From: Streptomyces radicis | GTDB lineage: Bacteria; Actinomycetota; Actinomycetes; Streptomycetales; Streptomycetaceae | Assembly (NCBI RefSeq): GCF_003626575.1 | Contig: NZ_RBDY01000002.1 | Span: 496,001 to 560,000 of the forward strand | DNA length: 64,000 bases | Direction: 5' to 3' | Shown here: positions 1 to 64,000 of the stretch, one piece after another | Layout: every line of letters begins with the position of its first letter | Numbering within the stretch: the stretch's first letter is position 1 | Program-made: the position numbers and the translations under genes | The notes under the pieces: model-generated | Database searches by the model: none | What the model was told of the DNA's origin: nothing | The model's input: only the letters and a program-made list of their open reading frames with translations

Positions 1-145
1 GCCCGCCCGTTCCACGTCGTCGCCGCGCGCGAGGCCGCCCGAGGCCCTGGTGGCAGAACGGAAGGTGTGGGGCATGATGAGGTCCCTGGGAGCTCCGCGC
101 ACCGAGCCCGCCACGGGTCACCCCACACGGAAGGCCACATCCGAC

Positions 146-862
146 ATGAATCGCACCTCTCGGCGTCTCGCGACCGGGCTGCTCTGCCTCGGTCTGTTCA
201 CCGCGGCCTGCGGCGATGAGTCCGACGACGGGGAGGGCGGTGAGCCCACGCCCCAGGAGCAGCAGACCGAGCAGTCGGCGCCGGGCGACGCGCCCGATGA
301 CCCCGCGCAGGGCCAGGAGCAGCTCCCGGGCCCCGGCGACCCGGAGACCGTGGAGGTGCCCGAGGTCACCAGCGCGACCATCCACACGAGCGAGGGCGAC
401 ATCGCGCTGACCCTCTACCCCGAGGAAGCCCCGCTGACCGTCACGAACTTCACGGGCCTGGCCGACGGCTCCCTGGCCTGGGCGGGCCAGGAGGGCGACG
501 AGCCGCTGTACGACGGCACGATCTTCCACCGCGTGATCGACGGCTTCATGATCCAGGGCGGTGACCCCGCGGGGAACGGAACGGGCGGCCCCGGCTACCA
601 GTTCGCCGACGAGGTGGACACCGGGCTGACGTTCGAGGAGCCGTATCTGCTGGCCATGGCCAACTCGGGCCCGGCGACGAACGGTTCGCAGTTCTTCATC
701 ACCGTCGAGGCCACCCCCCACCTCGACGGCCTGCACACCATCTTCGGCGAGGTCGCCGACGACGCGAGCCGCGAGGTCGTGGACGCCATCGCGGCCACCG
801 AGACCGGGCCGGGCGACGCGCCGGTCGAGCCGATCACCATCGAGTCCGTCTCCCTGGGCTGA
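146..862 (+). CDS. Lipoprotein cyclophilin-type peptidyl-prolyl cis-trans isomerase
   Basis: A 238-residue exported peptidyl-prolyl isomerase, expected to catalyse proline isomerisation in proteins outside the membrane. The ATG at 146 is chosen because it places a basic start, a hydrophobic stretch and a lipobox (LFTAAC) at the N-terminus; an in-frame GTG at 50 would only add a charged extension. A Pro/Glu/Gln-rich linker follows. The cyclophilin domain runs from about residue 75 to the end and shows the family signatures IFHRVIDGFMIQGGDP and NGSQFFIT. No neighbouring gene suggests a dedicated substrate. The fold call is secure; lipidation is inferred from the lipobox. Confidence 0.93.
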   Translation: MNRTSRRLATGLLCLGLFTAACGDESDDGEGGEPTPQEQQTEQSAPGDAPDDPAQGQEQLPGPGDPETVEVPEVTSATIHTSEGDIALTLYPEEAPLTVTNFTGLADGSLAWAGQEGDEPLYDGTIFHRVIDGFMIQGGDPAGNGTGGPGYQFADEVDTGLTFEEPYLLAMANSGPATNGSQFFITVEATPHLDGLHTIFGEVADDASREVVDAIAATETGPGDAPVEPITIESVSLG

Positions 863-867
863 TCCCC

Positions 868-911
868 GGCCGCCGCGCCGCCCCCGGGCGAAGGGGGCGG
901 GCGCGGCGGCC
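868..911. terminator. Bidirectional hairpin terminator between convergent genes
   Basis: An almost fully paired GC-rich inverted repeat (arms 868-885 and 893-911, one bulge, 7-nt loop) lies between the convergent isomerase and CNNM genes. It has no T-tract, as is common for Streptomyces terminators. Confidence 0.6.
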
Positions 912-919
912 GTTCCGGC

Positions 920-1957
920 TCAGGCGGCCCGCGCCGCCCGCACCGCCCTCGGCCCCATCAGCCGCACCAGCAGGTCATCGAGGCTGATCAGCCCGGTCAC
1001 CCGCCCGTCGGGGCCTCGGACCACGGCGAGCGAGGCCCGCCGCTGCCGCAGCTGCTCCACCGCGTGGGCGAGCGTGTCCTCGGCCGTCAGCTCGGGGACG
1101 GGCCGCGCCAGCTCGGCCGCCGTCACCGTCCGCCCCGCCGCCCGCGCCACGATCGCGTCCCGCGCGTGCACCGAGCCCACCACGCGCGCCCCGTCGCGCA
1201 CCAGCAGCCGCGTGTGGTCGCTGGCCGCCGCGGTGGCCAGGATCACCTCGGTCCCCGCGCCCGCCGACACCTCCGCGATCCGGTCGGCGGGCACCTGGAT
1301 CGCGCCCACCGGCGCCTGCGGCACCGTCAGCGAGCGCGTGATCAGCCCCGAGTCCGTCTCGCTGATCAGCCCGAGCCGCTGCGACTCGGCCACCAGCTGC
1401 GCCAGCTGCTCCCGGTCGTGCACCGAGGCCAGCTCCTCGCGCGGGGTCACCCGGCACAGCCGCACCAGCGCGTTGGCCAGCGTGTTGAGCGCCCGGATCA
1501 GCGGCCTGACCGCCCGCACCAGCGCGCGGAACGGCGGCGCGAGCAGCATCGCCGAACGCTCGGGGTGCGAGATCGCCCACGACTTGGGCGCCATCTCGCC
1601 GACCACCATGTGCAGGAACACCACGATGGTCATCGCCACGACGAACGCGACCCCGTACGAGAGCCCGCCCGGCAGCCCGGCCGCCTCGAGCAGCGGATCG
1701 ATCCGGTGGGCGAGCGCGGGCTCCGAGATGCTGCCGAGCCCCAGCGTGCAGGCGGTGATGCCCAGTTGCGCGCCCGCGAGCATGAGCGACAGCTCGCGCA
1801 TCCCCGCGAGCGCCGCGCGCGCCCCGCGCTCGCCCGCCGCGCGCGCCTGCTCCATGCGGTGGTGCTTCGCCGCCACCAGCGCGAACTCGGCCGCCACGAA
1901 GAACCCCGAGCCCACGAGCAGCGTCGCCGTGACCAGCACGGCCACCTGCCCGCTCAT
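920..1957 (-). CDS. CNNM/CBS-domain membrane protein (hemolysin C family), copy 2
   Basis: A 345-residue integral membrane protein with an N-terminal DUF21/CNNM transmembrane domain (about residues 1-190, starting with a hydrophobic helix followed by FFVAAEFALV) and a C-terminal pair of CBS domains ending in ISLDDLL. This family is linked to Mg2+/Co2+ handling, with CBS domains as nucleotide sensors; transport has not been shown for this copy. The ATG at 1957 overlaps the TGA of the upstream gene as ATGA, so the two paralogues are translationally coupled. It lacks the C-terminal CorC_HlyC domain of its partner, which suggests a heteromeric pair. Confidence 0.9.
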   Translation of the reverse strand: MSGQVAVLVTATLLVGSGFFVAAEFALVAAKHHRMEQARAAGERGARAALAGMRELSLMLAGAQLGITACTLGLGSISEPALAHRIDPLLEAAGLPGGLSYGVAFVVAMTIVVFLHMVVGEMAPKSWAISHPERSAMLLAPPFRALVRAVRPLIRALNTLANALVRLCRVTPREELASVHDREQLAQLVAESQRLGLISETDSGLITRSLTVPQAPVGAIQVPADRIAEVSAGAGTEVILATAAASDHTRLLVRDGARVVGSVHARDAIVARAAGRTVTAAELARPVPELTAEDTLAHAVEQLRQRRASLAVVRGPDGRVTGLISLDDLLVRLMGPRAVRAARAA

Positions 1958-3396
1958 GAAAGCTGCCCCTGCCGGGCGGCCATGGGCGCGGACGGGGCGC
2001 GCCCGGCCCGTTGACCGGCGCGGGCCCGTTCGACGGCGCGCGGGGAGCGTTCGGCCCACTCGGCCCGTTCGGCCTCTTCGAGGCGCAGGCGCGCGGGCAC
2101 GCGCCGGTCGAGCGACAGCACGGTCAGCCGCGCCACGCCCCCGCCGCCCCGCGCGCCCCCCGGCGTCGGCGCCAGCTCGACCTCGATCACGTCGCCCACC
2201 GCGGGAAAGCGCCCCGAGCGGTCGATCGCCAGACCGGCGACCGTCCCGAACGCGTCGTCCTCGGGCAGCGGAACGCCCGTCGCCACGGCCACCTCGTCCA
2301 CCCGGCCCCTGCCGTCCACGACCCAGCCGCCGCCGTCCGGCACGGCCACCTCGACCACCCGGTCGCTCTCGTCGGCGATCTCGCCGACCAGCTCCTCCGC
2401 GATGTCCTCCAGCGTGACGATGCCCGCGAGCCCGCCGTACTCGTCGAGCACGACCCCGAACTCCTCGTCCGCCGCCTGCATCTGCTCCACCGCGCCCGGC
2501 AGCGGCAGCGTGTCAGGGAGCAGCAGCGCGCGGCGCGCGAGCGCCCCCGCCGTGCGCCGGGTGATGCGCTCCGGGCTCACCCGCATCAGCTCGCGCACCC
2601 CCACCACGCCCACGATGTCGTCGATCCGGTCGCCGATCACCAGGTGGTGCGAGTGGCCGTGCGCGGCGATCAGCTCGACCACCTCGGCGGCGGGGGCCGA
2701 GGCCCGCACCGATGCCGCCTCGACGCGCGGCACCATCACCTCGGCCAGCGTCCGTTCGGAGAAGCCGAGCGCGCCGTCGAGCAGCTTCGCCGTCGCGTGC
2801 GGCAGCCGCCCCTGCGCGCGCGAGGCGCCGATCAGCTGGCCCAGCTCCTCGAGCGTCGCGCCATGGTGCAGCTCGTCGACCGGCTCGATGCCGACGCGGC
2901 GCAGCAGCCGGTTGGCCGAGGCGTCGAAGACGCGGATCAACGGGCCCGCCACGCGCAGATACATCAGCGTCGAGCCCGCCATGGCCATGGCGAGACGCTC
3001 GGGGACGGCCAGCGCGAGATTCTTGGGGCCCAGCTCGCCCAGCACCATCTGCACCCCGGTGGCCAGCGCGAACGCCAGCACCAGCGCGACCCCGGGCACC
3101 GCGGCCTCCGGCACCCCGAGCCCGCCGAGCGCGGGCCCGAGCAGCGCGGCGAGGGCGGGCTCGGCCAGGACGCCGACCACGAGGCCCGTCACCGTGATCC
3201 CGAGCTGCGCCCCAGAGAGCATGAACGACAGCCGCTCCTGCACCCGCAGCGCGCGGGCGGCCCGCCGGTCGCCCGCCGCCGCCGCCCGCCCGAGGGCGAG
3301 CCGGTCGGCGGCGACGAACGCGAACTCCTGGGCGACGAAATATCCGGTGCCCGCCGTCAGGACCAGCACGGCGAGCAGCCCGAGCGCGGCACTCAA
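1954..3396 (-). CDS. CNNM/CBS-domain membrane protein with CorC_HlyC domain, copy 1
   Basis: A 480-residue full-length member of the hemolysin C/CNNM family: DUF21 membrane domain (about 1-190, with GTGYFVAQEFAF at the start), a CBS pair (about 210-330, with EYGGLAGIVTLEDIAEELVG) and a C-terminal CorC_HlyC domain. A role in divalent-cation transport or its regulation is inferred from the family. A TTG at 3396 is preferred because GAGG sits 9 nt upstream; the in-frame GTG at 3426 has no ribosome-binding site. Its stop overlaps the start of the shorter paralogue downstream, so the two are made together. Confidence 0.88.
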   Translation of the reverse strand: MSAALGLLAVLVLTAGTGYFVAQEFAFVAADRLALGRAAAAGDRRAARALRVQERLSFMLSGAQLGITVTGLVVGVLAEPALAALLGPALGGLGVPEAAVPGVALVLAFALATGVQMVLGELGPKNLALAVPERLAMAMAGSTLMYLRVAGPLIRVFDASANRLLRRVGIEPVDELHHGATLEELGQLIGASRAQGRLPHATAKLLDGALGFSERTLAEVMVPRVEAASVRASAPAAEVVELIAAHGHSHHLVIGDRIDDIVGVVGVRELMRVSPERITRRTAGALARRALLLPDTLPLPGAVEQMQAADEEFGVVLDEYGGLAGIVTLEDIAEELVGEIADESDRVVEVAVPDGGGWVVDGRGRVDEVAVATGVPLPEDDAFGTVAGLAIDRSGRFPAVGDVIEVELAPTPGGARGGGGVARLTVLSLDRRVPARLRLEEAERAEWAERSPRAVERARAGQRAGRAPSAPMAARQGQLS

Positions 3397-3575
3397 CGGA
3401 CACCACCTCGCCGTGTGCCGCGGCACGTCTGACGTTGGCGAGGTGGTCCGGGACTATGCCCGTCCGGGTCGGACGAAGGGGGCGCCACAGGGCTCCTTCC
3501 GGCGGGGATCGGAACACGGAGCGCGACCACGCGCGTCCGTGTTCCCAGGCTGTACCCCTTTTTGTCTCCCCGACA

Positions 3576-3597
3576 CCTTCACACGCGGTGGTGAAGG
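3576..3597 (-). terminator. Hairpin with T-rich tail downstream of the aminopeptidase gene
   Basis: CCTTCAC/GTGAAGG arms flank an 8-nt loop just beyond the stop of the minus-strand aminopeptidase. On the transcript the stem is followed by a GTCGGGGAGAC stretch and then an A-rich run rather than a clean T-tract, so function is inferred mainly from position. Confidence 0.45.
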
Positions 3598-3621
3598 CGC
3601 GTCAGGAGGAGCCCGACCGCC

Positions 3622-5106
3622 TCACGCGCGCAGCCGCGCCATCCACGCCTCGACCTCGTCGGAACGCCGCGGCAGCGCGGCCGACAGATTCCGGCTGCCG
3701 TCCTCGGTCACCAGCAGGTCGTCCTCGATCCGCACGCCGATCCCCCGGTACTCCTCGGGGACCGTCAGGTCGTCGGGCTGGAAGTAGAGGCCGGGCTCGA
3801 CCGTCAGGCACATCCCCGGCTCGAGCGTGCCGTCGGCGTAGCTCTCGCGGCGCGCGGCCGCGCAGTCGTGGACGTCCATGCCGAGCATGTGCCCGGTGCC
3901 GTGCAGCGTCCAGCGGCGCTGGAGCCCCAGCTCGAGCACCCGCTCCACAGGACCGTCGAGCAGGCCCCACTCGACGAGCTTCCGCGCCAGCACCCGCTGC
4001 GCCGCCTCGTGGAAGTCGCGGTACTTCGCGCCGGGCACCACCGCGGCGATGCCCGCCTCCTGCGCCTCGTACACCGCGTCGTAGATCGTGCGCTGGAGGT
4101 CGGTGAACCGGCCGTTGATCGGCAGGGTCCGCGTGACGTCCGCGGTGTACAGCTCCGTGGTCTCCACGCCCGCGTCGAGCAGCAGCAGGTCGCCCGAGCG
4201 GACCGGGCCGTCGTTGCGCACCCAGTGCAGCGTCGTGGCGTGCGGGCCCGCGGCGCAGATCGAGCCGTAGCCGACGTCGTTGCCCTCGACCCGGGCGCGC
4301 AGGAAGAACGTGCCCTCGATGTACCGCTCCGACGTGGCCTCCGCGCGGTCGAGCACGCGCACCACGTCCTCGAAGCCGCGCGCCGTCGCCTCGCACGCGT
4401 GGGCCAGCTGGGCGATCTCGAACTCGTCCTTGACCAGCCGCGTCTCGGAGAGGAAGACGCGCAGCTCCTCGTCGCGCTCGGCGGTGACCTTGTCGTTCAG
4501 CGCCGCCTCGACCTCGGCGTCGTGCCCGCGCACGACCCGCACCTGGCCCTTCGCCTTGCCGAGCACGTCGGGAACGGTGCGCACATCGGCGACGGGAACG
4601 CCGTAGAGCCGCTCGGCCTCGGTCAGGCTCGTGCGGCGGCCCACCCACAGCTCGCCCTGGCCGCTGAGCCAGAACTCACCGTTCTCGCGGTTCGACCTGG
4701 GCAGCAGATAGAGGGTGGCGTCGTGGCCGCGCTCGCCGGTGGGCTCGAGGACGAGCACGCCGTTCTCCGTCTGGTCGCCGGTGAGATAGGCGTACTCGAC
4801 GGAGGCGCGGAAGGGGTAGTCGGTGTCGTTGGAACGCGTCTTGAGGCGACCGGCCGGGACGACGATGCGCTCGCCCGGGAAGCGCTCGGAGAGCGCGGCG
4901 CGGCGGCGGGCGGTGTGCGCGGCCTGCGGGACGGGCTCGAGGCCGAGGCGCTCGGTGTCGGCCCAGCCCTGCTTCATGTTCTCGGCCAGCTCGTCGGAGA
5001 TCTGCGGCGTGACGCCGTTCTTGCGGGGCGCGGGCGTCTCATCGGCGGCCCCCTGCTGCTCGGCGGTCTCGGCCGGATGGCCCTCGGTCCGCTGCTCTTC
5101 GGCCAC
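3622..5106 (-). CDS. pepP: Xaa-Pro aminopeptidase (aminopeptidase P family)
   Basis: A 494-residue cytosolic M24B metallopeptidase that releases the N-terminal residue from X-Pro peptides. After a disordered Glu-rich leader comes the AMP_N domain (about 50-190) and then the pita-bread catalytic domain. All metal ligands are visible: D in LLDAG, D in YTADVTRT, H in HGTGHMLGMDVHD, E in TVEPGLYF and E in VRIEDDLLV. The GTG at 5106 is chosen because GAGGAG lies 7 nt upstream; the longer ATG start at 5151 lacks a comparable site. It is monocistronic, with the phosphatase gene upstream on the same strand. Confidence 0.93.
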   Translation of the reverse strand: MAEEQRTEGHPAETAEQQGAADETPAPRKNGVTPQISDELAENMKQGWADTERLGLEPVPQAAHTARRRAALSERFPGERIVVPAGRLKTRSNDTDYPFRASVEYAYLTGDQTENGVLVLEPTGERGHDATLYLLPRSNRENGEFWLSGQGELWVGRRTSLTEAERLYGVPVADVRTVPDVLGKAKGQVRVVRGHDAEVEAALNDKVTAERDEELRVFLSETRLVKDEFEIAQLAHACEATARGFEDVVRVLDRAEATSERYIEGTFFLRARVEGNDVGYGSICAAGPHATTLHWVRNDGPVRSGDLLLLDAGVETTELYTADVTRTLPINGRFTDLQRTIYDAVYEAQEAGIAAVVPGAKYRDFHEAAQRVLARKLVEWGLLDGPVERVLELGLQRRWTLHGTGHMLGMDVHDCAAARRESYADGTLEPGMCLTVEPGLYFQPDDLTVPEEYRGIGVRIEDDLLVTEDGSRNLSAALPRRSDEVEAWMARLRA

Positions 5107-5221
5107 GTCCGTCTCCTCGCTCGCTGGCTGGCTTCGCCCCATGGTAGGCACGGCGCGGCGGGGCGCGACAGCGTTCTTCCGAGCGGCTCACGGCGCGCGG
5201 GCGGGACCTGACAAGGCGCTC

Positions 5222-6598
5222 CTACGCGAAGTGCGCGGCGAGCACGACGACGTCCTCGGGGCTGTCGGCCGCGGCGGGGGAGTCGAGGTCGGGGAGCAGC
5301 GTGTGCAGGATGTGGTCGGCGAGCGCGCCCGGGTCGGCGCGGGCGGCGGGGGAGGCGTGCGCGGCCGCGGCCTGGAGGCGGGCGAACGCCCGGTCGAGCG
5401 GCTCGCCGGTGCGGTGCAGCAGCCCGTCGCTGTAGAGCAGGACCGTTTCTCCCTCCTCGATCCGCAGGTGGACGCTCGGCGCCTCCCAGCAGGCCAGCAT
5501 GTTGAGCGGCGCGGAGAGCGTGGTCTCGGCGAAGTCGGCACGGCCCGCGCCGATTACGAGCGGCGGCGGGTGGCCCGCCGAGGCCAGCACGAGGCGGCGC
5601 GTGGCGGGCTCGGCGTAGCCGAACAGCGCGGTGGCGCAGCGCCCCGGCTCGGTCATCCGCAGCAGCAGCTCCAGGTCGGAGAGGACGGCCACCGGGTCCT
5701 CGCCCTCCATCACGGCGTAGGCGCGCAGGCCCGCGCGCAGCCGCCCCATCGCGGCGAGCGCGGCGGGGCCCGTGCCGGTGGCGCCGCCGATGGCGAGGCC
5801 GAGGGCGCTGTCGGGGAGGGCGAGCGCGTCGTAGAAGTCGCCGCCGCCGCGCGGCCCGAACCGGTGCCGCACGGCGAGCGAGACCCCGGGCAGCAGCGGG
5901 AGCCCGGGCGGCAGCAGGCCCTCGTGCACGGTGCGAACGGCCGTGAGCGCGCGGGTGAGTTCGAGGCGGTTGGCGATGTGCTGGGCGGCCTGGCGCAGAT
6001 AGTGGGAGAGCATGCGGCGCTGGCGCGGGTCGGGCTGGCCCGGCTCGTCGTAGAGCCAGACGGCGCCGCCGAGGCGGCCCGGGGTCTCGGCGGCGAGCGG
6101 CACGGCGTAGCTCGCGGCGAAGCCGAGCCTGGCGGCGACCTCGCGGTGGCGCGGGTCGAGGGAGTCCTCGTGCGGGATGTCTCGGTGGACGACCTCGGTG
6201 AGGTCGGCGCCGCCCTCGGGGTCGGCGCCGAAGGGCGTGTCGAGCCCCGGCGGGACCGTCTCCAGGTGGCCGAGGTCGGCATGGCCGAGACCGAGCCCCG
6301 CGAGCCGCTCGGGCCCGAGGCCGTCACAGGGGCGCAACGCCACCAGCCCCCGGCGCGCCCCGACCAGCTCCGCGCCGGCGCGCAGCGTTTCGTCGAGGGC
6401 GTCCGCGAGGGTGCGGGTGCGCCCGAGGCGTTCCGTCAGCGCGTGGAGCGTGGTGAGGTCGGAGATCCAGGACGCGAGCCGGTCGTGCGCCCCTCCGGGG
6501 CTGCCGAGTGCGGTGTCGTCAGCGGGCCGTGAAGTCTGGGGGACCGTCGGCAGCACGGGGTGGATTCCGGCCACTTTCGAGGGGGGCAAGGTACTCAT
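5222..6598 (-). CDS. GAF-domain PP2C (SpoIIE-type) serine/threonine phosphatase
   Basis: A 458-residue cytosolic protein with an N-terminal GAF sensor (about 60-215) and a C-terminal SpoIIE/PP2C phosphatase (about 225-458). The phosphatase signatures RFGPRGGGDFYD, GGATGTGPAALAAMGRLR, ASAGHPPPLV and LLYSDGLLHR are present. Such proteins usually dephosphorylate anti-sigma-factor antagonists and so control alternative sigma factors. In place of the usual VGGDWYD this copy reads RGGGDFYD; the Asp is kept. The start at 6598 gives a normal N-terminus; the long upstream extension is low-complexity shadow. It is divergent from the Prim-Pol-like gene at 6990, an arrangement I recall as common in Streptomyces. 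Confidence 0.9.
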   Translation of the reverse strand: MSTLPPSKVAGIHPVLPTVPQTSRPADDTALGSPGGAHDRLASWISDLTTLHALTERLGRTRTLADALDETLRAGAELVGARRGLVALRPCDGLGPERLAGLGLGHADLGHLETVPPGLDTPFGADPEGGADLTEVVHRDIPHEDSLDPRHREVAARLGFAASYAVPLAAETPGRLGGAVWLYDEPGQPDPRQRRMLSHYLRQAAQHIANRLELTRALTAVRTVHEGLLPPGLPLLPGVSLAVRHRFGPRGGGDFYDALALPDSALGLAIGGATGTGPAALAAMGRLRAGLRAYAVMEGEDPVAVLSDLELLLRMTEPGRCATALFGYAEPATRRLVLASAGHPPPLVIGAGRADFAETTLSAPLNMLACWEAPSVHLRIEEGETVLLYSDGLLHRTGEPLDRAFARLQAAAAHASPAARADPGALADHILHTLLPDLDSPAAADSPEDVVVLAAHFA

Positions 6599-6989
6599 GG
6601 GTGAGGCGAACCCCCATGTGATATGCGTCGCTGCGGGACTTTCCAGGGGAAGGAGCGGGCGGGACCCCGGTCGAGTAGGGTCCTGCCGTGATGGATAATG
6701 CCCAGGTAGCGGGCCCGTTCCGGGTCCGACAGGCCGGGCCGCTGCGAGTTTGGCGGAATTGGCGGAAAAGAGGCGTCGGGTCGTTCGGTCAGCGATCGAC
6801 TGGGCGCTTCCGGCGGCGGATCGAGCCGGGCGGGCTGGGTACATATCGGAACGGATCGTCGAGTTCTGGCGTCCTGTCCGATGGCGGCCGAGCCCCGCAC
6901 GCCCGCCGCCCCTCACTACGCGACCCGCTGCATACGGTGATCTGTGTTCCACGTGGTGTATCCGAACCCGCGACGGAAGGGACGCGCTG
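6599..6989. promoter_or_regulatory. Divergent intergenic region, phosphatase / Prim-Pol-like gene
   Basis: 391 bases without a supportable gene. It must carry promoters in both directions. A palindrome CCACGTGG is centred near 6954, about 35 bases before the plus-strand start, and GGAAGG before 6990 is a ribosome-binding site. An open frame at 6688-6990 uses rare codons (AGA, CTA, TAT, GTA) and is not considered coding. Confidence 0.4.
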
Positions 6990-7664
6990 ATGCGCGAGAT
7001 CCTCGGAGAGCGACGCAAGAACGGTAATGGCAACGGCCCCGGCGGCGGCCAGGGCGCCGAGCTGCGCGAGGCGGCTCTTCGGTGCGTGGGGCGGTGGCGG
7101 TGGCCCGTGCTGCCGGGGGCCGAGGCGCGCCCCGACGGCGGGTGCGACTGCCCGCGGCCCGACTGCGTGGTCCCTGGGGCCCACCCACTCGACCCCGAGC
7201 TGCTGGCCGCGACGACGGACCCCCGCATGGTCGGCTGGTGGTGGCGGGTCCGCCCGCGCTCCCCGATCATGCTGGCCACCGGAGGCCGCGGGCCCTGCGC
7301 CCTGAGCCTGCCGGCGCTCGCCGGGGCCGCGGCCCTGGCCGAGCTCGACCGCAGAGGGGCGCCCGCCGGGCCCGTCGTGGCGGCGCCGACCCGCTGGATG
7401 CTGCTGGTCGAGCCGTACGAGCTGCCTGAGCTGGGGGAGTTGCTCGGGGCGCTCGAGAGGGTGCCGAGCGCGCTGCGCTTCCACGGGGTCGGGGGCTATC
7501 TGCCGCTGCCGCCCTCGCGGACCGGCGCGGGGCGCGTCGCCTGGGCGCGCGAGCCGGAGCCGAGGGGGGACCGGGTGCCGCTGCCGCGGGCCGCCGACCT
7601 GCTCGAGGTGCTGGTGGAGGCCGGACTGAGCGCCCCCGAGCCGGGCGGCTGGCTCACCTACTGA
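6990..7664 (+). CDS. Small bifunctional primase/polymerase-like (Prim-Pol N-terminal) protein
   Basis: A 224-residue protein with the N-terminal fold of bifunctional DNA primase/polymerases: a conserved GCDC..PDCVVPGAHPLDP segment, the WWWRVRPRSPI motif and LATGGRGPCAL. It is much shorter than replicative Prim-Pol proteins and carries no helicase. Family members of this size are widespread in Streptomyces and their role is unknown. The ATG at 6990 is used because GGAAGG precedes it and the protein begins with the typical MREIL. Polymerase activity should not be assumed, since I cannot identify a full set of catalytic acidic residues. Confidence 0.82.
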   Translation: MREILGERRKNGNGNGPGGGQGAELREAALRCVGRWRWPVLPGAEARPDGGCDCPRPDCVVPGAHPLDPELLAATTDPRMVGWWWRVRPRSPIMLATGGRGPCALSLPALAGAAALAELDRRGAPAGPVVAAPTRWMLLVEPYELPELGELLGALERVPSALRFHGVGGYLPLPPSRTGAGRVAWAREPEPRGDRVPLPRAADLLEVLVEAGLSAPEPGGWLTY

Positions 7665-7894
7665 GCGGCAGGCCTGTCATGCGGAGGGGTGCGGACATGG
7701 ACGGACCCGATCGCTGGCGACGGGGGATGCACCAGCGACCGGGCCCACCTCAGAAGGTAACAACTCATCGGGGATTCGCAAATCCCGCGGAGCCCCGCGG
7801 CGGCCCGAACTCCCGTCCCACGGGGGGAGTTGTGACCGGAATCACGCGTGTGGCGGCGTCCGCCGGGGGCCGCGCGCCGGGGGCGGGGAGCCGG

Positions 7895-8869
7895 TCAGTT
7901 GAGCGTGACCTGGCGATTGGTGAGGCCGCTGCGGGCGCTGCGCTCCTCGGGGGTGAGCGGCGCGTCGGCGGCCAGCGCCTCGCCGAGCCGCTCGTGGAAC
8001 GCGGCGGCGGGCTTCTCGCAGTCCTCGGCGCGCATCGCCGACGGCAGGTCCCACACGGGAACGGTCAGCCCGTGCGCGCGGAACGAGCCGACGAGCCGGG
8101 TCTCGTCGCCGAGCGTCGCGGCCCCGGCGGCGTGCAGCCTGGCCAACGCGTCGAGCAGCGGCTCCTCGTCGTGCGGCAGGACCCAGCGCAGGTGGTTCTT
8201 CCCCGGGGTCTCGCACCAGTACGCCGCGTCCACCCCGGTGAGGCGGGCGGTGGGCGTCGCGGCGGCGTTGGCCCGCTCGAGGGAGGCAGCCACCTCGGGC
8301 GTCGCCGCCTCCGCGTCCTCGAGCCAGAACGCGAAGCCCTCGTGCACCGTCGGCTCGAAGGGCGCCTCGAGGTCGAGCAGCTCCTGGAGGCGCGGCCCGT
8401 CCGCGGCCGGGCGGCTCGCGGACACGGCGTTCCCCGGCTCGGTGTTGAGCGCGCGGGCGAGGACGTCGGCGAGGTCGCGGCTGAGGTCGCCGGTGGCGGT
8501 GTCGTTCTGGAGGGCGAGGAGGACGGCGCCGTTGTCCCGACGGAGCGCGGGCCAGGCCATCGGCAGCACGGTGCCGAGCGTCAGCGAGGGAACGCCGTCG
8601 GGGAGCCCCGACTTGAGCGTCAGCGGCACGGTGGCCGAGGGGACGAGCTCGCGCAGCGCGACCCAGTCGCACTCGCCGGGCAGCCCCTCGAAGGGGCGGC
8701 GGACCAGCTCGGTCGCGGCCTGTGCGGCGGCGCGGCCATGACATGCCTTGTAACGGCGGCCCGATCCACAGGGGCACGGCTCACGCGCGCCGACGACGGG
8801 GATCTCCGCGGTGGACTTCCCCGTGGCCCGGGCGCTGATCGGAGTGCGAGGGCGGCGCTTCTTGGCCAT
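7895..8869 (-). CDS. SEC-C motif protein (DUF5926 family)
   Basis: A 324-residue cytosolic protein of unknown function. Near the N-terminus (about 30-50) it has a SEC-C zinc-binding motif, CPCGSGRRYKACHG, as found at the end of SecA. The rest matches the actinobacterial DUF5926 type, including LPHDEEPLLDALARLHAAG. The basic leader MAKKRRPR is typical. SEC-C motifs bind zinc and often mediate protein contacts; a link to secretion is only suggestive. It converges on the Prim-Pol-like gene and lies just downstream of the ATPase gene on the same strand. Confidence 0.85.
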   Translation of the reverse strand: MAKKRRPRTPISARATGKSTAEIPVVGAREPCPCGSGRRYKACHGRAAAQAATELVRRPFEGLPGECDWVALRELVPSATVPLTLKSGLPDGVPSLTLGTVLPMAWPALRRDNGAVLLALQNDTATGDLSRDLADVLARALNTEPGNAVSASRPAADGPRLQELLDLEAPFEPTVHEGFAFWLEDAEAATPEVAASLERANAAATPTARLTGVDAAYWCETPGKNHLRWVLPHDEEPLLDALARLHAAGAATLGDETRLVGSFRAHGLTVPVWDLPSAMRAEDCEKPAAAFHERLGEALAADAPLTPEERSARSGLTNRQVTLN

Positions 8870-8917
8870 GGTGAGCGGTCTCCTGCGTGCGTTGCGGCGT
8901 ACGGCTGTGCCGCGAGC

Positions 8918-9352
8918 CTAGCCGCCCGGCGCGCGCAGGACCGCCCATACGGTGACGGCGCCGGGGAGCTCCGCCTCGCGCACGCCCCACGCGCTCGTGA
9001 GGGAGCCGATGATCGTCAACCCCCGGCCGCCCCTGGCGGTCACGGACGGTGACGCGGGCCGCGGCCGGGTCGGGCCGCCCCCGTCGGTGACCGAAATGGT
9101 CACCGAGCCGTCGTTCGCCCTGCTCCACGAGGCGCGGACGTCCTGTCCCTCGCTCAATGGCCGAGCATGTCGGCAGGAATTGCTGAGCAGCTCGGAAAGG
9201 ATCAATACGGCATCATCGATGACTGATTCCGGCGTTCCGCTTTCGCGCAATTCCGCGCGCAATCGCCGTCGTGCCGTTCCCACCCCTGACGGGCCGTGGG
9301 ACACCGACATGGACGACGACGTCGGTACCTGCTGTGTGACCACCAACGCCAC
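8918..9352 (-). CDS. Anti-sigma-factor-type ATP-binding protein (HATPase_c_2)
   Basis: A 144-residue single-domain GHKL ATPase of the RsbW/SpoIIAB type that is abundant in Streptomyces. It has the N-box ILSELLSNSCRHA, the G1 box VTDGGGPTRPRP and the G2 box GGRGLTIIGSL. These proteins bind ATP and act as anti-sigma factors or kinases of antagonists. The GTG at 9352 is decided by a near-perfect AAGGAGGT 7 nt upstream; the 42-residue extension to 9478 has no such site. No sigma factor is adjacent, so the partner cannot be named. Confidence 0.87.
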   Translation of the reverse strand: MALVVTQQVPTSSSMSVSHGPSGVGTARRRLRAELRESGTPESVIDDAVLILSELLSNSCRHARPLSEGQDVRASWSRANDGSVTISVTDGGGPTRPRPASPSVTARGGRGLTIIGSLTSAWGVREAELPGAVTVWAVLRAPGG

Positions 9353-9526
9353 CCCCGAGACCTCCTTCGCCCCACGCCTTGGGATGGTGCCCTGAGGGCC
9401 GAGAGCGGAAACCGGCCATGCCGTATCAGTTGACGCACTCGTAATGATCCGATACCAAGCGAATGCGCCGGAGCACACGGGGTGAGAAAAAGCGCGTGGA
9501 TCATGTCGGCGCGTGAGGCACGTGGG

Positions 9527-10333
9527 TCAGCCGGGGCCGCCGAGCCCGTTCAGCCGGTCCAGTTGGTGACGCACCGTGCGCGGCCGATTGGTGATGACGG
9601 CGTCCACGCCGAGCCGCGCGCACAGCTCCACGTCCACGGGCTCGTCCACCGTCCACACCTGCACCTGGTGACCGGACCGGTGCGCGCGGGCGACATAGCC
9701 GGGGTCGCGGCGCAGGATCCGGATGCTCGGACCCGCGATCCGGTTCCCTGGCGGCAGGCGGCCCGCGCGGTGGCGCGGCAGGAGCAGCTGCATCAGATAG
9801 ACGGTCGGCAGCCCGGGCGCCCCGAGGTGCACGCGGCGCAGCGAGCGCGCCGAGAAGCTCATGACCTGGACGCGCCCCGGCAGCGGGTGCCGTTCGAGCA
9901 GCCGCAGCAGCCGCTCCTCCACCTGCCCCGCCCAGCGGGTGGGGTGCTTGGTCTCGATGGCCAGGTCGACGGGCCGGTCCGCGTCGGCGACGAGCCGCAG
10001 CAGCCGCTCGAGGGTCAGCACGGTCGTCCGCTCGCGGTCGGCCGAGTCGGGCGACTCGGCCACGCCCGCCTGGGCCTTCCACGAGCCGAAGTCCAGCTCG
10101 GCCAACTGGGCCAGCTCCAGGGCGGAAACGGCCCCGCGACCGTTTGACGTACGGTTGACGCGGCGGTCGTGCACGCAGACGAGGTGTCCGTCCGCGGTCA
10201 GCCGCACATCGCACTCGAGACCGTCGGCGCCGTCCGTGATGGCCTTGCGGTAGGCGGCCAGGCTGTGCTCGGGGGCGTCCTCTGACGCCCCGCGGTGCGC
10301 GATGACCCGGATGGGGTGGCGGGCGGCGGTCAC
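9527..10333 (-). CDS. Glycerophosphodiester phosphodiesterase
   Basis: A 268-residue GDPD-family TIM barrel that hydrolyses glycerophosphodiesters to glycerol-3-phosphate and an alcohol. Catalytic and metal-binding positions are visible: HRGASEDAPEHS near residue 12, ECDVRLTADGHLVCVHD near 40-55, and the family ending VDAVITNRP. No signal peptide is seen, so it is probably cytosolic. The GTG at 10333 begins the conserved region (VTAARHPIRVIAHRG). The 200-residue extension upstream of it is low-complexity antisense to the protease gene. It is divergent from that gene. Confidence 0.92.
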   Translation of the reverse strand: MTAARHPIRVIAHRGASEDAPEHSLAAYRKAITDGADGLECDVRLTADGHLVCVHDRRVNRTSNGRGAVSALELAQLAELDFGSWKAQAGVAESPDSADRERTTVLTLERLLRLVADADRPVDLAIETKHPTRWAGQVEERLLRLLERHPLPGRVQVMSFSARSLRRVHLGAPGLPTVYLMQLLLPRHRAGRLPPGNRIAGPSIRILRRDPGYVARAHRSGHQVQVWTVDEPVDVELCARLGVDAVITNRPRTVRHQLDRLNGLGGPG

Positions 10334-10458
10334 CGCGTCATCGTGCCACGGGGGCGGCGGGGAGCGAGGCGCGCGGTGTTTACGTCCGCCTGACAGACCA
10401 TGGGAAAGACTGCTCCTATTCCTGCCGTGCACCTGAGGAGAGACCTGAGGAGAGAGCT

Positions 10459-11937
10459 GTGACCACCGAGAACCACGGCGTCGGCAAGCCGGAGGAGTCC
10501 GCCGGCGGTCCGGCGGAGCCCGGGACGGGCCCGTCCGGCTCCCCGCCCGCGGGCGCCCCTCCCCAGGGCGCGCACCCGCAGGCCGGGCCTCCTCCCGCAC
10601 CGCACCCGCCCGTTCCCCCGGCCCAGCCTCCGGCCCGGTCACCGGCGGTCCCTTCACCGGCGGTCCCTTCACCGGTGGCCCAGCCTCCGGCGCCGCCACG
10701 GGCCGCGGCTCCGCCGGCCGTTCCCCCGGCGCCGCACGCGTACGCGCCGACGGCGCCGGTGTCCGCGCCCGGCGGGCACGACCAGGGCGCGCCGCCACCC
10801 GCCGAGCCATGGGCCGCGTTCCCGCCGCCGCCCCCGCCGAAGAAGCGGCGCAGCCCGCTGCTCGTCGGCGTCGTCGTGGCGACGATCGTGGCGGGCGGCA
10901 TCGGCGGCGGCGTCGGCTATCTGGTGGCGGACGACGACGGGAGCGGGTCATCGACCGTCAGCAGGGAGACCGACGGCGACACCGCGGCCCGCCCGCCCGA
11001 GTCGGTGGCGGGGATAGCGGAGGCGGCGTTGCCCAGCGTGGTCACCATCGAGGCGGGCACGGAGATGGAGGGCTCATCGGGCACCGGCTTCGTATACGAC
11101 GAGGAGGGCCACATCATGACGAACAACCATGTGGTGGCCAGCGCGGCGGACGGCGGCACGCTGACCGCCACCTTCTCCGACGGCGCGAGCTACGACGCGG
11201 AGGTCGTCGGCCGCGCCGAGGGCTATGACGTGGCCGTGCTCCGGCTGACGGGGCTCGAGGGCCGCGAGCTCGAGCCGCTGCCCATGGGCGACTCCGACCA
11301 GGTCGCCGTCGGGGACGGCACGATCGCGATCGGCGCCCCGTTCGGCCTCTCGGGCACGGTCACCACGGGCATCATCAGCGCCAAGGACCGCCCGGTCGCC
11401 TCGAGCGACGGCCAGAGCGCCAACGCCTCGTACATGAACGCCCTCCAGACCGACGCCTCGATCAACCCCGGGAATTCCGGCGGCCCCCTGCTGAACGCCG
11501 ATGGCTCCGTCATCGGCGTGAACTCCGCGATCCGCGGCACCCCCGGCGGCTCGGGCGAGGTCGGCTCGATCGGCCTGGGCTTCGCCATCCCGATCAACCA
11601 GGCGACGGCCGTGGCCGCCGACCTGATAGAGACCGGCGAGCCGGTGTATCCGATCATCGGCGCCTCGGTCGAGTCGCCGACCGGTGAGGTGGAGGGCGCC
11701 AGGATCGTCTCCGAGGGCGCCGAGGCCGTGACACCCAACGGCCCGGCGGACCAGGCCGGGCTCGAGCCCGGGGATGTCATCACCCAGTTCGGGGACACCC
11801 TGATCGACAGCAGCCCCACGTTGATCAGCCAGATCTGGACGTACCAGCCGGGTGACTCGGTGGAGGTCACCTACGTCCGCGACGGCCAGGAGCAGACGAC
11901 CACGGTCGTCCTGGGCGAGCGCGTGGGCGACCAGTAG
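10459..11937 (+). CDS. Membrane-anchored HtrA-type serine protease with PDZ domain
   Basis: A 492-residue envelope protease for quality control of exported proteins. Order of parts: a Pro-rich cytosolic segment (1-130, with short repeats of SPAVP), one transmembrane helix (about 134-158), a trypsin-like domain with catalytic triad H224 (NNHVVAS), D257 (GYDVAVLRL) and S340 (NPGNSGGPLL), and a C-terminal PDZ domain (about 395-490, GPADQAGLEPGDVI). The GTG start follows GAGGAGAGAGCT. The Pro-rich cytosolic tail is typical of actinobacterial HtrA-like proteins. A tRNA gene follows 50 bases later. Confidence 0.94.
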   Translation: MTTENHGVGKPEESAGGPAEPGTGPSGSPPAGAPPQGAHPQAGPPPAPHPPVPPAQPPARSPAVPSPAVPSPVAQPPAPPRAAAPPAVPPAPHAYAPTAPVSAPGGHDQGAPPPAEPWAAFPPPPPPKKRRSPLLVGVVVATIVAGGIGGGVGYLVADDDGSGSSTVSRETDGDTAARPPESVAGIAEAALPSVVTIEAGTEMEGSSGTGFVYDEEGHIMTNNHVVASAADGGTLTATFSDGASYDAEVVGRAEGYDVAVLRLTGLEGRELEPLPMGDSDQVAVGDGTIAIGAPFGLSGTVTTGIISAKDRPVASSDGQSANASYMNALQTDASINPGNSGGPLLNADGSVIGVNSAIRGTPGGSGEVGSIGLGFAIPINQATAVAADLIETGEPVYPIIGASVESPTGEVEGARIVSEGAEAVTPNGPADQAGLEPGDVITQFGDTLIDSSPTLISQIWTYQPGDSVEVTYVRDGQEQTTTVVLGERVGDQ

Positions 11938-11987
11938 CGGAGCCGCTAGGCTGTCCGGGTGCGCGGTGCACGGTTGCCGCGCATCCG

Positions 11988-12075
11988 GGAGGCTTGCCCG
12001 AGCGGCCGAAGGGAACGGTCTTGAAAACCGTCGTGAGGTAACCCCTCACCGTGGGTTCAAATCCCACAGCCTCCG
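11988..12075 (+). tRNA. tRNA-Ser (anticodon TGA)
   Basis: An 88-base class II tRNA. The acceptor arms GGAGGCT (11988-11994) and AGCCTCC (12068-12074) pair fully, the anticodon loop CTTGAAA gives TGA, a long variable arm is present and the T-arm reads GGGTTCAAATCCC. CCA is not encoded. Confidence 0.97.
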
Positions 12076-12103
12076 CAGCACGGCGAAGCGGCAGGGCCCC
12101 CGG

Positions 12104-12523
12104 TCATCCGGGGGCCGCCCGCCAGCCCGTCCAGCGCGTGATCGCGATCTCGATCACCGGGCCCTCGGGCCGGAGTTCGCGGTAGGGCCGGTACTTCTCC
12201 CGGAGCCGGTCGATGGCCTCTCGCCCGTTCTCGCCGTCGACGATCCGGGCCGTGCCGTCGCCCCTGACCCACCACAGGCGGTCCCAGTCGTCGTCGTACG
12301 CGTCGGCCAGGACGCACACCTTCGGGTTGGCCTCGATGTTCCTGAGCCGCTTGAGGTCGCGATGCCGCTTCGGCTTGTGGTCGACGGCGATGACCACCGT
12401 GTCGCCTTCGACGGCGAACGTGGCGGGGACGGCGTGCGGCGCGCCGGTGGCATCGACCGTTGCGAGCCGCAGCACGCGCGCCCCGGTCAGGCGCGAACGC
12501 GCCTCGTCGCTCGTGAGCTGCAT
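12104..12523 (-). CDS. PPOX-class F420-dependent oxidoreductase (TIGR03668-like)
   Basis: A 139-residue split-barrel flavin/F420-binding protein. The actinobacterial pattern is seen in LRLATVDATGAPHAVPATFA, VVIAVDHKPKRHRDLKRLRNI and the C-terminal IEIAITRWTGW. Family members bind coenzyme F420 and reduce diverse substrates; this substrate is unknown. It is full length for the subfamily. The ATG at 12523 fits the usual N-terminus (MQLTSDEARSRL). It is transcribed towards the tRNA-Ser gene and has a 386-base shared upstream region with the sigma-like gene. Confidence 0.88.
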   Translation of the reverse strand: MQLTSDEARSRLTGARVLRLATVDATGAPHAVPATFAVEGDTVVIAVDHKPKRHRDLKRLRNIEANPKVCVLADAYDDDWDRLWWVRGDGTARIVDGENGREAIDRLREKYRPYRELRPEGPVIEIAITRWTGWRAAPG

Positions 12524-12909
12524 GCCCCCGGCCTACCCCACCGGGCGGGCCCCCGAGGTGAGCAACGACACCCGTGGCCTTCCTGTGACCGGGCTGGTCG
12601 GCCAACAGGGTGAGGGGTAGCCTCATGACCTGGTAGAAGTGTGCGCACGGGCTGTGGGTGAGCGGCTTCACATCCCATGGCCCGCGCGTGGCGGCGTTGC
12701 CCCGACCGAGGACGGGGCACCCGGGGCGGTTCCGGAAGCCCCCTTCTTCACCTGGGCCGGACCGATCGCCAGTGATCTTTTTTGTAGCTGGCGCGCTCCG
12801 CTCCGTAAGATTTATATCTTCAAGCCATGCATGACCGATCGGTGGCGATCGTCCCGCGGGGGCACATACCCCCGGAGCGACGGGCATCGAGAGAGGATCC
12901 GAAGGCCCG
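12524..12909. promoter_or_regulatory. Divergent upstream region with an AT-rich palindrome
   Basis: 386 bases without a gene between the F420-type oxidoreductase and the sigma-like gene. An unusually AT-rich island at about 12777-12825 stands out against the GC-rich background and contains the inverted repeat AAGAT-N4-ATCTT (12807-12820), about 90 bases before the sigma-like start. It is a plausible promoter/operator for that gene; the binding protein is unknown. Confidence 0.45.
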
Positions 12910-13542
12910 GTGACCGACTACCTGCCCGCACGACCCACCGGCGTGGCCCCGTTGTCGCCGCTGCCCGCGGACTTCCGCGCCTTCCACCAGCTCTACCGCC
13001 CGGCGTATGTCCGCTGGGCCGAGCTGTACCTCGGCGAGCGGGCCGCCGCCGAGGAGGCAGTGGACCGCGCCTTCGAGCGGCTGGCCGCGGAGTGGGGCGA
13101 CGTCCTCAGGCTCGACAGCCCCGCCGGGTACTCCTGGAGCGTGCTCAAGCACCACACCCTCAAGGCCGTCGCGGCCAGCGGGCGGCGGCCCGTCGTCATG
13201 GACACGGCCGCGTTCGAGACCAAGGCGCTGCACTCGGCGGTCGACCCGATAGGGGAGCTCGAGGAGAGCCTCGGCATCTACCAGGCCATTCGCGAGCTGC
13301 CCGAGCGTCAGCACGACGTCATCGTGCTGCTCTACTGCATCGGGTACAGCGTGGCGGAGACCGCCGACATCCTCGGCATCAGCGAGCCGGGCGTGCGCTC
13401 GACCGCGCGGTACGCCCGCCACCGGCTGAAGGAGGCGCTCGGCCTCAGCGAGAGCCCGGACAGCCAGGAGGCGCCCGAGAGTCCAGGGCCCGCGGAGGGC
13501 GGCCGGGCCGCCGGGGCCTCGGAGGACGGGGGCCGGGGATGA
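12910..13542 (+). CDS. ECF-like RNA polymerase sigma factor
   Basis: A 210-residue protein with sigma-70 region 2 at about 20-95 (FRAFHQLYRPAYVRWAELYLG) and a clear region 4 helix-turn-helix at about 125-175 (LPERQHDVIVLLYCIGYSVAETADILGIS split over the loop). It would direct RNA polymerase to a specific promoter set. The C-terminal 30 residues are a disordered Gly/Ser/Glu tail. The GTG at 12910 follows GAAGG closely. The stop overlaps the start of the next gene (ATGA), so the acidic partner is co-translated. No zinc-type anti-sigma factor is present. Confidence 0.82.
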   Translation: MTDYLPARPTGVAPLSPLPADFRAFHQLYRPAYVRWAELYLGERAAAEEAVDRAFERLAAEWGDVLRLDSPAGYSWSVLKHHTLKAVAASGRRPVVMDTAAFETKALHSAVDPIGELEESLGIYQAIRELPERQHDVIVLLYCIGYSVAETADILGISEPGVRSTARYARHRLKEALGLSESPDSQEAPESPGPAEGGRAAGASEDGGRG

Positions 13543-14297
13543 CGCGCTCGATCGACCAGGCGCTGGCGCGGGCCATCCTGGCCCACCGCCCGCACACCTA
13601 CACCGACCAGGAGATCGCCGCGGCCGAGACGCGCATCGCGGCCCGGATCTCCGACCGGCTCGACCAGCCGCCGCCGGGGTGTTCGGCGCTGTTCACCGGG
13701 GGCAGCGACGACGAGGCGACGCGTTATCTGGCGACCCTCTGCCGCACCGTGGTCGAACAGGAGGGCGCGCTCCAGGACATGGCCGCGTTCCTCGGCCGCC
13801 GCATCCCCCAGCCGTACGGCGCGCGCGTGCTCGGCTGTGTGCTCCAGCTCGCCGGGCGGGAGGACAGCGCGCGCTTCTGGTGGCAGTTCGCCGCGGGGGC
13901 GGGCGACTGCGCCGCGGCCTACTGCCTGCATCTGCACCATCTGACGCTCGGTGAGACCTGGGAGGCGGAGTTCTGGCGCCGCCAGGCCGGGCTCGAGCTC
14001 GGGCCGTCCGACGCCGAGGAGCCGTCCGACGCCGAGGAGCCCTACGACGAGCGGGAGGCCGACGCGTTCGGCTACCCCGACGCGTACGACGAGGACGAGG
14101 AGGAGTTCGGCCCCGACCCCGGCCTGGTCCTGAGGGTGCTCGCCCTCCTGCACGGCGACGACGCGTACCTGACCGAGGCCGCCGCCGCCGTGGTGCACTA
14201 CGTCCCGAGCGCCGTGCATTTTGTCGACGAAGTCGAACTCCCCCTACCCGTCGCCGACTTCGTGCAGCGGATCGAGGAGCTGACGGCGACGGCCTGA
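13539..14297 (+). CDS. Acidic partner of the sigma-like factor, function unknown
   Basis: A 252-residue soluble protein I do not recognise. Residues about 1-150 look like a helical globular domain (ARFWWQFAAGAGDCAAAYCLHLHHLTLG resembles a TPR/Sel1-like helical pair, split across the text). Residues about 155-190 are strongly acidic and include a perfect 18-bp tandem duplication (14004-14021 and 14022-14039) encoding PSDAEE twice. A helical C-terminal region follows. It has no membrane helix and no HxxxCxxC zinc motif, so it is not a classical anti-sigma factor. The ATGA overlap with the sigma-like gene implies joint function. Confidence 0.75.
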   Translation: MTRSIDQALARAILAHRPHTYTDQEIAAAETRIAARISDRLDQPPPGCSALFTGGSDDEATRYLATLCRTVVEQEGALQDMAAFLGRRIPQPYGARVLGCVLQLAGREDSARFWWQFAAGAGDCAAAYCLHLHHLTLGETWEAEFWRRQAGLELGPSDAEEPSDAEEPYDEREADAFGYPDAYDEDEEEFGPDPGLVLRVLALLHGDDAYLTEAAAAVVHYVPSAVHFVDEVELPLPVADFVQRIEELTATA

Positions 14298-14466
14298 CCG
14301 GGTTTCAACCGGTCGATGTCCTTCGTGCGGGGGAATCCTCCCGGGACGGGTGGTTCCCCGGGGATCCCATGGGCAACTCTGGTTCCGCGACGTCGCGGTC
14401 CGTTTCAGGCAGTCGGCCAACTGCCTTGCCCACCGCAGGATTCACACATTCCACGGAGGATTCCAC

Positions 14467-14784
14467 ATGGCAAGCATCCGCACCGCCCGCACCCTCGCCG
14501 TTCTCGCCTCGGTCCCGCTGTGCCTCGGCCTGGCCGGCGGCGTGGCGCACGCGTTCGCCGACACCGAGGTGGACACGACGAACGCGTGGGCCTCCGGCAA
14601 TCTCGGGTCGCTGGGCAGCGGGGTGGTCGGCGCCAACGACGGGAATGTCGCGACCACCCAGCAGTCCGCCATCGGCTCCGGCGCGAGCAACGAGAGCAAC
14701 ACCGCGGGCATCGCCGACTCCCCCTTCGCCGCCATCGACCAGTCCGACCGGACGTACACGATCGTCTTCGGCTTCGACTGGTGA
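14467..14784 (+). CDS. Small secreted protein, unknown function
   Basis: A 105-residue precursor with a typical Sec signal peptide (basic start, hydrophobic core, VAHAFA cleavage region near residue 30). The mature part of about 75 residues is rich in Asn, Ser, Gly and Ala (NAWASGNLGSLGSGVVGAND) and ends in an aromatic IVFGFDW. It resembles small surface proteins but lacks chaplin signatures. CACGGAGGA precedes the ATG at a good distance. It is probably monocistronic, with a strong hairpin about 100 bases downstream. Confidence 0.72.
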   Translation: MASIRTARTLAVLASVPLCLGLAGGVAHAFADTEVDTTNAWASGNLGSLGSGVVGANDGNVATTQQSAIGSGASNESNTAGIADSPFAAIDQSDRTYTIVFGFDW

Positions 14785-14880
14785 GCCGGGGCTGATCCGA
14801 GGGCCGGATGGCGCCACCGGGTGCGTCCGGGTGCGTCGGGGAGTCACACGCCACCGGCCCTTCGGACACCGGGAAGGGTC

Positions 14881-14919
14881 GGGCCGCGCGGCCGCACCGC
14901 TGGGTGCGGCCGCGCGGTC
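14881..14919 (+). terminator. Very stable hairpin, likely terminator
   Basis: Arms 14881-14898 and 14903-14919 pair over about 17 bases around a GCTG tetraloop. It follows the small secreted protein gene and precedes the DUF1906 gene. No T-tract is present. Confidence 0.55.
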
Positions 14920-15083
14920 GCGTCAACGGCCCCGCGCGCCCGAGAGGGTCCCCGCGCGCTTCGGCTCCCCGGCCACCCGGCTCCCCGGCCGCTCGATTCC
15001 CCGCCGCCCCCGTGCGGATGAACCCGCCGCCCCACCGAGAGTGTCACCGCCGCCACCCCCGCCCCCCGGCCTTGGATCGACCC

Positions 15084-16022
15084 ATGCGGTATGCCCATCA
15101 CACCGGCCTGTTGGCCCGCGGCCCCTGGCTGCCCCTGCTGCTCGCGCTCGGCGCCCTGGCCGCCACCGTGACCCCGGCGCTCGCCGGCCCGCCCCGCGAC
15201 CCCAGGCCTGGCCCTGGCCCTGTGCCCGCGTTCACCCCCGGCGGACCCGCCACCACGAGCGGCGACCTCACCGCCGCGGGCGCCGAGATCTACGAGGGCC
15301 ACGCGTTCGACACGTGTGACGCCCCGTCGGCCGCCGCCATGCGCGACTGGCTCGACTCCCCCTACCGCGCCGTCGGCGTCTACATCGGCGGCCGGGGCCG
15401 CGCCTGTTCCGCCCAGCCGAACCTCACCCCCGACTGGGTCGCCGACGTCGACTCGATGGGCTGGCGGCTGCTCCCCCTCTACGTCGGCTCGCAGGCCCCC
15501 TGCGTCCGCGACGACGACAAGAGCCGCGTCCCCATCGACGCCACCCGCCCCCGCCAGCAGGGCGCCGCCGAGGCCGCGGACGCCATCGCCGCCGCCGAGT
15601 CCCTCGGCCTGGCCCCCGGCAGCCCGATCTACCTCGACATGGAGGACTACGACCAGCGCGACGGCGCGTGCGCCGACACCACGCTCGCGTTCGTCCAGGC
15701 GTTCTCCCGCCACCTCACCGACCGAGGCTGGATCCCCGGCTTCTACTCCAGCGCGACCTCGGGCATCGCCCACCTGGAGGACGCCCGCGTCTCCGGCGCC
15801 GCCGACCTCCCCGACGTCCTGTGGTACGCCCGCTGGCGCACCGCGCCCACCCTCGTCGACGAGCCCGTTCTCGACCCCGGCGCATGGCAGCCGCACCGCA
15901 GGATCCACCAGTACGAGGGCGACGTCACGGAGACCCATGGCGGCCGGAGCATGCGCGTCGACCGCAACGTCGTGCACGCCCCCGTGGCCGTCCTCCACAA
16001 CGATCATCAGGTGAATCCCTGA
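15084..16022 (+). CDS. Secreted DUF1906 (Rv2525c-like) glycoside hydrolase-like protein
   Basis: A 312-residue exported protein: signal peptide (about 1-35, hydrophobic LPLLLALGALAATVTPALA split by the cleavage site), a Pro-rich spacer, then a Rv2525c-like TIM-barrel domain (about 65-300). Diagnostic segments are YEGHAFDTC, YRAVGVYIGGRGRAC, WRLLPLYVG and IYLDMEDYDQRDGAC, which carries acidic residues at the active-site position. The family resembles GH25-type hydrolases and is thought to act on the cell envelope; activity is unproven. The ATG at 15084 gives the proper signal peptide, while the upstream extension is Pro/Arg-rich noise. Confidence 0.85.
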   Translation: MRYAHHTGLLARGPWLPLLLALGALAATVTPALAGPPRDPRPGPGPVPAFTPGGPATTSGDLTAAGAEIYEGHAFDTCDAPSAAAMRDWLDSPYRAVGVYIGGRGRACSAQPNLTPDWVADVDSMGWRLLPLYVGSQAPCVRDDDKSRVPIDATRPRQQGAAEAADAIAAAESLGLAPGSPIYLDMEDYDQRDGACADTTLAFVQAFSRHLTDRGWIPGFYSSATSGIAHLEDARVSGAADLPDVLWYARWRTAPTLVDEPVLDPGAWQPHRRIHQYEGDVTETHGGRSMRVDRNVVHAPVAVLHNDHQVNP

Positions 16023-16050
16023 GCCATCCCCGGGGACGGGAACGCGCCGC

Positions 16051-16071
16051 CTCCACCTCTGGGAGGTGGAG
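16051..16071. terminator. Short perfect hairpin after the DUF1906 gene
   Basis: CTCCACCTC (16051-16059) and GAGGTGGAG (16063-16071) form a 9-bp perfect stem with a 3-nt loop, 30 bases after the DUF1906 stop and 90 bases before the sigma gene. Confidence 0.5.
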
Positions 16072-16160
16072 CCAGCCCCCCTTCTACACCCTGGGGCGGA
16101 GACCTCATCACAACCTGTGGCCGATCCCCGAGGGGGGTGAAGTCTCCTAATTTGTAAGAC

Positions 16161-16715
16161 ATGACCACGCCCAGGACCGCCGAGCCGGGAGAGCCTCCCA
16201 CCTTCACCTCATACGTGCAGGCCAGGGGCACCGTGCTGCTGCGCGCGGCCCGCTCGCTCACCGCCAATCCCAGCGATGCCGAGGACCTGCTCCAGACCGC
16301 GCTCACCAAGACCTATCTGGCCTGGGAGCGCATCCAGGACCACCGGGCCGTCGACGGCTACGTCCGCCGCGCCCTGATCAACACACGGACGTCGCTGTGG
16401 CGCAAGCGCCGCGTGGACGAGTTCGCCGTGGAGGAGCTGCCCGAGCCCGACCCGCTGCCCGAGCCCGACCCGGCCGAGCAGCAGGCCATCCGCGACGCCA
16501 TGTGGCGCGCGGTCGTCAAGCTGCCCGCCCGCCAGCGCGCCATGGTCGTCCTGCGGTACTACGAGGACCTGAGCGAGGCGTCGACCGCCGAGGTGCTCGG
16601 CGTCTCCGTCGGCACGGTCAAGAGCGCCGTCTCCCGCGCCCTGGCCAAGCTCCGCGAGGACGAGGAGCTCGCCGACGTCGCCCGCCGCGCCATCCCGGTG
16701 GCCGCGGCCGCCTGA
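16161..16715 (+). CDS. SigE-family ECF RNA polymerase sigma factor
   Basis: A 184-residue group 4 sigma factor of the actinobacterial SigE-family type. Region 2 (about 15-85) includes ANPSDAEDLLQTALTKTYLA, and region 4 (about 115-170) includes LPARQRAMVVLRYYEDLSE and the HTH EVLGVSVGTVKSAVSRAL. It would redirect RNA polymerase under an envelope or developmental signal. No anti-sigma gene is adjacent. The ATG at 16161 follows TAATTTGTAAGAC, an AT-rich stretch, and the nearest purine-rich site lies over 20 bases upstream, so the mRNA may be leaderless or weakly initiated. Confidence 0.9.
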   Translation: MTTPRTAEPGEPPTFTSYVQARGTVLLRAARSLTANPSDAEDLLQTALTKTYLAWERIQDHRAVDGYVRRALINTRTSLWRKRRVDEFAVEELPEPDPLPEPDPAEQQAIRDAMWRAVVKLPARQRAMVVLRYYEDLSEASTAEVLGVSVGTVKSAVSRALAKLREDEELADVARRAIPVAAAA

Positions 16716-16845
16716 CCGATCCCCCGACCGGCCGTTGGCCGACCAGGGAAGAGCCGCGTCGCGCCGCGGAGTTGGTGCAGACGGCTGGTGCCGGACGGCG
16801 CCCCCGCACCACAATCACCGGATACCCAAGCCGCAGGGAGGCCCG

Positions 16846-18507
16846 GTGCTCGGCACGATGCAGGACGTACCCCTACTGGTGAGCCGCATCCTGCGGCACG
16901 GCGCGACGGTCCACGCCGGATCCACGCTCACCACCTGGACCGGCGACCCCGCGGCGCCGCACCGCCGCACGTTCGCCGAGACCGGCGCCCGCGCCGCCCG
17001 GCTCGCCCACGCCCTGCGCGAGGAGTGCGGCGTCCGCCCAGGCGACGCGGTCGCCACCCTGATGTGGAACAACGCGGAGCACGTCGAGTGCTACTTCGCC
17101 GTCCCCGCCATGGGCTCCGTCCTCCACACGCTCAATCTGCGCCTGCCCACGGACCAGTTGACCTGGGTCGTCCGGCACGCCGCCGACCGCGTCATCGTCG
17201 TCAACGGCACGCTGATCCCGTTGCTCGCGCCCCTGCTGCCCCACCTGCCCTCCGTCGAGCACGTCATCGTCGCGGGCCCCGGCGACACGGCGCCCCTGGA
17301 CGGCGCGCGCGCCACCGTTCACGCCTATGAGCCCCTGATCGAAGGCCGCCCCACCGACCACGACTGGCCCGAGCTTGACGAACGCACCCCCGCGGCCCTG
17401 TGCTACACATCGGGCACCACGGGCCACCCCCAGGGCGCCGTCTACACCCACCGCTCGATCTATCTGCACTCGATGCAGGTCAACATGGCCGAGTCCATGG
17501 GCCTCACCGCGGCCGACACGTCGCTGCCCGTCGTCCCGATGTTCCACGTCAACGCCTGGGGCATCCCGCACGCCGCCCTCATGTCGGGGGCGAGCCTGCT
17601 GCTGCCCGACCGCTTCCTCCAGCCGGGCCCGCTCGCCGAGATGATCGAGACCGTACGCCCCACGCACGCCGCCGCCGTTCCTTCGATATGGCAGGGCCTC
17701 CTCGCCGAGCTCGCCGAACGCCCCCGCGACATCGCGTCGTTGGCCACCGTCACCATCGGCGGCTCGGCGTGCCCGCCCGCGCTGATGAAGGCGTTCGACG
17801 AGCGGCACGGCGTCCGCGTCTGCCACGCGTGGGGCATGACCGAGACCTCGCCGCTCGGCACCACGTCGCAGCCGCCGCCCGGGCTGAGCGCCGAGGAGGA
17901 GTGGCCCTACCGCGTCTCGCAGGGCCGGTTCCCCGCGGGCGTCGAGGCCCGCCTCGCCGGCCCCGACGGAACGTTCCTGCCCTGGGACAACGCCTCCGCG
18001 GGCGAGCTCGAGGTCCGCGGCCCCTGGATCGCCGCCGCCTACCACGGCGGCCCCGACGCCGAACCCCTGCGCCCCGACGACAGGTTCAGCCCGGACGGCT
18101 GGCTGCGCACGGGCGACGTCGGCGTCATATCCCCCGACGGCTATCTCACCCTGACCGACCGCGCCAAGGACGTCATCAAGTCGGGCGGCGAGTGGATCTC
18201 ATCGGTCGCCCTGGAGAACCACCTCATGGCCCACCCCCGCGTCGCCGAGGCCGCCGTCATCGCCGTCCCCGACGAGAAGTGGGGCGAACGCCCCCTGGCC
18301 GCCGTGGTCCCCGCCGACGACGGCGAACCCCCCGTTCCCCCCGAGGAGTTGCGCGCCCACCTGGCCGAGCGCTTCCCCCGCTGGCAGCTCCCCGAGCGCT
18401 GGACCCGGGTGGCGGCCGTGCCGAAGACGAGCGTGGGCAAGTTCGACAAGAAGGCGCTGCGCGCCCTCCACCGCGAGGGCGCCCTCCTCGTCACCCACCT
18501 CACCTGA
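16846..18507 (+). CDS. Long-chain fatty-acid-CoA ligase-type acyl-CoA synthetase
   Basis: A 553-residue ANL-superfamily enzyme that activates a fatty acid to acyl-AMP and then acyl-CoA. Motifs are complete: the P-loop-like YTSGTTGHPQGAVYTHRS (near 185), HAWGMTETSPLGT (near 325), GWLRTGDVGVISPDGYL and the hinge DRAKDVIKSGGEWIS, and the catalytic lysine in KTSVGKFDKKALR near the C-terminus. The GTG at 16846 follows GCAGGGAGG; an ATG four codons later is also possible. It sits alone between the SigE-family gene and the convergent PAS protein. The chain length of the substrate cannot be read from sequence. Confidence 0.93.
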   Translation: MLGTMQDVPLLVSRILRHGATVHAGSTLTTWTGDPAAPHRRTFAETGARAARLAHALREECGVRPGDAVATLMWNNAEHVECYFAVPAMGSVLHTLNLRLPTDQLTWVVRHAADRVIVVNGTLIPLLAPLLPHLPSVEHVIVAGPGDTAPLDGARATVHAYEPLIEGRPTDHDWPELDERTPAALCYTSGTTGHPQGAVYTHRSIYLHSMQVNMAESMGLTAADTSLPVVPMFHVNAWGIPHAALMSGASLLLPDRFLQPGPLAEMIETVRPTHAAAVPSIWQGLLAELAERPRDIASLATVTIGGSACPPALMKAFDERHGVRVCHAWGMTETSPLGTTSQPPPGLSAEEEWPYRVSQGRFPAGVEARLAGPDGTFLPWDNASAGELEVRGPWIAAAYHGGPDAEPLRPDDRFSPDGWLRTGDVGVISPDGYLTLTDRAKDVIKSGGEWISSVALENHLMAHPRVAEAAVIAVPDEKWGERPLAAVVPADDGEPPVPPEELRAHLAERFPRWQLPERWTRVAAVPKTSVGKFDKKALRALHREGALLVTHLT

Positions 18508-18522
18508 GCCCCCGGCCCTGGC

Positions 18523-21500
18523 TCAGTGCGCGCCGATCTTCGTGAGCAGGTCGACGATCCGCGCCTGGACCTCGGGGTTGGTGGAGCGCTCCGCGAGGAA
18601 CAGCACCGTCTCCCCCGAGGCCAGCAGCGGCAGCTGCGCGGGGTCCATCTCGGCGGCGGTGTAGACGACGAACGGCGTGCGGTTCAGCAGGCCGTTGACC
18701 CGCAGCCAGTCGATGATGCCCGCGCGGCGGCGCCTGACCTGGTTGAGGTCCATGACCACGAGGTTCGGCCGCAGCTGGGACGCGACCTCCATCGCCTCGG
18801 CGTCCGACGTCGCGTGCGCGGCCTGCATGCCGCGCCGCTCGAGCGAGATCGTCAGCGCCTTGGCGATCGTGTCGTGCTCCTCGACCAGCAGCACCCGCGG
18901 CGGGTGCTGGTCGCTGTCGCGCGGCGCCAACGCCTTGAGCAGCACCGCGGGATCGGCCCCGTACGCCGCCTCACGACTCGCCTGCCCGAGCCCGGCCGTC
19001 ACCAGCACCGGCACCTCGGCGGCCACCGCGGCCGAACGCAGCGACTGCAACGCCGTCCGCGTGATCGGCCCGGTCAGCGGGTCCACGAACAACGCCGCCG
19101 GATACGCCGCGATCTGCGCGTCCACCTCCTCGCGCGAGTGCACGATCACGGGGCGGTAGCCGCGGTCGGTCAACGCCTGCTGCGTCGACACGTCGGGCTC
19201 GGGCCACACCAGGAGGCGGCGGGGGTTGTCCAGCGGCTCGGGTGGGAGCTCGTCGTCCGCGGGGGCGGGCGGGCGCTTCGGGAGCCGCCGTTCGTCGATC
19301 ACCTCGACCGCGCCGTTCGGCCCGTCGAGCGGCTCGGGGCCCTCGGCGGCGCCCGCGGCGGGCGCGCCGATCGCGAACTGCCGCCCGCGGCCCTGCGTCT
19401 CCTGCGGCTGTCCCGACTGGCCTGGCTGGCCCGGCTGCGGGGGCGCGGAGGGGAGCGCGTGCGGGGGCGTGCCCTCGGGCGCGTCGAGGCGCGGGTCCTC
19501 CGCGGGGGGCGTGGCCAGCTTCCGCCTGCGCGCCGGCGGCGCCACGGCGCCCTGGGGCGCGGGCTGGTGCTGTGCGGGCTGGTGCTGCGCGGGTGGCGCG
19601 GGGAGTTGGGGCACCACGGGCACGCCCTGCCCGAGCGTCTGGACGCTGACGCCGGGGGCGCGCGCGTCGGACTTGGCGCGTTCGCTGCCCGGCATGGGCA
19701 ACGCGCGCGGCTGCCGCGGCGACGGGCCGACCGGCGTGCTCCCGTCGAGGATCGGGCTGGCCGCCACCACCGAGTGCTCCACCACGGGCGGCTCGTCGGA
19801 CTCCTCGGCCTGTGGCGGCTGGGGAGGCGACGGCTGCTGCTGGTGCTGGTGCTGCTGCGGGGGCTGGGCGACGGCGGGCTCGAGCGCGGCGGCGCCCGAG
19901 GGGGCCTGCTCATCGACCGGCGGCTTGGCCCGCCTCCTGCGCCCGGTCGGCGCCTCGTCGGCGGGCGCCTCGGGGCGCGGGGCCTCGGCCGTGGGCGCCA
20001 GCGCACGCCGGCGCCTGCCGTTGCCCGTGTCGCCCTCCGCGCGCTGCTCATGCGCCTGTGGGGCCTGCTGCTGCGGCTGCCGCTGCGGCAGCTCGGGCCG
20101 CGCGCCCTCGGGCAGCGGCCCGTACACCTGACCCCGCCCCTGGCTCCCGGACTGCTGCCGCGCCGCGTCGCCCGGCGCCTCCTGCGACTGACCCGGCTGA
20201 CCCAGCTGTCCCGGCTGTCCCGACTGCCCTGGCTGACCCGGCTGTTCGGGCCCCGACGGCCCCTGCTCCGGCTGCTGCTGCTCGGGCGCCCGCCTGCGCC
20301 GCCGCCCCGTCGGCGTCTGCGGCACCGGCTCGATCGCCACGGGCGCCTTCCTCGCGGCCGCCCCCGTCCCCCGCACCGGCTGCGCGGGAACGGGCATCAC
20401 CGTCGTGTCGCCGCTGGCGTCCCGCGGCTTGGCCACCGGCGCCGTACCACCGCCCGCGGCCACCGGCACCTCGAGCACATACGCGGCCGTTCCCGCCACG
20501 TCATGCGTCTGGAGCACACCCCCGTGCTGCTTGACGATCCCCCGCACGATCGGCTGGTGCACCTGGTCCCCGCCCGGATAGGGGCCGCGCACCTCGATCC
20601 GCACCACGTCGCCGCGCTGTGCCGCGGCCACCACGATCGTCGAGTCCCCCGCCGGCGCGCCCCCGGTGACCGCGCTCCCCGTGGCGTCCACCCCGGCGAC
20701 ATCCGCCACCAGGTGCGCCAGCGCCTGCGCCATGCGCTCCGGGTCGACCTCGGCCTCGATGGGCGGGGCGTGCACCGCGAACTGCGCGCGCCCGGGCCCG
20801 ATCAGCTCGGTCGCCCCCTCGACCCCGGCCGACACGACGGCGTCGAGCGACACCCGTTCGAGTGCCAGCTTCTCGTGGCCCTCGTCGAGCCGCTGATAGC
20901 TGAGGACGTTGTCCACCAGGGTCGTCATCCGCGTGTACCCGGCGGCCAGATGGTGCAGCACCTGGTTCGCCTCGGGCCACAGCTGCCCCGCGGGGTCGGT
21001 GGCGAGGGCGGACAGCTCGTTCCGCAGCTGCTCGAGCGGGCCGCGCAGGCCCTCGCTCAGCACCGACACGAGCTGCGCGTTGCGCGCGACGAGCGAGTCC
21101 ATCGCGCGCCGGTCGGTGAACGCGAGCACCGCGCCCACCAGCTGGTCCCCGTCCCGCACCGGCGCGGTGGTGAGGTCCACCGGCACCGCGCGGCCCTCCT
21201 TCGTCCACAGCACCTGCCCGCGCACGCGGTGCTTGCGCCCCGAGGTGAGGGTGTCGTGCAGCGGCGTCTCCTCGAACGCCAACGGCGTCCCGTCCGCCCG
21301 CGAGTGCTGGACCAGCGGGTGCAGCTCCTGGCCGCCGAGCGCGCTGGCCCGGTGCCCGAGGATCTGCGCGGCCGCGGGGTTGACCAGCACGATCCGGCCC
21401 GCGGTGTCGACGCCCACGACGCCCTCGGAGGCGGCGCGCAGGATCATCTCGGTCTGCCGCTGCTGGCGCACCAGCTCGGCCTCGGTGTCCAACGCGTCGG

Positions 21501-21915
21501 ACAGGTCGCGGACCACCAGCACCAGGAGCTCCTCACCGGAGTAGTCGTCGGCGAACGCGGCCTCGATGGCGGAAGCGTACGGGGCGTGGCCCGCGTTGAG
21601 CCCCGCGCTGGTCACCTCGACGGGCAGCTCGGTGCCGTCCGTGCGCCGCGCGACCATCCGCGTCGGCCGCGTTCTGATGCTGGGATCCTCCTCGGGGCGG
21701 CGCATCGAGCCGGGGATCCGGCGCGGGTCGAAGTCCGGGACGATGTCGAGGAGTCCGCGCCCCACGAGGGGGGCGCCGGGTACCTCGAGGGTCTCCACGG
21801 CGATGGCGTTCGCGTTCACGACGGTGCCGTTGCCGTTGACGAGCAACAGTGCGTCGGGCAGCGCGTCGAGTATGGCGGCGAGGCGAGCAGCGCCCCTCGC
21901 TGGCCTGCTGCTCAC
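18523..21915 (-). CDS. Large PAS / degenerate histidine kinase / dual receiver-like protein
   Basis: A 1130-residue soluble signalling protein. Order: two PAS domains (about 10-130 and 145-265), a kinase-like region (about 275-490), a 350-residue disordered Pro/Gln-rich linker with short repeats (QPGQPGQSGQPGQ), and two receiver-like domains (about 890-990 and 1005-1130). The H-box reads LSEGLRGPL, with no phospho-acceptor His, and the N-box position reads ALAHLVADVAG, with His for Asn. The last receiver keeps the phosphorylation-site Asp in VVMDLN but lacks the usual Lys near its end. It therefore looks like a non-catalytic scaffold or sensor. The GTG at 21915 follows GGGAGG. Confidence 0.85.
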   Translation of the reverse strand: MSSRPARGAARLAAILDALPDALLLVNGNGTVVNANAIAVETLEVPGAPLVGRGLLDIVPDFDPRRIPGSMRRPEEDPSIRTRPTRMVARRTDGTELPVEVTSAGLNAGHAPYASAIEAAFADDYSGEELLVLVVRDLSDALDTEAELVRQQRQTEMILRAASEGVVGVDTAGRIVLVNPAAAQILGHRASALGGQELHPLVQHSRADGTPLAFEETPLHDTLTSGRKHRVRGQVLWTKEGRAVPVDLTTAPVRDGDQLVGAVLAFTDRRAMDSLVARNAQLVSVLSEGLRGPLEQLRNELSALATDPAGQLWPEANQVLHHLAAGYTRMTTLVDNVLSYQRLDEGHEKLALERVSLDAVVSAGVEGATELIGPGRAQFAVHAPPIEAEVDPERMAQALAHLVADVAGVDATGSAVTGGAPAGDSTIVVAAAQRGDVVRIEVRGPYPGGDQVHQPIVRGIVKQHGGVLQTHDVAGTAAYVLEVPVAAGGGTAPVAKPRDASGDTTVMPVPAQPVRGTGAAARKAPVAIEPVPQTPTGRRRRRAPEQQQPEQGPSGPEQPGQPGQSGQPGQLGQPGQSQEAPGDAARQQSGSQGRGQVYGPLPEGARPELPQRQPQQQAPQAHEQRAEGDTGNGRRRRALAPTAEAPRPEAPADEAPTGRRRRAKPPVDEQAPSGAAALEPAVAQPPQQHQHQQQPSPPQPPQAEESDEPPVVEHSVVAASPILDGSTPVGPSPRQPRALPMPGSERAKSDARAPGVSVQTLGQGVPVVPQLPAPPAQHQPAQHQPAPQGAVAPPARRRKLATPPAEDPRLDAPEGTPPHALPSAPPQPGQPGQSGQPQETQGRGRQFAIGAPAAGAAEGPEPLDGPNGAVEVIDERRLPKRPPAPADDELPPEPLDNPRRLLVWPEPDVSTQQALTDRGYRPVIVHSREEVDAQIAAYPAALFVDPLTGPITRTALQSLRSAAVAAEVPVLVTAGLGQASREAAYGADPAVLLKALAPRDSDQHPPRVLLVEEHDTIAKALTISLERRGMQAAHATSDAEAMEVASQLRPNLVVMDLNQVRRRRAGIIDWLRVNGLLNRTPFVVYTAAEMDPAQLPLLASGETVLFLAERSTNPEVQARIVDLLTKIGAH

Positions 21916-22029
21916 GACGTCGGTTCCTCCCTTGACCCACGTGTTCAGGTGCACGTAGCCCGTGCGTGTCATCAGAGGGAGTCTACGGCCCGGCGCAACG
22001 GGCGCGACGGTCCGTTCCGAAGTCGCTGC

Positions 22030-22440
22030 TCAGCCGTCGATCCTGGGCAAGGCGGGCACGAGCGCGTCCCACCGTTCGATCTCGCAGCCGTTGACCCGGC
22101 TGAAGGTCGCCCTGACGGGCTCGCCCGCCCACACGCCCTCCACCTCGGCGGTGGCCGAACCCCCCCACATATAGGTGCACATCGCGTCCTTCGGCACCGC
22201 GGCGAACGGCGCCGCGGACCCGTCGATCGCCGCGCACGCCTCGGTCGGCCGCGGGTGCTCGCCCCCGGCGGGGTGGCAGCGCAGCTCGTAGGTGCCGTCG
22301 TCCGCACCGCTGTTGGCGACGGTGATGACCAGCCGGTGGGCGTCCTGCCGCCCCCGGGGCTCCTGCGGCTCGTGCGCGGCGGCGGGCGCGGCGGCGGACG
22401 CGACGAGCGCGAGGGCGGCGGCGAGGGTCTTGTGCGGCAT
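22030..22440 (-). CDS. Secreted subtilisin inhibitor-like protein (SSI family)
   Basis: A 136-residue precursor: signal peptide (about 1-22, ending AAAPAAAHE) and a mature domain of about 113 residues matching Streptomyces subtilisin inhibitors. The four cysteines are in the family pattern: RCHPAGG and TEACAAI form the first disulfide, DAMCTY and NGCEIE the second. By alignment with the SSI reactive loop C-P-M-V, this protein reads C-T-Y-M, so P1 is predicted to be Tyr. It would inhibit extracellular subtilisin- or chymotrypsin-like proteases. The ATG at 22440 is preceded by GGAG. Confidence 0.9.
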   Translation of the reverse strand: MPHKTLAAALALVASAAAPAAAHEPQEPRGRQDAHRLVITVANSGADDGTYELRCHPAGGEHPRPTEACAAIDGSAAPFAAVPKDAMCTYMWGGSATAEVEGVWAGEPVRATFSRVNGCEIERWDALVPALPRIDG

Positions 22441-22619
22441 GGGGGTGCTCCAGCTCCATGATCGAGGAGGCGCCGGGCGCGCCTCCGCTCCCACTGCTAA
22501 CGCTCCCGCCCCGATCGCGTTGCGCAACTCGACGCGACGGCCACACGCCCATAGGGTGGAATCCGATTGGCTGCGGCCGTTCGGGCTGTGGCATCATTTG
22601 CTCGCACGCCCGCGTGCGA

Positions 22620-22709
22620 GGAGGCTTCGCCTAGTCTGGTCTATGGCGCCGCACTGCTAATGCGGTTTGGGGTAACCCCCCATCCCGGGTTCAAATCCCG
22701 GAGCCTCCG
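22620..22709 (+). tRNA. tRNA-Ser (anticodon GCT)
   Basis: A 90-base class II tRNA. Acceptor arms GGAGGCT and AGCCTCC pair fully, the anticodon loop CTGCTAA gives GCT, and it has a long variable arm and a T-arm with GGGTTCAAATCCC. CCA is not encoded. Confidence 0.97.
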
Positions 22710-22721
22710 CACCTTGACGAG

Positions 22722-22754
22722 AGCCCTGGTCCAGCCCCGCTGACCAGGGCTTTT
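22722..22754 (+). terminator. Terminator of tRNA-Ser(GCT)
   Basis: AGCCCTGGTC (22722-22731) and GACCAGGGCT (22742-22751) form a perfect 10-bp stem followed by TTTTC: a classical intrinsic terminator 12 bases after the tRNA. Confidence 0.85.
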
Positions 22755-22841
22755 CTCGTCCCCGATCGCGCGCCCGCGGAACTGATTTCACCCTCTGCCC
22801 GAGGTCATGTAGTGTGTTCCCCACACCGGCCCCCAGGGCAG

Positions 22842-22914
22842 GCGCTCGTAGCTTAACGGATAGAGCATCTGACTACGGATCAGAAGGTTGCAGGTTCGAA
22901 TCCTGCCGAGCGCG
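22842..22914 (+). tRNA. tRNA-Arg (anticodon ACG)
   Basis: A 73-base tRNA with acceptor arms GCGCTCG and CGAGCGC, D-arm GTAGCTTAACGGATAGAGC, anticodon loop CTACGGA (ACG) and T-arm CAGGTTCGAATCCTG. CCA is not encoded. Confidence 0.97.
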
Positions 22915-22925
22915 CACCAGGTCAG

Positions 22926-22956
22926 AGCCCCTGTCGATCACTCGACGGGGGCTTTC
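22926..22956 (+). terminator. Terminator of tRNA-Arg(ACG)
   Basis: AGCCCCTGTCGA (22926-22937) and TCGACGGGGGCT (22942-22953) form a 12-bp stem with one G-T pair, ending in TTTC, 11 bases after the tRNA. Confidence 0.8.
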
Positions 22957-23095
22957 GCGTGGGCGGTGACCCCCACGTTCGACGCCAACGCGCGCCGGCG
23001 ACCGTGCGGCGAGGGGGGCGCGCCCGGGGCCCTCGCCGAACAGCGGACGCGGACGGCCGCCGCCGACGGCGACACGCAGGCGCATACTGGCAGCG

Positions 23096-23317
23096 ATGAC
23101 AAAGTCAGCGGTACCGAAGCGCCACTTGCCCACCAGTCCCTTCAAAGCCCCGGTCGCGCCGCCCCCGAAGCAGTTCGCCGTGGGCGACCAGGTCACCCAC
23201 GACGTGTACGGCCTGGGCCGAGTGCTCAGCGTCGACGCCGAAATCGCGGTTCTTGTCGATTTCGGTTCGGTGCGAGAGCGGATCTTGAGTCCGTACACCA
23301 AGATGAGCAAGCTCTAG
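23096..23317 (+). CDS. Small tudor-like (CarD-type fold) protein
   Basis: A 73-residue protein with a basic Pro-rich start and a compact beta-barrel segment at about 25-70: FAVGDQVTHDVYGLGRVLSV, followed by VLVDFGSVRERILSPYTKMSKL. The pattern (VGD.V.H..YG.G.V) is that of the CarD/TRCF N-terminal and KOW/tudor-like domains, which bind RNA polymerase or nucleic acid. It lacks the DNA-binding half of CarD, so no polymerase role can be claimed. Homologues are, as far as I know, conserved in Streptomyces without a function. Confidence 0.75.
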   Translation: MTKSAVPKRHLPTSPFKAPVAPPPKQFAVGDQVTHDVYGLGRVLSVDAEIAVLVDFGSVRERILSPYTKMSKL

Positions 23318-23367
23318 AACCCCTGTGCCGTTCACGGGCCGCGGCTCGGACGTTCGCCGTTCGTCGT

Positions 23368-23697
23368 TCAGGGCGAGGGCGTGAAGCCCGCGGACAGGTC
23401 GAGGCGGACCGGAGGGCCGGGGGTTGTGGGGATCCAGCCCTGGCGAAGGGCGAGTTGGACGGCGCGGGCCACGTCGGACGGCAGGACCGGCCTGGCCTCG
23501 CGCCCGAGCCAGTTGCCTGGGTGCGGCTGGCCCGTGGTCACCACGAGCGTGGTCCCCGCGGCGTCCGCGTGCTCCACCGCGAACGTACAGGGGCTCCAGG
23601 CCAGGGCCTGGCAGTAGCTCGGCTTGTGTCGCACCCGCCAGCGATAGGCCGTGCCGTCGACGACGATGCGCCGCGCTCCCTTGCGGACCAGAGCCAT
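23368..23697 (-). CDS. Conserved actinobacterial hypothetical protein
   Basis: A 109-residue soluble protein of unknown function. The N-terminus MALVRKGARRIVVDGTAYRW is a recognisable Streptomyces family start, and the core includes SPCTFAVEHAD, TTGQPHPGNWLG and a C-terminal PGPPVRLDL. The ATG at 23697 follows GAGGAGG at an ideal distance; the 32-residue upstream extension lacks one. Two cysteines (positions about 28 and 36) could bind metal but are not in a known motif. It converges on the tudor-like gene. No function is proposed. Confidence 0.75.
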   Translation of the reverse strand: MALVRKGARRIVVDGTAYRWRVRHKPSYCQALAWSPCTFAVEHADAAGTTLVVTTGQPHPGNWLGREARPVLPSDVARAVQLALRQGWIPTTPGPPVRLDLSAGFTPSP

Positions 23698-23905
23698 GGA
23701 AACCTCCTCACCGCCGAGGATGCCAGCCGCGCCCGGCCGCGCGCCATCGCGACGAACGTCAACGGGTCGTCGAGCGGGGAACGCGCCACCCACCGCCCCC
23801 TCGCCGAGAAGCCTCCTCGGCCATCCCCGGACGATCGCGAGGAAAGCTCATGCCGTCCATTGTCCGGAGTGCGGGCGGCGGGCCGTACGGGCGGAGCCCG
23901 TCGGC

Positions 23906-25891
23906 TCAGCTCGGCAGCCCCGCCGTCGGGCGCGGCGTCGGGGGCTTGTGCGCAGGCGCCGGGGCGTGCGCCGGGAGCGCGGACATCGTCGTCAGGGCGC
24001 GGTGCACCGCCATCGAGGCCGCCCAGCCCGCCGCCACCACCGCCGCGCCGCCCGCCGCGTCCAGGAGGTAGTGGTTCGCCGTGCCCATGATCACCACCGT
24101 GGTCAGCAGCGGATACGCGAAGCCCGCCCAGCGCAGCCAGCGGTACGGGGCCGTGCGCCACAGGACGAGCGCGCACCACAGCGACCAGCCGACGTGCAGG
24201 GACGGCATCGCGGCATAGGGGTTGGTGATCCCGGTGAGGGCGCCGTAGCGCGGGTCGTTGAGGTCCTGCGGGCCGTTGGCCGTGTCGATGTAGCCGAGGC
24301 CCGGCATCAGGCGGGGCGGCGCCAGCGGGTAGAGCCAGAAGCCGACCAGGCCGAACAGCGTCGTCAACGCCAGCCAGCGCCGCGCCCAGCGGTAGTCGGC
24401 GGGGTGCCGGATCAGCAGCCAGCCGAGGATCGTCAGCGGGACCGCGAAGTGGAACGTCGCGTAGTACAGGTCCATCGCGTCGGCGAGCCAACGGGTCTCG
24501 GCCACCAGCTGGTTGAGGCCGTGCTCGATGTCGATGTGGAGGAAGCGCTGGATGTCCAGGATCTGGTGGCCGTGCGCCTCGGCCGTCTCCCGGTCCCCGC
24601 GCGCGTACGAGCGGACCCAGGAGTACGCCCAGTAGCCGACGCGGATCAGCAGCAGCTCGAGCAGGAGGTTCGGGCGCGAGGCCAGGCCCGCGCGCACCGG
24701 GTGCGACCACAGCGCCGAGTCGCGGGACAGGAAACGCATCGCGCACGCCGTCAACAGGGCGGCGATCAACGGGATGTTCTCGCCGATCACGGCGAGCGAC
24801 TCCAGCCTCGGCACCAGCGCCGTGCCCTCGAGCGCGAGCGCGAGCACCACGAACACCGGCCACATCGGCCGGTCCGCCGTGCGCCGCCCCGCCCGGCCCG
24901 CGAGCGCGAACAGGATCCACACCTGCTGGTGCTGCCACGCCTCGGGCGTCGCCGCGAGCGCCGCGCACCCGATGATCGCGGCGGCGAGCAGCGGCTGCCC
25001 GTCGGCGGCGTAGCGCGTCGCGCGGCGCAGCGCCAGGGCGCACACGGCAACGGCGAGCGCCACGAACAGGGCGGTCCCGCCCGGCCCTTCGAGGCCGAGG
25101 CGCAGCAGCGCGCCGTGCAGTGACTGGTTGCTCAACGCGTCGGGCGCGGCCTCCCACGCCACCCCGCCCCCGCGCGTCGCGGCCCAACCCAGCGCGTACG
25201 CCGCCGCGAACGCCCCCACCATGGTGAACGCGCCCCCGCGCCGCCCCATCAGCCACAGCAGCGCGGCGAACAGCAGCAGCGTCGGCTGCGTCGCCGCCGC
25301 AAGGCCGAGCGCGACGCCGCCCGCGACCTGCCGCCCGCCCACGGCTCGGCGCCCGCGCGCCCCCTCGTACGCCCGCGCTCCCCCGTACGCACGCGCCCCC
25401 TCGTACGCGCGCGCCGCGAGCAGCCAGCCCGCCAGGGCGAACAGCACGGCCAGCAGGCCGGGTCGGGCCAGGGTGAACGTGTCGCGGACCGGCAGGACGA
25501 TCAGCAGCAGGGAGATCGCGACGGGCGTGGCCCACGCGCGCTGCGCCTCGGGCAGCCCGCGGGCGGCGAGCACGCCGAGGGCGACGAGCGCGAGCAGCGT
25601 GCCGAACGCCCAGACGGCGCCCACCTGGGCGGTGGGAACGGCGGTGAGCGGCTCGATCAGCAGCGCGGCGAACGGGCTTCCGCCCAGGATGTGTCCTTCG
25701 GGCGGCAGGGCGAGCCGTTCGTCGACGGGCAGCCGCAGCGCCTCCGCGGCCTGCCGCGCCGCGAGCAGCCCGGCGAGCAGCCACAGGCACCAGACCGACC
25801 AGGCCCCTGGCCCGCCCCGCCCCTCGTCCGTCGCCACCCCGGCCCCCGCCGCCGTCCCCGACGTCTCCGCCGTTCCCGCTCTGTCCGTCAC
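23906..25891 (-). CDS. Bifunctional GT87-like / PAP2 phosphatase membrane protein
   Basis: A 661-residue polytopic membrane protein joining an N-terminal GT87-type mannosyltransferase-like domain (about 25-400, many helices) to a C-terminal PAP2-superfamily domain (about 420-640). The PAP2 part shows PSLHVGWSLW and ANHYLLDAAGG, carrying the catalytic His residues. Fusions of this kind are annotated in Streptomyces and are thought to handle lipid-linked glycans, possibly phosphatidylinositol-type lipids; the substrate is unproven. The GTG at 25891 follows GCGGAG. A periplasmic loop contains three near-identical six-residue repeats (AYEGAR, AYGGAR, AYEGAR). Confidence 0.85.
   Translation of the reverse strand: MTDRAGTAETSGTAAGAGVATDEGRGGPGAWSVWCLWLLAGLLAARQAAEALRLPVDERLALPPEGHILGGSPFAALLIEPLTAVPTAQVGAVWAFGTLLALVALGVLAARGLPEAQRAWATPVAISLLLIVLPVRDTFTLARPGLLAVLFALAGWLLAARAYEGARAYGGARAYEGARGRRAVGGRQVAGGVALGLAAATQPTLLLFAALLWLMGRRGGAFTMVGAFAAAYALGWAATRGGGVAWEAAPDALSNQSLHGALLRLGLEGPGGTALFVALAVAVCALALRRATRYAADGQPLLAAAIIGCAALAATPEAWQHQQVWILFALAGRAGRRTADRPMWPVFVVLALALEGTALVPRLESLAVIGENIPLIAALLTACAMRFLSRDSALWSHPVRAGLASRPNLLLELLLIRVGYWAYSWVRSYARGDRETAEAHGHQILDIQRFLHIDIEHGLNQLVAETRWLADAMDLYYATFHFAVPLTILGWLLIRHPADYRWARRWLALTTLFGLVGFWLYPLAPPRLMPGLGYIDTANGPQDLNDPRYGALTGITNPYAAMPSLHVGWSLWCALVLWRTAPYRWLRWAGFAYPLLTTVVIMGTANHYLLDAAGGAAVVAAGWAASMAVHRALTTMSALPAHAPAPAHKPPTPRPTAGLPS
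25359..25412. repeat. Three 18-bp in-frame tandem units inside the GT87-PAP2 gene
   Basis: Three approximate 18-bp copies centred on cgtacgc encode AYEGAR/AYGGAR/AYEGAR. They look like a slippage-derived expansion in a loop. Confidence 0.6.
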
Positions 25892-26035
25892 GTCTCCGCC
25901 ACCCGAACGCTCCGCGTCGGCGAAGTGAACGGCCGACGACCACGAACCTACCCGGAGCGTGGCGAACGGTGACGCGGTGGGGCGATGATCGAGCGGATCT
26001 GACCGGTCAGTGGCGCGGTGGCATGCGGGAAACGG

Positions 26036-26278
26036 TCAGGAACGGTCGTCCAGCCGGGTCAGCGCCTCGGGCCTGTGCACCGCGGTGCCCCCCGACGCCT
26101 CGCTGACGACCTCGTAACGGGGAGCGTTGGGCGAGGCGTTCACGGTGCGCCCTGCGGCCTCGGTCCGCTCGGTGATCTCGCGCACGACCGTGCCCACGGC
26201 CACGCTCCCATGGCTCCGCCAGGACACACGGTCGCCCCGGCGGAGCCTCTCGGGAGCGCGTCCCTCATCCCCTGTCAC
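26036..26278 (-). CDS. Tudor-like HVA1/DUF2945 family protein
   Basis: An 80-residue protein with the DUF2945 (hypervirulence-associated tudor) pattern: LRRGDRVSWRSHGSVAVGTVVREI in the first half, then RYEVVSEASGGTAVHRPEAL. The fold is a small SH3-like barrel; function is unknown across the family. Start choice is uncertain: GTG at 26278 gives the normal family length, but upstream in-frame starts at 26317 and 26368 exist and none has a strong ribosome-binding site. It is separated by about 100 AT-richer bases from the similar-sized gene upstream. Confidence 0.72.
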   Translation of the reverse strand: MTGDEGRAPERLRRGDRVSWRSHGSVAVGTVVREITERTEAAGRTVNASPNAPRYEVVSEASGGTAVHRPEALTRLDDRS

Positions 26279-26374
26279 GGTCGCCGAGTGCCCACGGGGC
26301 GCCCGGTCAATCCGCATCGGCGGAAGAAAACAAAAGAAATCCGACAAAGGTTGATGTGTCGGCATCAACGCGCG

Positions 26375-26608
26375 TCAATATGGCTGACGAGCGCGCCGGT
26401 TCAACTCGGCGACGCGGGAGCTGAGCGACTCGCTCGCGCTCAGCGGCAGCACGTCCTGCGGATACGCGGTCCACTCCTGGCCACCGCCGGGTGGGCGCAG
26501 CCACAGGGTGCCGTGGAGGTGGGCCATGACGCGGCCGACCTTGTCGCGTGAGGTGTCGCGGACCATCGTGCCGACCTCGGGGAAGGCCGTGGGGGGTGTG
26601 CCAGTCAT
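26375..26608 (-). CDS. Small conserved Streptomyces protein, unknown function
   Basis: A 77-residue soluble protein. The first 55 residues form a probable small beta domain: TMVRDTSRDKVGRVMAHLHG followed by TLWLRPPGGGQEWTAYPQDV. The C-terminal 20 residues are polar and helical. Similar proteins are widespread in Streptomyces without known function; the pattern V.D....GRV....G..WLRPPGGG.EW is diagnostic. It lies upstream of the DUF2945 gene on the same strand, so the two may be cotranscribed. The ATG at 26608 is the only convincing start. Confidence 0.75.
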   Translation of the reverse strand: MTGTPPTAFPEVGTMVRDTSRDKVGRVMAHLHGTLWLRPPGGGQEWTAYPQDVLPLSASESLSSRVAELNRRARQPY

Positions 26609-26741
26609 AGCGGACTCCGGGGGAGGAGATTCCGTGCCGGTGCGATCAGCATTCTTCCCTCACTTGCCCGCTCATGGGGTCTTCGACAATTCGCACGGCC
26701 TTACTCAGAGGTAAATTTGAGCTTCGGTCTGAGGTTCGAGC

Positions 26742-26785
26742 TGAGCCGTGGGTGAGCCGTGGGTGAGCCATGGGCGAGCCGCGGG
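26742..26785. repeat. Four tandem 11-bp repeats
   Basis: Units TGAGCCGTGGG (twice), TGAGCCATGGG and CGAGCCGCGGG run head to tail directly beyond the stop of the phosphotransferase remnant. Read on the plus strand each of the first three carries TGA. Confidence 0.75.
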
Positions 26786-26789
26786 TGGG

Positions 26790-27197
26790 CTACGAGCTGA
26801 GCCCCGCCGCCGCCTCCCCCGCGACATCCGGCCACCGCAGCCGCGCGACCAGCGCCAACGCCTCCCCGACCGCCGCGTGCTCACCGTTCGCGAGCCCGGG
26901 ATCGGCCGCCCGCCGCGCGCCCGCCTCTGCCGGGCTCGCGGCGCCCGACCCGAGCGCCGCCAGCAGCGTCGGCCCTTCGATCCGCTCGAGCACCAGATCG
27001 GTGAACGCGGGGGCCGCGCCGGGGTGGACGGCGGGCACCGGGTACCCCGCGGCGGCGAGCTCGGCCATGAGCGCCGCCTCGCCCCGCGCGTCGGCGCCGT
27101 CGCGGTAACGGCGCAGCACGCGCGTGTCGTCCCCGGCGACCGCGTACACATCGGCGCTCCTGCCACGGCCGAGCAACGTTCCCGCGCGCACCACCAC
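26790..27197 (-). pseudogene. Internally deleted aminoglycoside-phosphotransferase-like gene
   Basis: A 135-residue open frame that joins the N-terminal lobe of a phosphotransferase (residues 1-80: GTLLGRGRSADVYAV, VLRRYRDG, YPVPAVHP, TDLVLERIEGPTLL) directly to what looks like its extreme C-terminus (about 90-135: ARRAADPGLANGEHAAV). The middle, where family members carry the catalytic HxDLxxxN and DW segments, is absent, so kinase activity is not expected. The frame is kept across the junction. Full-length homologues are about twice this size. The identification of the C-terminal piece rests on memory of the family. Tandem 11-bp repeats flank its 3' end. Confidence 0.65.
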
Positions 27198-27236
27198 CCC
27201 GGCCAGCCTACGCGCGCCCCCCGAACGCGCCCCGCG

Positions 27237-27866
27237 CTACGACGAGCGCTCCCCCGCGGCCCGTTTCGCCTCCTGCTTGGTCGCCCGCACCCGGGCCAGC
27301 GCCTCGGGCCCGGTGATGTCCGCGACCGAGCGGAAGACGCCCTCGTCGCCGTACGGGCCCGCCGCCTCGCGCCAGCCCTCGGGCCGCACCCCGAGCCGCT
27401 TGCCGAGCAGCGCCAGGAAGATCCGCGCCTTCTGCGGCCCGTACCCGGGCAGCGCCTCGAGCCGCTTCAGCAGCTCCCCGCCCGTGGCCACCCCGCGCCA
27501 CACCGCGCCCGCGTCCCCGGCGTACCGGTCGACCACGTGCTGGCACAGCCGCTGCACGCGCCCGGCCATCGACGCGGGGTAGCGGTGCACGGCGGGCTTG
27601 GCGGCCAGCAGCGCGGCGAACGCGTCGGGGTCGTACGCCGCGATCTCCCGCGCGTCCAGGTCGTCGCGGCCCATCCGGGTCGCGATGGTGTGGGGTCCGG
27701 TGAACGCCCACTCCATCGGCACCTGTTGATCGAGCAGCATCCCGGTCAGCGCCGCGAGCGGGCTGCGCGCGAGGAGCGCGTCCGCCTCGGGCCGTTGCGC
27801 GATCCGCAGCCCGCGCCCCTCCGACGCCCCCTCCGCCCGCTCCCGCCCCGGCTCGCGCGCCGTCAC
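27237..27866 (-). CDS. HhH-GPD-type base excision repair protein
   Basis: A 209-residue helix-hairpin-helix GPD-superfamily protein. The conserved start of the glycosylase fold is LTGMLLDQQVPMEWAFTGPH (about 40-60), and the hairpin is LEALPGYGPQKARIFLALLG (about 135-155). Members excise damaged bases; here the GPD Asp region reads YGDEGVFRSVADITGPE and the substrate is unknown. The C-terminal tail KQEAKRAAGERSS is basic. The GTG start overlaps the TGA of the F420-dependent oxidoreductase gene (GTGA), so the two are translationally coupled. Confidence 0.87.
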   Translation of the reverse strand: MTAREPGRERAEGASEGRGLRIAQRPEADALLARSPLAALTGMLLDQQVPMEWAFTGPHTIATRMGRDDLDAREIAAYDPDAFAALLAAKPAVHRYPASMAGRVQRLCQHVVDRYAGDAGAVWRGVATGGELLKRLEALPGYGPQKARIFLALLGKRLGVRPEGWREAAGPYGDEGVFRSVADITGPEALARVRATKQEAKRAAGERSS

Positions 27867-28750
27867 GCACCGCCCCCGAGGCCGAACGCGGGCGCCAGCG
27901 CGCGGTACGCATCGAGCGGCAGCTCGCCGCGCGTGTCATCGGTGACGACCTGGAGCGCGACATGGTTCGCGCCCCCCGCGAAGAACGCGTTGACCTTGCG
28001 CGCGATCGTCTCCGCGTCCCCGATCGCGAACACCGCGTCGAGCAGCCGGTCGCCCCCGCCGTCCGCGAAGTCCTCGTCGCCGAAGCCGAGGCGGCGGAAG
28101 CTGCGGACATAGTTCTCCAGCTGGAGATAGCCGGACAGATACGCGCGGGCCCTCGCGCGGGCGCGTTCCGCGTCGGTGTCGAGCACCACCTTGAACTCGG
28201 GCGCGAGCACCGCCGCCTCGCCGAGCAGCTCGCGCGCGGTCGCGGTGTGCTCGGACGTCACCAGGTACGGGTGCGCCCCGGCCGCGCGGTCGCGGGCCAG
28301 GCGCAGCATCCGCGGGCCGAGGGCGGCGAGCACGCGGCGCTCGGCGGGCACGGGCGTCGGCGCGTCGTCGAGCGCGTCGAGGAAGCGGACCATCGCCTCG
28401 ACGGGCCGCCGGTAGCGGTCGGTCAGCGCGCTGTGGCTGACGCCGAGGCCCAGTACGAACCGGCCCTCGTGCGCGGCGTTCACCTCGGTGAACGCCGCGG
28501 CCACGTCCGTGGGTTCGTGCTCCCAGATGCTCAGGATGCCGGTGGCGACGGTGATGCCGGTGGTGGCGTCGAGCAGGGGGACGACCTGCTCGACGCTCGG
28601 GCTGCCGCCGACCCAGAGCGTGCCGTAGCCCAGCGTCTCGAGCTCCTTGGCCGTCTCCGCGATCTCGCCGCCGCGAGCGGGGTCCCCGGAACGCAGCGCG
28701 GTGCTCCAGATCCCGACGCGGCCGAGGTCGTGCGCGAGTGAAGTGTCCAT
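27863..28750 (-). CDS. LLM-class F420-dependent oxidoreductase (TIGR03620-like)
   Basis: A 295-residue luciferase-like TIM-barrel enzyme using coenzyme F420. Family features: GRVGIWSTALRSGDPA at the N-terminus, LGYGTLWVGGSPSVE, TGILSIWEHEPTDVA, FVLGLGVSHSALTDRY, and the C-terminal VNAFFAGGANHVALQVV. The substrate is unknown. The ATG at 28750 starts the conserved domain; its ribosome-binding site is weak and a GTG three codons upstream is an alternative. Its stop overlaps the start of the HhH-GPD repair gene, an unexpected functional pairing. Confidence 0.88.
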   Translation of the reverse strand: MDTSLAHDLGRVGIWSTALRSGDPARGGEIAETAKELETLGYGTLWVGGSPSVEQVVPLLDATTGITVATGILSIWEHEPTDVAAAFTEVNAAHEGRFVLGLGVSHSALTDRYRRPVEAMVRFLDALDDAPTPVPAERRVLAALGPRMLRLARDRAAGAHPYLVTSEHTATARELLGEAAVLAPEFKVVLDTDAERARARARAYLSGYLQLENYVRSFRRLGFGDEDFADGGGDRLLDAVFAIGDAETIARKVNAFFAGGANHVALQVVTDDTRGELPLDAYRALAPAFGLGGGA

Positions 28751-28779
28751 GCGGGCCACAACCCGCGTGCGCGAGACCG

Positions 28780-29262
28780 CTATTCCGCGACGATCCGGTC
28801 GCCCTCGATTCTCACCCCGATGGCGGGCAGCGGTTCGCCCGCCGGGCCCTGGAGGACCTCGCCGGTGGCCGCGTCGAAGCGCGAGTTGTGGCAGGGGCAC
28901 GCCAGCTCGGCGCCCTCGGCCACCACGGAGCAGCCCGCGTGGGTGCAGATCGCGCTGAACGCCGCCACGGTCGCCTCGTCGGCGCGGAAGAGGAACGCCT
29001 CCTCGCCGTCGGGGGTCGTGGCGGCGAACGCCTCGCCGACGGGCACGTCGTCGAGCGCGGCCAGGGAGCCGGGGGCGCCGCCGGAGTCGGCGTCGCCCGA
29101 GCCGCCGTCCGAGCCCGCCTCGTCGTCGGCGCCGGGGCCGGACGAGCCGCCGGAGCCGCCCGAGCCGCCGGAGTCGTCGCCGCACGCGGTGAGGGCCAGG
29201 GCACCGGCCGAGGCGGCCGTGGCGGCGAGGAGGGCGCGGCGCGTGTGTGGGGTCGCAGTCAT
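28780..29262 (-). CDS. Rieske [2Fe-2S] lipoprotein with twin-arginine signal
   Basis: A 160-residue exported iron-sulfur protein. The N-terminus has a twin-arginine (TRRALLAA) and lipobox (LALTAC), then a Gly/Ser/Asp linker (about 28-65) and a Rieske domain (about 68-160). Cluster ligands are visible in CTHAGCSV and CPCHNSRFD, the standard C-x-H and C-x2-H pairs plus the disulfide cysteines. It is smaller than cytochrome bc1 Rieske proteins and resembles stand-alone arsenite-oxidase-type small subunits. The partner oxidoreductase is unknown. It is divergent from the sigma/anti-sigma operon beginning at 29382. Confidence 0.92.
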   Translation of the reverse strand: MTATPHTRRALLAATAASAGALALTACGDDSGGSGGSGGSSGPGADDEAGSDGGSGDADSGGAPGSLAALDDVPVGEAFAATTPDGEEAFLFRADEATVAAFSAICTHAGCSVVAEGAELACPCHNSRFDAATGEVLQGPAGEPLPAIGVRIEGDRIVAE

Positions 29263-29381
29263 ACCCGTCCACACGGAGCGACCCCGGGACGGGTTCACCG
29301 CCGCGGAAAGGTTCTACGGTGAACCGTTCCGCCCGCCGCCTCGTGAGGGAGGGAGGAACGAGAGCGGAGGGCGGTCGGACC

Positions 29382-29786
29382 ATGATCGGCTGGGGACTGC
29401 GGATACTGGTGGCGCTCGGCCTGCTCGGGTCGGCGTGGGTGCACTGGGTCGTCTGGGAGGACTGGGCGCGCTACGACGACGAGGTGGGCCCGATGTTCCT
29501 GGTGAACGTCGGCGCGGGCGTCGTGATCGCGGTCGCCGTGCTCGCGTGGCGCGGGCACTGGCTGCCCGAGCTGGCCGCGGTCGCGTTCGGCGCGGCGACG
29601 CTTGCGGCGTACGTGCTCTCGCTGACCGTCGGATTCTTCGGGGTCGAGGAGCAGTTCCGCACGGATGAGGAGGTCTGGGGCGTGATCACGGAGGTGGGAT
29701 GCGTGCTCTTCGGCCTCGCGCTCCTCGCGCTGCGGTTCAACGTCCCGCGCCGGGGTGCGCGGGAGCGGCAGGGCGCGCGCGCATGA
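29382..29786 (+). CDS. Four-helix membrane protein, first gene of sigma operon
   Basis: A 134-residue membrane protein with four predicted helices: about 5-25, 38-58, 65-90 and 100-125. Conserved-looking polar positions are HWVVWEDWARYDDEVGPMF in the first loop. I do not recognise a characterised family. The ATG at 29382 follows GGAGGGCGG. The stop overlaps the sigma gene start (ATGA). Gene order membrane protein / sigma / anti-sigma suggests it may take part in sensing or be the pathway's effector, but this is inference. Confidence 0.8.
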   Translation: MIGWGLRILVALGLLGSAWVHWVVWEDWARYDDEVGPMFLVNVGAGVVIAVAVLAWRGHWLPELAAVAFGAATLAAYVLSLTVGFFGVEEQFRTDEEVWGVITEVGCVLFGLALLALRFNVPRRGARERQGARA

Positions 29787-30295
29787 GCGAGGGGGCGGAG
29801 GACCAGTTGATGCGCGCCCTGCATGACGAACATGCCGCGGCGCTCTGGTCGTTCGCCCTCCAGCTCACCGGCGGGGACCGGGCCAGGGCCGAGGACGTCA
29901 CGCAGGAGACCCTGCTCCGCGCGTGGCGCCACCCCGGCGTGCTGGACCAGTCCGCGCGCTCCGCCCGCTCGTGGCTGTTCACGGTCGCCCGGCGCATCGT
30001 GATCGACGGGTGGCGCTCGGCGGCGGCGCGCGCCGAGATCACCACCGACGCGCCCCCCGAACAGGCGGTGCCCGACGACACCGAACGCGCCGTCCAGGGC
30101 TGGCTCGTCGCCGACGCGCTGAGCGAGCTGTCCGAGCGCCACCGGGAGGTGGTGGTGCTCTGCTATTTCCAGGGGCTCTCGGTGGCCGAGGCCGCGGCGC
30201 GGCTGGGGATCGCCGAGGGAACGGTCAAGTCACGGACGCACTACGCCCTTCGCGCGCTGCGCCTGGCGCTCGAGGAGAAGGGCGTGACCCGATGA
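29783..30295 (+). CDS. ECF RNA polymerase sigma factor paired with zinc anti-sigma
   Basis: A 170-residue group 4 sigma factor. Region 2 (about 10-80) contains LHDEHAAALWSFALQLTG and DRARAEDVTQETLLRAWRHP. Region 4 (about 115-165) has LSELSERHREVVVLCYFQGL and the HTH EAAARLGIAEGTVKSRTHYA. The motif layout is that of SigK/SigL/SigR-like factors controlled by zinc anti-sigma proteins. ATG overlaps the preceding stop, and its own stop overlaps the anti-sigma start, so the three genes form a translationally coupled operon. It probably activates its own promoter upstream of 29382. Confidence 0.93.
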   Translation: MSEGAEDQLMRALHDEHAAALWSFALQLTGGDRARAEDVTQETLLRAWRHPGVLDQSARSARSWLFTVARRIVIDGWRSAAARAEITTDAPPEQAVPDDTERAVQGWLVADALSELSERHREVVVLCYFQGLSVAEAAARLGIAEGTVKSRTHYALRALRLALEEKGVTR

Positions 30296-30927
30296 GCGGG
30301 GATCCTTACCGCGTGTTCGACGGGGCCTATGTGCTCGGCGCCCTCTCGCCGCAGGACCGGGCCGCGTTCGAGGAGCACCTGCGGGAGTGCGACGACTGCG
30401 CGCGCGCCGTGCGCGAGCTCGCCGGGCTCCCCGGGCTGCTGGCCGGGGCCGAGACGGCGGCCGTCGTGGAGCGCCCGCCGGAGGGCCTGCTGCCCGCGAT
30501 GCTCGGGGAGGTGGCCGCGGCGCGGCGCAGGCGCCGGGTGATCGCGGTCGTGGCGGCCTCGGCGGTGACCCTCGCGGCGTGCCTGGCCCTGGTGTTCACG
30601 GCCGCGCGGCTCGACGGCGACGACGGCCCCGCGTCGGCCGCGATGACGCCCGTCGGCTCCTACCCCGTCTCGGCGACGCTGCGCCTCGACGACGCCGAGT
30701 GGGGCACGCGCGTCGAGATGGAGTGCCGGTACGGCGGCGACCGCGGCGGGGACTACCTGCTGGTCGCGGTCGGGCGCGACGGGGGCACGGAGGAGCTCGC
30801 GCGCTGGTACGCGCTTCCGCGCGACTCCGCGTCCCTCGAGGTCGGGACCCCGCTGCGGCGCGCGGACATCGAGGCCCTCGAGGTCCGCACGCCGAGCGGG
30901 GTCACGGTGCTGCGGCTCACGCCCTGA
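30292..30927 (+). CDS. Zinc-binding (ZAS) membrane anti-sigma factor
   Basis: A 211-residue anti-sigma factor that would hold the cognate sigma inactive at the membrane. The N-terminal domain (1-60) has the ZAS motif EEHLRECDDCARAV (HxxxCxxC), here preceded by DGAYVLGALSPQDRAAFEEH. One transmembrane helix follows (about 84-106). The extracytoplasmic part (110-211) starts at the segment SAAMTPVGSYPVSATLRLDD and could sense the signal. ATGA overlap with the sigma gene is seen. A Rieske protein encoded divergently suggests a redox or oxidative link, which is an inference. Confidence 0.92.
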   Translation: MSGDPYRVFDGAYVLGALSPQDRAAFEEHLRECDDCARAVRELAGLPGLLAGAETAAVVERPPEGLLPAMLGEVAAARRRRRVIAVVAASAVTLAACLALVFTAARLDGDDGPASAAMTPVGSYPVSATLRLDDAEWGTRVEMECRYGGDRGGDYLLVAVGRDGGTEELARWYALPRDSASLEVGTPLRRADIEALEVRTPSGVTVLRLTP

Positions 30928-30932
30928 GCCGC

Positions 30933-30967
30933 GTCAACGCCGACGGCGCGTCAACGGGGCGTCAACG
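30933..30967. repeat. Three GTCAACG copies between convergent genes
   Basis: GTCAACG occurs at 30933, 30950 and 30961, the last two as near tandem GCGTCAACGGG units. They occupy the short spacer between the anti-sigma and glucanase stop codons. The same heptamer repeats at 34740-34776. Confidence 0.55.
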
Positions 30968-32275
30968 GGGCGCGTTCCACTTCTGGTTCGCCGCCCCGGT
31001 GCACGTCCAGAGCTGCAACCGCGTGCCGTTGGCGCTCGTGTTGTCCCGCACGTCGAGGCACTTGTCGGCGCGTGGGTTGACGATGTCGTTCGCGGCGCTG
31101 ACGACCCACTGTTGATTGGGTCCGCCATGGCAGTCCCAGAGTTGGAGCGCCGACCCGTCCGTCACGCCGTCGCCCGTGATGTCGAGGCACTTGCCGAGGG
31201 CGCGCACCGTGCCGTCGCTCCCGAGCGTCCACTGCTGCGCGCTCGTTCCGTTGCAGTCGTAAAGCTGCACAGGGGTCCCATTGGCGCTGCTCGCCCCCGC
31301 GACGTCCACGCACTTGCCGCCGAGGCCGGTGATCGGGCCGGTGCGGCCGACCGATCCGGTGTCCGTCGTGACGCGCACATGGTCGACCGTGAGCTGCTGC
31401 GGGAACTGCGTCGAGCCGTCGGGGTCGCCGGGCCAGTAGCCGCCGATCGCCAGGTTGAGGATCAGGAAGAACGGCTTGTTGAACACCCAGGCGTCGCCGC
31501 CCAGATCGGTCGGCGTCCTGGTCTGGTAGGTGTTCCCGTCGACCGACCAGGTGATCCGGTCGGGCGACCAGTCCACCGCGAACGTGTGGAAGCCGTCAGC
31601 GAACCGCTGACCGTTCGGCAGCGTGTACGCCGCCCCGATGCCCTCGGCGCCCGAGTAGCCGGGGCCGTGGATCGTGCCGTGGACGGTGCTCGGCTCGGAG
31701 CCGATGTTCTCCATGACGTCGATCTCGCCGCTCGCGGGCCAGCCGATGTCGCCGATGTCGTTGCCCAGCATCCAGAACGCGGGCCAGACGCCCTGGCCTT
31801 GCGACATCTTGATGCGGGCCTCGACGCGCCCGTACTGGGCCGTGAAGCGGCCCGCGGTGTTCATCCGGGCCGAGGTGTACTCGCACCGGCCGTACCAGCA
31901 CTGGTAGTCGCCGGGGTTCTCGCGGCGGGCCTCGATCACCAGCTGGCCCTGGCCGTTGAGCTTCGCGTTGTTGTTGCCCGGTGTGTAGTACTGCCGCTCG
32001 TGGTTGTTCACGTTGTCGCCGACCTCGAGCTGCCACTTGCCGCCGTCGACGCCCGAGCCGGCGGGGCCGTCGAAGGTGTCCTCGAAGACGACGGCCATGG
32101 GCACCGCGTCATCGGAGGTGGCCTGGTCTGCCGAGCTGAGCTGCTCGGTGAGGGGCCGGGAGGCGGCGGGTGGAGCGGATTCACCGGCCGTTCCGGCCGA
32201 GGCGCCGTTCTGTTGCAACGTCCAGCTCACGGCGAGGACCACCGCCGCGGCGACCACGCGTCTGGCACGCTTCAT
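30962..32275 (-). CDS. Secreted GH16 beta-glucanase with ricin-type (CBM13) domain
   Basis: A 437-residue exported glycoside hydrolase, probably a beta-1,3-glucanase acting on fungal or plant laminarin-type polymers. A signal peptide (about 1-30) and spacer precede the GH16 domain (about 65-305) with the catalytic signature GEIDVMENIG; VWPAFWMLGN and FHTFAVDWSPDRITW are also typical. The C-terminal ricin B-type lectin domain (about 310-437) has three QW repeats (SAQQWTLG, PNQQWVVS, ANQKWNAP). The ATG at 32275 is preceded by only a weak ribosome-binding site. It is convergent with the anti-sigma gene. Confidence 0.94.
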   Translation of the reverse strand: MKRARRVVAAAVVLAVSWTLQQNGASAGTAGESAPPAASRPLTEQLSSADQATSDDAVPMAVVFEDTFDGPAGSGVDGGKWQLEVGDNVNNHERQYYTPGNNNAKLNGQGQLVIEARRENPGDYQCWYGRCEYTSARMNTAGRFTAQYGRVEARIKMSQGQGVWPAFWMLGNDIGDIGWPASGEIDVMENIGSEPSTVHGTIHGPGYSGAEGIGAAYTLPNGQRFADGFHTFAVDWSPDRITWSVDGNTYQTRTPTDLGGDAWVFNKPFFLILNLAIGGYWPGDPDGSTQFPQQLTVDHVRVTTDTGSVGRTGPITGLGGKCVDVAGASSANGTPVQLYDCNGTSAQQWTLGSDGTVRALGKCLDITGDGVTDGSALQLWDCHGGPNQQWVVSAANDIVNPRADKCLDVRDNTSANGTRLQLWTCTGAANQKWNAPR

Positions 32276-32439
32276 GGACACCACATCCAGTCAGGGGGAG
32301 TTGTGGGGGCGCCCCATTTCACAGCGTGGCGTAGACCAATTCAAGGGGTTGGTGCGACCCGGTAAGTTCCGGAACGAACGGGCCCGTCGGCGGCGGCCGG
32401 GTGTTGGCCGCGGGCGTCCGTTCGCTAGGGTCGGCAGGC

Positions 32440-32664
32440 ATGGCGCACAACCCTCACACTCCCCAGCCGCACCAGGGTCCGCAGGACCACGACCCGGCGG
32501 GCAGCACCCAGATGTTCCAGGCGTTCGTGAACGACGACTCCACCGCGCGGCGTTCGACGCCGACGGCCACGCAGGGCGCGGGCTCGCGCACCGGCCTGAT
32601 CGCCGGGGTGGTGGTGGCGGCGGTCGTGGTGATCGCGGCCGTGGCCTGGCTCGCCCTCGGCTGA
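32440..32664 (+). CDS. Small single-helix membrane protein
   Basis: A 74-residue protein with a polar His/Pro/Gln-rich N-terminal half (MAHNPHTPQPHQGPQDHD) and one C-terminal transmembrane helix (about 51-73, GLIAGVVVAAVVVIAAVAW). It has no cleavable signal, so the N-terminus is likely cytosolic. I recall similar small proteins next to sigma genes in Streptomyces but no function. It is convergent with sigN and followed by a strong hairpin. Confidence 0.7.
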   Translation: MAHNPHTPQPHQGPQDHDPAGSTQMFQAFVNDDSTARRSTPTATQGAGSRTGLIAGVVVAAVVVIAAVAWLALG

Positions 32665-32726
32665 ACGACTCCCTCGGCCGAACGCCGGGGCCGCTCAGGC
32701 CCGTTGACGGGGCCCGTTGATCTCTC

Positions 32727-32755
32727 GGACCGGCGGAACCGCCCTCCGCCGGTCC
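32727..32755. terminator. Bidirectional terminator between the small membrane protein and sigN
   Basis: GGACCGGCGGA (32727-32737) and TCCGCCGGTCC (32745-32755) pair perfectly over 11 bases with a 7-nt loop. It lies 6 bases from the sigN stop. Confidence 0.75.
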
Positions 32756-32761
32756 GTCCCT

Positions 32762-33634
32762 TCACTCCTCGGCCGTCAGGCCCTCGCGCAGCTGGGCCAG
32801 CGTCCGTGTCAGCAGCCGGGAGACGTGCATCTGCGAGATGCCGACCTCCTCGCCGATCTGGGACTGCGTCATGTTCCCGAAGAAGCGGAGCATGATGATC
32901 CGCCGCTCGCGCGCGGGCAGCCGGGCGAGCAGCGGCTTGAGCGACTCGCGGTACTCGACGCCCTCCAGGGCGCTGTCCTCGTACCCGAGGCGGTCGGCCA
33001 ACGAGCCCTCGCCGCCGTCCTCCTCGGGCGAAGGGGAGTCCAACGAGCTCGCGGTGTACGCGTTTCCCACGGCGAGGCCGTCGACGACCTCGTCCTCGGT
33101 GACGCCGAGGCACGCGGCCAACTCGGGGACGGTCGGGGAGCGGTCGAGCCGCTGCGACAGCTCGTCGCTCGCCTTGGTCAGCGCGAGCCGCAGCTCCTGG
33201 AGCCGACGCGGGACGCGCACCGACCAGGACGTGTCGCGGAAGAAGCGCTTGATCTCGCCGACCACGGTCGGCATCGCGAACGTCGGGAACTCCACGCCGC
33301 GTTCGCAGTCGAAGCGGTCGATGGCCTTGATCAGCCCGATCGTGCCGACCTGGACGATGTCCTCCATCGGCTCGTTCCGGCTGCGGAACCGGGCGGCTGC
33401 GTAGCGCACCAACGGCAGGTTGAGCTCGATCAGGGTGTCCCGCACATACCCGCGCTCCGGGCTGTCCACGTCGAGCGTGGCGAGCCTGAGGAACAGCGAG
33501 CGCGAGAGCGTGCGGGTGTCGAGGTTGTCGGTCTCCGCGGGAGCTTCGTGCGGCAACGAGGGTACGTGCGGCGCGGGAACGTGCGGCGTGCCGTTCGTGG
33601 TGAGCACCTTGGAGCTGCCCAGTTCTACGGACAT
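32762..33634 (-). CDS. sigN: SigB/SigF/SigG-family RNA polymerase sigma factor (SigN-like)
   Basis: A 290-residue group 3 sigma factor. Region 2 reads [41 protein letters not shown], split across residues about 95-135. Region 3 contains [19 protein letters not shown], and region 4 ends with [20 protein letters not shown]. The ATG at 33634 follows AAGGGGGTGG; the longer open frame to 33772 is not supported. The symbol is assigned from the paired arrangement with a clear SigF homologue, as I recall for S. coelicolor sigN-sigF, where it affects aerial growth. Orthology is likely but not proven here. Confidence 0.85.
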
Positions 33635-33845
33635 GCCACCCCCTTGAGGTCGTGGACGGGTCGCGACGGCGCGGTGGACGGATGGGGCGTCCGACGAGAG
33701 GGCGCCCTCTCGTGGATACCGGTCCTGCCGCCACGGCAAACGCGGTTCCAACAGAATGTCACATGTCATCAACGCGACGTAGCTTCATGTCGATAAAACG
33801 GCAGAGCGCGCACGGGAGTTCCCGGTCCGGGGTCGCTCGTCCGAC

Positions 33846-34628
33846 TCAGGCGTCGATCGGATTTGCGGAGCGCAGCCGTGTGAAGCTCCGGGTCAGCAAC
33901 CGGGAGATGTGCATCTGCGAAACCCCCAACTCGGCGGAGATCTGCGACTGCGTCAGGTTCCGGTAGTAACGCATCAGCAGGATCCGGCGTTCCCGCTCGG
34001 GGAGTTGGACCAGCAGGTGCCGTACCAGCGCCCGGTGCTCGACGCCCGCGAGCTCGGGGTCCTCGTAGCCGAGCCGGTCGATCAGCCCCGGCATCCCGTC
34101 GTCGCGCTCGCTCGCCGCCTCGAGGGACGCGACGCGGTACGCGCGGCCCGCGTCCAGGCTGGCCAGCACGTCCTCCTCGGGGACCCGCAGCCGTTCGGCG
34201 ATCTCCCCGGCGGTGGGCCGCCGTCCGCGCGCGACCGTCAGCTCGTCCGCGGCCACCCGCACCTGCGCCCACAGCTCGTGCAGCCGCCGCGGCACGTGCA
34301 CGCTGCGCACGCTGTCCCTGAAGTACCTGCGGATCTCCCCGATGATCGTGGGCATGGCGAATGTCGGGAACTGCACGCCGCGCTCGCAGTCGAAGCGGTC
34401 GATCGCGTGGATGAGCCCGATCGTGCCGACCTGGACGATGTCCTCCATCGGCTCGTTGCGGCCGCGGAAGCGGACGGCGACGTAGCGCACCAGCGGAAGG
34501 TTCGCCTCGATCAACGCCCCGCGGATCCGGGCGTGCTCGGCGGTCCCGGTCGCGCAGCCGGCCAGCCGCTCGAACAGGCTCTGCGTCAGCGCGCGTGCCT
34601 CCGCACCCGGGCTCTGCGTCGCCGCCAC
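33846..34628 (-). CDS. sigF: Sporulation-type RNA polymerase sigma factor SigF
   Basis: A 260-residue group 3 sigma factor closely matching the Streptomyces SigF type: [22 protein letters not shown] in the leader, region 2 with [38 protein letters not shown], and the C-terminus [14 protein letters not shown]. In S. coelicolor SigF is needed for late spore maturation and is controlled by anti-sigma RsfA; no anti-sigma gene is adjacent here. The GTG at 34628 is chosen; AAGGGG lies 12 nt upstream. It is upstream of sigN on the same strand with a 211-base gap, so each may have its own promoter. Confidence 0.9.
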
Positions 34629-34738
34629 CTGCCGACCACCCCTTCACGGCCGTCACAACCGGCAAAAGCAGTCATAGCATCACAAGACATGTCCACTGTG
34701 TGCAAGCACCGGGCGACGACGTGTTGATCAAGGGCCGG

Positions 34739-34780
34739 GGTCAACGCGCCACGGTCAACGGACCACGGTCAACGCGCGAC
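34739..34780. repeat. Three tandem 14-bp repeats at a gene end
   Basis: Units GGTCAACGCGCCAC, GGTCAACGGACCAC and GGTCAACGCGCGAC are contiguous. The last overlaps the final codons and TGA of the small membrane protein gene (minus strand), so each unit reads ..GTTGACC there. Confidence 0.75.
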
Positions 34781-34930
34781 GAGGTCGCCGACCCCGTCCA
34801 CGGCCCCCGAGACGGCCTCGAACGCGAGCGCCACGAACTCGGCCGAGCGCGTGGGCGAGAGGACGACGGCGGCGAACACCGCCACCAGGAGCAGATAGAG
34901 CGCGGCCCTGCGCGCCAGCGCGATGGTCAT
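34769..34930 (-). CDS. Small hydrophobic membrane protein
   Basis: A 53-residue protein with one strong hydrophobic segment (residues about 8-25, ALYLLLVAVFAAVVLS) and an amphipathic tail (FVALAFEAVSGAVDGVGD). The ATG at 34930 has an excellent site, CAGGAGGTGGCC, at the right distance, which is the main reason to accept so short a gene. The coding sequence runs into tandem repeats at its 3' end. Position between sigF and tRNA-Ser may be conserved in Streptomyces. Function unknown. Confidence 0.68.
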   Translation of the reverse strand: MTIALARRAALYLLLVAVFAAVVLSPTRSAEFVALAFEAVSGAVDGVGDLVAR

Positions 34931-34965
34931 GGCCACCTCCTGATCGGTGCGCCGCGATGGACGAA

Positions 34966-34994
34966 GGGGCCGACCCGTCGAACGGGCCAGCCCC
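34966..34994 (-). terminator. Terminator of tRNA-Ser(CGA)
   Basis: On the minus strand GGGGCTGGCCCG and CGGGTCGGCCCC pair over 12 positions with two wobble pairs and a 5-nt loop, followed by TTCGTC, about 20 bases after the tRNA. Confidence 0.6.
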
Positions 34995-35014
34995 GGAGTC
35001 TTCCTGCTGACGAG

Positions 35015-35101
35015 CGGTAGCGGAGGGATTTGAACCCTCGGTGGAGTTGCCCCCACACTCGCTTTCGAGGCGAGCTCCTTAGGCCGCTCGGACACGCTAC
35101 C
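35015..35101 (-). tRNA. tRNA-Ser (anticodon CGA)
   Basis: An 87-base class II tRNA on the minus strand. Acceptor arms GGTAGCG and CGCTACC pair fully, the anticodon loop CTCGAAA gives CGA, and a long variable arm and GGGTTCAAATCCC T-arm are present. It is the third serine tRNA in the window. Confidence 0.97.
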
Positions 35102-35111
35102 GGGAGGAAGC

Positions 35112-35624
35112 CTATCCCACGCCGGGGGTCGGCCGACAATCGGTATCGCGAGCGCGGAAGAACGCCGTGAGGGGGGCGGCGCACTCGGCCGCCAGGACGC
35201 CGGGGATCACCTCGGGACGGTGGTTGACGCGGCGGTCGCGGAGCACGTCCCACAGGGAGCCCGCCGCGCCCGCCTTGGGGTCGATCGCGCCGTACACCAC
35301 GCGCTCCACGCGGGAGAGCACGGCGGCGCCCGCGCACATGGCGCACGGCTCGAGCGTGACCACGAGCGTGCAGCCCGTCAGGCGCCAGGCGCCCGACGAC
35401 GACGCCGCGGCGCGGAGGGCGAGCACCTCGGCGTGGGCCGTCGGATCGCCGGTGGCCTCCCGCTCGTTGCGCGCGCGGGCGAGCACGGGGCCGCGGGATC
35501 CGCCGGGGCCGAGCAGCACCGCCCCCACGGGCACGTCCCCCGTGCCTGGGGCGGCCTCGGCCTCGGCGAGCGCCTGCCGCATCGCGGGGACCCATGGGTC
35601 GCGCAGCGGGTCGGGCGCGTTCAC
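35112..35624 (-). CDS. tadA: tRNA-adenosine(34) deaminase TadA
   Basis: A 170-residue zinc deaminase that converts adenosine 34 of tRNA-Arg(ACG) to inosine. The catalytic motif TAHAEVLAL (H and E) and the zinc ligands in LEPCAMCAGA are intact, and DVPVGAVLL is typical. Its substrate tRNA-Arg(ACG) is encoded at 22842 in this window. The GTG at 35624 is taken, but the conserved region begins at MRQALAEAE and an ATG at 35582 is possible. It is downstream of its associated protein by 16 bases, likely one operon. Confidence 0.93.
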   Translation of the reverse strand: MNAPDPLRDPWVPAMRQALAEAEAAPGTGDVPVGAVLLGPGGSRGPVLARARNEREATGDPTAHAEVLALRAAASSSGAWRLTGCTLVVTLEPCAMCAGAAVLSRVERVVYGAIDPKAGAAGSLWDVLRDRRVNHRPEVIPGVLAAECAAPLTAFFRARDTDCRPTPGVG

Positions 35625-35640
35625 CGGTGCCGGGCCGCCC

Positions 35641-36174
35641 TCACCTCACGGCCTCGAGGACGTCCGCGCAGCCGAGCGCGTCCGCGATCTCGCTCAGCGC
35701 GTCGTCGGGGGCGAGCTTGAGCACGGTCCCGGCCTCGATGCCGAGGTCGGCGAGGATGTCGGCGTCGCCGAGCGGCCCACGCGGCACGGCATCGGGCCCC
35801 GCGGGCTCGTCGTCGCCCTCGTCCTCGTCCACGGCGCCGTCCTCGGTGCCGTCGAGGTCGACGAGCTGGTCGAGCACGTCCTGGTCGTCGGGCTCCCGGC
35901 CGAGCAATTCGTCGGTGAGCAGGATCTCGCCGTACGCGCTGCGCATCGCCCGTGCGGCATCCGATACGAAGACCCTCGGGTCGTCCTCGCCGTCCACGCG
36001 GACGAGGCCGAACCACGCGCCTTCCTGCTCGATGCAGACGAGAACGGTCTCGTCGTCCGGAGCCGAGGCACGGGCCAGCTCTGCCAGCTCGTCCAGGCTC
36101 TCCACGTCATCGAGCTCTGTGTCACTCGCTTCCCAACCATCATCGGTCCGCGCGAGCAGTGCGGTGAAGTACAC
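35641..36174 (-). CDS. tRNA adenosine deaminase-associated protein
   Basis: A 177-residue acidic protein of the family (TIGR03941) regularly found beside tadA in actinobacteria; its role is unknown. Typical features are the start VYFTALLARTDDGWEASDTE, a very acidic centre (about 110-135, DEDEGDDEPAG) and the C-terminus LAPDDALSEIADALGCADVL. The GTG at 36174 is chosen: GGGGAGAG lies just upstream and it matches the family start, whereas the ATG at 36213 adds 13 atypical residues. Confidence 0.88.
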   Translation of the reverse strand: MYFTALLARTDDGWEASDTELDDVESLDELAELARASAPDDETVLVCIEQEGAWFGLVRVDGEDDPRVFVSDAARAMRSAYGEILLTDELLGREPDDQDVLDQLVDLDGTEDGAVDEDEGDDEPAGPDAVPRGPLGDADILADLGIEAGTVLKLAPDDALSEIADALGCADVLEAVR

Positions 36175-36406
36175 CGTGACTCTCCCCACTCGGTTAGGCA
36201 GTGCCACCTGCATCGTGGCAGAAAAGGGGTGCGCTGTCGGGTAACTCGGCAGTTCACCAACGGAATGTCCGCGCGGGCCGCGCCCGGCTCGTCCTCACCT
36301 CCGGACACCACTCTCCACGGCACCGTCGCTCATTGTCCACCAGGGGGGCGGGCTGTGAAACGGCCGGTCAGCGCGAGTGTCATACGCGTTCGATACTGTC
36401 GGGCCC

Positions 36407-37042
36407 ATGCGGACCCATGTCGTCGACCACCCGTTGGTGGCGCACAAGCTGACCACGTTGCGCGACACGCGTACCGACTCCCCGACGTTCCGGCGGCTGG
36501 CCGACGAGCTGGTCACCTTGCTGGCTTACGAAGCGACCCGCGACGTCCGCACCGAGCTGGTCGACATCACGACGCCGGTGGCGGACACCACGGGTGTCAG
36601 GCTGTCCCATCCCCGACCCCTGGTCGTGCCGATCATACGGGCCGGTCTCGGCATGCTCGACGGGATGGTCAGGCTGCTGCCGCCCGCCGAGGTGGGCTTT
36701 CTCGGGATGATCCGCGACGAGGAGACGTTGCAGGCGTCGACGTACGCGAGCCGGATGCCGGAGGACCTCTCGGGGCGTCAGGTCTATGTCCTCGACCCCA
36801 TGCTGGCGACGGGCGGGACGCTGGTCGCGGCGATCAGGGAGCTGATGGGGCGGGGCGCCGACGATGTGACGGTGATCTGCCTGCTCGCCGCGCCCGAGGG
36901 CGTCGAGCGCCTCGAGCGCGAGCTCGCGGGGGCGCCGGTGACGGTGGTCACCGGCGCGCTGGACGAGCGGCTGAACGAGCAGGGGTTCATCGTGCCGGGG
37001 CTCGGGGACGCGGGCGACCGCATGTACGGCACGGCGGACTGA
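36407..37042 (+). CDS. upp: Uracil phosphoribosyltransferase
   Basis: A 211-residue cytosolic salvage enzyme converting uracil and PRPP to UMP. The N-terminus [20 protein letters not shown] is family-typical and [13 protein letters not shown] is the PRPP-binding loop. [20 protein letters not shown] carries the uracil-binding C-terminal segment. GATACT at 36392-36397 lies about 10 bases before the ATG and there is no ribosome-binding site, so the mRNA is probably leaderless. It converges with the LytR_C gene. Confidence 0.96.
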
Positions 37043-37067
37043 CGCGGGCGTTCCCGGGGCGGGGACC

Positions 37068-37727
37068 TCAGCAGGCGGGGGAGGCGTCCGCCGCGGGGGG
37101 CGCGGTGAGTTCGGCGAGGCGGCGCTCGGCCTCGTCCGCGGCGGTCAGCTCGGTGAAGCCCTCGCCGATCATCAGGTCCACGACCCGCGGGGGCTCCTCC
37201 TCCCCCGCGGGCTGTCTCGGCTCGGCGGTCTCCACGCCGTCCAGCTGGGTCGCGAGCACCGTCAGGGCGCCCGACTCCTCCGTCTGGGCGGTGCCGACCA
37301 GCAGCCCTGAGGCGTTCACCTGGCCGTCGTACTCCTCGGGGGCGTTGGCGACCTCGCCGATGGTGAAGCCGCGTTCGGCCAGGGCGTCGGCGGTGTCCTG
37401 GGCCAGTCCGGTGCGCGCCGTCGCGTTGAACACGTTGACGGTGATGGCGGCGGGCTCGGGGAGTCGCTCGGCGGTGCTCGCGGGGGTGCAGTCCTCACCG
37501 GCGCGCGCGCCGGCCTGTGCGCGGGGCGCGCGGCCGCCGTCGTCGTCACCGGAGAAGACGTCGACGAGCTGGAGCGTGCCGTAGCCGAGCATGCCGAGCG
37601 CCGTGACGCCGGCGACGAGCAGGAAGGCGGCGCGGCCGCGGCGCCGACGAGGGCGCATCCTGGGGTATCGGTCGCCCGTGACGCGGAACTTCTTGCCGCC
37701 CATGCCCGGGGGCGTCAGCATGCTCAT
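37068..37727 (-). CDS. Membrane-anchored LytR_C domain protein
   Basis: A 219-residue protein with a basic cytosolic start, one transmembrane helix (about 33-55, AAFLLVAGVTALGMLGYGTL) and an extracytoplasmic LytR C-terminal domain (about 90-185). The domain shows ITVNVFNATARTGLAQDTAD and RGFTIGEVANAPEE. It lacks the LytR-CpsA-Psr catalytic domain, so it is not itself a cell-wall glycopolymer ligase; a binding or accessory role is inferred. Its place beside upp is, as I recall, conserved in Streptomyces. Confidence 0.88.
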   Translation of the reverse strand: MSMLTPPGMGGKKFRVTGDRYPRMRPRRRRGRAAFLLVAGVTALGMLGYGTLQLVDVFSGDDDGGRAPRAQAGARAGEDCTPASTAERLPEPAAITVNVFNATARTGLAQDTADALAERGFTIGEVANAPEEYDGQVNASGLLVGTAQTEESGALTVLATQLDGVETAEPRQPAGEEEPPRVVDLMIGEGFTELTAADEAERRLAELTAPPAADASPAC

Positions 37728-37816
37728 GGCCGCAGCGTAGTCAGATGAGACGCGCCCGCCTACTAAATGATCAGCTCACCTGCCCGGGGAACCCGAACGC
37801 AGCAACGCCGCGCCCC

Positions 37817-38113
37817 TCACTCGAGCTCGAGCACGCGGGCGTGCAGCACCTGGCGCTGCTGGAGCGCGGCCCGCACGGCCCTGTGGAGGCCGTCCTCCAG
37901 GTAGAGATCGCCCTGCCACTTGACGACATGGGCGAACAAGTCGCCGTAGAACGTGGAGTCTTCGGCCAGCAGCGTCTCCAGGTCGAGCTGCTGCTTGGTG
38001 GTGATCAGCTGGTCGAGGCGCACCGGGCGCGGGGCGACGTCCGCCCACTGCCGGGTGTGGTCCCGGCCGTGTTCGGGGTACGGTCGTCCGTTGCCGATGC
38101 GCTTGAAGATCAC
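37817..38113 (-). CDS. VapB-family antitoxin-like protein
   Basis: A 98-residue protein that is very highly conserved in Streptomyces: MIFKRIGNGRPYPEHGRD at the start and LYLEDGLHRAVRAALQQRQV near the end. Databases tend to place it in the VapB type II antitoxin family, but no PIN-domain toxin lies next to it and conservation this strong is unusual for a toxin-antitoxin gene. A housekeeping role seems as likely. The start is GTG at 38113 with the family N-terminus. Confidence 0.8.
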   Translation of the reverse strand: MIFKRIGNGRPYPEHGRDHTRQWADVAPRPVRLDQLITTKQQLDLETLLAEDSTFYGDLFAHVVKWQGDLYLEDGLHRAVRAALQQRQVLHARVLELE

Positions 38114-38207
38114 ACGGAGAGCCTACCGGGAGGGACGCTTCCGTCGCAGCCTCATGTCAGGGGGAGGAGTGGGGCGCGTCAAACGCCGGGGCGCCGCGCC
38201 GCGCGCG

Positions 38208-39668
38208 TCACTCGGGCAGCCGCCAGGCGTAGCCGCCGACCAGGTGCGCGATCACCTTCGCATGGGTGCCCAACGCCGTGGGGCTGACGTTCTCCAAGGT
38301 GTCGCACGCCGCGTGGTAGCAGGGGTCGTGGGGCTCGCCCGCCTCGCCGCCCCAAACCTCCGCGTCCGCCGCGGACTTGATGCCCTCGGCGCCGGTGAAC
38401 GTGCCGCCCACCGGGATGCCGGCGGCCACGAAGGGGGCGTAGTCGCTGCGGCCGTCGAGCGCCGCCGGGCGGGTCGTCTCGCCGCGCTCGCCGAGGAAGG
38501 CGCTGATGTCGGCGGCGACGCCTGGTGTGCCCTCGTGGACGAAGTGCCCGTGGTTGGGCGAGCCGATCATGTCGAAGTTGAGGTAGACGTCGATGGCGTC
38601 GCGCTCCGTCCGGGACAGCCCGTCGACATAGTGCTCGGAGCCGAGCAGCCCGAACTCCTCGGCCGACCAGAGCGCGAACCGCACGCGGTGCGGGTGGCGG
38701 CCCCGCGGGTCCGCCTCGGCGAGGCGCAGCGCGGTCTCCAGGACACCGGCCGAGCCCGAGCCGTTGTCGTTGACGCCGGGGCCCGCGGGCACTGAGTCGA
38801 GGTGCGCGCCGGCCATCACCGTGTGGTCGGGGTCGCCGCCCGGGCTCTCGGCCAGGACGTTGAACGTCTCGCGGCGCTCCGCGACCTCCTCGAGCTCGAG
38901 CCTGACCTCCACCGTCTCGCCTGCCCTCTCGCCGCGTTCGACGGCGTCGGCCAAGGCGGCGCCGTCCTCGCGGGTGAGGCCGCCGACCGGGATCGTGGAG
39001 TCGTCGGGGCCGCCGAGGCTGCCGGAGAGCGCGCCGGGCGTGTTGTTGACGACGAGCGCCCCGAGTGCGCCCGCGCTCGCCGCGTTGGCCTCCTTCTGGG
39101 CGAACGTGCACGTGCCGCGTTCGATCAGGGCGATGCGGCCGCGGTGCGCCGCGGGGTCGAAGTCCTCGGCGGCGCAGCCTGTTCCCGCGGGGGCGAGCTC
39201 GGCCTCGACGCCGCCGGGCGGGGTGCTCGTGGTGTAGGTCAGGGCGCGCACCGGGATGTCGCGCGGCTCGGGATCCAGCGCGGTCAGCCGCTGGGTGACC
39301 GCCTCGCGGTAGGGGAAGTCGAAGCGCTGGTAGGTGACGTCGTATCCGGCCTCTTCGAGCAGCTCGCCGGCGTAGCGCGCCGAGCGCTCGTGGCCCGGGG
39401 TGCCCGCCGCGCGGGTGCCGTCGGCGCCGTCCGCGATCCGCTGGAAGGCGGCCAGGTGGCGCATCGCGCCCTCGGCCGTGACCGAGTCGACCAGCGCGCG
39501 CGCCAGCGCGTCATCGTCGCGCGCGCCGTTCGCCCCCTCGTTCAGCGCCGCCTCGTTCAGCGCCCCCTCGTTCACCGCCCCCCGTCCTTCGGCCGGGGCC
39601 GCGAACAGCAGCGCGGGCGCGGCGGCGGCCAGGACCACGGGCACGATCAGCCGGGAGAAGAAAGTCAT
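38208..39668 (-). CDS. Secreted M28 family zinc aminopeptidase with PA domain
   Basis: A 486-residue exported peptidase. A signal peptide (about 1-30) is followed by a short repeat-rich spacer and the peptidase, interrupted by a protease-associated domain (about 130-240, IALIERGTCTFAQKEANA). Zinc ligands of the M28 fold are all present: GAHLDSVPAGPGVNDNGSG, WSAEEFGLLGS, YLNFDMIGSPN and CYHAACDT. It should remove N-terminal residues from peptides in the medium. The spacer contains three 15-bp repeats (39531-39575) coding NEGAL/NEAAL/NEGAV-type units. The ATG at 39668 gives the signal peptide. Confidence 0.93.
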   Translation of the reverse strand: MTFFSRLIVPVVLAAAAPALLFAAPAEGRGAVNEGALNEAALNEGANGARDDDALARALVDSVTAEGAMRHLAAFQRIADGADGTRAAGTPGHERSARYAGELLEEAGYDVTYQRFDFPYREAVTQRLTALDPEPRDIPVRALTYTTSTPPGGVEAELAPAGTGCAAEDFDPAAHRGRIALIERGTCTFAQKEANAASAGALGALVVNNTPGALSGSLGGPDDSTIPVGGLTREDGAALADAVERGERAGETVEVRLELEEVAERRETFNVLAESPGGDPDHTVMAGAHLDSVPAGPGVNDNGSGSAGVLETALRLAEADPRGRHPHRVRFALWSAEEFGLLGSEHYVDGLSRTERDAIDVYLNFDMIGSPNHGHFVHEGTPGVAADISAFLGERGETTRPAALDGRSDYAPFVAAGIPVGGTFTGAEGIKSAADAEVWGGEAGEPHDPCYHAACDTLENVSPTALGTHAKVIAHLVGGYAWRLPE

Positions 39669-39765
39669 GAAATGGGACTGTATCCCTCGATCTCGCCATG
39701 TGAGCGCCCATTGACCTCGGGGAAAATACGTCCGATCGTTCGAATGTGAGCGGAAGGGTGGCGAC

Positions 39766-40689
39766 GTGGGTGGTGTGATCACCGGCTTCGCCATCATCGC
39801 CACCGTCATCGCCACCGGGTACCTCCTGGGCCGCCGCGGCTCCCTCGGCGACAACGGCCGCGAGGTGCTGACCAGGCTCGGCTTCCATGTGGCCACGCCC
39901 GCACTGCTGTTCGTGACCCTGGCCCACTCCGACCCGGCGCAGCTGTTCTCGCCACCCTTGCTGCTCAGCGCGATCGCGACGCTCGCCACGGCGGGCGTCT
40001 TCATCGCCGTCGGGGCGCTGCGCCGCTGGGGCGCGGGCCGGACCACGATCGGCGCGCTGTGCTCGTCCTATGTCAACGCGGGCAACCTCGGCATCCCCAT
40101 CGCCGTCTATGTCCTGGGCGACGCCTCGCTCGTCGCCCCGATCCTGCTCTTCCAGCAGCTGGTCCTGTCCCCGGTCGCGTTGACGGTCCTCGACCTCACG
40201 GGCCCGTCGGCGGGCCGTCGCACGCCCTGGCAGCGGATCACCACGCCGTTCCGCAACCCCGTCGTCCTCGGCTCGCTCGCCGGGGTCTCGGTCGCCCTCT
40301 CCGGCTGGACCCCGCCGGGCGTCCTGCTCGAACCGGCCACGCTGCTCGGGAACATGGCGGTCCCCGCCGTGCTGCTGGCGTTCGGCATCTCGCTGCGCGG
40401 CAGCCCCGTGCCGGGCCGGGGCCCCGAGCGCGGGCCCGTGCTGCTCTCCGTGGTCCTCAAGTCCTGGGCGCAGCCGCTGATCGCGTGGGCGCTGGCCACG
40501 TGGGTGTTCGACCTGTCGCCCGACGACCGGCTCAACGTCGTGGTGACCGCCGCCCTGCCCGCCGCCCAGAACCTCTTCACCTACGCGTCGCACTACGGCA
40601 CGGCGCCCCAACTGGCCCGCGAGTCCATCCTCCTGTCCACGGCCCTTTCCGTCCCCACCCTGACGGTGACGGCGGCCCTCCTCGGCTGA
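39766..40689 (+). CDS. AEC family transporter (auxin efflux carrier type)
   Basis: A 307-residue membrane protein with about ten helices in two halves, typical of the AEC family. Characteristic stretches are GRRGSLGDNGREVLTRLGFHVATPALLF in helix 1-2 (split), CSSYVNAGNLGIPIAVYVLGD in the first broken helix and AALPAAQNLFTYASHYGT in the second. Such carriers move organic acids or related anions; the substrate is unknown. The GTG at 39766 follows GGAAGGGTGG. It is divergent from the M28 peptidase and convergent with the UbiA gene, so it could export that operon's product, though nothing proves it. Confidence 0.9.
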   Translation: MGGVITGFAIIATVIATGYLLGRRGSLGDNGREVLTRLGFHVATPALLFVTLAHSDPAQLFSPPLLLSAIATLATAGVFIAVGALRRWGAGRTTIGALCSSYVNAGNLGIPIAVYVLGDASLVAPILLFQQLVLSPVALTVLDLTGPSAGRRTPWQRITTPFRNPVVLGSLAGVSVALSGWTPPGVLLEPATLLGNMAVPAVLLAFGISLRGSPVPGRGPERGPVLLSVVLKSWAQPLIAWALATWVFDLSPDDRLNVVVTAALPAAQNLFTYASHYGTAPQLARESILLSTALSVPTLTVTAALLG

Positions 40690-40711
40690 GCGGGGCGCCC
40701 GCGCGGCGGAG

Positions 40712-41650
40712 TCACACCTCGAGCAGGCGGTGCGTCAGCAGGCCCGACGTGATGACCGCCAGGGTGACGGCGGGGTAGAGGCTCGCGCGGTTGAACAGCG
40801 CCATCGCCAGGGCGGGCGCCGGGTCGCGCAACAGGCGCACGCCCGGCGCGAGCAGCGCGTACGCGCCCAGCGCGAGCACCACCGCGACGCCAGGCGCGCC
40901 CGCCGAGGGGAACGCCGTCCACACCATCCCCGCGCCCGCCACCGCGGCGAGCAGCAGCGCGCCGACCGTGAGCAGGCCGCTCACCCGGTACCCGTAGACC
41001 ACGGGCACGGTGCGCACGCCCAGGTGCACGTCCTCCTCGACGTCGGCCCAGTCGTTGACGATGTTCCGGCCGCCGATCTCCCACGCGGCCAGCCACACGC
41101 AGAACAGCCACAGCTGCGGCCTGTCCACGTGTGGCGTCATCGCGAACCAGCCCAGGCACCCGCCCAGCGCCACCATCACGCCCGTCAGCAGGAACTTGAA
41201 CGGCGTCACCCGCGCCAGCGCGCAGTAGATCGCCTCGAGCAGCGCCGCCACCGCGAGCAGCACCGCGCACACCCAGCTCAGCATCGCCGCGAGCACCAGC
41301 GCGATCGTGCCGAGGCCCAGCACCCACGTCGTCGCCACCGCCGGGCTCAACCGCCCCTGCGCCAGCGGGTGTCGGCCCCCCGCGCCGTCGATGTCGAAGC
41401 CCGAGTACGCCCGCAGGTGCCGGAAACGCTGCCGGTCGAGGCGCGCGTCGATCAGGTCGTTCGACGCGAACACCGCGACATAGCCCGCCAACGCCGCGCC
41501 CAGGCACAGCAGCAGCCGCTCGGGCGGCGGCGTGCTGTCGGCGAGCAGCGCGCCCATGAGCGGCTGCGCCACGCTGAGCGTCGCCTGCGTCCCGCGCGAG
41601 AAGCCGTACAGCGCGCGGACCTGCCCCGGCAGGTCAGTCAGGGCGGCCAT
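40712..41650 (-). CDS. UbiA-family prenyltransferase
   Basis: A 312-residue membrane prenyltransferase with about eight helices. Both Asp-rich motifs are present: NDLIDARLDRQRFRHLRAYS (about 66-85) and IVNDWADVEEDVHLG (about 198-212). The family transfers a polyprenyl chain from its diphosphate to an aromatic acceptor. Two genes upstream in the same operon make and hydroxylate 4-hydroxybenzoate by prediction, so a hydroxybenzoate is the likely acceptor. The ATG at 41650 has GAGGGGAG at good distance; the start lies 17 bases inside the upstream gene. Confidence 0.88.
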   Translation of the reverse strand: MAALTDLPGQVRALYGFSRGTQATLSVAQPLMGALLADSTPPPERLLLCLGAALAGYVAVFASNDLIDARLDRQRFRHLRAYSGFDIDGAGGRHPLAQGRLSPAVATTWVLGLGTIALVLAAMLSWVCAVLLAVAALLEAIYCALARVTPFKFLLTGVMVALGGCLGWFAMTPHVDRPQLWLFCVWLAAWEIGGRNIVNDWADVEEDVHLGVRTVPVVYGYRVSGLLTVGALLLAAVAGAGMVWTAFPSAGAPGVAVVLALGAYALLAPGVRLLRDPAPALAMALFNRASLYPAVTLAVITSGLLTHRLLEV

Positions 41651-42818
41651 CGCCACTCCCCTCGGCGCCCGAGCCGACGTACTGGTGGGCGAACGCCGCG
41701 GCGTGCGGCCCCGGCTCGGCCAGCCGCTCGATCGCGGCCAGCCGCATCCGCAGCGCGAACCGCGGGTCCTCGCCCGGCGGCAGGTGCAGCAGCCGCAACA
41801 GCCGGTCGGAGAACTCCTGGACGCGCCAGATCTCGGCCAGCCGCCGCCCCGAGTACGCGGCGAGCGCCCCGGCGTCGCCCTCCCGCAGGCCGCGCACCAG
41901 CGCCTCGGCCGCGCCCGCGGCGTCGGCGATCGCGAGGTTCATGCCCTTGGCGCCCGAGGGCGTCAGCACGTGCGCCGCGTCCCCGGCCAGCAGCAGCCGC
42001 CCGTGGCGCAGCGGCTCGGTGACGCTGCTGCGCATCCGCAGCACGCGCACCTCGGGGAGGCTCTCGATGCGCGGCAACGGCGTGAGGCGCGCGTGCAGTT
42101 GCTCGCGGATCCTGCGCGCCGGCCAGTGCGCCTCCGTGTCACCGGCGGCGCACTGGAGGTAGAAGCGGCTCAGGTGCCTCGTGCGCGGCATCATCCCCGC
42201 GAAGCCCTCCGCGCCCACCGCGTAGACCACGCCGGGGGCCGCCTCGTCCACCTCGGCGAGCACCGTCAGCCAGTCGTACGGGTAGCGGTGCGGGACGACG
42301 CGGTGCGCGCGCGGCAGCGCGGCGCGCGAGACGCCGCGGAAGCCGTCGCAGCCGACGACGTAGTCGCAGGCGATCTCCAGGGTGTCGCACCGGACGCGCG
42401 GGCGGGTGGTGTCGATGTCCGCGACGGCGCGCACCGTCTGCGAGAACAACGGCCGCACGCCCCCGCGCCCCAGCGCCTCGATCAGGTCGCGGACGAGGAA
42501 CTGCTGCGGATAGACCCAGTGCGCATGGCCGCCCGAGAGCGTTCCGTAGTCCACCCTGACGGATCGGTCCAGGCACCGGAAGTCGCACCAGCCGTGCCGC
42601 ACGCCGTCGGAGAGCAGCCGCCCGGCGAGACCGTGGCGCCGCAGCGTGGCGACCGTGCGGTGCTCGAGGAGCCCGGCGCGCGCCCGCGCCTCGACATGCG
42701 CCCGCGAACGCCGTTCCACCACACGGCAGTCCACCCCCGCGCGCGTGAGCACGTTCGCCAGCACCAGACCCGCGGGTCCCGCGCCGATGATGGCCACCTG
42801 GGTACGCAGCCGCCGCAT
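41634..42818 (-). CDS. 4-hydroxybenzoate 3-monooxygenase-like flavoprotein
   Basis: A 394-residue FAD-dependent aromatic hydroxylase of the PobA type. The dinucleotide-binding start VAIIGAGPAGLVLANVLTRAG, the DG motif region VGCDGFRGVSR and the second FAD motif LLLAGDAAHVLTPSGAKGMN are intact. The substrate-loop segment LSRFYLQC aligns with the SRYYVQ segment of PobA. It should hydroxylate 4-hydroxybenzoate to protocatechuate or a related compound. Protocatechuate ring-cleavage genes are absent, so it is more likely biosynthetic than catabolic. GGAAGAG precedes the ATG; 12 bases separate it from the lyase gene. Confidence 0.87.
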   Translation of the reverse strand: MRRLRTQVAIIGAGPAGLVLANVLTRAGVDCRVVERRSRAHVEARARAGLLEHRTVATLRRHGLAGRLLSDGVRHGWCDFRCLDRSVRVDYGTLSGGHAHWVYPQQFLVRDLIEALGRGGVRPLFSQTVRAVADIDTTRPRVRCDTLEIACDYVVGCDGFRGVSRAALPRAHRVVPHRYPYDWLTVLAEVDEAAPGVVYAVGAEGFAGMMPRTRHLSRFYLQCAAGDTEAHWPARRIREQLHARLTPLPRIESLPEVRVLRMRSSVTEPLRHGRLLLAGDAAHVLTPSGAKGMNLAIADAAGAAEALVRGLREGDAGALAAYSGRRLAEIWRVQEFSDRLLRLLHLPPGEDPRFALRMRLAAIERLAEPGPHAAAFAHQYVGSGAEGSGDGRPD

Positions 42819-42830
42819 GACTCTTCCACC

Positions 42831-43553
42831 TCACCCGGCGGGAACGGTGCCGGGGTTGAACAGCTCGTCGATCAGGGCAAGCGGCTCGTCGCCGTGCCAG
42901 ACCAGATACGTCTTGTAGCAGGCGGGTCTTGTCACGCCCCCCTCGCCGCGCCACGCGCGCCGGCCCGCGTCGAGCAGCGTGCGCCGGTGGCCCGTGCCCG
43001 CCGCGTGCAGCGCGGGCCCGAGCGGGATCGAGGTGCTGGTCAGACACGCCTGGATCCCCGGGGCGAGGCCGAGGCGCGCCACGACGTGGTTCACCGAGAG
43101 GGCGGGGCCGCCGCGCCGCGTCGTGGCGGAGTACCGCACCAGGACGTCCCCGCCCGCGTCGATCCGGAGCAGCGGCGGAACGCCGTCGCCGGTCGCGTGG
43201 GCGGGGGCTCGTAATTGCGCGAGACAGCGGAGATGCAACGATTCACCAGCCATGGCCTCGAGCAACGTGGTGGTCAGCCCCTCGCTCGTGAGCAGCATGC
43301 GGGTCAGGGGGGAGGCGAAGCGGCGGATCTTGGTGCGCGGGTCGGCGGCGCCGCCGAGCGCGGCGCCGAAGATGGCGTCGAGCGGGACGTCGAGGGGGAC
43401 GTCGAGCGGGAACTCCAGGGGGAACGATCGGGGTGGGACCGAGGGGGGGAGCGGGGGGCCGCCCACCGGGCGGGCGGGGCCGCGCGCGGGATCGGCGGGG
43501 CGGCCCGCGGGATGGGCGGGTTGGAAGACGCCACACGGCGTCGGAACCGACAT
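42831..43553 (-). CDS. Chorismate lyase-like (DUF98/UbiC-type) protein
   Basis: A 240-residue protein whose second half (about 80-240) matches DUF98-type chorismate lyases such as Rv2949c: RMLLTSEGLTTTLLEAMAGE, then IPLGPALHAAG, then YKTYLVWHGDEPLALIDELF with the conserved Glu. The family releases pyruvate from chorismate to give 4-hydroxybenzoate. One family Glu (in the AESL segment) appears replaced by Asn (SVNHVV), so activity needs testing. The N-terminal 75 residues are Pro-rich with a PLDV repeat. The ATG at 43553 has GAGGAG 8 nt upstream. Confidence 0.72.
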   Translation of the reverse strand: MSVPTPCGVFQPAHPAGRPADPARGPARPVGGPPLPPSVPPRSFPLEFPLDVPLDVPLDAIFGAALGGAADPRTKIRRFASPLTRMLLTSEGLTTTLLEAMAGESLHLRCLAQLRAPAHATGDGVPPLLRIDAGGDVLVRYSATTRRGGPALSVNHVVARLGLAPGIQACLTSTSIPLGPALHAAGTGHRRTLLDAGRRAWRGEGGVTRPACYKTYLVWHGDEPLALIDELFNPGTVPAG

Positions 43554-43660
43554 CTTGATCACTCCTCACCGGCATGCATCCTCAAGGGCCAACGCGCGTC
43601 GGCCCTTCAGGTCACGGCCCGGCCCCGCCCGCACGGGGGCGCGGGTGGAGAATCCATGGC

Positions 43661-44593
43661 ATGGCTCCCGCAGACTCCTCCCGCGCGCCGTCGCCCGCGC
43701 CGCGCACCTACGACGAGTTGCTCGCCGCCCTCCAGGACCGGCGCGACGCGCTGACCCGGTCCCAGCGGCTCCTCGCGGAGCGGGTGATGGCGGATCCCGA
43801 GGGCGTGGCGTTCATGACCGTCTCCGAGCTGGCCGCGGCCGTCGGCGTCAACGAGGCGACCGTCGTGCGCTTCGCCACCGGGCTCGGGCTCGAGGGCTAC
43901 CCGGGCCTGACCCGGCTGTGCCGGGAGCGGCTGCGCGAACAGGCGCAGCTGCTGCGGCGTTACCGCACGCTCGAACAGCTCGACACGGAGGGCGAGGAGG
44001 GCGAGGGCGACCTGCTCGACCGCGTGGTGGCGCTGGACAGCGCGAACATCGCGCGGACCTTCGCGCGGGTCGAGCGCGAGACGTTCTCCGCGGCGGTGCG
44101 GGCGCTCGCCGAGGCGCCGCGGGTGCACGTGATGGGGCTGCGCAAGTGCCATGCCCCGGCCTATCTGCTGGGCTATCTGCTGCGGATGGTGCGCGACGAG
44201 GTGGCGACGCTGACGACCGGGGCAGGGACGCTCACCGACGATCTGCGGCGGGTGCGGGAGGGCGACTGCTTCGTGGCGCTCTCGATATACCGCTACACCG
44301 CCGAGACGGTGCGCGCGCTGGAGTTCGCGAGGGAACGGGGCGCGCGCTGCGTGGTGTTGACGGACAACCCCGCGTCGCCGCTCGTGGCCCCCGCGGACCA
44401 CGTCTTCTACGTCGAGGCGTCGGGGCCCTCGGTGCTGCGCTCGCTGACGGCGTTCACGGCGCTCGTGCAGGCGCTCGCGGCCGGGGTCGCGCGGGCGCGT
44501 GGGCAGGACGTGCGCTCCTCGCTGCTGCGCGAGGAGGAGCTGCTGGAACGGTTCAGCGTGTACGAGGCGCGCTTTCCCCCGTCGACGCGGTGA
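43661..44593 (+). CDS. MurR/RpiR family transcriptional regulator
   Basis: A 310-residue regulator: N-terminal HTH_6 domain (about 15-95; VMADPEGVAFMTVSELAAAV and NEATVVRFATGLGLEGYPGL) and C-terminal SIS sugar-isomerase-like sensor domain (about 140-275; VHVMGLRKCHAPAYLLGYLL and VVLTDNPASPLVAPADHVF). SIS domains usually bind phosphosugars. It is divergent from the chorismate lyase operon and convergent with the aminotransferase gene, overlapping its end by 41 bases. It could control either neighbour. ATG at 43661 has GGAG 10 nt upstream. Confidence 0.9.
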   Translation: MAPADSSRAPSPAPRTYDELLAALQDRRDALTRSQRLLAERVMADPEGVAFMTVSELAAAVGVNEATVVRFATGLGLEGYPGLTRLCRERLREQAQLLRRYRTLEQLDTEGEEGEGDLLDRVVALDSANIARTFARVERETFSAAVRALAEAPRVHVMGLRKCHAPAYLLGYLLRMVRDEVATLTTGAGTLTDDLRRVREGDCFVALSIYRYTAETVRALEFARERGARCVVLTDNPASPLVAPADHVFYVEASGPSVLRSLTAFTALVQALAAGVARARGQDVRSSLLREEELLERFSVYEARFPPSTR

Positions 44594-45833
44594 CGGGCCC
44601 CGTCGTGAGACCGGCCAGGGCGGCGCGCAGCCGCGCGAGCGCGTCGGCGACCCAGGGCAGGGCCAGGGGGTCGGGGGCGCGCAGCGCGCGCCAACGCTCC
44701 TCGTCCGTCTCGCCGTAGAGCAGGCTCGTGGCCACCCGGACGCGCAGCGCCTCGGGCGCGTCGCCGAACGCCTCGCCCGGCAGCACGCCGACCCCGTGCC
44801 GCTCGAGCAACGCGGTGGCGAGCGCGGCGCCTTGGGTGACGCCGCGGGCGGCGAGGGCGTCGCGCAGGGGTGCGAAGTCGGGGTAGAGGTAGAAGCCGGC
44901 GGTGGGCGGGCGGCACAGCGCCCCCGCGGCGGTGAACTCGGCGTGCACGGCGCGCGCGACCGTTGCGTGCAGGCGTCTTGCCGCCGCTATGTGCGCCGTC
45001 ACGCCGGGCGGATCGGCGAGGACATGGGCGGCGACGGCCTGCATGGGGGCGGCCAGGCTCGACCACACCTCGCTCGCCACGCCGGTGAGCTCCGACCGCA
45101 GCGCGTCGCCCCAGGGCCCGGCGGGCAGCCGCGCGAAGCCGATGCGCCAGCCGCCGAGCGCGAGGGACTTGCTGAGCCCGCTGGTCACCACGGTGCGCTC
45201 GGGGTGGAGCGCGGCGGCGCCCGGCGGGCGCGTCCCGTCGTGGACGAGCTCGGCGTAGATCTCGTCGGCGATCACGGCCAGGCCGTGCCGTTCGGCCAAC
45301 GCGCACACGGCACGCAGCCGTTCGGGGTCGGCGACGGTGCCCGTGGGGTTGTCGGGGACGGTCAGCACCAGCACGCCGGGGCGGCTCTCGCGCAGCACGG
45401 TGGCCAGCCGCTCGGGGTCGGGAACGCCGCCCGCCCCTTCGGCCGGGATGTCCACGCCGATGACGCGCTTCCCGGCGAGCGCGCTCTGCGCCGCGTAGCT
45501 GACCCAGGCCGGGCGCGGCAGGACGACATCGCCGGGGAGCGCGGCGATGAGGGCGTAGAGCAGGGCCTTGCTGCCCGGCGCGAACACGATCTGGCGCGCC
45601 CCGGTGTCGAGCCCGCGCCGGGTGAACCACCCGGCCGCCGCCTCGCGCGCCTCGGCGGAGCCGACCACGGGGCCGTAGCCGTTGCGGCCCGCCGCGGCGG
45701 CAAGGCGCTCGGCGATCTCGTCGGGGACCGGCAACCCGGCCTCGCCGAACGCCAGATGCAGCAGCCGCTCCCCGGCCGCGCGCCGGGCGCGAATGGTCTC
45801 GTCGATGGCCAGGGTTGCCGAGTGGATCACCAT
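44553..45833 (-). CDS. Class I/II pyridoxal-phosphate aminotransferase
   Basis: A 426-residue fold-type I aminotransferase. Cofactor contacts are clear: LTVPDNPTGTVADPERL, VIADEIYAELVHDG and the catalytic lysine in VTSGLSKSLALGGWRIGFARL (near residue 225). It transfers an amino group between an amino acid and a 2-oxo acid; the substrate cannot be read. The ATG at 45833 is 7 bases from a -10-like TAGAAC on the minus strand, suggesting a leaderless mRNA. Its last 41 bases overlap the end of the convergent MurR/RpiR gene. Confidence 0.9.
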   Translation of the reverse strand: MVIHSATLAIDETIRARRAAGERLLHLAFGEAGLPVPDEIAERLAAAAGRNGYGPVVGSAEAREAAAGWFTRRGLDTGARQIVFAPGSKALLYALIAALPGDVVLPRPAWVSYAAQSALAGKRVIGVDIPAEGAGGVPDPERLATVLRESRPGVLVLTVPDNPTGTVADPERLRAVCALAERHGLAVIADEIYAELVHDGTRPPGAAALHPERTVVTSGLSKSLALGGWRIGFARLPAGPWGDALRSELTGVASEVWSSLAAPMQAVAAHVLADPPGVTAHIAAARRLHATVARAVHAEFTAAGALCRPPTAGFYLYPDFAPLRDALAARGVTQGAALATALLERHGVGVLPGEAFGDAPEALRVRVATSLLYGETDEERWRALRAPDPLALPWVADALARLRAALAGLTTGPVTASTGESAPRTR

Positions 45834-45834
45834 G

Positions 45835-45870
45835 ATGCAGGTTCTACTGCATACAGATAGGTGAATGCAA
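45835..45870 (-). promoter_or_regulatory. Probable leaderless promoter and operator of the aminotransferase
   Basis: On the minus strand, TTGCAT (45865-45870), an 18-base spacer and TAGAAC (45841-45846) form a sigma-70-type promoter whose start would be at or next to the ATG. The inverted repeat ATGCAG-N6-CTGCAT (45835-45852) is centred on the -10 element, an ideal position for a repressor. Confidence 0.6.
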
Positions 45871-45935
45871 TATTCCTTGCGTGGATCTGGGGTCGCCGAA
45901 TTGCGCCTACCCGGGGGCGGGCGAAACATGAGGGC

Positions 45936-47270
45936 ATGAGCGATGTGGCCGTCGCGCTGTTCACCTCGGACCTGCGCGTCCATGACAATCCCATGCTGCG
46001 CGCCGCCCTGCGCGAGGCCGAGCGCGTGGTGCCGCTGTTCGTCGTGGACTCCGGCATCGCCCGCACGGGCTTCCCCGCGCCCAACCGCGCCGCGTTCCTC
46101 GCCGACTGCCTCGCCGACCTCGACGCCTCGCTGCGCGACCGGGGCGGGCGGCTCGTCGTGGCGCGCGGGGACGTGGTCGCCGAGACATGCCGGGTGGCCG
46201 AGGCGACCGGCGCGGCGACGGTCCATCTGGCGGCCGGGGTCAGCGGCTACGCCACGCGCCGCGAGCGGCGGCTGCGGGCCGCGCTCGCCGAGGCGGGCCG
46301 GGGGCTCACGGTCCACGAGGCGTCGCTGACCGCCGTGCCGCCGGGAGCGCTCACGCCGGGCGGCAGGGGCAAGGACCGCTTCGTCGTGTTCACGCCGTAC
46401 TTCCGACGGTGGGACGTGGAGAGCCTGCGCGCCGTCAGGGGCGCGCCGCGCGTGGTGCGCATCCCCGATGTGCGCTCCGCGCCCCTGCCCACGCCGGGCG
46501 AGCTGGCGCCGGGCGAGGCGTCGCCCGCGCTGCCGCGCGGCGGCGAGAACGAGGCGCGGCGCAGACTGCGCGCGTGGGAGCGCGGCCCGTTGGACCGCTA
46601 CGCCGAGCGGCACGACGCCCCCGGGGCCGAGGACGGCACGTCGCGGCTCTCGCCCTATCTGCACTTCGGCTGCGTCTCGCCCGTGGAGCTCGTGTCGCGC
46701 GCCAGGAAGCGCGGGGGCGACGGGGCCGAGGCGTTCGTGCGCCAGCTGGCCTGGCGCGACTTCTACCACCAGATGCTGGCCGCCCGCCCGAACTCCTCGT
46801 GGGAGGACTTCCGTTACCGCCGCCGCACCGGCTGGCGCGACGACCCCGCGGGGGTGGCGGCCTGGCGCGACGGCCGCACCGGCTTCCCCATCATCGACGC
46901 GGCGATGCGCCAGCTGCGGCACGAGGGCTGGATGCACAACCGCGCCAGGCTGCTGGTCGCCAGCTTCCTGACCAAGACACTCGACGTCGACTGGCGCGTC
47001 GGCGCCCGCTACTTCCTCGACCTGCTGGTGGACGGCGACCTGGCCAACAACCAGCTGAACTGGCAGTGGGCCGCGGGCACCGGCACTGACACCCGGCCGA
47101 ACCGAGTCCTCAACCCCCTGACTCAGGCCCTGCGTCACGACCGCGGCGGCCCCTTCGTGCGGCGCTGGGTGCCGGAGCTCGCCGCCCTCAGGGGCTCGGC
47201 CGTGCACCGCCCCTGGCGGGTGCCCGAGCGACTCGACTACCCGGCGCCCATCGTCCAGCCACCCGACTGA
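45936..47270 (+). CDS. phr: Deoxyribodipyrimidine photolyase
   Basis: A 444-residue class I CPD photolyase that repairs UV dimers with light. The N-terminal antenna domain starts ALFTSDLRVHDNPML. The FAD domain shows GTSRLSPYLHFGCVSP, WRDFYHQML, TGFPIIDAAMRQLRHEGWMHNRARL split at the conserved core, and DLANNQLNWQWAAGTGTD at the FAD-binding end. All hallmark residues are present, so it should be active. The ATG at 45936 follows GAGGGC closely. It is divergent from the aminotransferase over about 100 bases. Confidence 0.95.
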   Translation: MSDVAVALFTSDLRVHDNPMLRAALREAERVVPLFVVDSGIARTGFPAPNRAAFLADCLADLDASLRDRGGRLVVARGDVVAETCRVAEATGAATVHLAAGVSGYATRRERRLRAALAEAGRGLTVHEASLTAVPPGALTPGGRGKDRFVVFTPYFRRWDVESLRAVRGAPRVVRIPDVRSAPLPTPGELAPGEASPALPRGGENEARRRLRAWERGPLDRYAERHDAPGAEDGTSRLSPYLHFGCVSPVELVSRARKRGGDGAEAFVRQLAWRDFYHQMLAARPNSSWEDFRYRRRTGWRDDPAGVAAWRDGRTGFPIIDAAMRQLRHEGWMHNRARLLVASFLTKTLDVDWRVGARYFLDLLVDGDLANNQLNWQWAAGTGTDTRPNRVLNPLTQALRHDRGGPFVRRWVPELAALRGSAVHRPWRVPERLDYPAPIVQPPD

Positions 47271-47333
47271 ACGCGCCCCCGCGCGCGCCCGTACCCCCGC
47301 GCGCCCGCCGCCGCCGTCGGTCCCCCCCCGCGG

Positions 47334-48446
47334 TCAGTCGCCGCCGCCCCCACCGCCGCCCCCGCCGCCACCGCCGTCCCCGCCCCCACCGCCGTCCCCG
47401 CCCCCACCGCCGTCGCCTCCGCCGCCGAAGCCCCCTCCGCCGTCGCCGCCCCCGCTGTCCCCGCCGCCCCAGCCGTCGCCGCCCCCGCCGGGGCCCGAGT
47501 CGTGGCTGCCCCAGGCCACCCCGGTGTACCAGGGCTCGGCCCAGATCTCGTCGTCCAGCTCGGGCAGCGGCTTGGCGACGCCGAAGCGGATGCCGCCCGT
47601 TCCGTCGCCGACCGCGCACACCACCGCGAAGAAGTGCGCCATCACCGCGTCCAGCGGGTCCGCGTGGTAGTGCGTCAGCGCGGCCAGCGGCAGCAGCACC
47701 CCGGGGCGCGTCGCACGCGTGCGCGGACGCGTGATCAACGCCACCTGAAGGCCGTCCCGTTCGAGGACCGAGCCGGTCGCGTTGTGCCGCCGCAGCGTCC
47801 ACGACGCCGACGACGTGCGCACGGTGACGGACCGCCGCGCCTTCCGCCAGCCGCGTTCGGTCGTCAACGCCGCCCGCTCGGTCCCCACGAGCACCGTCAG
47901 CGGCGGCGCCTCCACCTGGAGGTCGGAGGCGCGGATCCCCTCGGGCCCGCGCAGCCGCAGCGGCGGCGTCGACCCGTTCCCCGGCCACACGTCCGCGCGC
48001 ACCAGCCGCCGGTCCACCGCCACAAGCACCAGGCCCGCGGGGCTGTCCGCCACCCGGCGGGCGATCCACAGCGGCACCTCCTCGCGCGCCGCCCGTTCCG
48101 CCGCCGCGCGCACCGCGTCCGGGCCGCCGCTCAGCCGCACCGCCAACTCGCCGTAGGCATGGGCGAATTCGGCCGCCTGCCGGACCTTGACGGGCCAGGC
48201 CGAGCCGCTCAGCCTGATGAGCGGCACCTTCCCGGGCCCGGACGGGATCATCTCGAGCGGCCGCTCCGTCCCGCCGCTGCCGATCCACCGGCCGCGCAGA
48301 TACGCCTCCGCCGTGGCCGGCGTGTTCAGCTGGGTCAGCGGCACCGTGCGCCGCTGCGTCCGCAGCTCCCTGTCGCTGAGCGACACGACTCCCGCGAGCG
48401 GGTTGCGCGACCGCTCCTCGTAGTGCGTCACGCCGAGGTTCCGCAT
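47334..48446 (-). CDS. Protein of unknown function with poly-Gly/Asp tail
   Basis: A 370-residue protein I do not recognise. Residues 1-300 form a normal-composition region with no membrane helix or signal peptide (PLTQLNTPATAEAYLRGRW near 40, ALTHYHADPLDAVMAHFF near 265). Residues about 310-370 are almost only Gly with regular Asp (GGGGDGGGGGDGGGGG type), encoded by a skewed CCGCCG/CCC run at 47337-47490. Such tails occur at the C-termini of actinobacterial TPM-like membrane proteins, but no membrane segment is seen here. ATG at 48446 is the only good start. Confidence 0.7.
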   Translation of the reverse strand: MRNLGVTHYEERSRNPLAGVVSLSDRELRTQRRTVPLTQLNTPATAEAYLRGRWIGSGGTERPLEMIPSGPGKVPLIRLSGSAWPVKVRQAAEFAHAYGELAVRLSGGPDAVRAAAERAAREEVPLWIARRVADSPAGLVLVAVDRRLVRADVWPGNGSTPPLRLRGPEGIRASDLQVEAPPLTVLVGTERAALTTERGWRKARRSVTVRTSSASWTLRRHNATGSVLERDGLQVALITRPRTRATRPGVLLPLAALTHYHADPLDAVMAHFFAVVCAVGDGTGGIRFGVAKPLPELDDEIWAEPWYTGVAWGSHDSGPGGGGDGWGGGDSGGGDGGGGFGGGGDGGGGGDGGGGGDGGGGGGGGGGGGD

Positions 48447-48606
48447 GTCAGGCCCCTGTTCCGCCGTCGGGCACGTTCGTCGGGCACGTTCAGGGGAGAA
48501 GGCGCGCCGACGGGGCCCCGCGGTTCCGCCGAAGCCTCAGATCCAGCTCAGAGTTGGGCGGCTCGGCGGTGGACGCGGTGTCGCACGCGGTGTCGAGCGC
48601 GTTGCC

Positions 48607-49923
48607 TCACGACGCCAGCGCGATCCGCGCCTCGCCCTCGAGCTCGGGCACCCCCGCCACCCGCTGGTGCCCGGAGAAGCCCGGCATCAGCTCGCGCAGC
48701 AGCCCGAGGCAGCGGTCGGCGCCCAGGCTGCTCGCCAGCGTGAGCGACTGGCGCGCGCTGTCCACCGCGCGCTCCACCTCGCCCGAACGCAGGTACCCGT
48801 CCGCCTCGTACGCCAGGAACACCGCCTTTGTCTTCGCCCGCGCCTCGGGCAACTGCCGTACGCCGTCCGCGATATGGCGGTGCGCCTCCCGCTCCGCGCC
48901 CAGGTCGAGGAAGCACCGGCCCGTGTCCACGCTCAGATCCGCGGGCGAGAGCCACGCGCACCAGCTCGGCGGCGACCGGTGCGCCGCCGCGCCCAGGCGC
49001 GCCTCGGCCGCGGCGATGTCCCGGTGGCACGCCCGCGGATCGTCGAGGAGCGCGTACGCCCGCGCGCGGCGCAGATGCAGGAGCGAACGCGACGCCGGGT
49101 GCCCGGCGCGCGATATCGCGTGCGCCAGGATCTCCACCGCCGTCCCCGGCTGCCGCAACCACACCGCCTGGTAGGCGAGATCGCTCAGGATCCCCGCGCC
49201 CAGGTCCCGGTCCCCCGCCGCGTGCGCGCTGTGCAGCGCGGCGTGCCAGAACCGGCTCGCGGCCCCGTGCCTGTCCTGGTCGAAACGGTGCCAGCCGATC
49301 GTCTGCGCCACCCGCGCCACCTGTATGTGCAGGCGCCGCCCGGTCTCCTCCGGATAGCGCGCCTCGCGCAGCAGATCCGTCAGCGTCGCCAGGTGCGCGT
49401 CGAGGAGCCGCACCGTGTGCTGCCGCTGCGCGGTGGCCAGCTCGGCGAGGCGCGCGGTCGAGCTCTCCAGCCAGGCCAGCAGCTCGCTGTCCACGCTCTT
49501 GCCCCCCAACGCGCCGGTGAGCCGGGCGGGTTCGAGCAGGGTCCACTGATGGGCGAGGGAGGTCAGGGCGGCCCCGGTGTAGGCGGCGAATGCTCGGCGA
49601 TCCACGGTCTTGGCCTCTCGTACGGCGGCGAGTGTGCTACGCGGGCCCAGGGAGAGAGGGGAGTCGGTGGCGGGCAGCCACTCGGGCCAGGTGAACGGGT
49701 TCACTTCGCGAGCGGGAACGGCGAACACCTCCGCGAAGAGCAGCTGCGTCTCCTCGTTCGGCGTGCGCTTCCCGTGCTCGAAGTGGGATATGCGCTGGCG
49801 CGTGATGCCCGACCGCAGGCCGTGCGCCCCCGCGGCCAGCCGAACGCGCCGCGCCAGCTCCTCCAGGCTCCAGCCGCGCTGGAGGCGTAAATAAGTCAAG
49901 GGATGGCGGATCGGGAAATCCAC
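48607..49923 (-). CDS. XRE-family regulator with TPR-like C-terminal region
   Basis: A 438-residue regulator: N-terminal HTH_3 domain (about 5-75; LQRGWSLEELARRVRLAAGA and GITRQRISHFEHGKRTPNEE) followed by a long helical TPR-like region (about 130-430) with repeated A/L-rich pairs such as GILSDLAYQAVWLRQPGTAV. This two-part type is abundant in Streptomyces and often acts with peptide or small-molecule signals. The GTG at 49923 is used. It is divergent from the small gene pair starting at 50127 and may regulate it. Confidence 0.85.
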   Translation of the reverse strand: MDFPIRHPLTYLRLQRGWSLEELARRVRLAAGAHGLRSGITRQRISHFEHGKRTPNEETQLLFAEVFAVPAREVNPFTWPEWLPATDSPLSLGPRSTLAAVREAKTVDRRAFAAYTGAALTSLAHQWTLLEPARLTGALGGKSVDSELLAWLESSTARLAELATAQRQHTVRLLDAHLATLTDLLREARYPEETGRRLHIQVARVAQTIGWHRFDQDRHGAASRFWHAALHSAHAAGDRDLGAGILSDLAYQAVWLRQPGTAVEILAHAISRAGHPASRSLLHLRRARAYALLDDPRACHRDIAAAEARLGAAAHRSPPSWCAWLSPADLSVDTGRCFLDLGAEREAHRHIADGVRQLPEARAKTKAVFLAYEADGYLRSGEVERAVDSARQSLTLASSLGADRCLGLLRELMPGFSGHQRVAGVPELEGEARIALAS

Positions 49924-50126
49924 CTACTCATTGGACCATCGCACGCGCTCCCTGGGGAGGGGCCCGACGGCGAATGGACGACACGTGGACGACAGTGCGG
50001 CCCTTACGCGCCCCCGCGCGCCCCTGCTTGGCTGTGTCCGCACCCCCACGACCGTGCACGACCCAGCACGACCCAGCACCACGACCGAGCACCGTTTCCG
50101 AGCACCGCCTGAGCAACGGAGGGCGC

Positions 50127-50591
50127 ATGACCGCGCGGACGACCCGGGCCACCCGGATCACCCGGGCCGAACTGGAAGCCGAGTTGGCCCGCTACCTCAG
50201 CATCACAGGACACCGCTTCGCCACCGGCCAGGAGTCACCGCAGATGTTCTCGGGGCTCATCGACCGCGTCTGGCACGAGAAGATGCAGGACCCGGTGGCC
50301 TACGCGGAGTTGTGCGCCGCGCACGCGGGCGAGCCCGTCGCGCACGCCCCCGTGACCGGCAGCGGCCCGGTGAACTGGATCGTCGACTACGAACGCCGCT
50401 TCGGCACCCTCCCCGACGCGTGGTTCATGGGCGCCGACGGCGTGGTCAACGAGCCGCTGCGCCGCGAGTACCACCGCACCGGCACCGTGACCCGCGCCGA
50501 GTGGATCTGCTCGCCCCGCCCCACCCACCTCGTCGAACGCCGCGGCGCCGCCCGCGGCCCTGGCCCTGGCGCCAGCGGTGCCGCCGCCTGA
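50127..50591 (+). CDS. GRDP-like small protein, function unknown
   Basis: A 154-residue soluble protein. The segment LIDRVWHEKMQDPVAYAELC (about 42-61), followed by AHAGEPVAHAPV, resembles the conserved block of glycine-rich domain-containing (GRDP, DUF1399-like) proteins, where a WH and a C are spaced similarly. A conserved NWIVDYERRFGTLPDAWF follows. No function is known. The ATG at 50127 follows ACGGAGG. The last 14 bases overlap the acetyltransferase gene, so the two are probably coexpressed. Confidence 0.72.
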   Translation: MTARTTRATRITRAELEAELARYLSITGHRFATGQESPQMFSGLIDRVWHEKMQDPVAYAELCAAHAGEPVAHAPVTGSGPVNWIVDYERRFGTLPDAWFMGADGVVNEPLRREYHRTGTVTRAEWICSPRPTHLVERRGAARGPGPGASGAAA

Positions 50592-51129
50592 CCCCGGGGG
50601 CCGCACCGCGCTGCGCCCGCTGGCCACGACCGACGCCGCCGCGATCAGGCGGATCTACGGCCCCGGCGCCGTCCGCCATCTGCCGCGGCCACCGATGGAC
50701 GCCCGCCAGGCCGACGCGTGGCTCGCCCGGCATCTGCGGGAACGCCCCGGCCCCTGGCGGCTGACCACATGGGGCATCACCGCGGGACCCGCCGCGGTGC
50801 CCCATGAAAAGCCCCCGCTCATCGGCGTCATCAGGCTTGTGCGCCGCGCCCGCTACGCCGCCGAGATCGCGTTCATCCTCCACGAGGACGTGTGGGGCCG
50901 CGGCCACGCGACCCGCGCCCTCGCCCTGGTCCTGCCCCGCGCCTTCGATGATCTGGACCTGATCATCCTCAGGGCCAGGCACCACCGGGACAACACGGCA
51001 GCCCGCCGGGTCCTGACCCGCGCCGGGTTCGTGCTCCGCGAGGCGACCGAAGACCAGGTGACCTGCCTGCACACCCGCGGCGCGTGGCAGGCGGCGACCG
51101 ACCCGTGGAGCACGCTGCTCCCGGGCTGA
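50578..51129 (+). CDS. GNAT family N-acetyltransferase
   Basis: A 183-residue acetyltransferase of the RimJ/RimL-like subgroup. It begins LRPLATTDAAAIRRIYGPGA, has the strand IGVIRLVRRARYAAEIAFIL, the acetyl-CoA-binding loop VWGRGHATRALALVL and the C-terminal NTAARRVLTRAGFVLR. The acceptor (protein N-terminus, antibiotic or small amine) is unknown. The GTG at 50578 lies inside the preceding gene and uses its translation for coupling. Two strong hairpins follow the stop. Confidence 0.9.
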   Translation: MPPPDPGGRTALRPLATTDAAAIRRIYGPGAVRHLPRPPMDARQADAWLARHLRERPGPWRLTTWGITAGPAAVPHEKPPLIGVIRLVRRARYAAEIAFILHEDVWGRGHATRALALVLPRAFDDLDLIILRARHHRDNTAARRVLTRAGFVLREATEDQVTCLHTRGAWQAATDPWSTLLPG

Positions 51130-51184
51130 GACGCGCCGGCCGCCGTTCCCCTGGGGAGGGACGGCGGTCGGCGTCCCACAGGAC

Positions 51185-51229
51185 CAACGGGCCCGCGCGC
51201 GGGGGGAGTCGAGGCGCGCGGGCCCGTTG
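51185..51229. terminator. Perfect 16-bp bidirectional terminator
   Basis: CAACGGGCCCGCGCGC (51185-51200) and GCGCGCGGGCCCGTTG (51214-51229) pair without mismatch over a 13-nt loop, between the convergent acetyltransferase and lyase genes. A second, imperfect hairpin (about 51130-51175) lies immediately before it. Confidence 0.85.
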
Positions 51230-51250
51230 CACCACGCGGGGCCCGTCCCG

Positions 51251-53830
51251 TTACCGCAGCGAGGCGATCAGCGTCTGCGCGTGGTACGTCAACGCCGCCC
51301 GCGCCCCTTCGGAGACCCCGCGCCGGTCCAGATCCCGTATGAACCGCTCCAGGGAATCGACGGCCCGCCGCTCGTCGCCCCGCTCGAGCGCGCGCTCCGC
51401 CCGGTCGAGAAGCGCCGCGAGACGCCGCTCGGCCGCGCCGTCCACCCGCTCGGCCAGCTGCCCCCGCAGGGCGTCCAACGCGCCGGGCGCCCACAGGTCG
51501 GGCACGGGGACCTCGCCGAAGTCCATGTCCGAGGCCAGGTAGAAGCCGGTGTACGACGGCTGGTTGTAGGTCGTCTGCTGCCGCGCGACCTCCGCCCTGT
51601 ACTGCGGGTCGTGCATGAGCGTGTAGAGCTTGTGGCCCGTCACCTCGGTCGATGTGAACACCCGCATCGCCGAGCTGTCCCGCAGCGGCACGAGCAACTC
51701 CTCGCGCCAGTCGCCGAACACGTCGGCCACCAGCGAGGGGTTCCCCTTGGTCCAGTTGCTCGTGGTCGTGCCATCGGCGGTGAGCAGGGTGCCGCGCCGC
51801 CAGTCCTCGATCGTCGGCGTCTGGTAGGTCTCCGTCGTGGCGCCGTGGACGAGCTGCGTCGTGAGGTCGGCGGCCCATCTGATGCTCTGGTTGGTGCCGG
51901 GCGTCGCCCCGTCGACCCGCCGCCCGTCCGCCGTCCACAGCCCGACCCCGGCCGGATTCTCGCCGCCCTCCGGGTGGTTGGCCCAGGTCTCGAGGCCCGG
52001 CTCGTCGGGCAGCACGTCGCCGATCATGCCGCGCCCGGTGTCCACGCCCGTGTAACCCCCGTACAGCACCTCGCCCGTGGCCGCGTCGCGCAGCGCGTAG
52101 CCGAGCGGCGCGCTTCTCGCGCCCTCGTGCACGGTGTAGATCTCGAGGCCTGGGCGGTCGGGGTCGATGTCGGTCACATGCATCGCGTCGCCGTGCCCGA
52201 GCCGCGCCTGGACGCCGGGCGTCGCGCTGCCCTCGGGCATCTCGTCGAACGAGCTGTAGAGCAGCGAGCCGTCGTCGTCGATCGTCGCGGAGCCGTAGAC
52301 GACCTCCTGGCGCCCGTCGCCGTCCACGTCGGCCGCGCTGATCGAGTGGAAGCCCTGCGTGGTGAGCGTCCCGTACTCGGGGTCGGTGCCGTCGACGCCG
52401 TGCGGGGAGTCGTTGAACGGGTTCGACATCGGCCCCCACCCGCTGTCCACATACCAGTCCTCGCGCAGCCGTTCGCCGTCCCAGCGGTAGGAGACCAGGG
52501 TGGAACGCGTGTAGTAGCCGCGCGCGAAGACGGCCGAGGGGTGCTCGCCGTCGAGATAGGCGACGTTCGCCAGGAAACGGTCCACGCGGTTGCCCGGCTC
52601 GATCCGGCTCATCGCGTAGTCTCCCCACATGAGCCCGTCGTCGTGGCGGCCTGGCTTGTAGCGGATGGTCTCCAGCTCATCGCCGGTGGCGCCGTCGAAG
52701 ACCGACAGATACTCGGGCCCGTCGACGACGAAGCCCTCGAACGCGCGCAGGTTGTTCCTGCTGCTGCGGCTCGGCGCGTACACGTCCATGAAGTGGTCGG
52801 CCAGCGCCTCGGCGTCCTCGCGCGCGAGCGGGTAGTCGTACGCGGGATCGATGCCGAACGCCTCTTCGAGCGTGGCGGGCCAGCTCCCGTCGACGACCTC
52901 GGGGTGCTCGTGCCAGCCCTGGAACATCTCGACGACATGGTCGTAGTAGTCGGCGGCGCTCATGCGGTAGTCGTCGTCGTGGGAGTACCCGGCGCGGCGG
53001 TCCTCGCGCGGCAGCGTGATGTAACGCTCCGACGCGACCTCGCCGTTGGCGTCGTAGCGCGTGATCCTGGTGCCGGGCGCGGTCTTGAACATCATCTCCG
53101 AGCGGCCGTCGCCGTCGAAGTCGTAGACCAGGAACTGCGTGTAGTGCGCGCCCGCGCGGATGTTGCGGCCCAGGTCGATCCGGTGCAGGAGCGTGCCGTC
53201 GAACCTGTAGGTGTCGATGTAGATGTTGCCGGTGTAGCCGACCTGCGAGACATCCTTGGAGTTGGACGGGTACCACTTGACGACGTACTCGTAGGTGCCG
53301 TCGCCGTCCACGTCGCCGACGCTCATGTCGTTGGCCGAGTAGGTGTACGCCTCGCCCGCGGGGGTGACGCCGTCGGCGGGCTTGCGCAGCGGCAGGTCGT
53401 AGTAGCCCTGGTCCCACGCGGTGACCGGGTCGCTGAGGTCCACCTCGACGCCGTCGACGACGGCGGCGACGCGGTACTCGCCGGTGGCGGTGCCGTCCGG
53501 GTCGAGGTAGTTGGTGGAGTCGGTGACGGTGGCGAGGCGTTCGCCGTCGCGGTAGACGTGGAAGTCGGCGCCGGTCAGCCCGGTGTCGGAGGCGCCGGTG
53601 ACCTCGGTGGCGAGCAGGCGCCAGCTGAGGAACGTTCCCTCGTCGGCGGACACGGCGACCAGGCCGCGGTCGAGCTGTTCGAGCTGGACCGCTCCGCGGT
53701 GGTCGCCGCGGCCCTCGGCCCCGCGGTCCTCGGCGCGGGCCTCGGGACCGCCTGCCGCGACGAGCAGCCCGGCCGCCACCAGCCCGGCCAACGGACCGGC
53801 CAACCAGCGATGTTGTCTGTGAGGTGTCAT
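51251..53830 (-). CDS. Secreted rhamnogalacturonan lyase (PL11)
   Basis: An 859-residue exported pectin-degrading enzyme that cleaves the rhamnogalacturonan I backbone by elimination. A signal peptide (1-33, ending ARAE) precedes an N-terminal fibronectin-like part (about 55-125) and the eight-bladed propeller. Several Ca-binding blades show the pattern DVDGDG or DFDGDG (near 172, 245 and 500), and TIEDWRRGTLL, GYYTRSTLVSYRWDG and MHDPQYRAEVARQQTTYNQP are family stretches. About 110 C-terminal residues beyond the propeller form a charged helical region. CGTTTCAA repeats lie upstream. Confidence 0.93.
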   Translation of the reverse strand: MTPHRQHRWLAGPLAGLVAAGLLVAAGGPEARAEDRGAEGRGDHRGAVQLEQLDRGLVAVSADEGTFLSWRLLATEVTGASDTGLTGADFHVYRDGERLATVTDSTNYLDPDGTATGEYRVAAVVDGVEVDLSDPVTAWDQGYYDLPLRKPADGVTPAGEAYTYSANDMSVGDVDGDGTYEYVVKWYPSNSKDVSQVGYTGNIYIDTYRFDGTLLHRIDLGRNIRAGAHYTQFLVYDFDGDGRSEMMFKTAPGTRITRYDANGEVASERYITLPREDRRAGYSHDDDYRMSAADYYDHVVEMFQGWHEHPEVVDGSWPATLEEAFGIDPAYDYPLAREDAEALADHFMDVYAPSRSSRNNLRAFEGFVVDGPEYLSVFDGATGDELETIRYKPGRHDDGLMWGDYAMSRIEPGNRVDRFLANVAYLDGEHPSAVFARGYYTRSTLVSYRWDGERLREDWYVDSGWGPMSNPFNDSPHGVDGTDPEYGTLTTQGFHSISAADVDGDGRQEVVYGSATIDDDGSLLYSSFDEMPEGSATPGVQARLGHGDAMHVTDIDPDRPGLEIYTVHEGARSAPLGYALRDAATGEVLYGGYTGVDTGRGMIGDVLPDEPGLETWANHPEGGENPAGVGLWTADGRRVDGATPGTNQSIRWAADLTTQLVHGATTETYQTPTIEDWRRGTLLTADGTTTSNWTKGNPSLVADVFGDWREELLVPLRDSSAMRVFTSTEVTGHKLYTLMHDPQYRAEVARQQTTYNQPSYTGFYLASDMDFGEVPVPDLWAPGALDALRGQLAERVDGAAERRLAALLDRAERALERGDERRAVDSLERFIRDLDRRGVSEGARAALTYHAQTLIASLR

Positions 53831-53848
53831 CGTCGACGCCCTTTGATT

Positions 53849-53869
53849 CGTTTCAATGAGACGTTTCAA
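53849..53869. promoter_or_regulatory. Two CGTTTCAA direct repeats upstream of the lyase
   Basis: CGTTTCAA at 53849-53856 and 53862-53869 are 13 bases apart, 19-39 bases upstream of the lyase ATG. On the coding strand each is TTGAAACG, a half-site type used by LacI-family repressors of sugar genes. No LacI gene is in the window. Confidence 0.55.
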
Positions 53870-54382
53870 ACAATCGGCGGCGACGCTATGGGGTGGGGGG
53901 TGGGTCGTCAAGGGGGTGCGCTGCGCCGGCTTTGTGGGGTGTCGTCGCCCGCCGTTCCCGTCTCGTGGTGGGTGGCGGCCGTCCCGGTCACCGGTCTCTG
54001 CTCGGTCGCTGAGGCCGTTCGCCGAACGGGCGCGGCGGATACCGCTTCGCGGGTGGCGGCGCGTCGGTGGACCGGTGCGGGGTGATCCCCTCCGAGGCTG
54101 GGCACGGCTTGTGTTGAACAAAGTGTGCCCCGTTTCAGAAGAGAGCCCGACCTCGGGTAAGCGGCAGATGAGCACCGGGCCCGCCACCTGAGCTCAACGT
54201 GCGCGCGGTGAACGACGATGGCGGCGGCCAGGCAGGCCCGCCAACCACTCTTCGTGGCCCGCTGACCAGCGGGACAAGGCGATGCCGCACTTGTGCGTAG
54301 CCGGATTCCCTTGTCGCCGCACGCGCTCGCGCGGAGGGTGAGGGCGGAACAACGCCCATGTCCCACAGAGAGGAAGACGAGG
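53870..54382. other. Intergenic stretch without a supportable gene
   Basis: About 510 bases. Open frames here on the minus strand are Arg/Ala-rich shadows with poor codon use. A moderately AT-rich part (about 54108-54140) may hold a promoter for the small secreted protein. No RNA gene or repeat is seen. Confidence 0.4.
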
Positions 54383-54745
54383 ATGCGGAAAGCACATGGC
54401 GGAACGCGCGTGCGCCGGATGGCCAGGGGGGTCGCCGTGGCCGCCGCGGCGATCGGCGTGTCCCTGACGGCCGTTCCCGCGGCGGAGGCGACGGGGCGGG
54501 ACTTCGGGCGGGACTTCTCGCGGGCAGGCAGCACCGCCGCCGCGATCACCTGCACGGTCAACAGCAACAACGTCAACTACCGCTCGGGCCCCGGCGCCGG
54601 GTACACGTCCTACGGCCAGGTGCACCGGGGCCACCGCATGTTCAACGCCAAGACCTACTGGGACACCAACCAGCAGATGTGGATGGGCGGCGATGTCGAG
54701 GGGCGCCGCTTCGCCTACATCAAGCGGGACTTCATCGACTGCTGA
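54383..54745 (+). CDS. Small secreted SH3-like protein
   Basis: A 120-residue exported protein: signal peptide (about 1-37, ending AAEA) and a mature domain with the bacterial SH3 signature VNSNNVNYRSGPGAGYTSYG (about 58-77), then WDTNQQMWMGGDVEGRRFAYI and a final Cys that can pair with the one in ITCTVN. SH3b domains bind cell-wall peptides or proteins. There is no attached enzyme, so it is probably a wall-binding or inhibitor-type protein. GAGAGGAAG precedes the ATG. Confidence 0.82.
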   Translation: MRKAHGGTRVRRMARGVAVAAAAIGVSLTAVPAAEATGRDFGRDFSRAGSTAAAITCTVNSNNVNYRSGPGAGYTSYGQVHRGHRMFNAKTYWDTNQQMWMGGDVEGRRFAYIKRDFIDC

Positions 54746-54786
54746 CCCCGCGCGGGAGGCCGCACCGGGACCCCGCCCTGGCGACC

Positions 54787-54948
54787 GTGACCGAACTGTC
54801 CGACGAGGACGGCGTCCACGCCTACACCTCAGCGGGACTCGGCGGAAGCGGAAGCTTCGGCAACGTCAACACCGGGCTCGTCGCGTTCGAGGTGCTGGGG
54901 GTCGAGGACGGCACGGCCGTCCTCGGCTTCACGCCCGAGGAGGGGTGA
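54787..54948 (+). CDS. Possible 53-residue gene or gene remnant
   Basis: A short open frame from GTG (54787) with strongly coding-like third positions and a well-behaved peptide (LSDEDGVHAYTSAGLGGSGS followed by VAFEVLGVEDGTAVLGFTPE). It has no visible ribosome-binding site and I do not recognise a family. It could be the end of a lost gene or a genuine small protein. It overlaps the convergent DinB gene by 20 bases. Confidence 0.4.
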   Translation: MTELSDEDGVHAYTSAGLGGSGSFGNVNTGLVAFEVLGVEDGTAVLGFTPEEG

Positions 54949-55540
54949 GGCCGCCCGCCGTCCGCGCCACCTCCTCGAGCCGCGTGTGGTACCCCTTCCA
55001 CCAGGCCGCGTCGACCTCCGGGAGGTTGTCCCCGTTCGACCTGAGGCCCACCGCGCCGTCGATCAGCTCCCGCACGATGTCCGCGTGGCCCGCGTGCCGG
55101 TGTGTCTCGGCGGTGACATGCAGCAGGATCCGGTGCAGCGTGACCTCCTGCCGCGTCCAGTGCGGAACGCGCCCCGGCGCGTCGAGCGGCAGCTCCTCGA
55201 TCGTCGCGTCCGCGTGCGCCCACACCCGCCGGTACAGCCCGACGATGTCCTCCCGCGACTCCTCCGCCGTCGCCCACAGGTCGGCGTTGGGCTCGGCGTC
55301 GGCCGATATCCACGGCAGCTCCTCCGCGAGCTCCCGCCCGAACGCCCGCCCGAACGTCCAGCCGAAATAGCCGATCTCGTTCGCCGCCATGTGCTTGACC
55401 AGCCCGAGCAGGTTGGTGCCTGTGCCCGTCATCGGGCGGCGTATGTCGTACTCCGAGAGCCCGTCCAGCTTCCACAGGAGCGCGTCCCTGGCCTCCTGGA
55501 GATAGCGCCGCAGGTCGGCCTTCGGCCTTGTCTCGTCCAT
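54929..55540 (-). CDS. DinB-family (DUF664) protein
   Basis: A 203-residue four-helix-bundle protein of the DinB/YfiT-like superfamily. The three metal-binding His positions fit LVKHMAANEIGYFGW (His about 58), and VTLHRILLHVTAETHRHAGHAD (about 145-165) for the others; the ending LDGAVGLR-type segment reads IDGAVGLRSNGDN. Many members are thiol-dependent transferases (mycothiol or bacillithiol), others are uncharacterised. The ATG at 55540 starts the conserved MDETRPKADLRRYLQ. It is likely monocistronic and converges with the small frame at 54787. Confidence 0.88.
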   Translation of the reverse strand: MDETRPKADLRRYLQEARDALLWKLDGLSEYDIRRPMTGTGTNLLGLVKHMAANEIGYFGWTFGRAFGRELAEELPWISADAEPNADLWATAEESREDIVGLYRRVWAHADATIEELPLDAPGRVPHWTRQEVTLHRILLHVTAETHRHAGHADIVRELIDGAVGLRSNGDNLPEVDAAWWKGYHTRLEEVARTAGGLTPPRA

Positions 55541-55624
55541 ACCCCGGAGTCTCGCACCCGCCACTGACAGCCGACCCGCGTCGCCCCGACGACGGGGGAG
55601 CGGCGGGGGAGCGGGGGCGCCGCC

Positions 55625-56356
55625 TCAGGAGAGCCAGTCGCGGTAACGCGTCGGCGCGATACGCGCGTCGGTCGGAGCCGTGAGAACGTCGCCGCGCACG
55701 GCCGCGAACATCCCCGCGCCGTCATCCGTGACGACGGCGCGCCCGTCGCCCTTGGCGTCGAGGGTGATCCGGCCGAGCTCGTCCAGGGGGAGAACGTCGG
55801 GCCCCGCGATGTCGAGAACGCCGTTCAGCGGGTCGCCCACCGCCACATCGGCCACGGCGCGGGCGACGTCGGCGGCGGCGATCGGCTGGACGGGCGTGTG
55901 CGGCAGGCGGACCGTGTCGCCGTCGGCCGTCCAGGACATGACCGCCTCGACGAACTCCATGAACTGCGTGGCGCGCACGATCGAGTACGGGATCGGCCCG
56001 GCCTTGAGGATGTCCTCCTGGAGCACCTTCGCCCGGTAGTAGTCCAGCTCGGGGACCTGGTCCGCGCCGACGATGGAGAGGATCACGACGTGCCGGACCC
56101 CGCTCTTCTCGCACGCCGCGACGAGGTTGTCCATCGAGGTCCGGAAGAAGTCGGCCGAAGCGGCGTCGAACGTCGGTGAGTTCGTCAGGTTGACGACGAC
56201 GTCCGCGTCCGCGACGGCCGCCGCCAGGCCCTCGCCGGTGACGCTGTCCACACCTGTGGACGGGGAGTGCGGCACGGCCTCGTGCCCGGATGCGTTGAGG
56301 TTGGTCACCACCTGTGACCCGATCAGTCCCGTTCCGCCGATGACCGCGACCTTCAT
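55625..56356 (-). CDS. NmrA/SDR-like NAD(P)-binding protein
   Basis: A 243-residue atypical short-chain dehydrogenase with the NAD(P) motif VAVIGGTGLIGSQVV at the N-terminus and VRHVVILSIVGAD and YSIVRATQFMEFVEAVMS in the core. The YxxxK catalytic pair is present only as YYRAK. It is of the NmrA type, whose members often sense NADP redox state. It is divergent from an Rrf2 regulator closely resembling RsrR of S. venezuelae, which I recall controls a divergent NmrA-like gene; two operators lie between. The ATG at 56356 follows AGAGG. Confidence 0.88.
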   Translation of the reverse strand: MKVAVIGGTGLIGSQVVTNLNASGHEAVPHSPSTGVDSVTGEGLAAAVADADVVVNLTNSPTFDAASADFFRTSMDNLVAACEKSGVRHVVILSIVGADQVPELDYYRAKVLQEDILKAGPIPYSIVRATQFMEFVEAVMSWTADGDTVRLPHTPVQPIAAADVARAVADVAVGDPLNGVLDIAGPDVLPLDELGRITLDAKGDGRAVVTDDGAGMFAAVRGDVLTAPTDARIAPTRYRDWLS

Positions 56357-56441
56357 GGCATGCCTCTTCTCTTGATCGACGCGCGTGCCGCATCCGATCT
56401 GATCCGATCCGTTCAGACCGTATATGCACCTTATGTGCATG

Positions 56442-56489
56442 CTCGGACATGCGCTATCCGAGATAGTACTCGGACATGTGTTGTCCGAG
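56442..56489. promoter_or_regulatory. Two palindromic operators of the Rrf2 regulator
   Basis: Site 1 (56442-56462) is CTCGGACA-N5-TATCCGAG and site 2 (56469-56489) is CTCGGACA-N5-TGTCCGAG, the second a perfect 8-bp-arm palindrome extended by one more pair on each side. Centres are 27 bases apart. They lie 29-76 bases upstream of the Rrf2 start and 86 bases from the NmrA-like start. Confidence 0.82.
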
Positions 56490-56517
56490 TCAAGGGCGCC
56501 CCGGGTAGGGTGAGGGC

Positions 56518-57009
56518 GTGAGGATGTCGGGCGGCGTGGAGTGGGCGCTGCACTGCTGTGTGGTGCTGACCTCGACGGAAGGGCCCGTTCCCGCCGCGCG
56601 GTTGGCGCGGCTGCACGACGTCTCGCCCACGTATCTCGCCAAGCAGCTCCAGGCCCTCTCGCGCGCCGAGCTGGTGCGGTCGGTGGTGGGTCCCTCGCGC
56701 GGCTATGTGCTGGGCCGTTCGCCCGAGCGGATCACGGTGCTCGACGTGGTCGAGGCGATCGACGGGCCGGGCCCGGCGTTCGTGTGCACGGAGATCCGCC
56801 GGCGCGGCCCGATGGCGACCCCGCCCGAGGCGTGCACCACGCCCTGCGCGATCGCCGCCGCCATGGCCTCGGCGGAGTCGGCCTGGCGTGCGGCCCTGCG
56901 GGCCGTGACGATCGCCGACCTGGCGGGCCAGGTCGAGGCCGGATACGGCGAGGGCGCCCTGTCCCGCATCGGCGCGTGGCTGCGCCCCGGGGGCGCACCC
57001 GAGGAGTGA
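56518..57009 (+). CDS. rsrR: Rrf2-family redox-sensing regulator, RsrR-like
   Basis: A 163-residue Rrf2 regulator with an N-terminal winged helix (about 1-80; ARLHDVSPTYLAKQLQALSR). Starting at the GTG at 56518 places E8 and H12 (GGVEWALHCC) and C90 (PAFVCTEI), plus C106 and C110, at the numbers I recall for RsrR of S. venezuelae, whose [2Fe-2S] cluster is held by Cys, Glu and His. This supports that start over the ATG two codons later. It should sense redox state and bind the two adjacent operators, controlling itself and the divergent NmrA-like gene. Confidence 0.88.
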   Translation: MRMSGGVEWALHCCVVLTSTEGPVPAARLARLHDVSPTYLAKQLQALSRAELVRSVVGPSRGYVLGRSPERITVLDVVEAIDGPGPAFVCTEIRRRGPMATPPEACTTPCAIAAAMASAESAWRAALRAVTIADLAGQVEAGYGEGALSRIGAWLRPGGAPEE

Positions 57010-57036
57010 ACGCGCCGGGCCCACCCCCACGCGCCG

Positions 57037-57414
57037 GTGGCCCACCCCACGCGCCTGGCGCCCACGCCCCAACGCGCCGCGCACGAGAGCCCGTTCGTGG
57101 TCGAGCAGGTGCCTGACCCCCGTCCCGGGCCCGGCGAGATCCGCGTCCGCGTCGCGGCCCCCGGGTCCCTGGCCGATCTCGTCGCGATCGTGGGCGACCC
57201 CGCCCGCGTGTCGACGGTCGCCGACCACGCCAACGCGCGTCGCCTGGGGGTGCGTCCGGCCGACGCGGAGAACGACTCCACGCTCCTCGCCGAAGCGGGC
57301 GAACTCGGTCGGCAAGGCCGCTACACACCGCGCGTCGAGCGGACCTACCCGCTCGAACAGGTCGCGGAAGCGTACGCCTACGCCGAGCGCGGACACACGC
57401 GGGAAGCGTGCTAG
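57037..57414 (+). pseudogene. Internally deleted quinone-oxidoreductase-like gene
   Basis: A 125-residue frame made of two pieces of a medium-chain dehydrogenase/reductase. The N-terminal piece is PFVVEQVPDPRPGPGEIRVR (about 19-38). It runs directly into the C-terminal piece GSLADLVAIVGDPARVSTVA (about 43-62), then RYTPRVERTYPLEQVAEAYA. Roughly 200 residues, including the nucleotide-binding fold, are missing, and the usual end (GHTRGKIV) is replaced by GHTREAC. It is not expected to be active. Its last 4 bases overlap the convergent frameshifted gene. It starts 27 bases after the Rrf2 gene. Confidence 0.65.
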
Positions 57415-58610
57415 GAGAAACGCAGCCTGTTCTCCGTGTCGTTCCGCGCCACGAACAGTGTGAGGAACGCCTGCCCCGCCATCGCGCCGATGCGGTGCTC
57501 GCGGCCGTAGTACGTGTTCTCCCCCGGCGCGTCGTACGTCCGCCCGTCCGTGAAGCGGTCCATCAGCCTGAGCTGCTCCTCGTTGTGCAGCCGCTCCCAC
57601 ACGGCGGCGGCCGGGTCGATGCCCGTGTCCTGGGCGGTGAGGGACACCAGGAGGTCGAAGTTGCCGAAGTAGAAGGGGAAGTGAGTGCCCCCGTCGTTGC
57701 CCTCGGGGTAGTGGATCTCGCCGGAGCCCGGCTGGTAGATCGTCGTCGTCGTGCCGTCGTCGGCCGGGAAGGGCTTGTCGACCAGCGCGGAGTAGACCCG
57801 GGTGATGTTGTGCAGGGCGGCGCGGGGCGCGACGCGGTCCGCGAGGCCGTGGACAAAGCCCTGGTAGACGCTCTGGTCGAAGGAGACCATGTAGAGCGGG
57901 TGAAGGCGGTCGTGGTTGTCGAGGGTGCCGTCGTCGGCGATGTTCGTGCCCCGCAGCCAGCGGGACAGCTCGATGCCGTTGATCGTTTCGCCGCCCGTGA
58001 GGTCGGCGGGGCAGGCCGCGGCGGCGATCAGCAGCTCGACGTTGCGGCGCTGCCACGCCTCGGCGTGCGGATGGCCCGGGATCATGATCTCGGCCAGCGA
58101 GAGCACGGCGGCGCTCCAGCTGTTCTCCTCGGCCTTGCTGTCGCCCGGCGTCACCACGGTCCCGTCGCGGCGCCGCTCGTAGAGCTGGTGACCGCTGGTC
58201 CCGACCAGGTGGACGTCGTCGCCCGTGGTCAGCCGGTCCGCCTCCCAGGCCGCCATCGCGGCGACGTGGCCACGCTCGGCGGCGTCCAGCTCGTCCCAGA
58301 ACAGCCAGGCGGCGAGAGCGGTGTAGTACGCCCACAGCGCGGTCTGCCAGCCACCGCCCCAACGGGTGGCGGCGTCCGCGTTGTTCGCCGTGTGCCGGGC
58401 GGCGAGCGTGCGGATCAGGTTGCGGGTGCGTCCCGCGCGTCGTACGAGCCGAGACCGCCCCAGTCGATGGGCACGACCTCGCTCGCGGCGGCGGCGCCCG
58501 CCGCACGCCCCACGGCCCTCGGGCCGCCCGTCGCACGGGCCGTGGCCGCGCCGAGGACGGCCGAGGCCCCCAGGAGACCACGGCGGGACAGACGACGGGG
58601 CGAAGAGGTC
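57411..58610 (-). pseudogene. Frameshifted Tat-secreted protein, probable polysaccharide-related
   Basis: Two frames on the minus strand make one protein. The first (58610 to about 58415) has a Tat signal (SPRRLSRRGLLGASAVLGAA) and a start of the mature part (VVPIDWGGLGSYDARDAP). After a shift near 58425-58440 the second reads TRNLIRTLAARHTANNADAA and continues through GGGWQTALWAYYTALAAWLF to 57411. It is rich in Trp and aromatic residues, like alpha/alpha-toroid hydrolases and lyases, but I cannot name the family. A missing middle segment near the junction is possible. The shift may be real or a sequencing error. Confidence 0.6.
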
Positions 58611-58724
58611 ATCCGGCGCTCCTGTGGTCCAACGATGTGGCGTTCGGTCGGATTCTCGGGGTCGAGCATCCGTCCGAAAAGGGAGCGCGTCGCCGAACTC
58701 CGCCAGCCCCGCCGCCCGTTGACG

Positions 58725-59639
58725 TCAGCGGTAGCCCGTCGCGTCCGCGGGCTTGCCCGGATCCTGCACCTCCACCAGGTAGCGCCAGAAGTCGGGGCGG
58801 CTGCCGTCGAGATCCGTGAAGCCGTACTCCGACGCGGCCTGCCCGCTGGACAACGACCGCCCGTTCCAGCGGGCGACGCCCGGGTCGGCGGCCAGCGCGG
58901 CGACCGCGCGTCCCACGTACGACGGGCTCTCCGACATGCAGAAGTGCGGCTCGCGCTCCAGCGCGTCGCGCCATGTCTCCTCGGTCACCCCGAAGTGATC
59001 GAGCATCAGCTCCGACCGCATCCACCCCGGCGTCAGCGCGACGGCCGTGGCGCCACGCGGCCCCAGCTCGTGGCCCAGCGCGAACGCCATGCGCAGAACG
59101 GTGGCCTTGGCGATGTCGTAGAAGAACGAGTTGCGGTAGGTGTCCCGGTTGTACGCCGCGGTGCCGTCGGTCATCTCGACGACGAGCCCGCCCTCGTCGC
59201 GCAGGAGGAGCGGAAGCGCGTGGTGGCTGGTGATCGCGTGCGTGTCCACCGCGAGCCGCAGCAGCCGCAGCCCGTTGTCGAGGTCGTGCTCCCAGACGGG
59301 GGCGTCCCACGCGAACAGGTTCTCGGAGCCCCAGATGTCGTTCACGAGGATGTCGAGGCGGCCCTGCTCGGCGTCGATGCGCTCGACCAACGCCTTGACC
59401 TGCGACGGAACGAGGTGGTCCGTGGGAACGGCGATCCCGCGCCCGCCCGCCGCCGTCACCAGGTCCGCGGTGTCCTCGATGGTCTCGGGGCGGTCGTACT
59501 CCGAGCGCTGCTTCCGTGTGCTGCGCCCCGTGACGTACACGGTGGCCCCGGCCGCGCCGAGCTCGACCGCGATCCCGCGACCCGCGCCGCGCGTCGCCCC
59601 CGCGACGAGCGCGACCTTGCTGTGGAGAGGTGTTGACAT
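58725..59639 (-). CDS. Short-chain dehydrogenase/reductase
   Basis: A 304-residue classical SDR. The cofactor motif VALVAGATRGAGRGIAVELG at the N-terminus, RLDILVNDIWGSENLF (the NNAG equivalent altered to NDIWG), and catalytic YDIAKA (YxxxK, about residue 180) are seen. TGRSTRKQRSEYDRP suggests NADP preference. Substrate unknown. A near-perfect 12-bp-arm palindrome 17 bases before the ATG points to tight repression by a TetR-like protein, but no such gene is adjacent. It could be a stress or detoxification reductase. The ATG at 59639 follows GGAGAGG-like bases on the plus-strand complement only weakly. Confidence 0.88.
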   Translation of the reverse strand: MSTPLHSKVALVAGATRGAGRGIAVELGAAGATVYVTGRSTRKQRSEYDRPETIEDTADLVTAAGGRGIAVPTDHLVPSQVKALVERIDAEQGRLDILVNDIWGSENLFAWDAPVWEHDLDNGLRLLRLAVDTHAITSHHALPLLLRDEGGLVVEMTDGTAAYNRDTYRNSFFYDIAKATVLRMAFALGHELGPRGATAVALTPGWMRSELMLDHFGVTEETWRDALEREPHFCMSESPSYVGRAVAALAADPGVARWNGRSLSSGQAASEYGFTDLDGSRPDFWRYLVEVQDPGKPADATGYR

Positions 59640-59655
59640 GCGGTGATCGTGACAC

Positions 59656-59684
59656 CGATACCCGACACCTTGTGTCGGGTATCG
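59656..59684. promoter_or_regulatory. Near-perfect 12-bp-arm palindrome before the SDR gene
   Basis: CGATACCCGACA (59656-59667), CCTTG, TGTCGGGTATCG (59673-59684). Both arms match without error. It lies 17 bases upstream of the SDR start on the minus strand, where a repressor would block transcription. Confidence 0.8.
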
Positions 59685-59705
59685 CCACCGCCTCGGCTCC
59701 GTGGC

Positions 59706-59735
59706 GTGGCGTGTGGGGTCGTGGCGTGTGGGGTC
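59706..59735. repeat. Two 15-bp tandem repeats
   Basis: GTGGCGTGTGGGGTC occurs at 59706-59720 and 59721-59735 within a GT-rich low-complexity stretch between the SDR gene and the truncated XRE gene. Confidence 0.7.
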
Positions 59736-59829
59736 GTGTGGTGTCGTGGTGCCGGGGCGTCCGTTCAACGGGCGCGGCTCGACGGGCGCGGCGATTCGTC
59801 CTTGGGTGTTGTCGGGTGTTTGTGGGCGC

Positions 59830-59994
59830 ATGGCTCATCACAGCGGGGGCATGGTGCGGACACATGAACTGACGCTCACGCAGCTCAAGCTCGCCAAGGC
59901 AGTGGGTTATACGCGGGCCTATGTGAGCACGGTCGAGTCGGGCGTGCTGACTCCGTCCGAGGAATTCGGGCGGAAGATTCACTCGGAGGGGTGA
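59830..59994 (+). pseudogene. Truncated XRE helix-turn-helix gene
   Basis: A 54-residue frame whose core, LTLTQLKLAKAVGYTRAYVS then TVESGVLTPSEEFGRKI, is the N-terminal HTH of the Streptomyces XRE regulators usually paired with DUF397 proteins. The long C-terminal domain is absent; the frame stops just after the recognition helix region. The spacing before LKLAKA also looks shortened. It is most likely a decayed fragment, though a tiny DNA-binding protein cannot be excluded. No ribosome-binding site is evident. Confidence 0.55.
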
Positions 59995-60036
59995 AAATGG
60001 GCTGGGTCATGATGATGGGGGCGTAGCTGAGGGTAA

Positions 60037-62280
<2,244 letters not shown>

Positions 62281-62283
62281 GGA

Positions 62284-62315
62284 CACCGCCCGTCGGCGGA
62301 GGCAGACGGGCGGTG
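62284..62315. terminator. Hairpin terminator after geosmin synthase
   Basis: CACCGCCCGTC (62284-62294) and GACGGGCGGTG (62305-62315) pair perfectly over 11 bases, immediately after the stop and before the convergent small gene. Confidence 0.75.
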
Positions 62316-62339
62316 CGGATGGGGACGGACCCCTCAGGG

Positions 62340-62717
62340 TCAGGGCACCGTGCAGATGACGTACGCCGTCAGGCTCTGGTCGAAGGTGCCGGTGTTCTTC
62401 CCGTAGGCGATCCAGGAGTTGCCCGAGGGGCGGGTGTCGAGCAGGTAGATGTCGAAGGAGCTGGTGCCGGCGCCGCCGCCGGTGGGCACCTGGCCGGTGG
62501 GACAGGTCACCGACGCCAACGCGGACGAGCCCGGCGTGATGGTGACGGGGGTGCTCCAGTACTGGTTGTGAGCCGCTGACGGCGCCACCTCTGCGACGCC
62601 GGGCGTGCTTTTGACGTCGGGGGCGGGGCCGCTCCCGCCGCCCTGGGCGGCGGCGGTGGCGGTGCCGGCCACGAGAATCGCGGTGGCCGTCAAGGCGAGG
62701 ATCCTGGCGCGTTTCAT
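62340..62717 (-). CDS. Secreted protein of unknown function
   Basis: A 125-residue precursor with a standard signal peptide (about 1-24, ending TATAAAQ). The mature part of about 100 residues carries two Cys (ASVTCPTGQ and YVICTVP), likely disulfide-bonded, and Ser/Thr/Gly-rich beta-type sequence (TSSFDIYLLDTRPSGNSWIA). Similar small secreted proteins occur in Streptomyces without function. ATG at 62717 is preceded by GGAGGTGC. About 200 bases upstream of it hold no gene. Confidence 0.75.
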   Translation of the reverse strand: MKRARILALTATAILVAGTATAAAQGGGSGPAPDVKSTPGVAEVAPSAAHNQYWSTPVTITPGSSALASVTCPTGQVPTGGGAGTSSFDIYLLDTRPSGNSWIAYGKNTGTFDQSLTAYVICTVP

Positions 62718-62916
62718 TGCACCTCCGTGGGGCGCTGGGTGAGCGCGTCCTCCGCGGCTCGGAGGATCCCCTCAGACGCTACTGAGCGAGAGCGCCTCAC
62801 AGCAGGGCGCACACGACGCACGCGGGGTGCACGTGAAGCTCATGGAGGGCGCATGGAATTCATGGAGGGAATGTGAAACGCAAGGTGAAGTATCGGGAGA
62901 ACATGACCTCTTGACC

Positions 62917-64000
62917 TCACACCACGACGACCCTGGGGTAGCGGTGGATCAGGTCGCCCGCGCGGTCCCGGGCGTCGGTTCCCCGGACCAGGGCCAGCTT
63001 GCCGCGCGACTGGTGCAGGCCCCAGTCGCCCGCGTCGTCGCGGTAGAAGGCATAGGCTGCACGGAACTCCTCGGGCGTGCCGATCACGGTGTCGGCCAGA
63101 TACGCCTCCGCCAGCTGTTCGCGCGTCGGCTCGGGGACAAGACGGGCCACGGTGCCCTGGGTCAGCCGGGCCAGGGTGACGGCGTCGGCGCGGTAGGCGT
63201 CGGCCCCGGCCGCGTCGGCGCACATCACGTGCACGCCGCCCCCGGGGTTGGGCCGCCCGGCCGAGGAGCGCGCGCCGGTCGCGTAGAGCTGGACGACCAG
63301 CAGCGACGCCAGCCGCTTGGCGGGGTCGTCGAGCGCCCGAAGGAGGTCGGTCTCCCCGTGGGCGCACTGGATCGCCGCCAGCAGCGTCGTGTCGTCGGCC
63401 TGGACGTCGAGCGAGCGACGGGCGAACTCCGCGGTGAGCGCGATCATCTCGGCCCGCGTCCGCTTCTCGAAGTCCGACGCCCGGGGGAGCTGGGCCTCCT
63501 CGGTGTAGAGGACGCGCGCGGCGCCCAGCCGCACGGCACCCGCGGCGATCAGCGAGGGCAGGGGGTTGGCGCGCCCGAGCGCGCGCGGGTCGGCGGAGGT
63601 GGTCACCGCGATGGTCAGCCACTCGCGCACGTCGAGCACCTTCCGGATCTCGGGCGTGGGCGCGGGCACCGACCAGCTGTGCGCGACGCTCCCCTCATGG
63701 GTGATCCGCACCGAGATCCGGTCGTCGGCGACCACCAGGGCCAGCGACGGCACGACGAACACCCCGTCCATCAGGTCCGTGCCGAGACCGTACGCCGCGT
63801 AACGTTCGAGCGTCGCCACCCGCCAACGCCCGTTCTTCCGGCGGAGGATGGCCACCTCGCAGGAGGGGTTGACCACCATGACAGGGGTGTTCCCCGTCGG
63901 CAGGACGGACAGGGTCGCGCGCCAGGTGGCATGGGGGAAGCCGGGCAGCGTGGGCCGGTCACCGGGACCGACCTCCGCCCACGACGGCGCACGGCAGCGC
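62917..64000 (-). CDS. Unknown soluble protein, 5' end outside the window
   Basis: The first convincing ATG in the frame is at 63879, but the same frame continues upstream to the window edge with protein-like sequence (APSWAEVGPGDRPTLPGFPH) and no stop. The gene therefore starts beyond 64000. The visible 361 residues contain WRVATLERYAAYGLGTDLMD near the start and YAFYRDDAGDWGLHQSRGKL near the end. No membrane helix or signal is visible in this part. I do not recognise the family. It could belong to a larger locus to the right. Confidence 0.72.
   Translation of the reverse strand, partial: RCRAPSWAEVGPGDRPTLPGFPHATWRATLSVLPTGNTPVMVVNPSCEVAILRRKNGRWRVATLERYAAYGLGTDLMDGVFVVPSLALVVADDRISVRITHEGSVAHSWSVPAPTPEIRKVLDVREWLTIAVTTSADPRALGRANPLPSLIAAGAVRLGAARVLYTEEAQLPRASDFEKRTRAEMIALTAEFARRSLDVQADDTTLLAAIQCAHGETDLLRALDDPAKRLASLLVVQLYATGARSSAGRPNPGGGVHVMCADAAGADAYRADAVTLARLTQGTVARLVPEPTREQLAEAYLADTVIGTPEEFRAAYAFYRDDAGDWGLHQSRGKLALVRGTDARDRAGDLIHRYPRVVVV

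Follow-up and report, generated by a model that had tools for sequence, protein, structure and literature searches.

The early steps of ubiquinone biosynthesis (Ubi/Coq) rely on a chorismate lyase, a prenyltransferase, a ring hydroxylase, a methyltransferase and a polyprenyl synthase; the phylum to which Streptomyces belongs is not known to produce ubiquinone. A Streptomyces membrane prenyltransferase for dihydroxyphenazine is reportedly the subject of one paper, and prenylated aromatics are said to be that of one review. Two papers on xiamenmycin (ximA-E, Streptomyces xiamenensis 318; PMC4053376, PMC4705527) are relevant to the genes described here, of which no published description was found in the open-licence literature. 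According to the accessible text of PMC4053376, XimC showed chorismate lyase activity in vitro. That of PMC4705527 includes the measurement by RT-PCR of "ubi genes" (chorismate lyase, prenyltransferase), names no loci for them and so may already touch the present locus.

Here we analysed a window of 64,000 nucleotides of the Streptomyces radicis genome (contig NZ_RBDY01000002.1, positions 496,001 to 560,000), in which three genes, hereafter the trio, encode a chorismate-lyase-like protein, a PobA-like flavin hydroxylase and a UbiA-superfamily prenyltransferase (Table 1). Judging from the sequence, the trio is probably a translationally coupled biosynthetic operon for a (poly)prenylated 3,4-dihydroxybenzoate.

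Table 1. Features of the trio locus (window positions)
Feature	Position	Strand	Remarks
Membrane transport gene (PF03547), convergent	39766..40689	+	Operon boundary; trio neighbour also in L053-L056, L068, L070, L071
UbiA-superfamily prenyltransferase	40712..41650	-	17-base overlap with pobA
Second Asp-rich UbiA motif, NDWADVEED	41030..41056	-	Both Asp-rich motifs retained
First Asp-rich UbiA motif, NDLIDARLD	41435..41461	-	Both Asp-rich motifs retained
PobA-like flavin hydroxylase, Met212/Gly210 subfamily	41634..42818	-	ORF and profile matches
Met codon at PHBH Ser212 position	42189..42191	-	Residue alignment
Chorismate-lyase-like gene (XimC/Rv2949c-like)	42831..43553	-	Opens the operon; 240 aa when translated from the conserved ATG
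TTA leucine codon	43212..43214	-	Same place in 8/8 window-clade lyases; possible bldA control
GAATCGTTGC	43235..43244	-	Invariant in those 8 lyase genes, wobble bases too
RpiR/SIS-type regulator, divergent	43574..44593	+	Pfam; trio neighbour in L053, L056 too; putative pathway link

Organisation of the locus and its recurrence in relatives

The ORF coordinates place all three genes on the minus strand, with a 12-base gap between the lyase gene and pobA (42819-42830) and a 17-base overlap between pobA and ubiA (41634-41650), confirming the arrangement given in the first-pass annotation. The lyase-like ORF spans 42831-43562 from a GTG start, or 42831-43553 from the conserved ATG (MSVPTP...), upstream of which GAGGAG is found; likewise, the ubiA-like ORF spans 40712-41656 from GTG, or 40712-41650 from ATG. 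The GC3 values of the trio (0.908, 0.957 and 0.981) are as for coding genes. A scan for sigma-70 promoters and terminators found none and gave a result close to that of shuffled sequences. A larger cluster in the window is unsupported: the neighbours scanned comprise genes for membrane transport, an M28 peptidase, an RpiR-type regulator and a photolyase, and neighbours of this kind recur across the window clade.

Co-occurrence and synteny of the three genes, which had been set beforehand as a test, were borne out in other genomes. In 13 species the trio genes lie side by side, and in a further one they are split; since their order and strand are repeated in 12 species besides that of the window, the arrangement is more than a chance one. 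An ortholog of the UbiA-like protein is present in 10 of 392 genomes of the genus, and all 10 contain the lyase and PobA genes too, adjacent in nine. Four genomes of another genus (L035-L038) contain the lyase and a PobA of the window type (Met212, see below), without the window-type UbiA. In a genome that is very probably that of S. xiamenensis 318, both the xim genes and the trio are present, at loci that lie apart.

The locus is fuller in several relatives. When 11 locus genomes were searched with the L075 methyltransferase, orthologs at 63-100% (counting the query itself) were found in 6; the gene adjoins ubiA in L033, L034 and L073 and lies just upstream of the lyase gene in L074-L076, and a polyprenyl synthase stands beside the locus in five of these six relatives. 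Because relatives' loci add these two genes, biosynthesis is favoured, as had been proposed at first pass. In the window genome neither the methyltransferase nor the L075-type polyprenyl synthase has a close ortholog, the best matches reaching 35% and 39%, respectively. The UbiA tree, whose outgroup branch is too long, did not resolve loss of the methyltransferase from gain.

Properties of the three predicted proteins

The first gene had been labelled a DUF98-type chorismate lyase-like gene. The DUF98 part of the label probably holds, on the evidence of relatives and not of the window protein itself: against PF01947 (Rv2949c-like/DUF98) the window lyase scored 13.6 bits (cut-off 22), over 28 residues near the protein end, whereas of ten relatives scanned three passed (L033, a trio ortholog, with 23.7 bits, L035 with 28.2 and L041 with 29.2), four were below the cut-off and three gave no match. 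Direct comparison with E. coli UbiC showed no significant similarity (E 0.085). Arg143 and Glu233, invariant in 30/30 lyase relatives, align with Arg77 and Glu156 of UbiC (numbering includes Met), the catalytic residues of that enzyme, in an alignment that is itself not significant. Weak matches to the UTRA ligand-binding domain were observed in 7/30 relatives (best E 0.0017). AlphaFold2 models of the full-length protein and of its core (5 alignment rows each) were discarded because their mean pLDDT was too low (37.9 and 46.2, respectively); in a Foldseek search with this low-confidence core model, 2nwi (DUF98) occupied ranks 1-3, yet with E values of 0.059-0.13 and TM scores of 0.24-0.27, and was given no weight. 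Among 143 ORFs, the one that is probably XimC matched the lyase-family profile with E 3.1e-9, and the window lyase aligned with it at 32% over 119 aa (E 2.1e-4). From this homology to a proven chorismate lyase we infer that the first gene product is an XimC-like chorismate lyase.

The lyase gene carries a TTA codon, at Leu117, which is conserved in 8/8 window-clade species. Lying in the first gene, this codon suggests that bldA could gate the pathway at its entry.

The second protein matches the PobA family over its full length and passes the PHBH subfamily model NCBIfam NF006091 (379.5 bits vs. 351) as well as PF01494 (FAD_binding_3; 225.9 bits vs. a cut-off of 22). It falls below the strict equivalog TIGR02360 (288 vs. 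538.7 bits), as do, with 468-478 bits, the ordinary PobAs of genomes G458 and G389. The annotation as PobA-type is right as to family, but this is not an ordinary PobA: Met replaces Ser212 and Gly replaces Leu210, and each of the 26 top homologs shares both changes. The residue at position 212 of PobA/PHBH, which binds the carboxylate, is Ser in 97% and Thr in 3% of cases (PMC6315137). Further changes are Leu199 to Val and Thr294 to Ser, while Arg44, Tyr201, Arg214, Tyr222, Pro293 and Tyr385 are retained; among the homologs, L145 has His222 instead of Tyr222, and L033 and L034 have Phe385. The possibility that a Met212 PobA is always linked to a lyase was rejected: the subfamily is not tied to it, because 15/26 have no lyase within about 18 kb. 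The two genes share one 3-4 kb locus in 10/26, and in G036 the lyase lies about 3.5 kb off.

The third protein passes PF01040 (106.3 bits vs. a cut-off of 34.2) and contains both Asp-rich motifs, which upholds its assignment as a UbiA prenyltransferase. It is below the cut-off of TIGR01474 (4-hydroxybenzoate octaprenyltransferase; 46 vs. 275.45 bits).

Alternative readings of the locus

The lyase and the PobA-like enzyme could make protocatechuate or gallate for some other use (antioxidant, chelator, precursor), with the UbiA-like enzyme acting on another substrate. The lyase and PobA pairs of L035-L038 fit this reading, as do Val199, Ser294 and, in L033 and L034, Phe385, which resemble PobA substitutions that enable action on protocatechuate according to the accessible parts of PMC10770758 and PMC9063093. 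We consider it unlikely, given that ubiA is coupled through the overlap, that in the genus sample it never occurs without the other two genes (10/10), and that relatives have the methyltransferase and the polyprenyl synthase at the locus. Protocatechuate could also be supplied to pca genes elsewhere in the genome. Ring-cleavage genes had been described as absent, and for intradiol dioxygenases this is true of the window, but the genome contains two adjacent PF00775 (intradiol dioxygenase, pca-type) matches at C21:64221-65344, and the window PobA is its sole PobA at E<=1e-50. Such a catabolic role is nevertheless quite improbable: there would be no point in a lyase that supplies 4-hydroxybenzoate from chorismate for mere degradation, PF00775 has no match in G532, G328 and G435, which all carry the trio, and in G389 and G458 ordinary Ser212 PobAs lie at or near a PF00775 gene (beside it in G389), separate from the trio.

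It is just as improbable that the first gene encodes a UTRA-like binding protein of the same superfamily and that the operon uses imported 4-hydroxybenzoate. The sub-threshold PF01947 score, the UTRA matches and the lack of significant similarity to UbiC would agree with it; on the other hand, the two invariant residues, the trio ortholog L033 above the PF01947 cut-off and the relation to XimC argue for a lyase. A xiamenmycin-like benzopyran pathway with its remaining genes elsewhere in the genome would explain the lyase family shared with XimC and the combination of lyase, UbiA and flavin enzyme. We regard it as similarly improbable, as the flavin enzyme is PobA-like, the UbiA shares only 27% identity with XimB (244 aa aligned), and the xim and trio loci are separate in the probable S. 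xiamenensis genome. In addition, no gene of the XimD, XimE or XimA type was found among the 8 ORFs scanned with Pfam, trio included.

Predicted pathway and comparison with described systems

For the biosynthetic operon that we favour, we infer the activities, the order of the steps, the chain length and the regulation as follows. The XimC-like lyase would convert chorismate into 4-hydroxybenzoate and pyruvate, as its homology to a proven enzyme suggests. The membrane UbiA enzyme, on the basis of its family and motifs, would prenylate the ring ortho to the 4-hydroxyl, and the PobA-type enzyme would add a hydroxyl ortho to the same group, either before or after prenylation; a prenylated 3,4-dihydroxybenzoate would result. 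Sister species probably methylate the product as well and would obtain the chain from the neighbouring polyprenyl synthase, and bldA may gate the entry through the TTA codon of the lyase gene. A less probable extension is that the PobA scaffold has been re-tooled to hydroxylate prenylated 4-hydroxybenzoate, the job of COQ6/UbiI, and would yield polyprenyl catechols or polyprenyl vanillates together with the sister-locus genes. Room for the chain would then come from Gly210, Val199 and Ser294, whereas Met212 would alter the shape of the pocket at its carboxylate end. If true, streptomycetes would contain redox lipids resembling ubiquinone precursors.

The fuller loci of the relatives resemble the first part of the ubiquinone pathway more than they do the xiamenmycin genes. 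The trio would fill the same chemical roles, with the methyltransferase and the polyprenyl synthase only in sister loci; the differences are that the trio lyase is not significantly UbiC-like, that the UbiA does not reach TIGR01474 and that the hydroxylase belongs to the PobA family, not to UbiI/COQ6. With respect to p-hydroxybenzoate hydroxylase PobA and the protocatechuate hydroxylase XaPobA (8jqo, 8jqp, 8jqq), the window enzyme has Met212, Gly210, Val199 and Ser294 in place of Ser, Leu, Leu and Thr. Because this naturally occurring PobA subfamily has lost a residue reported to be near-universal, it lends itself to probing how a textbook enzyme recognises its substrate.

As far as the accessible text of the xiamenmycin papers goes, the lyase family, the UbiA superfamily (XimB), a flavin enzyme and the TTA codons of the lyase genes are shared, whereas the epoxidase XimD takes the place of the PobA-like enzyme. 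The resemblance to xiamenmycin noted at first pass thus holds for lyase and UbiA and not beyond these two genes. At least 14 streptomycetes may thus make prenylated hydroxybenzoates of a class that is still uncharacterised; S. xiamenensis 318, a laboratory strain in which a second pathway from the same precursor is known, is very probably among them. A bldA gate has already been proposed for the TTA-bearing ximC; because the lyase genes of both pathways, in the window clade and in ximC, carry TTA, a bldA-gated drain of chorismate is testable.

Layout and recurrence of the trio

The genes for a chorismate-lyase-like protein, a PobA-like flavin hydroxylase and a UbiA-superfamily prenyltransferase follow one another with a 12-base gap and a 17-base overlap. 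Their positions, common strand and spacing in the first-pass annotation were all borne out by the ORFs.

Features of the trio in the window
Feature	Position	Strand	Remark
lyase-like gene	42831-43553	minus	
pobA-like gene	41634-42818	minus	
ubiA-like gene	40712-41650	minus	
GAATCGTTGC, holding GAA and TTG	43235-43244	minus	invariant in 8 window-clade lyase genes
TTA, following it	43212-43214	minus	invariant in 8 window-clade lyase genes

The homologue search in synteny proposed in that annotation showed that the trio recurs. It is contiguous in 13 species (the window and stretches L033, L034, L053-L056, L068, L070, L071, L074, L075 and L076; L069 duplicates the L054 record and is not counted) and split in genome G056, where lyase plus pobA (L039) and methyltransferase plus ubiA (L073) lie about 32 kb apart on a single contig (C10). 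The closest named relative among those compared is Streptomyces sp. SBT349 (L056), with 83-87% identity in the three proteins. Among 392 evenly drawn genomes of the genus, a UbiA ortholog (E ≤ 1e-20) was found in 10; all ten contained lyase and PobA, adjacent in nine. Class-wide, UbiA matched in four of 394 genomes: G000 (the window's own), G056, G098 and one with a distant protein (34%, L077), which has no lyase or PobA match within its 20 kb. The L077 homolog, from G945 in another family of the class, is short of one Asp in its first motif. A search of 297 family genomes found lyase relatives (E ≤ 1e-3) in 25, and several of the loci examined contain neither a window-type PobA nor a window-type UbiA. 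Judged from sequence, the trio is a conserved, coherent and putatively biosynthetic operon, and its product is best read as a prenylated dihydroxybenzoate, with the steps in either order. What the sequences show is which genes are present, their synteny and co-occurrence, the homology to XimC, the PobA signature residues and the conserved codons; enzyme activities, the order of substrates, chain length and regulation are predictions.

The claim that protocatechuate ring-cleavage genes are absent holds for intradiol genes within the window, but not for the genome, where two adjacent PF00775 matches lie on a contig other than that of the trio. The same genome has a single PobA at E ≤ 1e-50. Some PF00775 match is present in 8/11 locus-bearing genomes (weak in G098 and G238) and none was found in G532, G328 and G435. 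An ordinary PobA, away from the trio, lies beside a PF00775 gene in G389 and about 2 kb from one in G458.

Elsewhere in the window, a putative aminotransferase-like gene (about 44553-45860, minus) was read between a divergent regulator and a photolyase, as in L053; in L054, L056 and L068 its place is taken by an NAD-binding/DUF2867-like gene (Pfam basis: L054). A 730-aa ORF (60088-62280, plus), which we take to resemble bifunctional geosmin synthase, has counterparts in L055, L068, L070 and L071.

Prenyltransferase and PobA

The window UbiA matches PF01040 with 106.3 bits and contains both Asp-rich motifs. It reached none of the named NCBIfam subfamily cut-offs, the top model being TIGR01475 (55 of 180.8); the 4-hydroxybenzoate octaprenyltransferase model gave 46 of 275. 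Some loci are larger. In L074-L076 the trio is preceded on its own strand by genes for a polyprenyl synthase and a SAM methyltransferase (PF00348 in L074 and L075, Methyltransf_25 in L075 and L076). In L033 and L034 a methyltransferase starts less than 10 bases downstream of ubiA, and past it lie a polyprenyl synthase in convergent orientation and an acyltransferase-like gene (Pfam basis: L033); in G056 the methyltransferase is next to ubiA. The methyltransferase search covered 15 genomes: an ortholog (at least 63%) was found in 6 of the 11 bearing the locus, the five window-clade genomes among these (G000, G404, G532, G328, G435) gave matches of 34-36% at best, and in the four pair-only genomes matches were weak in two and absent in two. 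This distribution is compatible with loss or gain of the methyltransferase. The methyltransferase reached none of the curated cut-offs and is compatible with O- or C-methylation. The neighbouring polyprenyl synthases have Ala as the residue five before the DDxxD motif, and an alanine there suggests that they may make a chain longer than farnesyl. For two of them (L075 5335-6555 and L033 11132-12190) the top model was family 2 encapsulin cargo polyprenyl transferase, well below its cut-off.

The window PobA scored 379.5 of 351 with NF006091 and 288 of 538.7, below the cut-off, with TIGR02360; its closest solved structures (280.8 bits) are 8jqq and 8jqo/8jqp, the latter being XaPobA (PMC10770758). 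When it was used as query against 394 family genomes, 286 matched at 1e-40, with a gap in score between the 26th match (337.8 bits) and the 27th (298.1 bits). All 26 PobAs above this gap, the window's own included, have Gly210, Met212 and Val/Ile199 (PHBH numbering), and 25 have Cys75 and Ser/Ala294, the exception being L145, which also differs at 72, 185 and 222. The same signature was found in 20/20 PobAs that lie no more than 4 kb from a lyase, a set overlapping the 26. Leu210 and Ser212 are found in four fetched PobAs from below the gap, in four further PobAs of locus-bearing genomes and in P. fluorescens PobA. Position 212 is described as Ser in 97% and Thr in 3%, with full conservation of Tyr201, Arg214, Tyr222 and Pro293 (PMC6315137). 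Ser212 is reported to be kept across clades, with little activity in XaPobA S212A, and 199, 201, 210 and 385 are given as specificity sites (PMC10770758); according to a review, T294A, L199V and Y385F help PobA act on protocatechuate (PMC9063093). We infer that the Met212/Gly210 pocket may accept a 3-substituted 4-hydroxybenzoate.

For 15 of the 26 no lyase was found in about 18 kb, and therefore this subfamily has other settings. By reading of the sequences, it often lies between putative ctaB-like and ctaA-like genes. Such flanks were read in another genus (L035-L038, L171-L175, L178, L180, L181), where the Met212-type PobA has a lyase beside it only in some genomes and is followed downstream by a conserved gene coding for about 110 aa.

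Invariant codons in the lyase gene

A TTA codon is present at Leu117 (counted from GTG) in all eight window-clade lyases, and the five other aligned trio lyases have no leucine at this site; the L033 lyase has a TTA close to its start. The 13 lyases have 351 leucine codons, of which 11 are TTA, eight of these at Leu117; TTA is absent from pobA and ubiA across the 10 trios checked. Since 6 of 60 crudely called window ORFs contain TTA, a single one is not rare; its conservation is. In ximC, the xiamenmycin lyase gene, two TTA codons are reported and bldA control has been proposed (PMC4705527). A DNA-level element is an alternative to a bldA codon, because nearby GAA and TTG codons are invariant too: with TTA, they are the only invariant codons of the eight lyases that have an A/T wobble base or are TTG, they span 11 codons, and none of this kind was found in pobA (172 codons) or ubiA (146). 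This stretch could be an internal regulatory DNA site, either together with a bldA codon or in place of one.

Lyase family and the xiamenmycin genes

The window lyase gave no family match at E 0.001 (Pfam, NCBIfam) and scored 13.6 of 22 bits with PF01947. Its designation as DUF98-type is thus not supported by the protein alone, but is supported through its relatives. In ten relatives scanned, the PF01947 cut-off was passed by three (L033, L035, L041), four were below it and three had no match; a profile of 30 aligned relatives found the DUF98 structure 2nwi (E 2.4e-11). PF01947 matched 22 of these 30 at E ≤ 1, and seven also matched the UTRA domain, weakly.

G238 is probably the genome of S. 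xiamenensis 318, in which the xim genes are reported to be part of a genomic island (200,207-261,593; PMC4705527). Its region C1:206000-225900 contains two ORFs whose lengths, 520 and 313 aa, are those published for XimA and XimB (PMC4053376), and an ORF beside this pair matches the lyase profile (E 3.1e-9) and the window lyase (32% over 119 aa). For this reason the xim lyase, whose in vitro activity has been demonstrated (PMC4053376), is, if G238 is so identified, a relative of the window lyase. G238 also contains a second lyase-pobA-ubiA set at 1.48 Mb, apart from the xim region. The likeness to the xiamenmycin genes pointed out in the first-pass annotation thus extends to a shared lyase family, as indicated by the profile match of the probable XimC.
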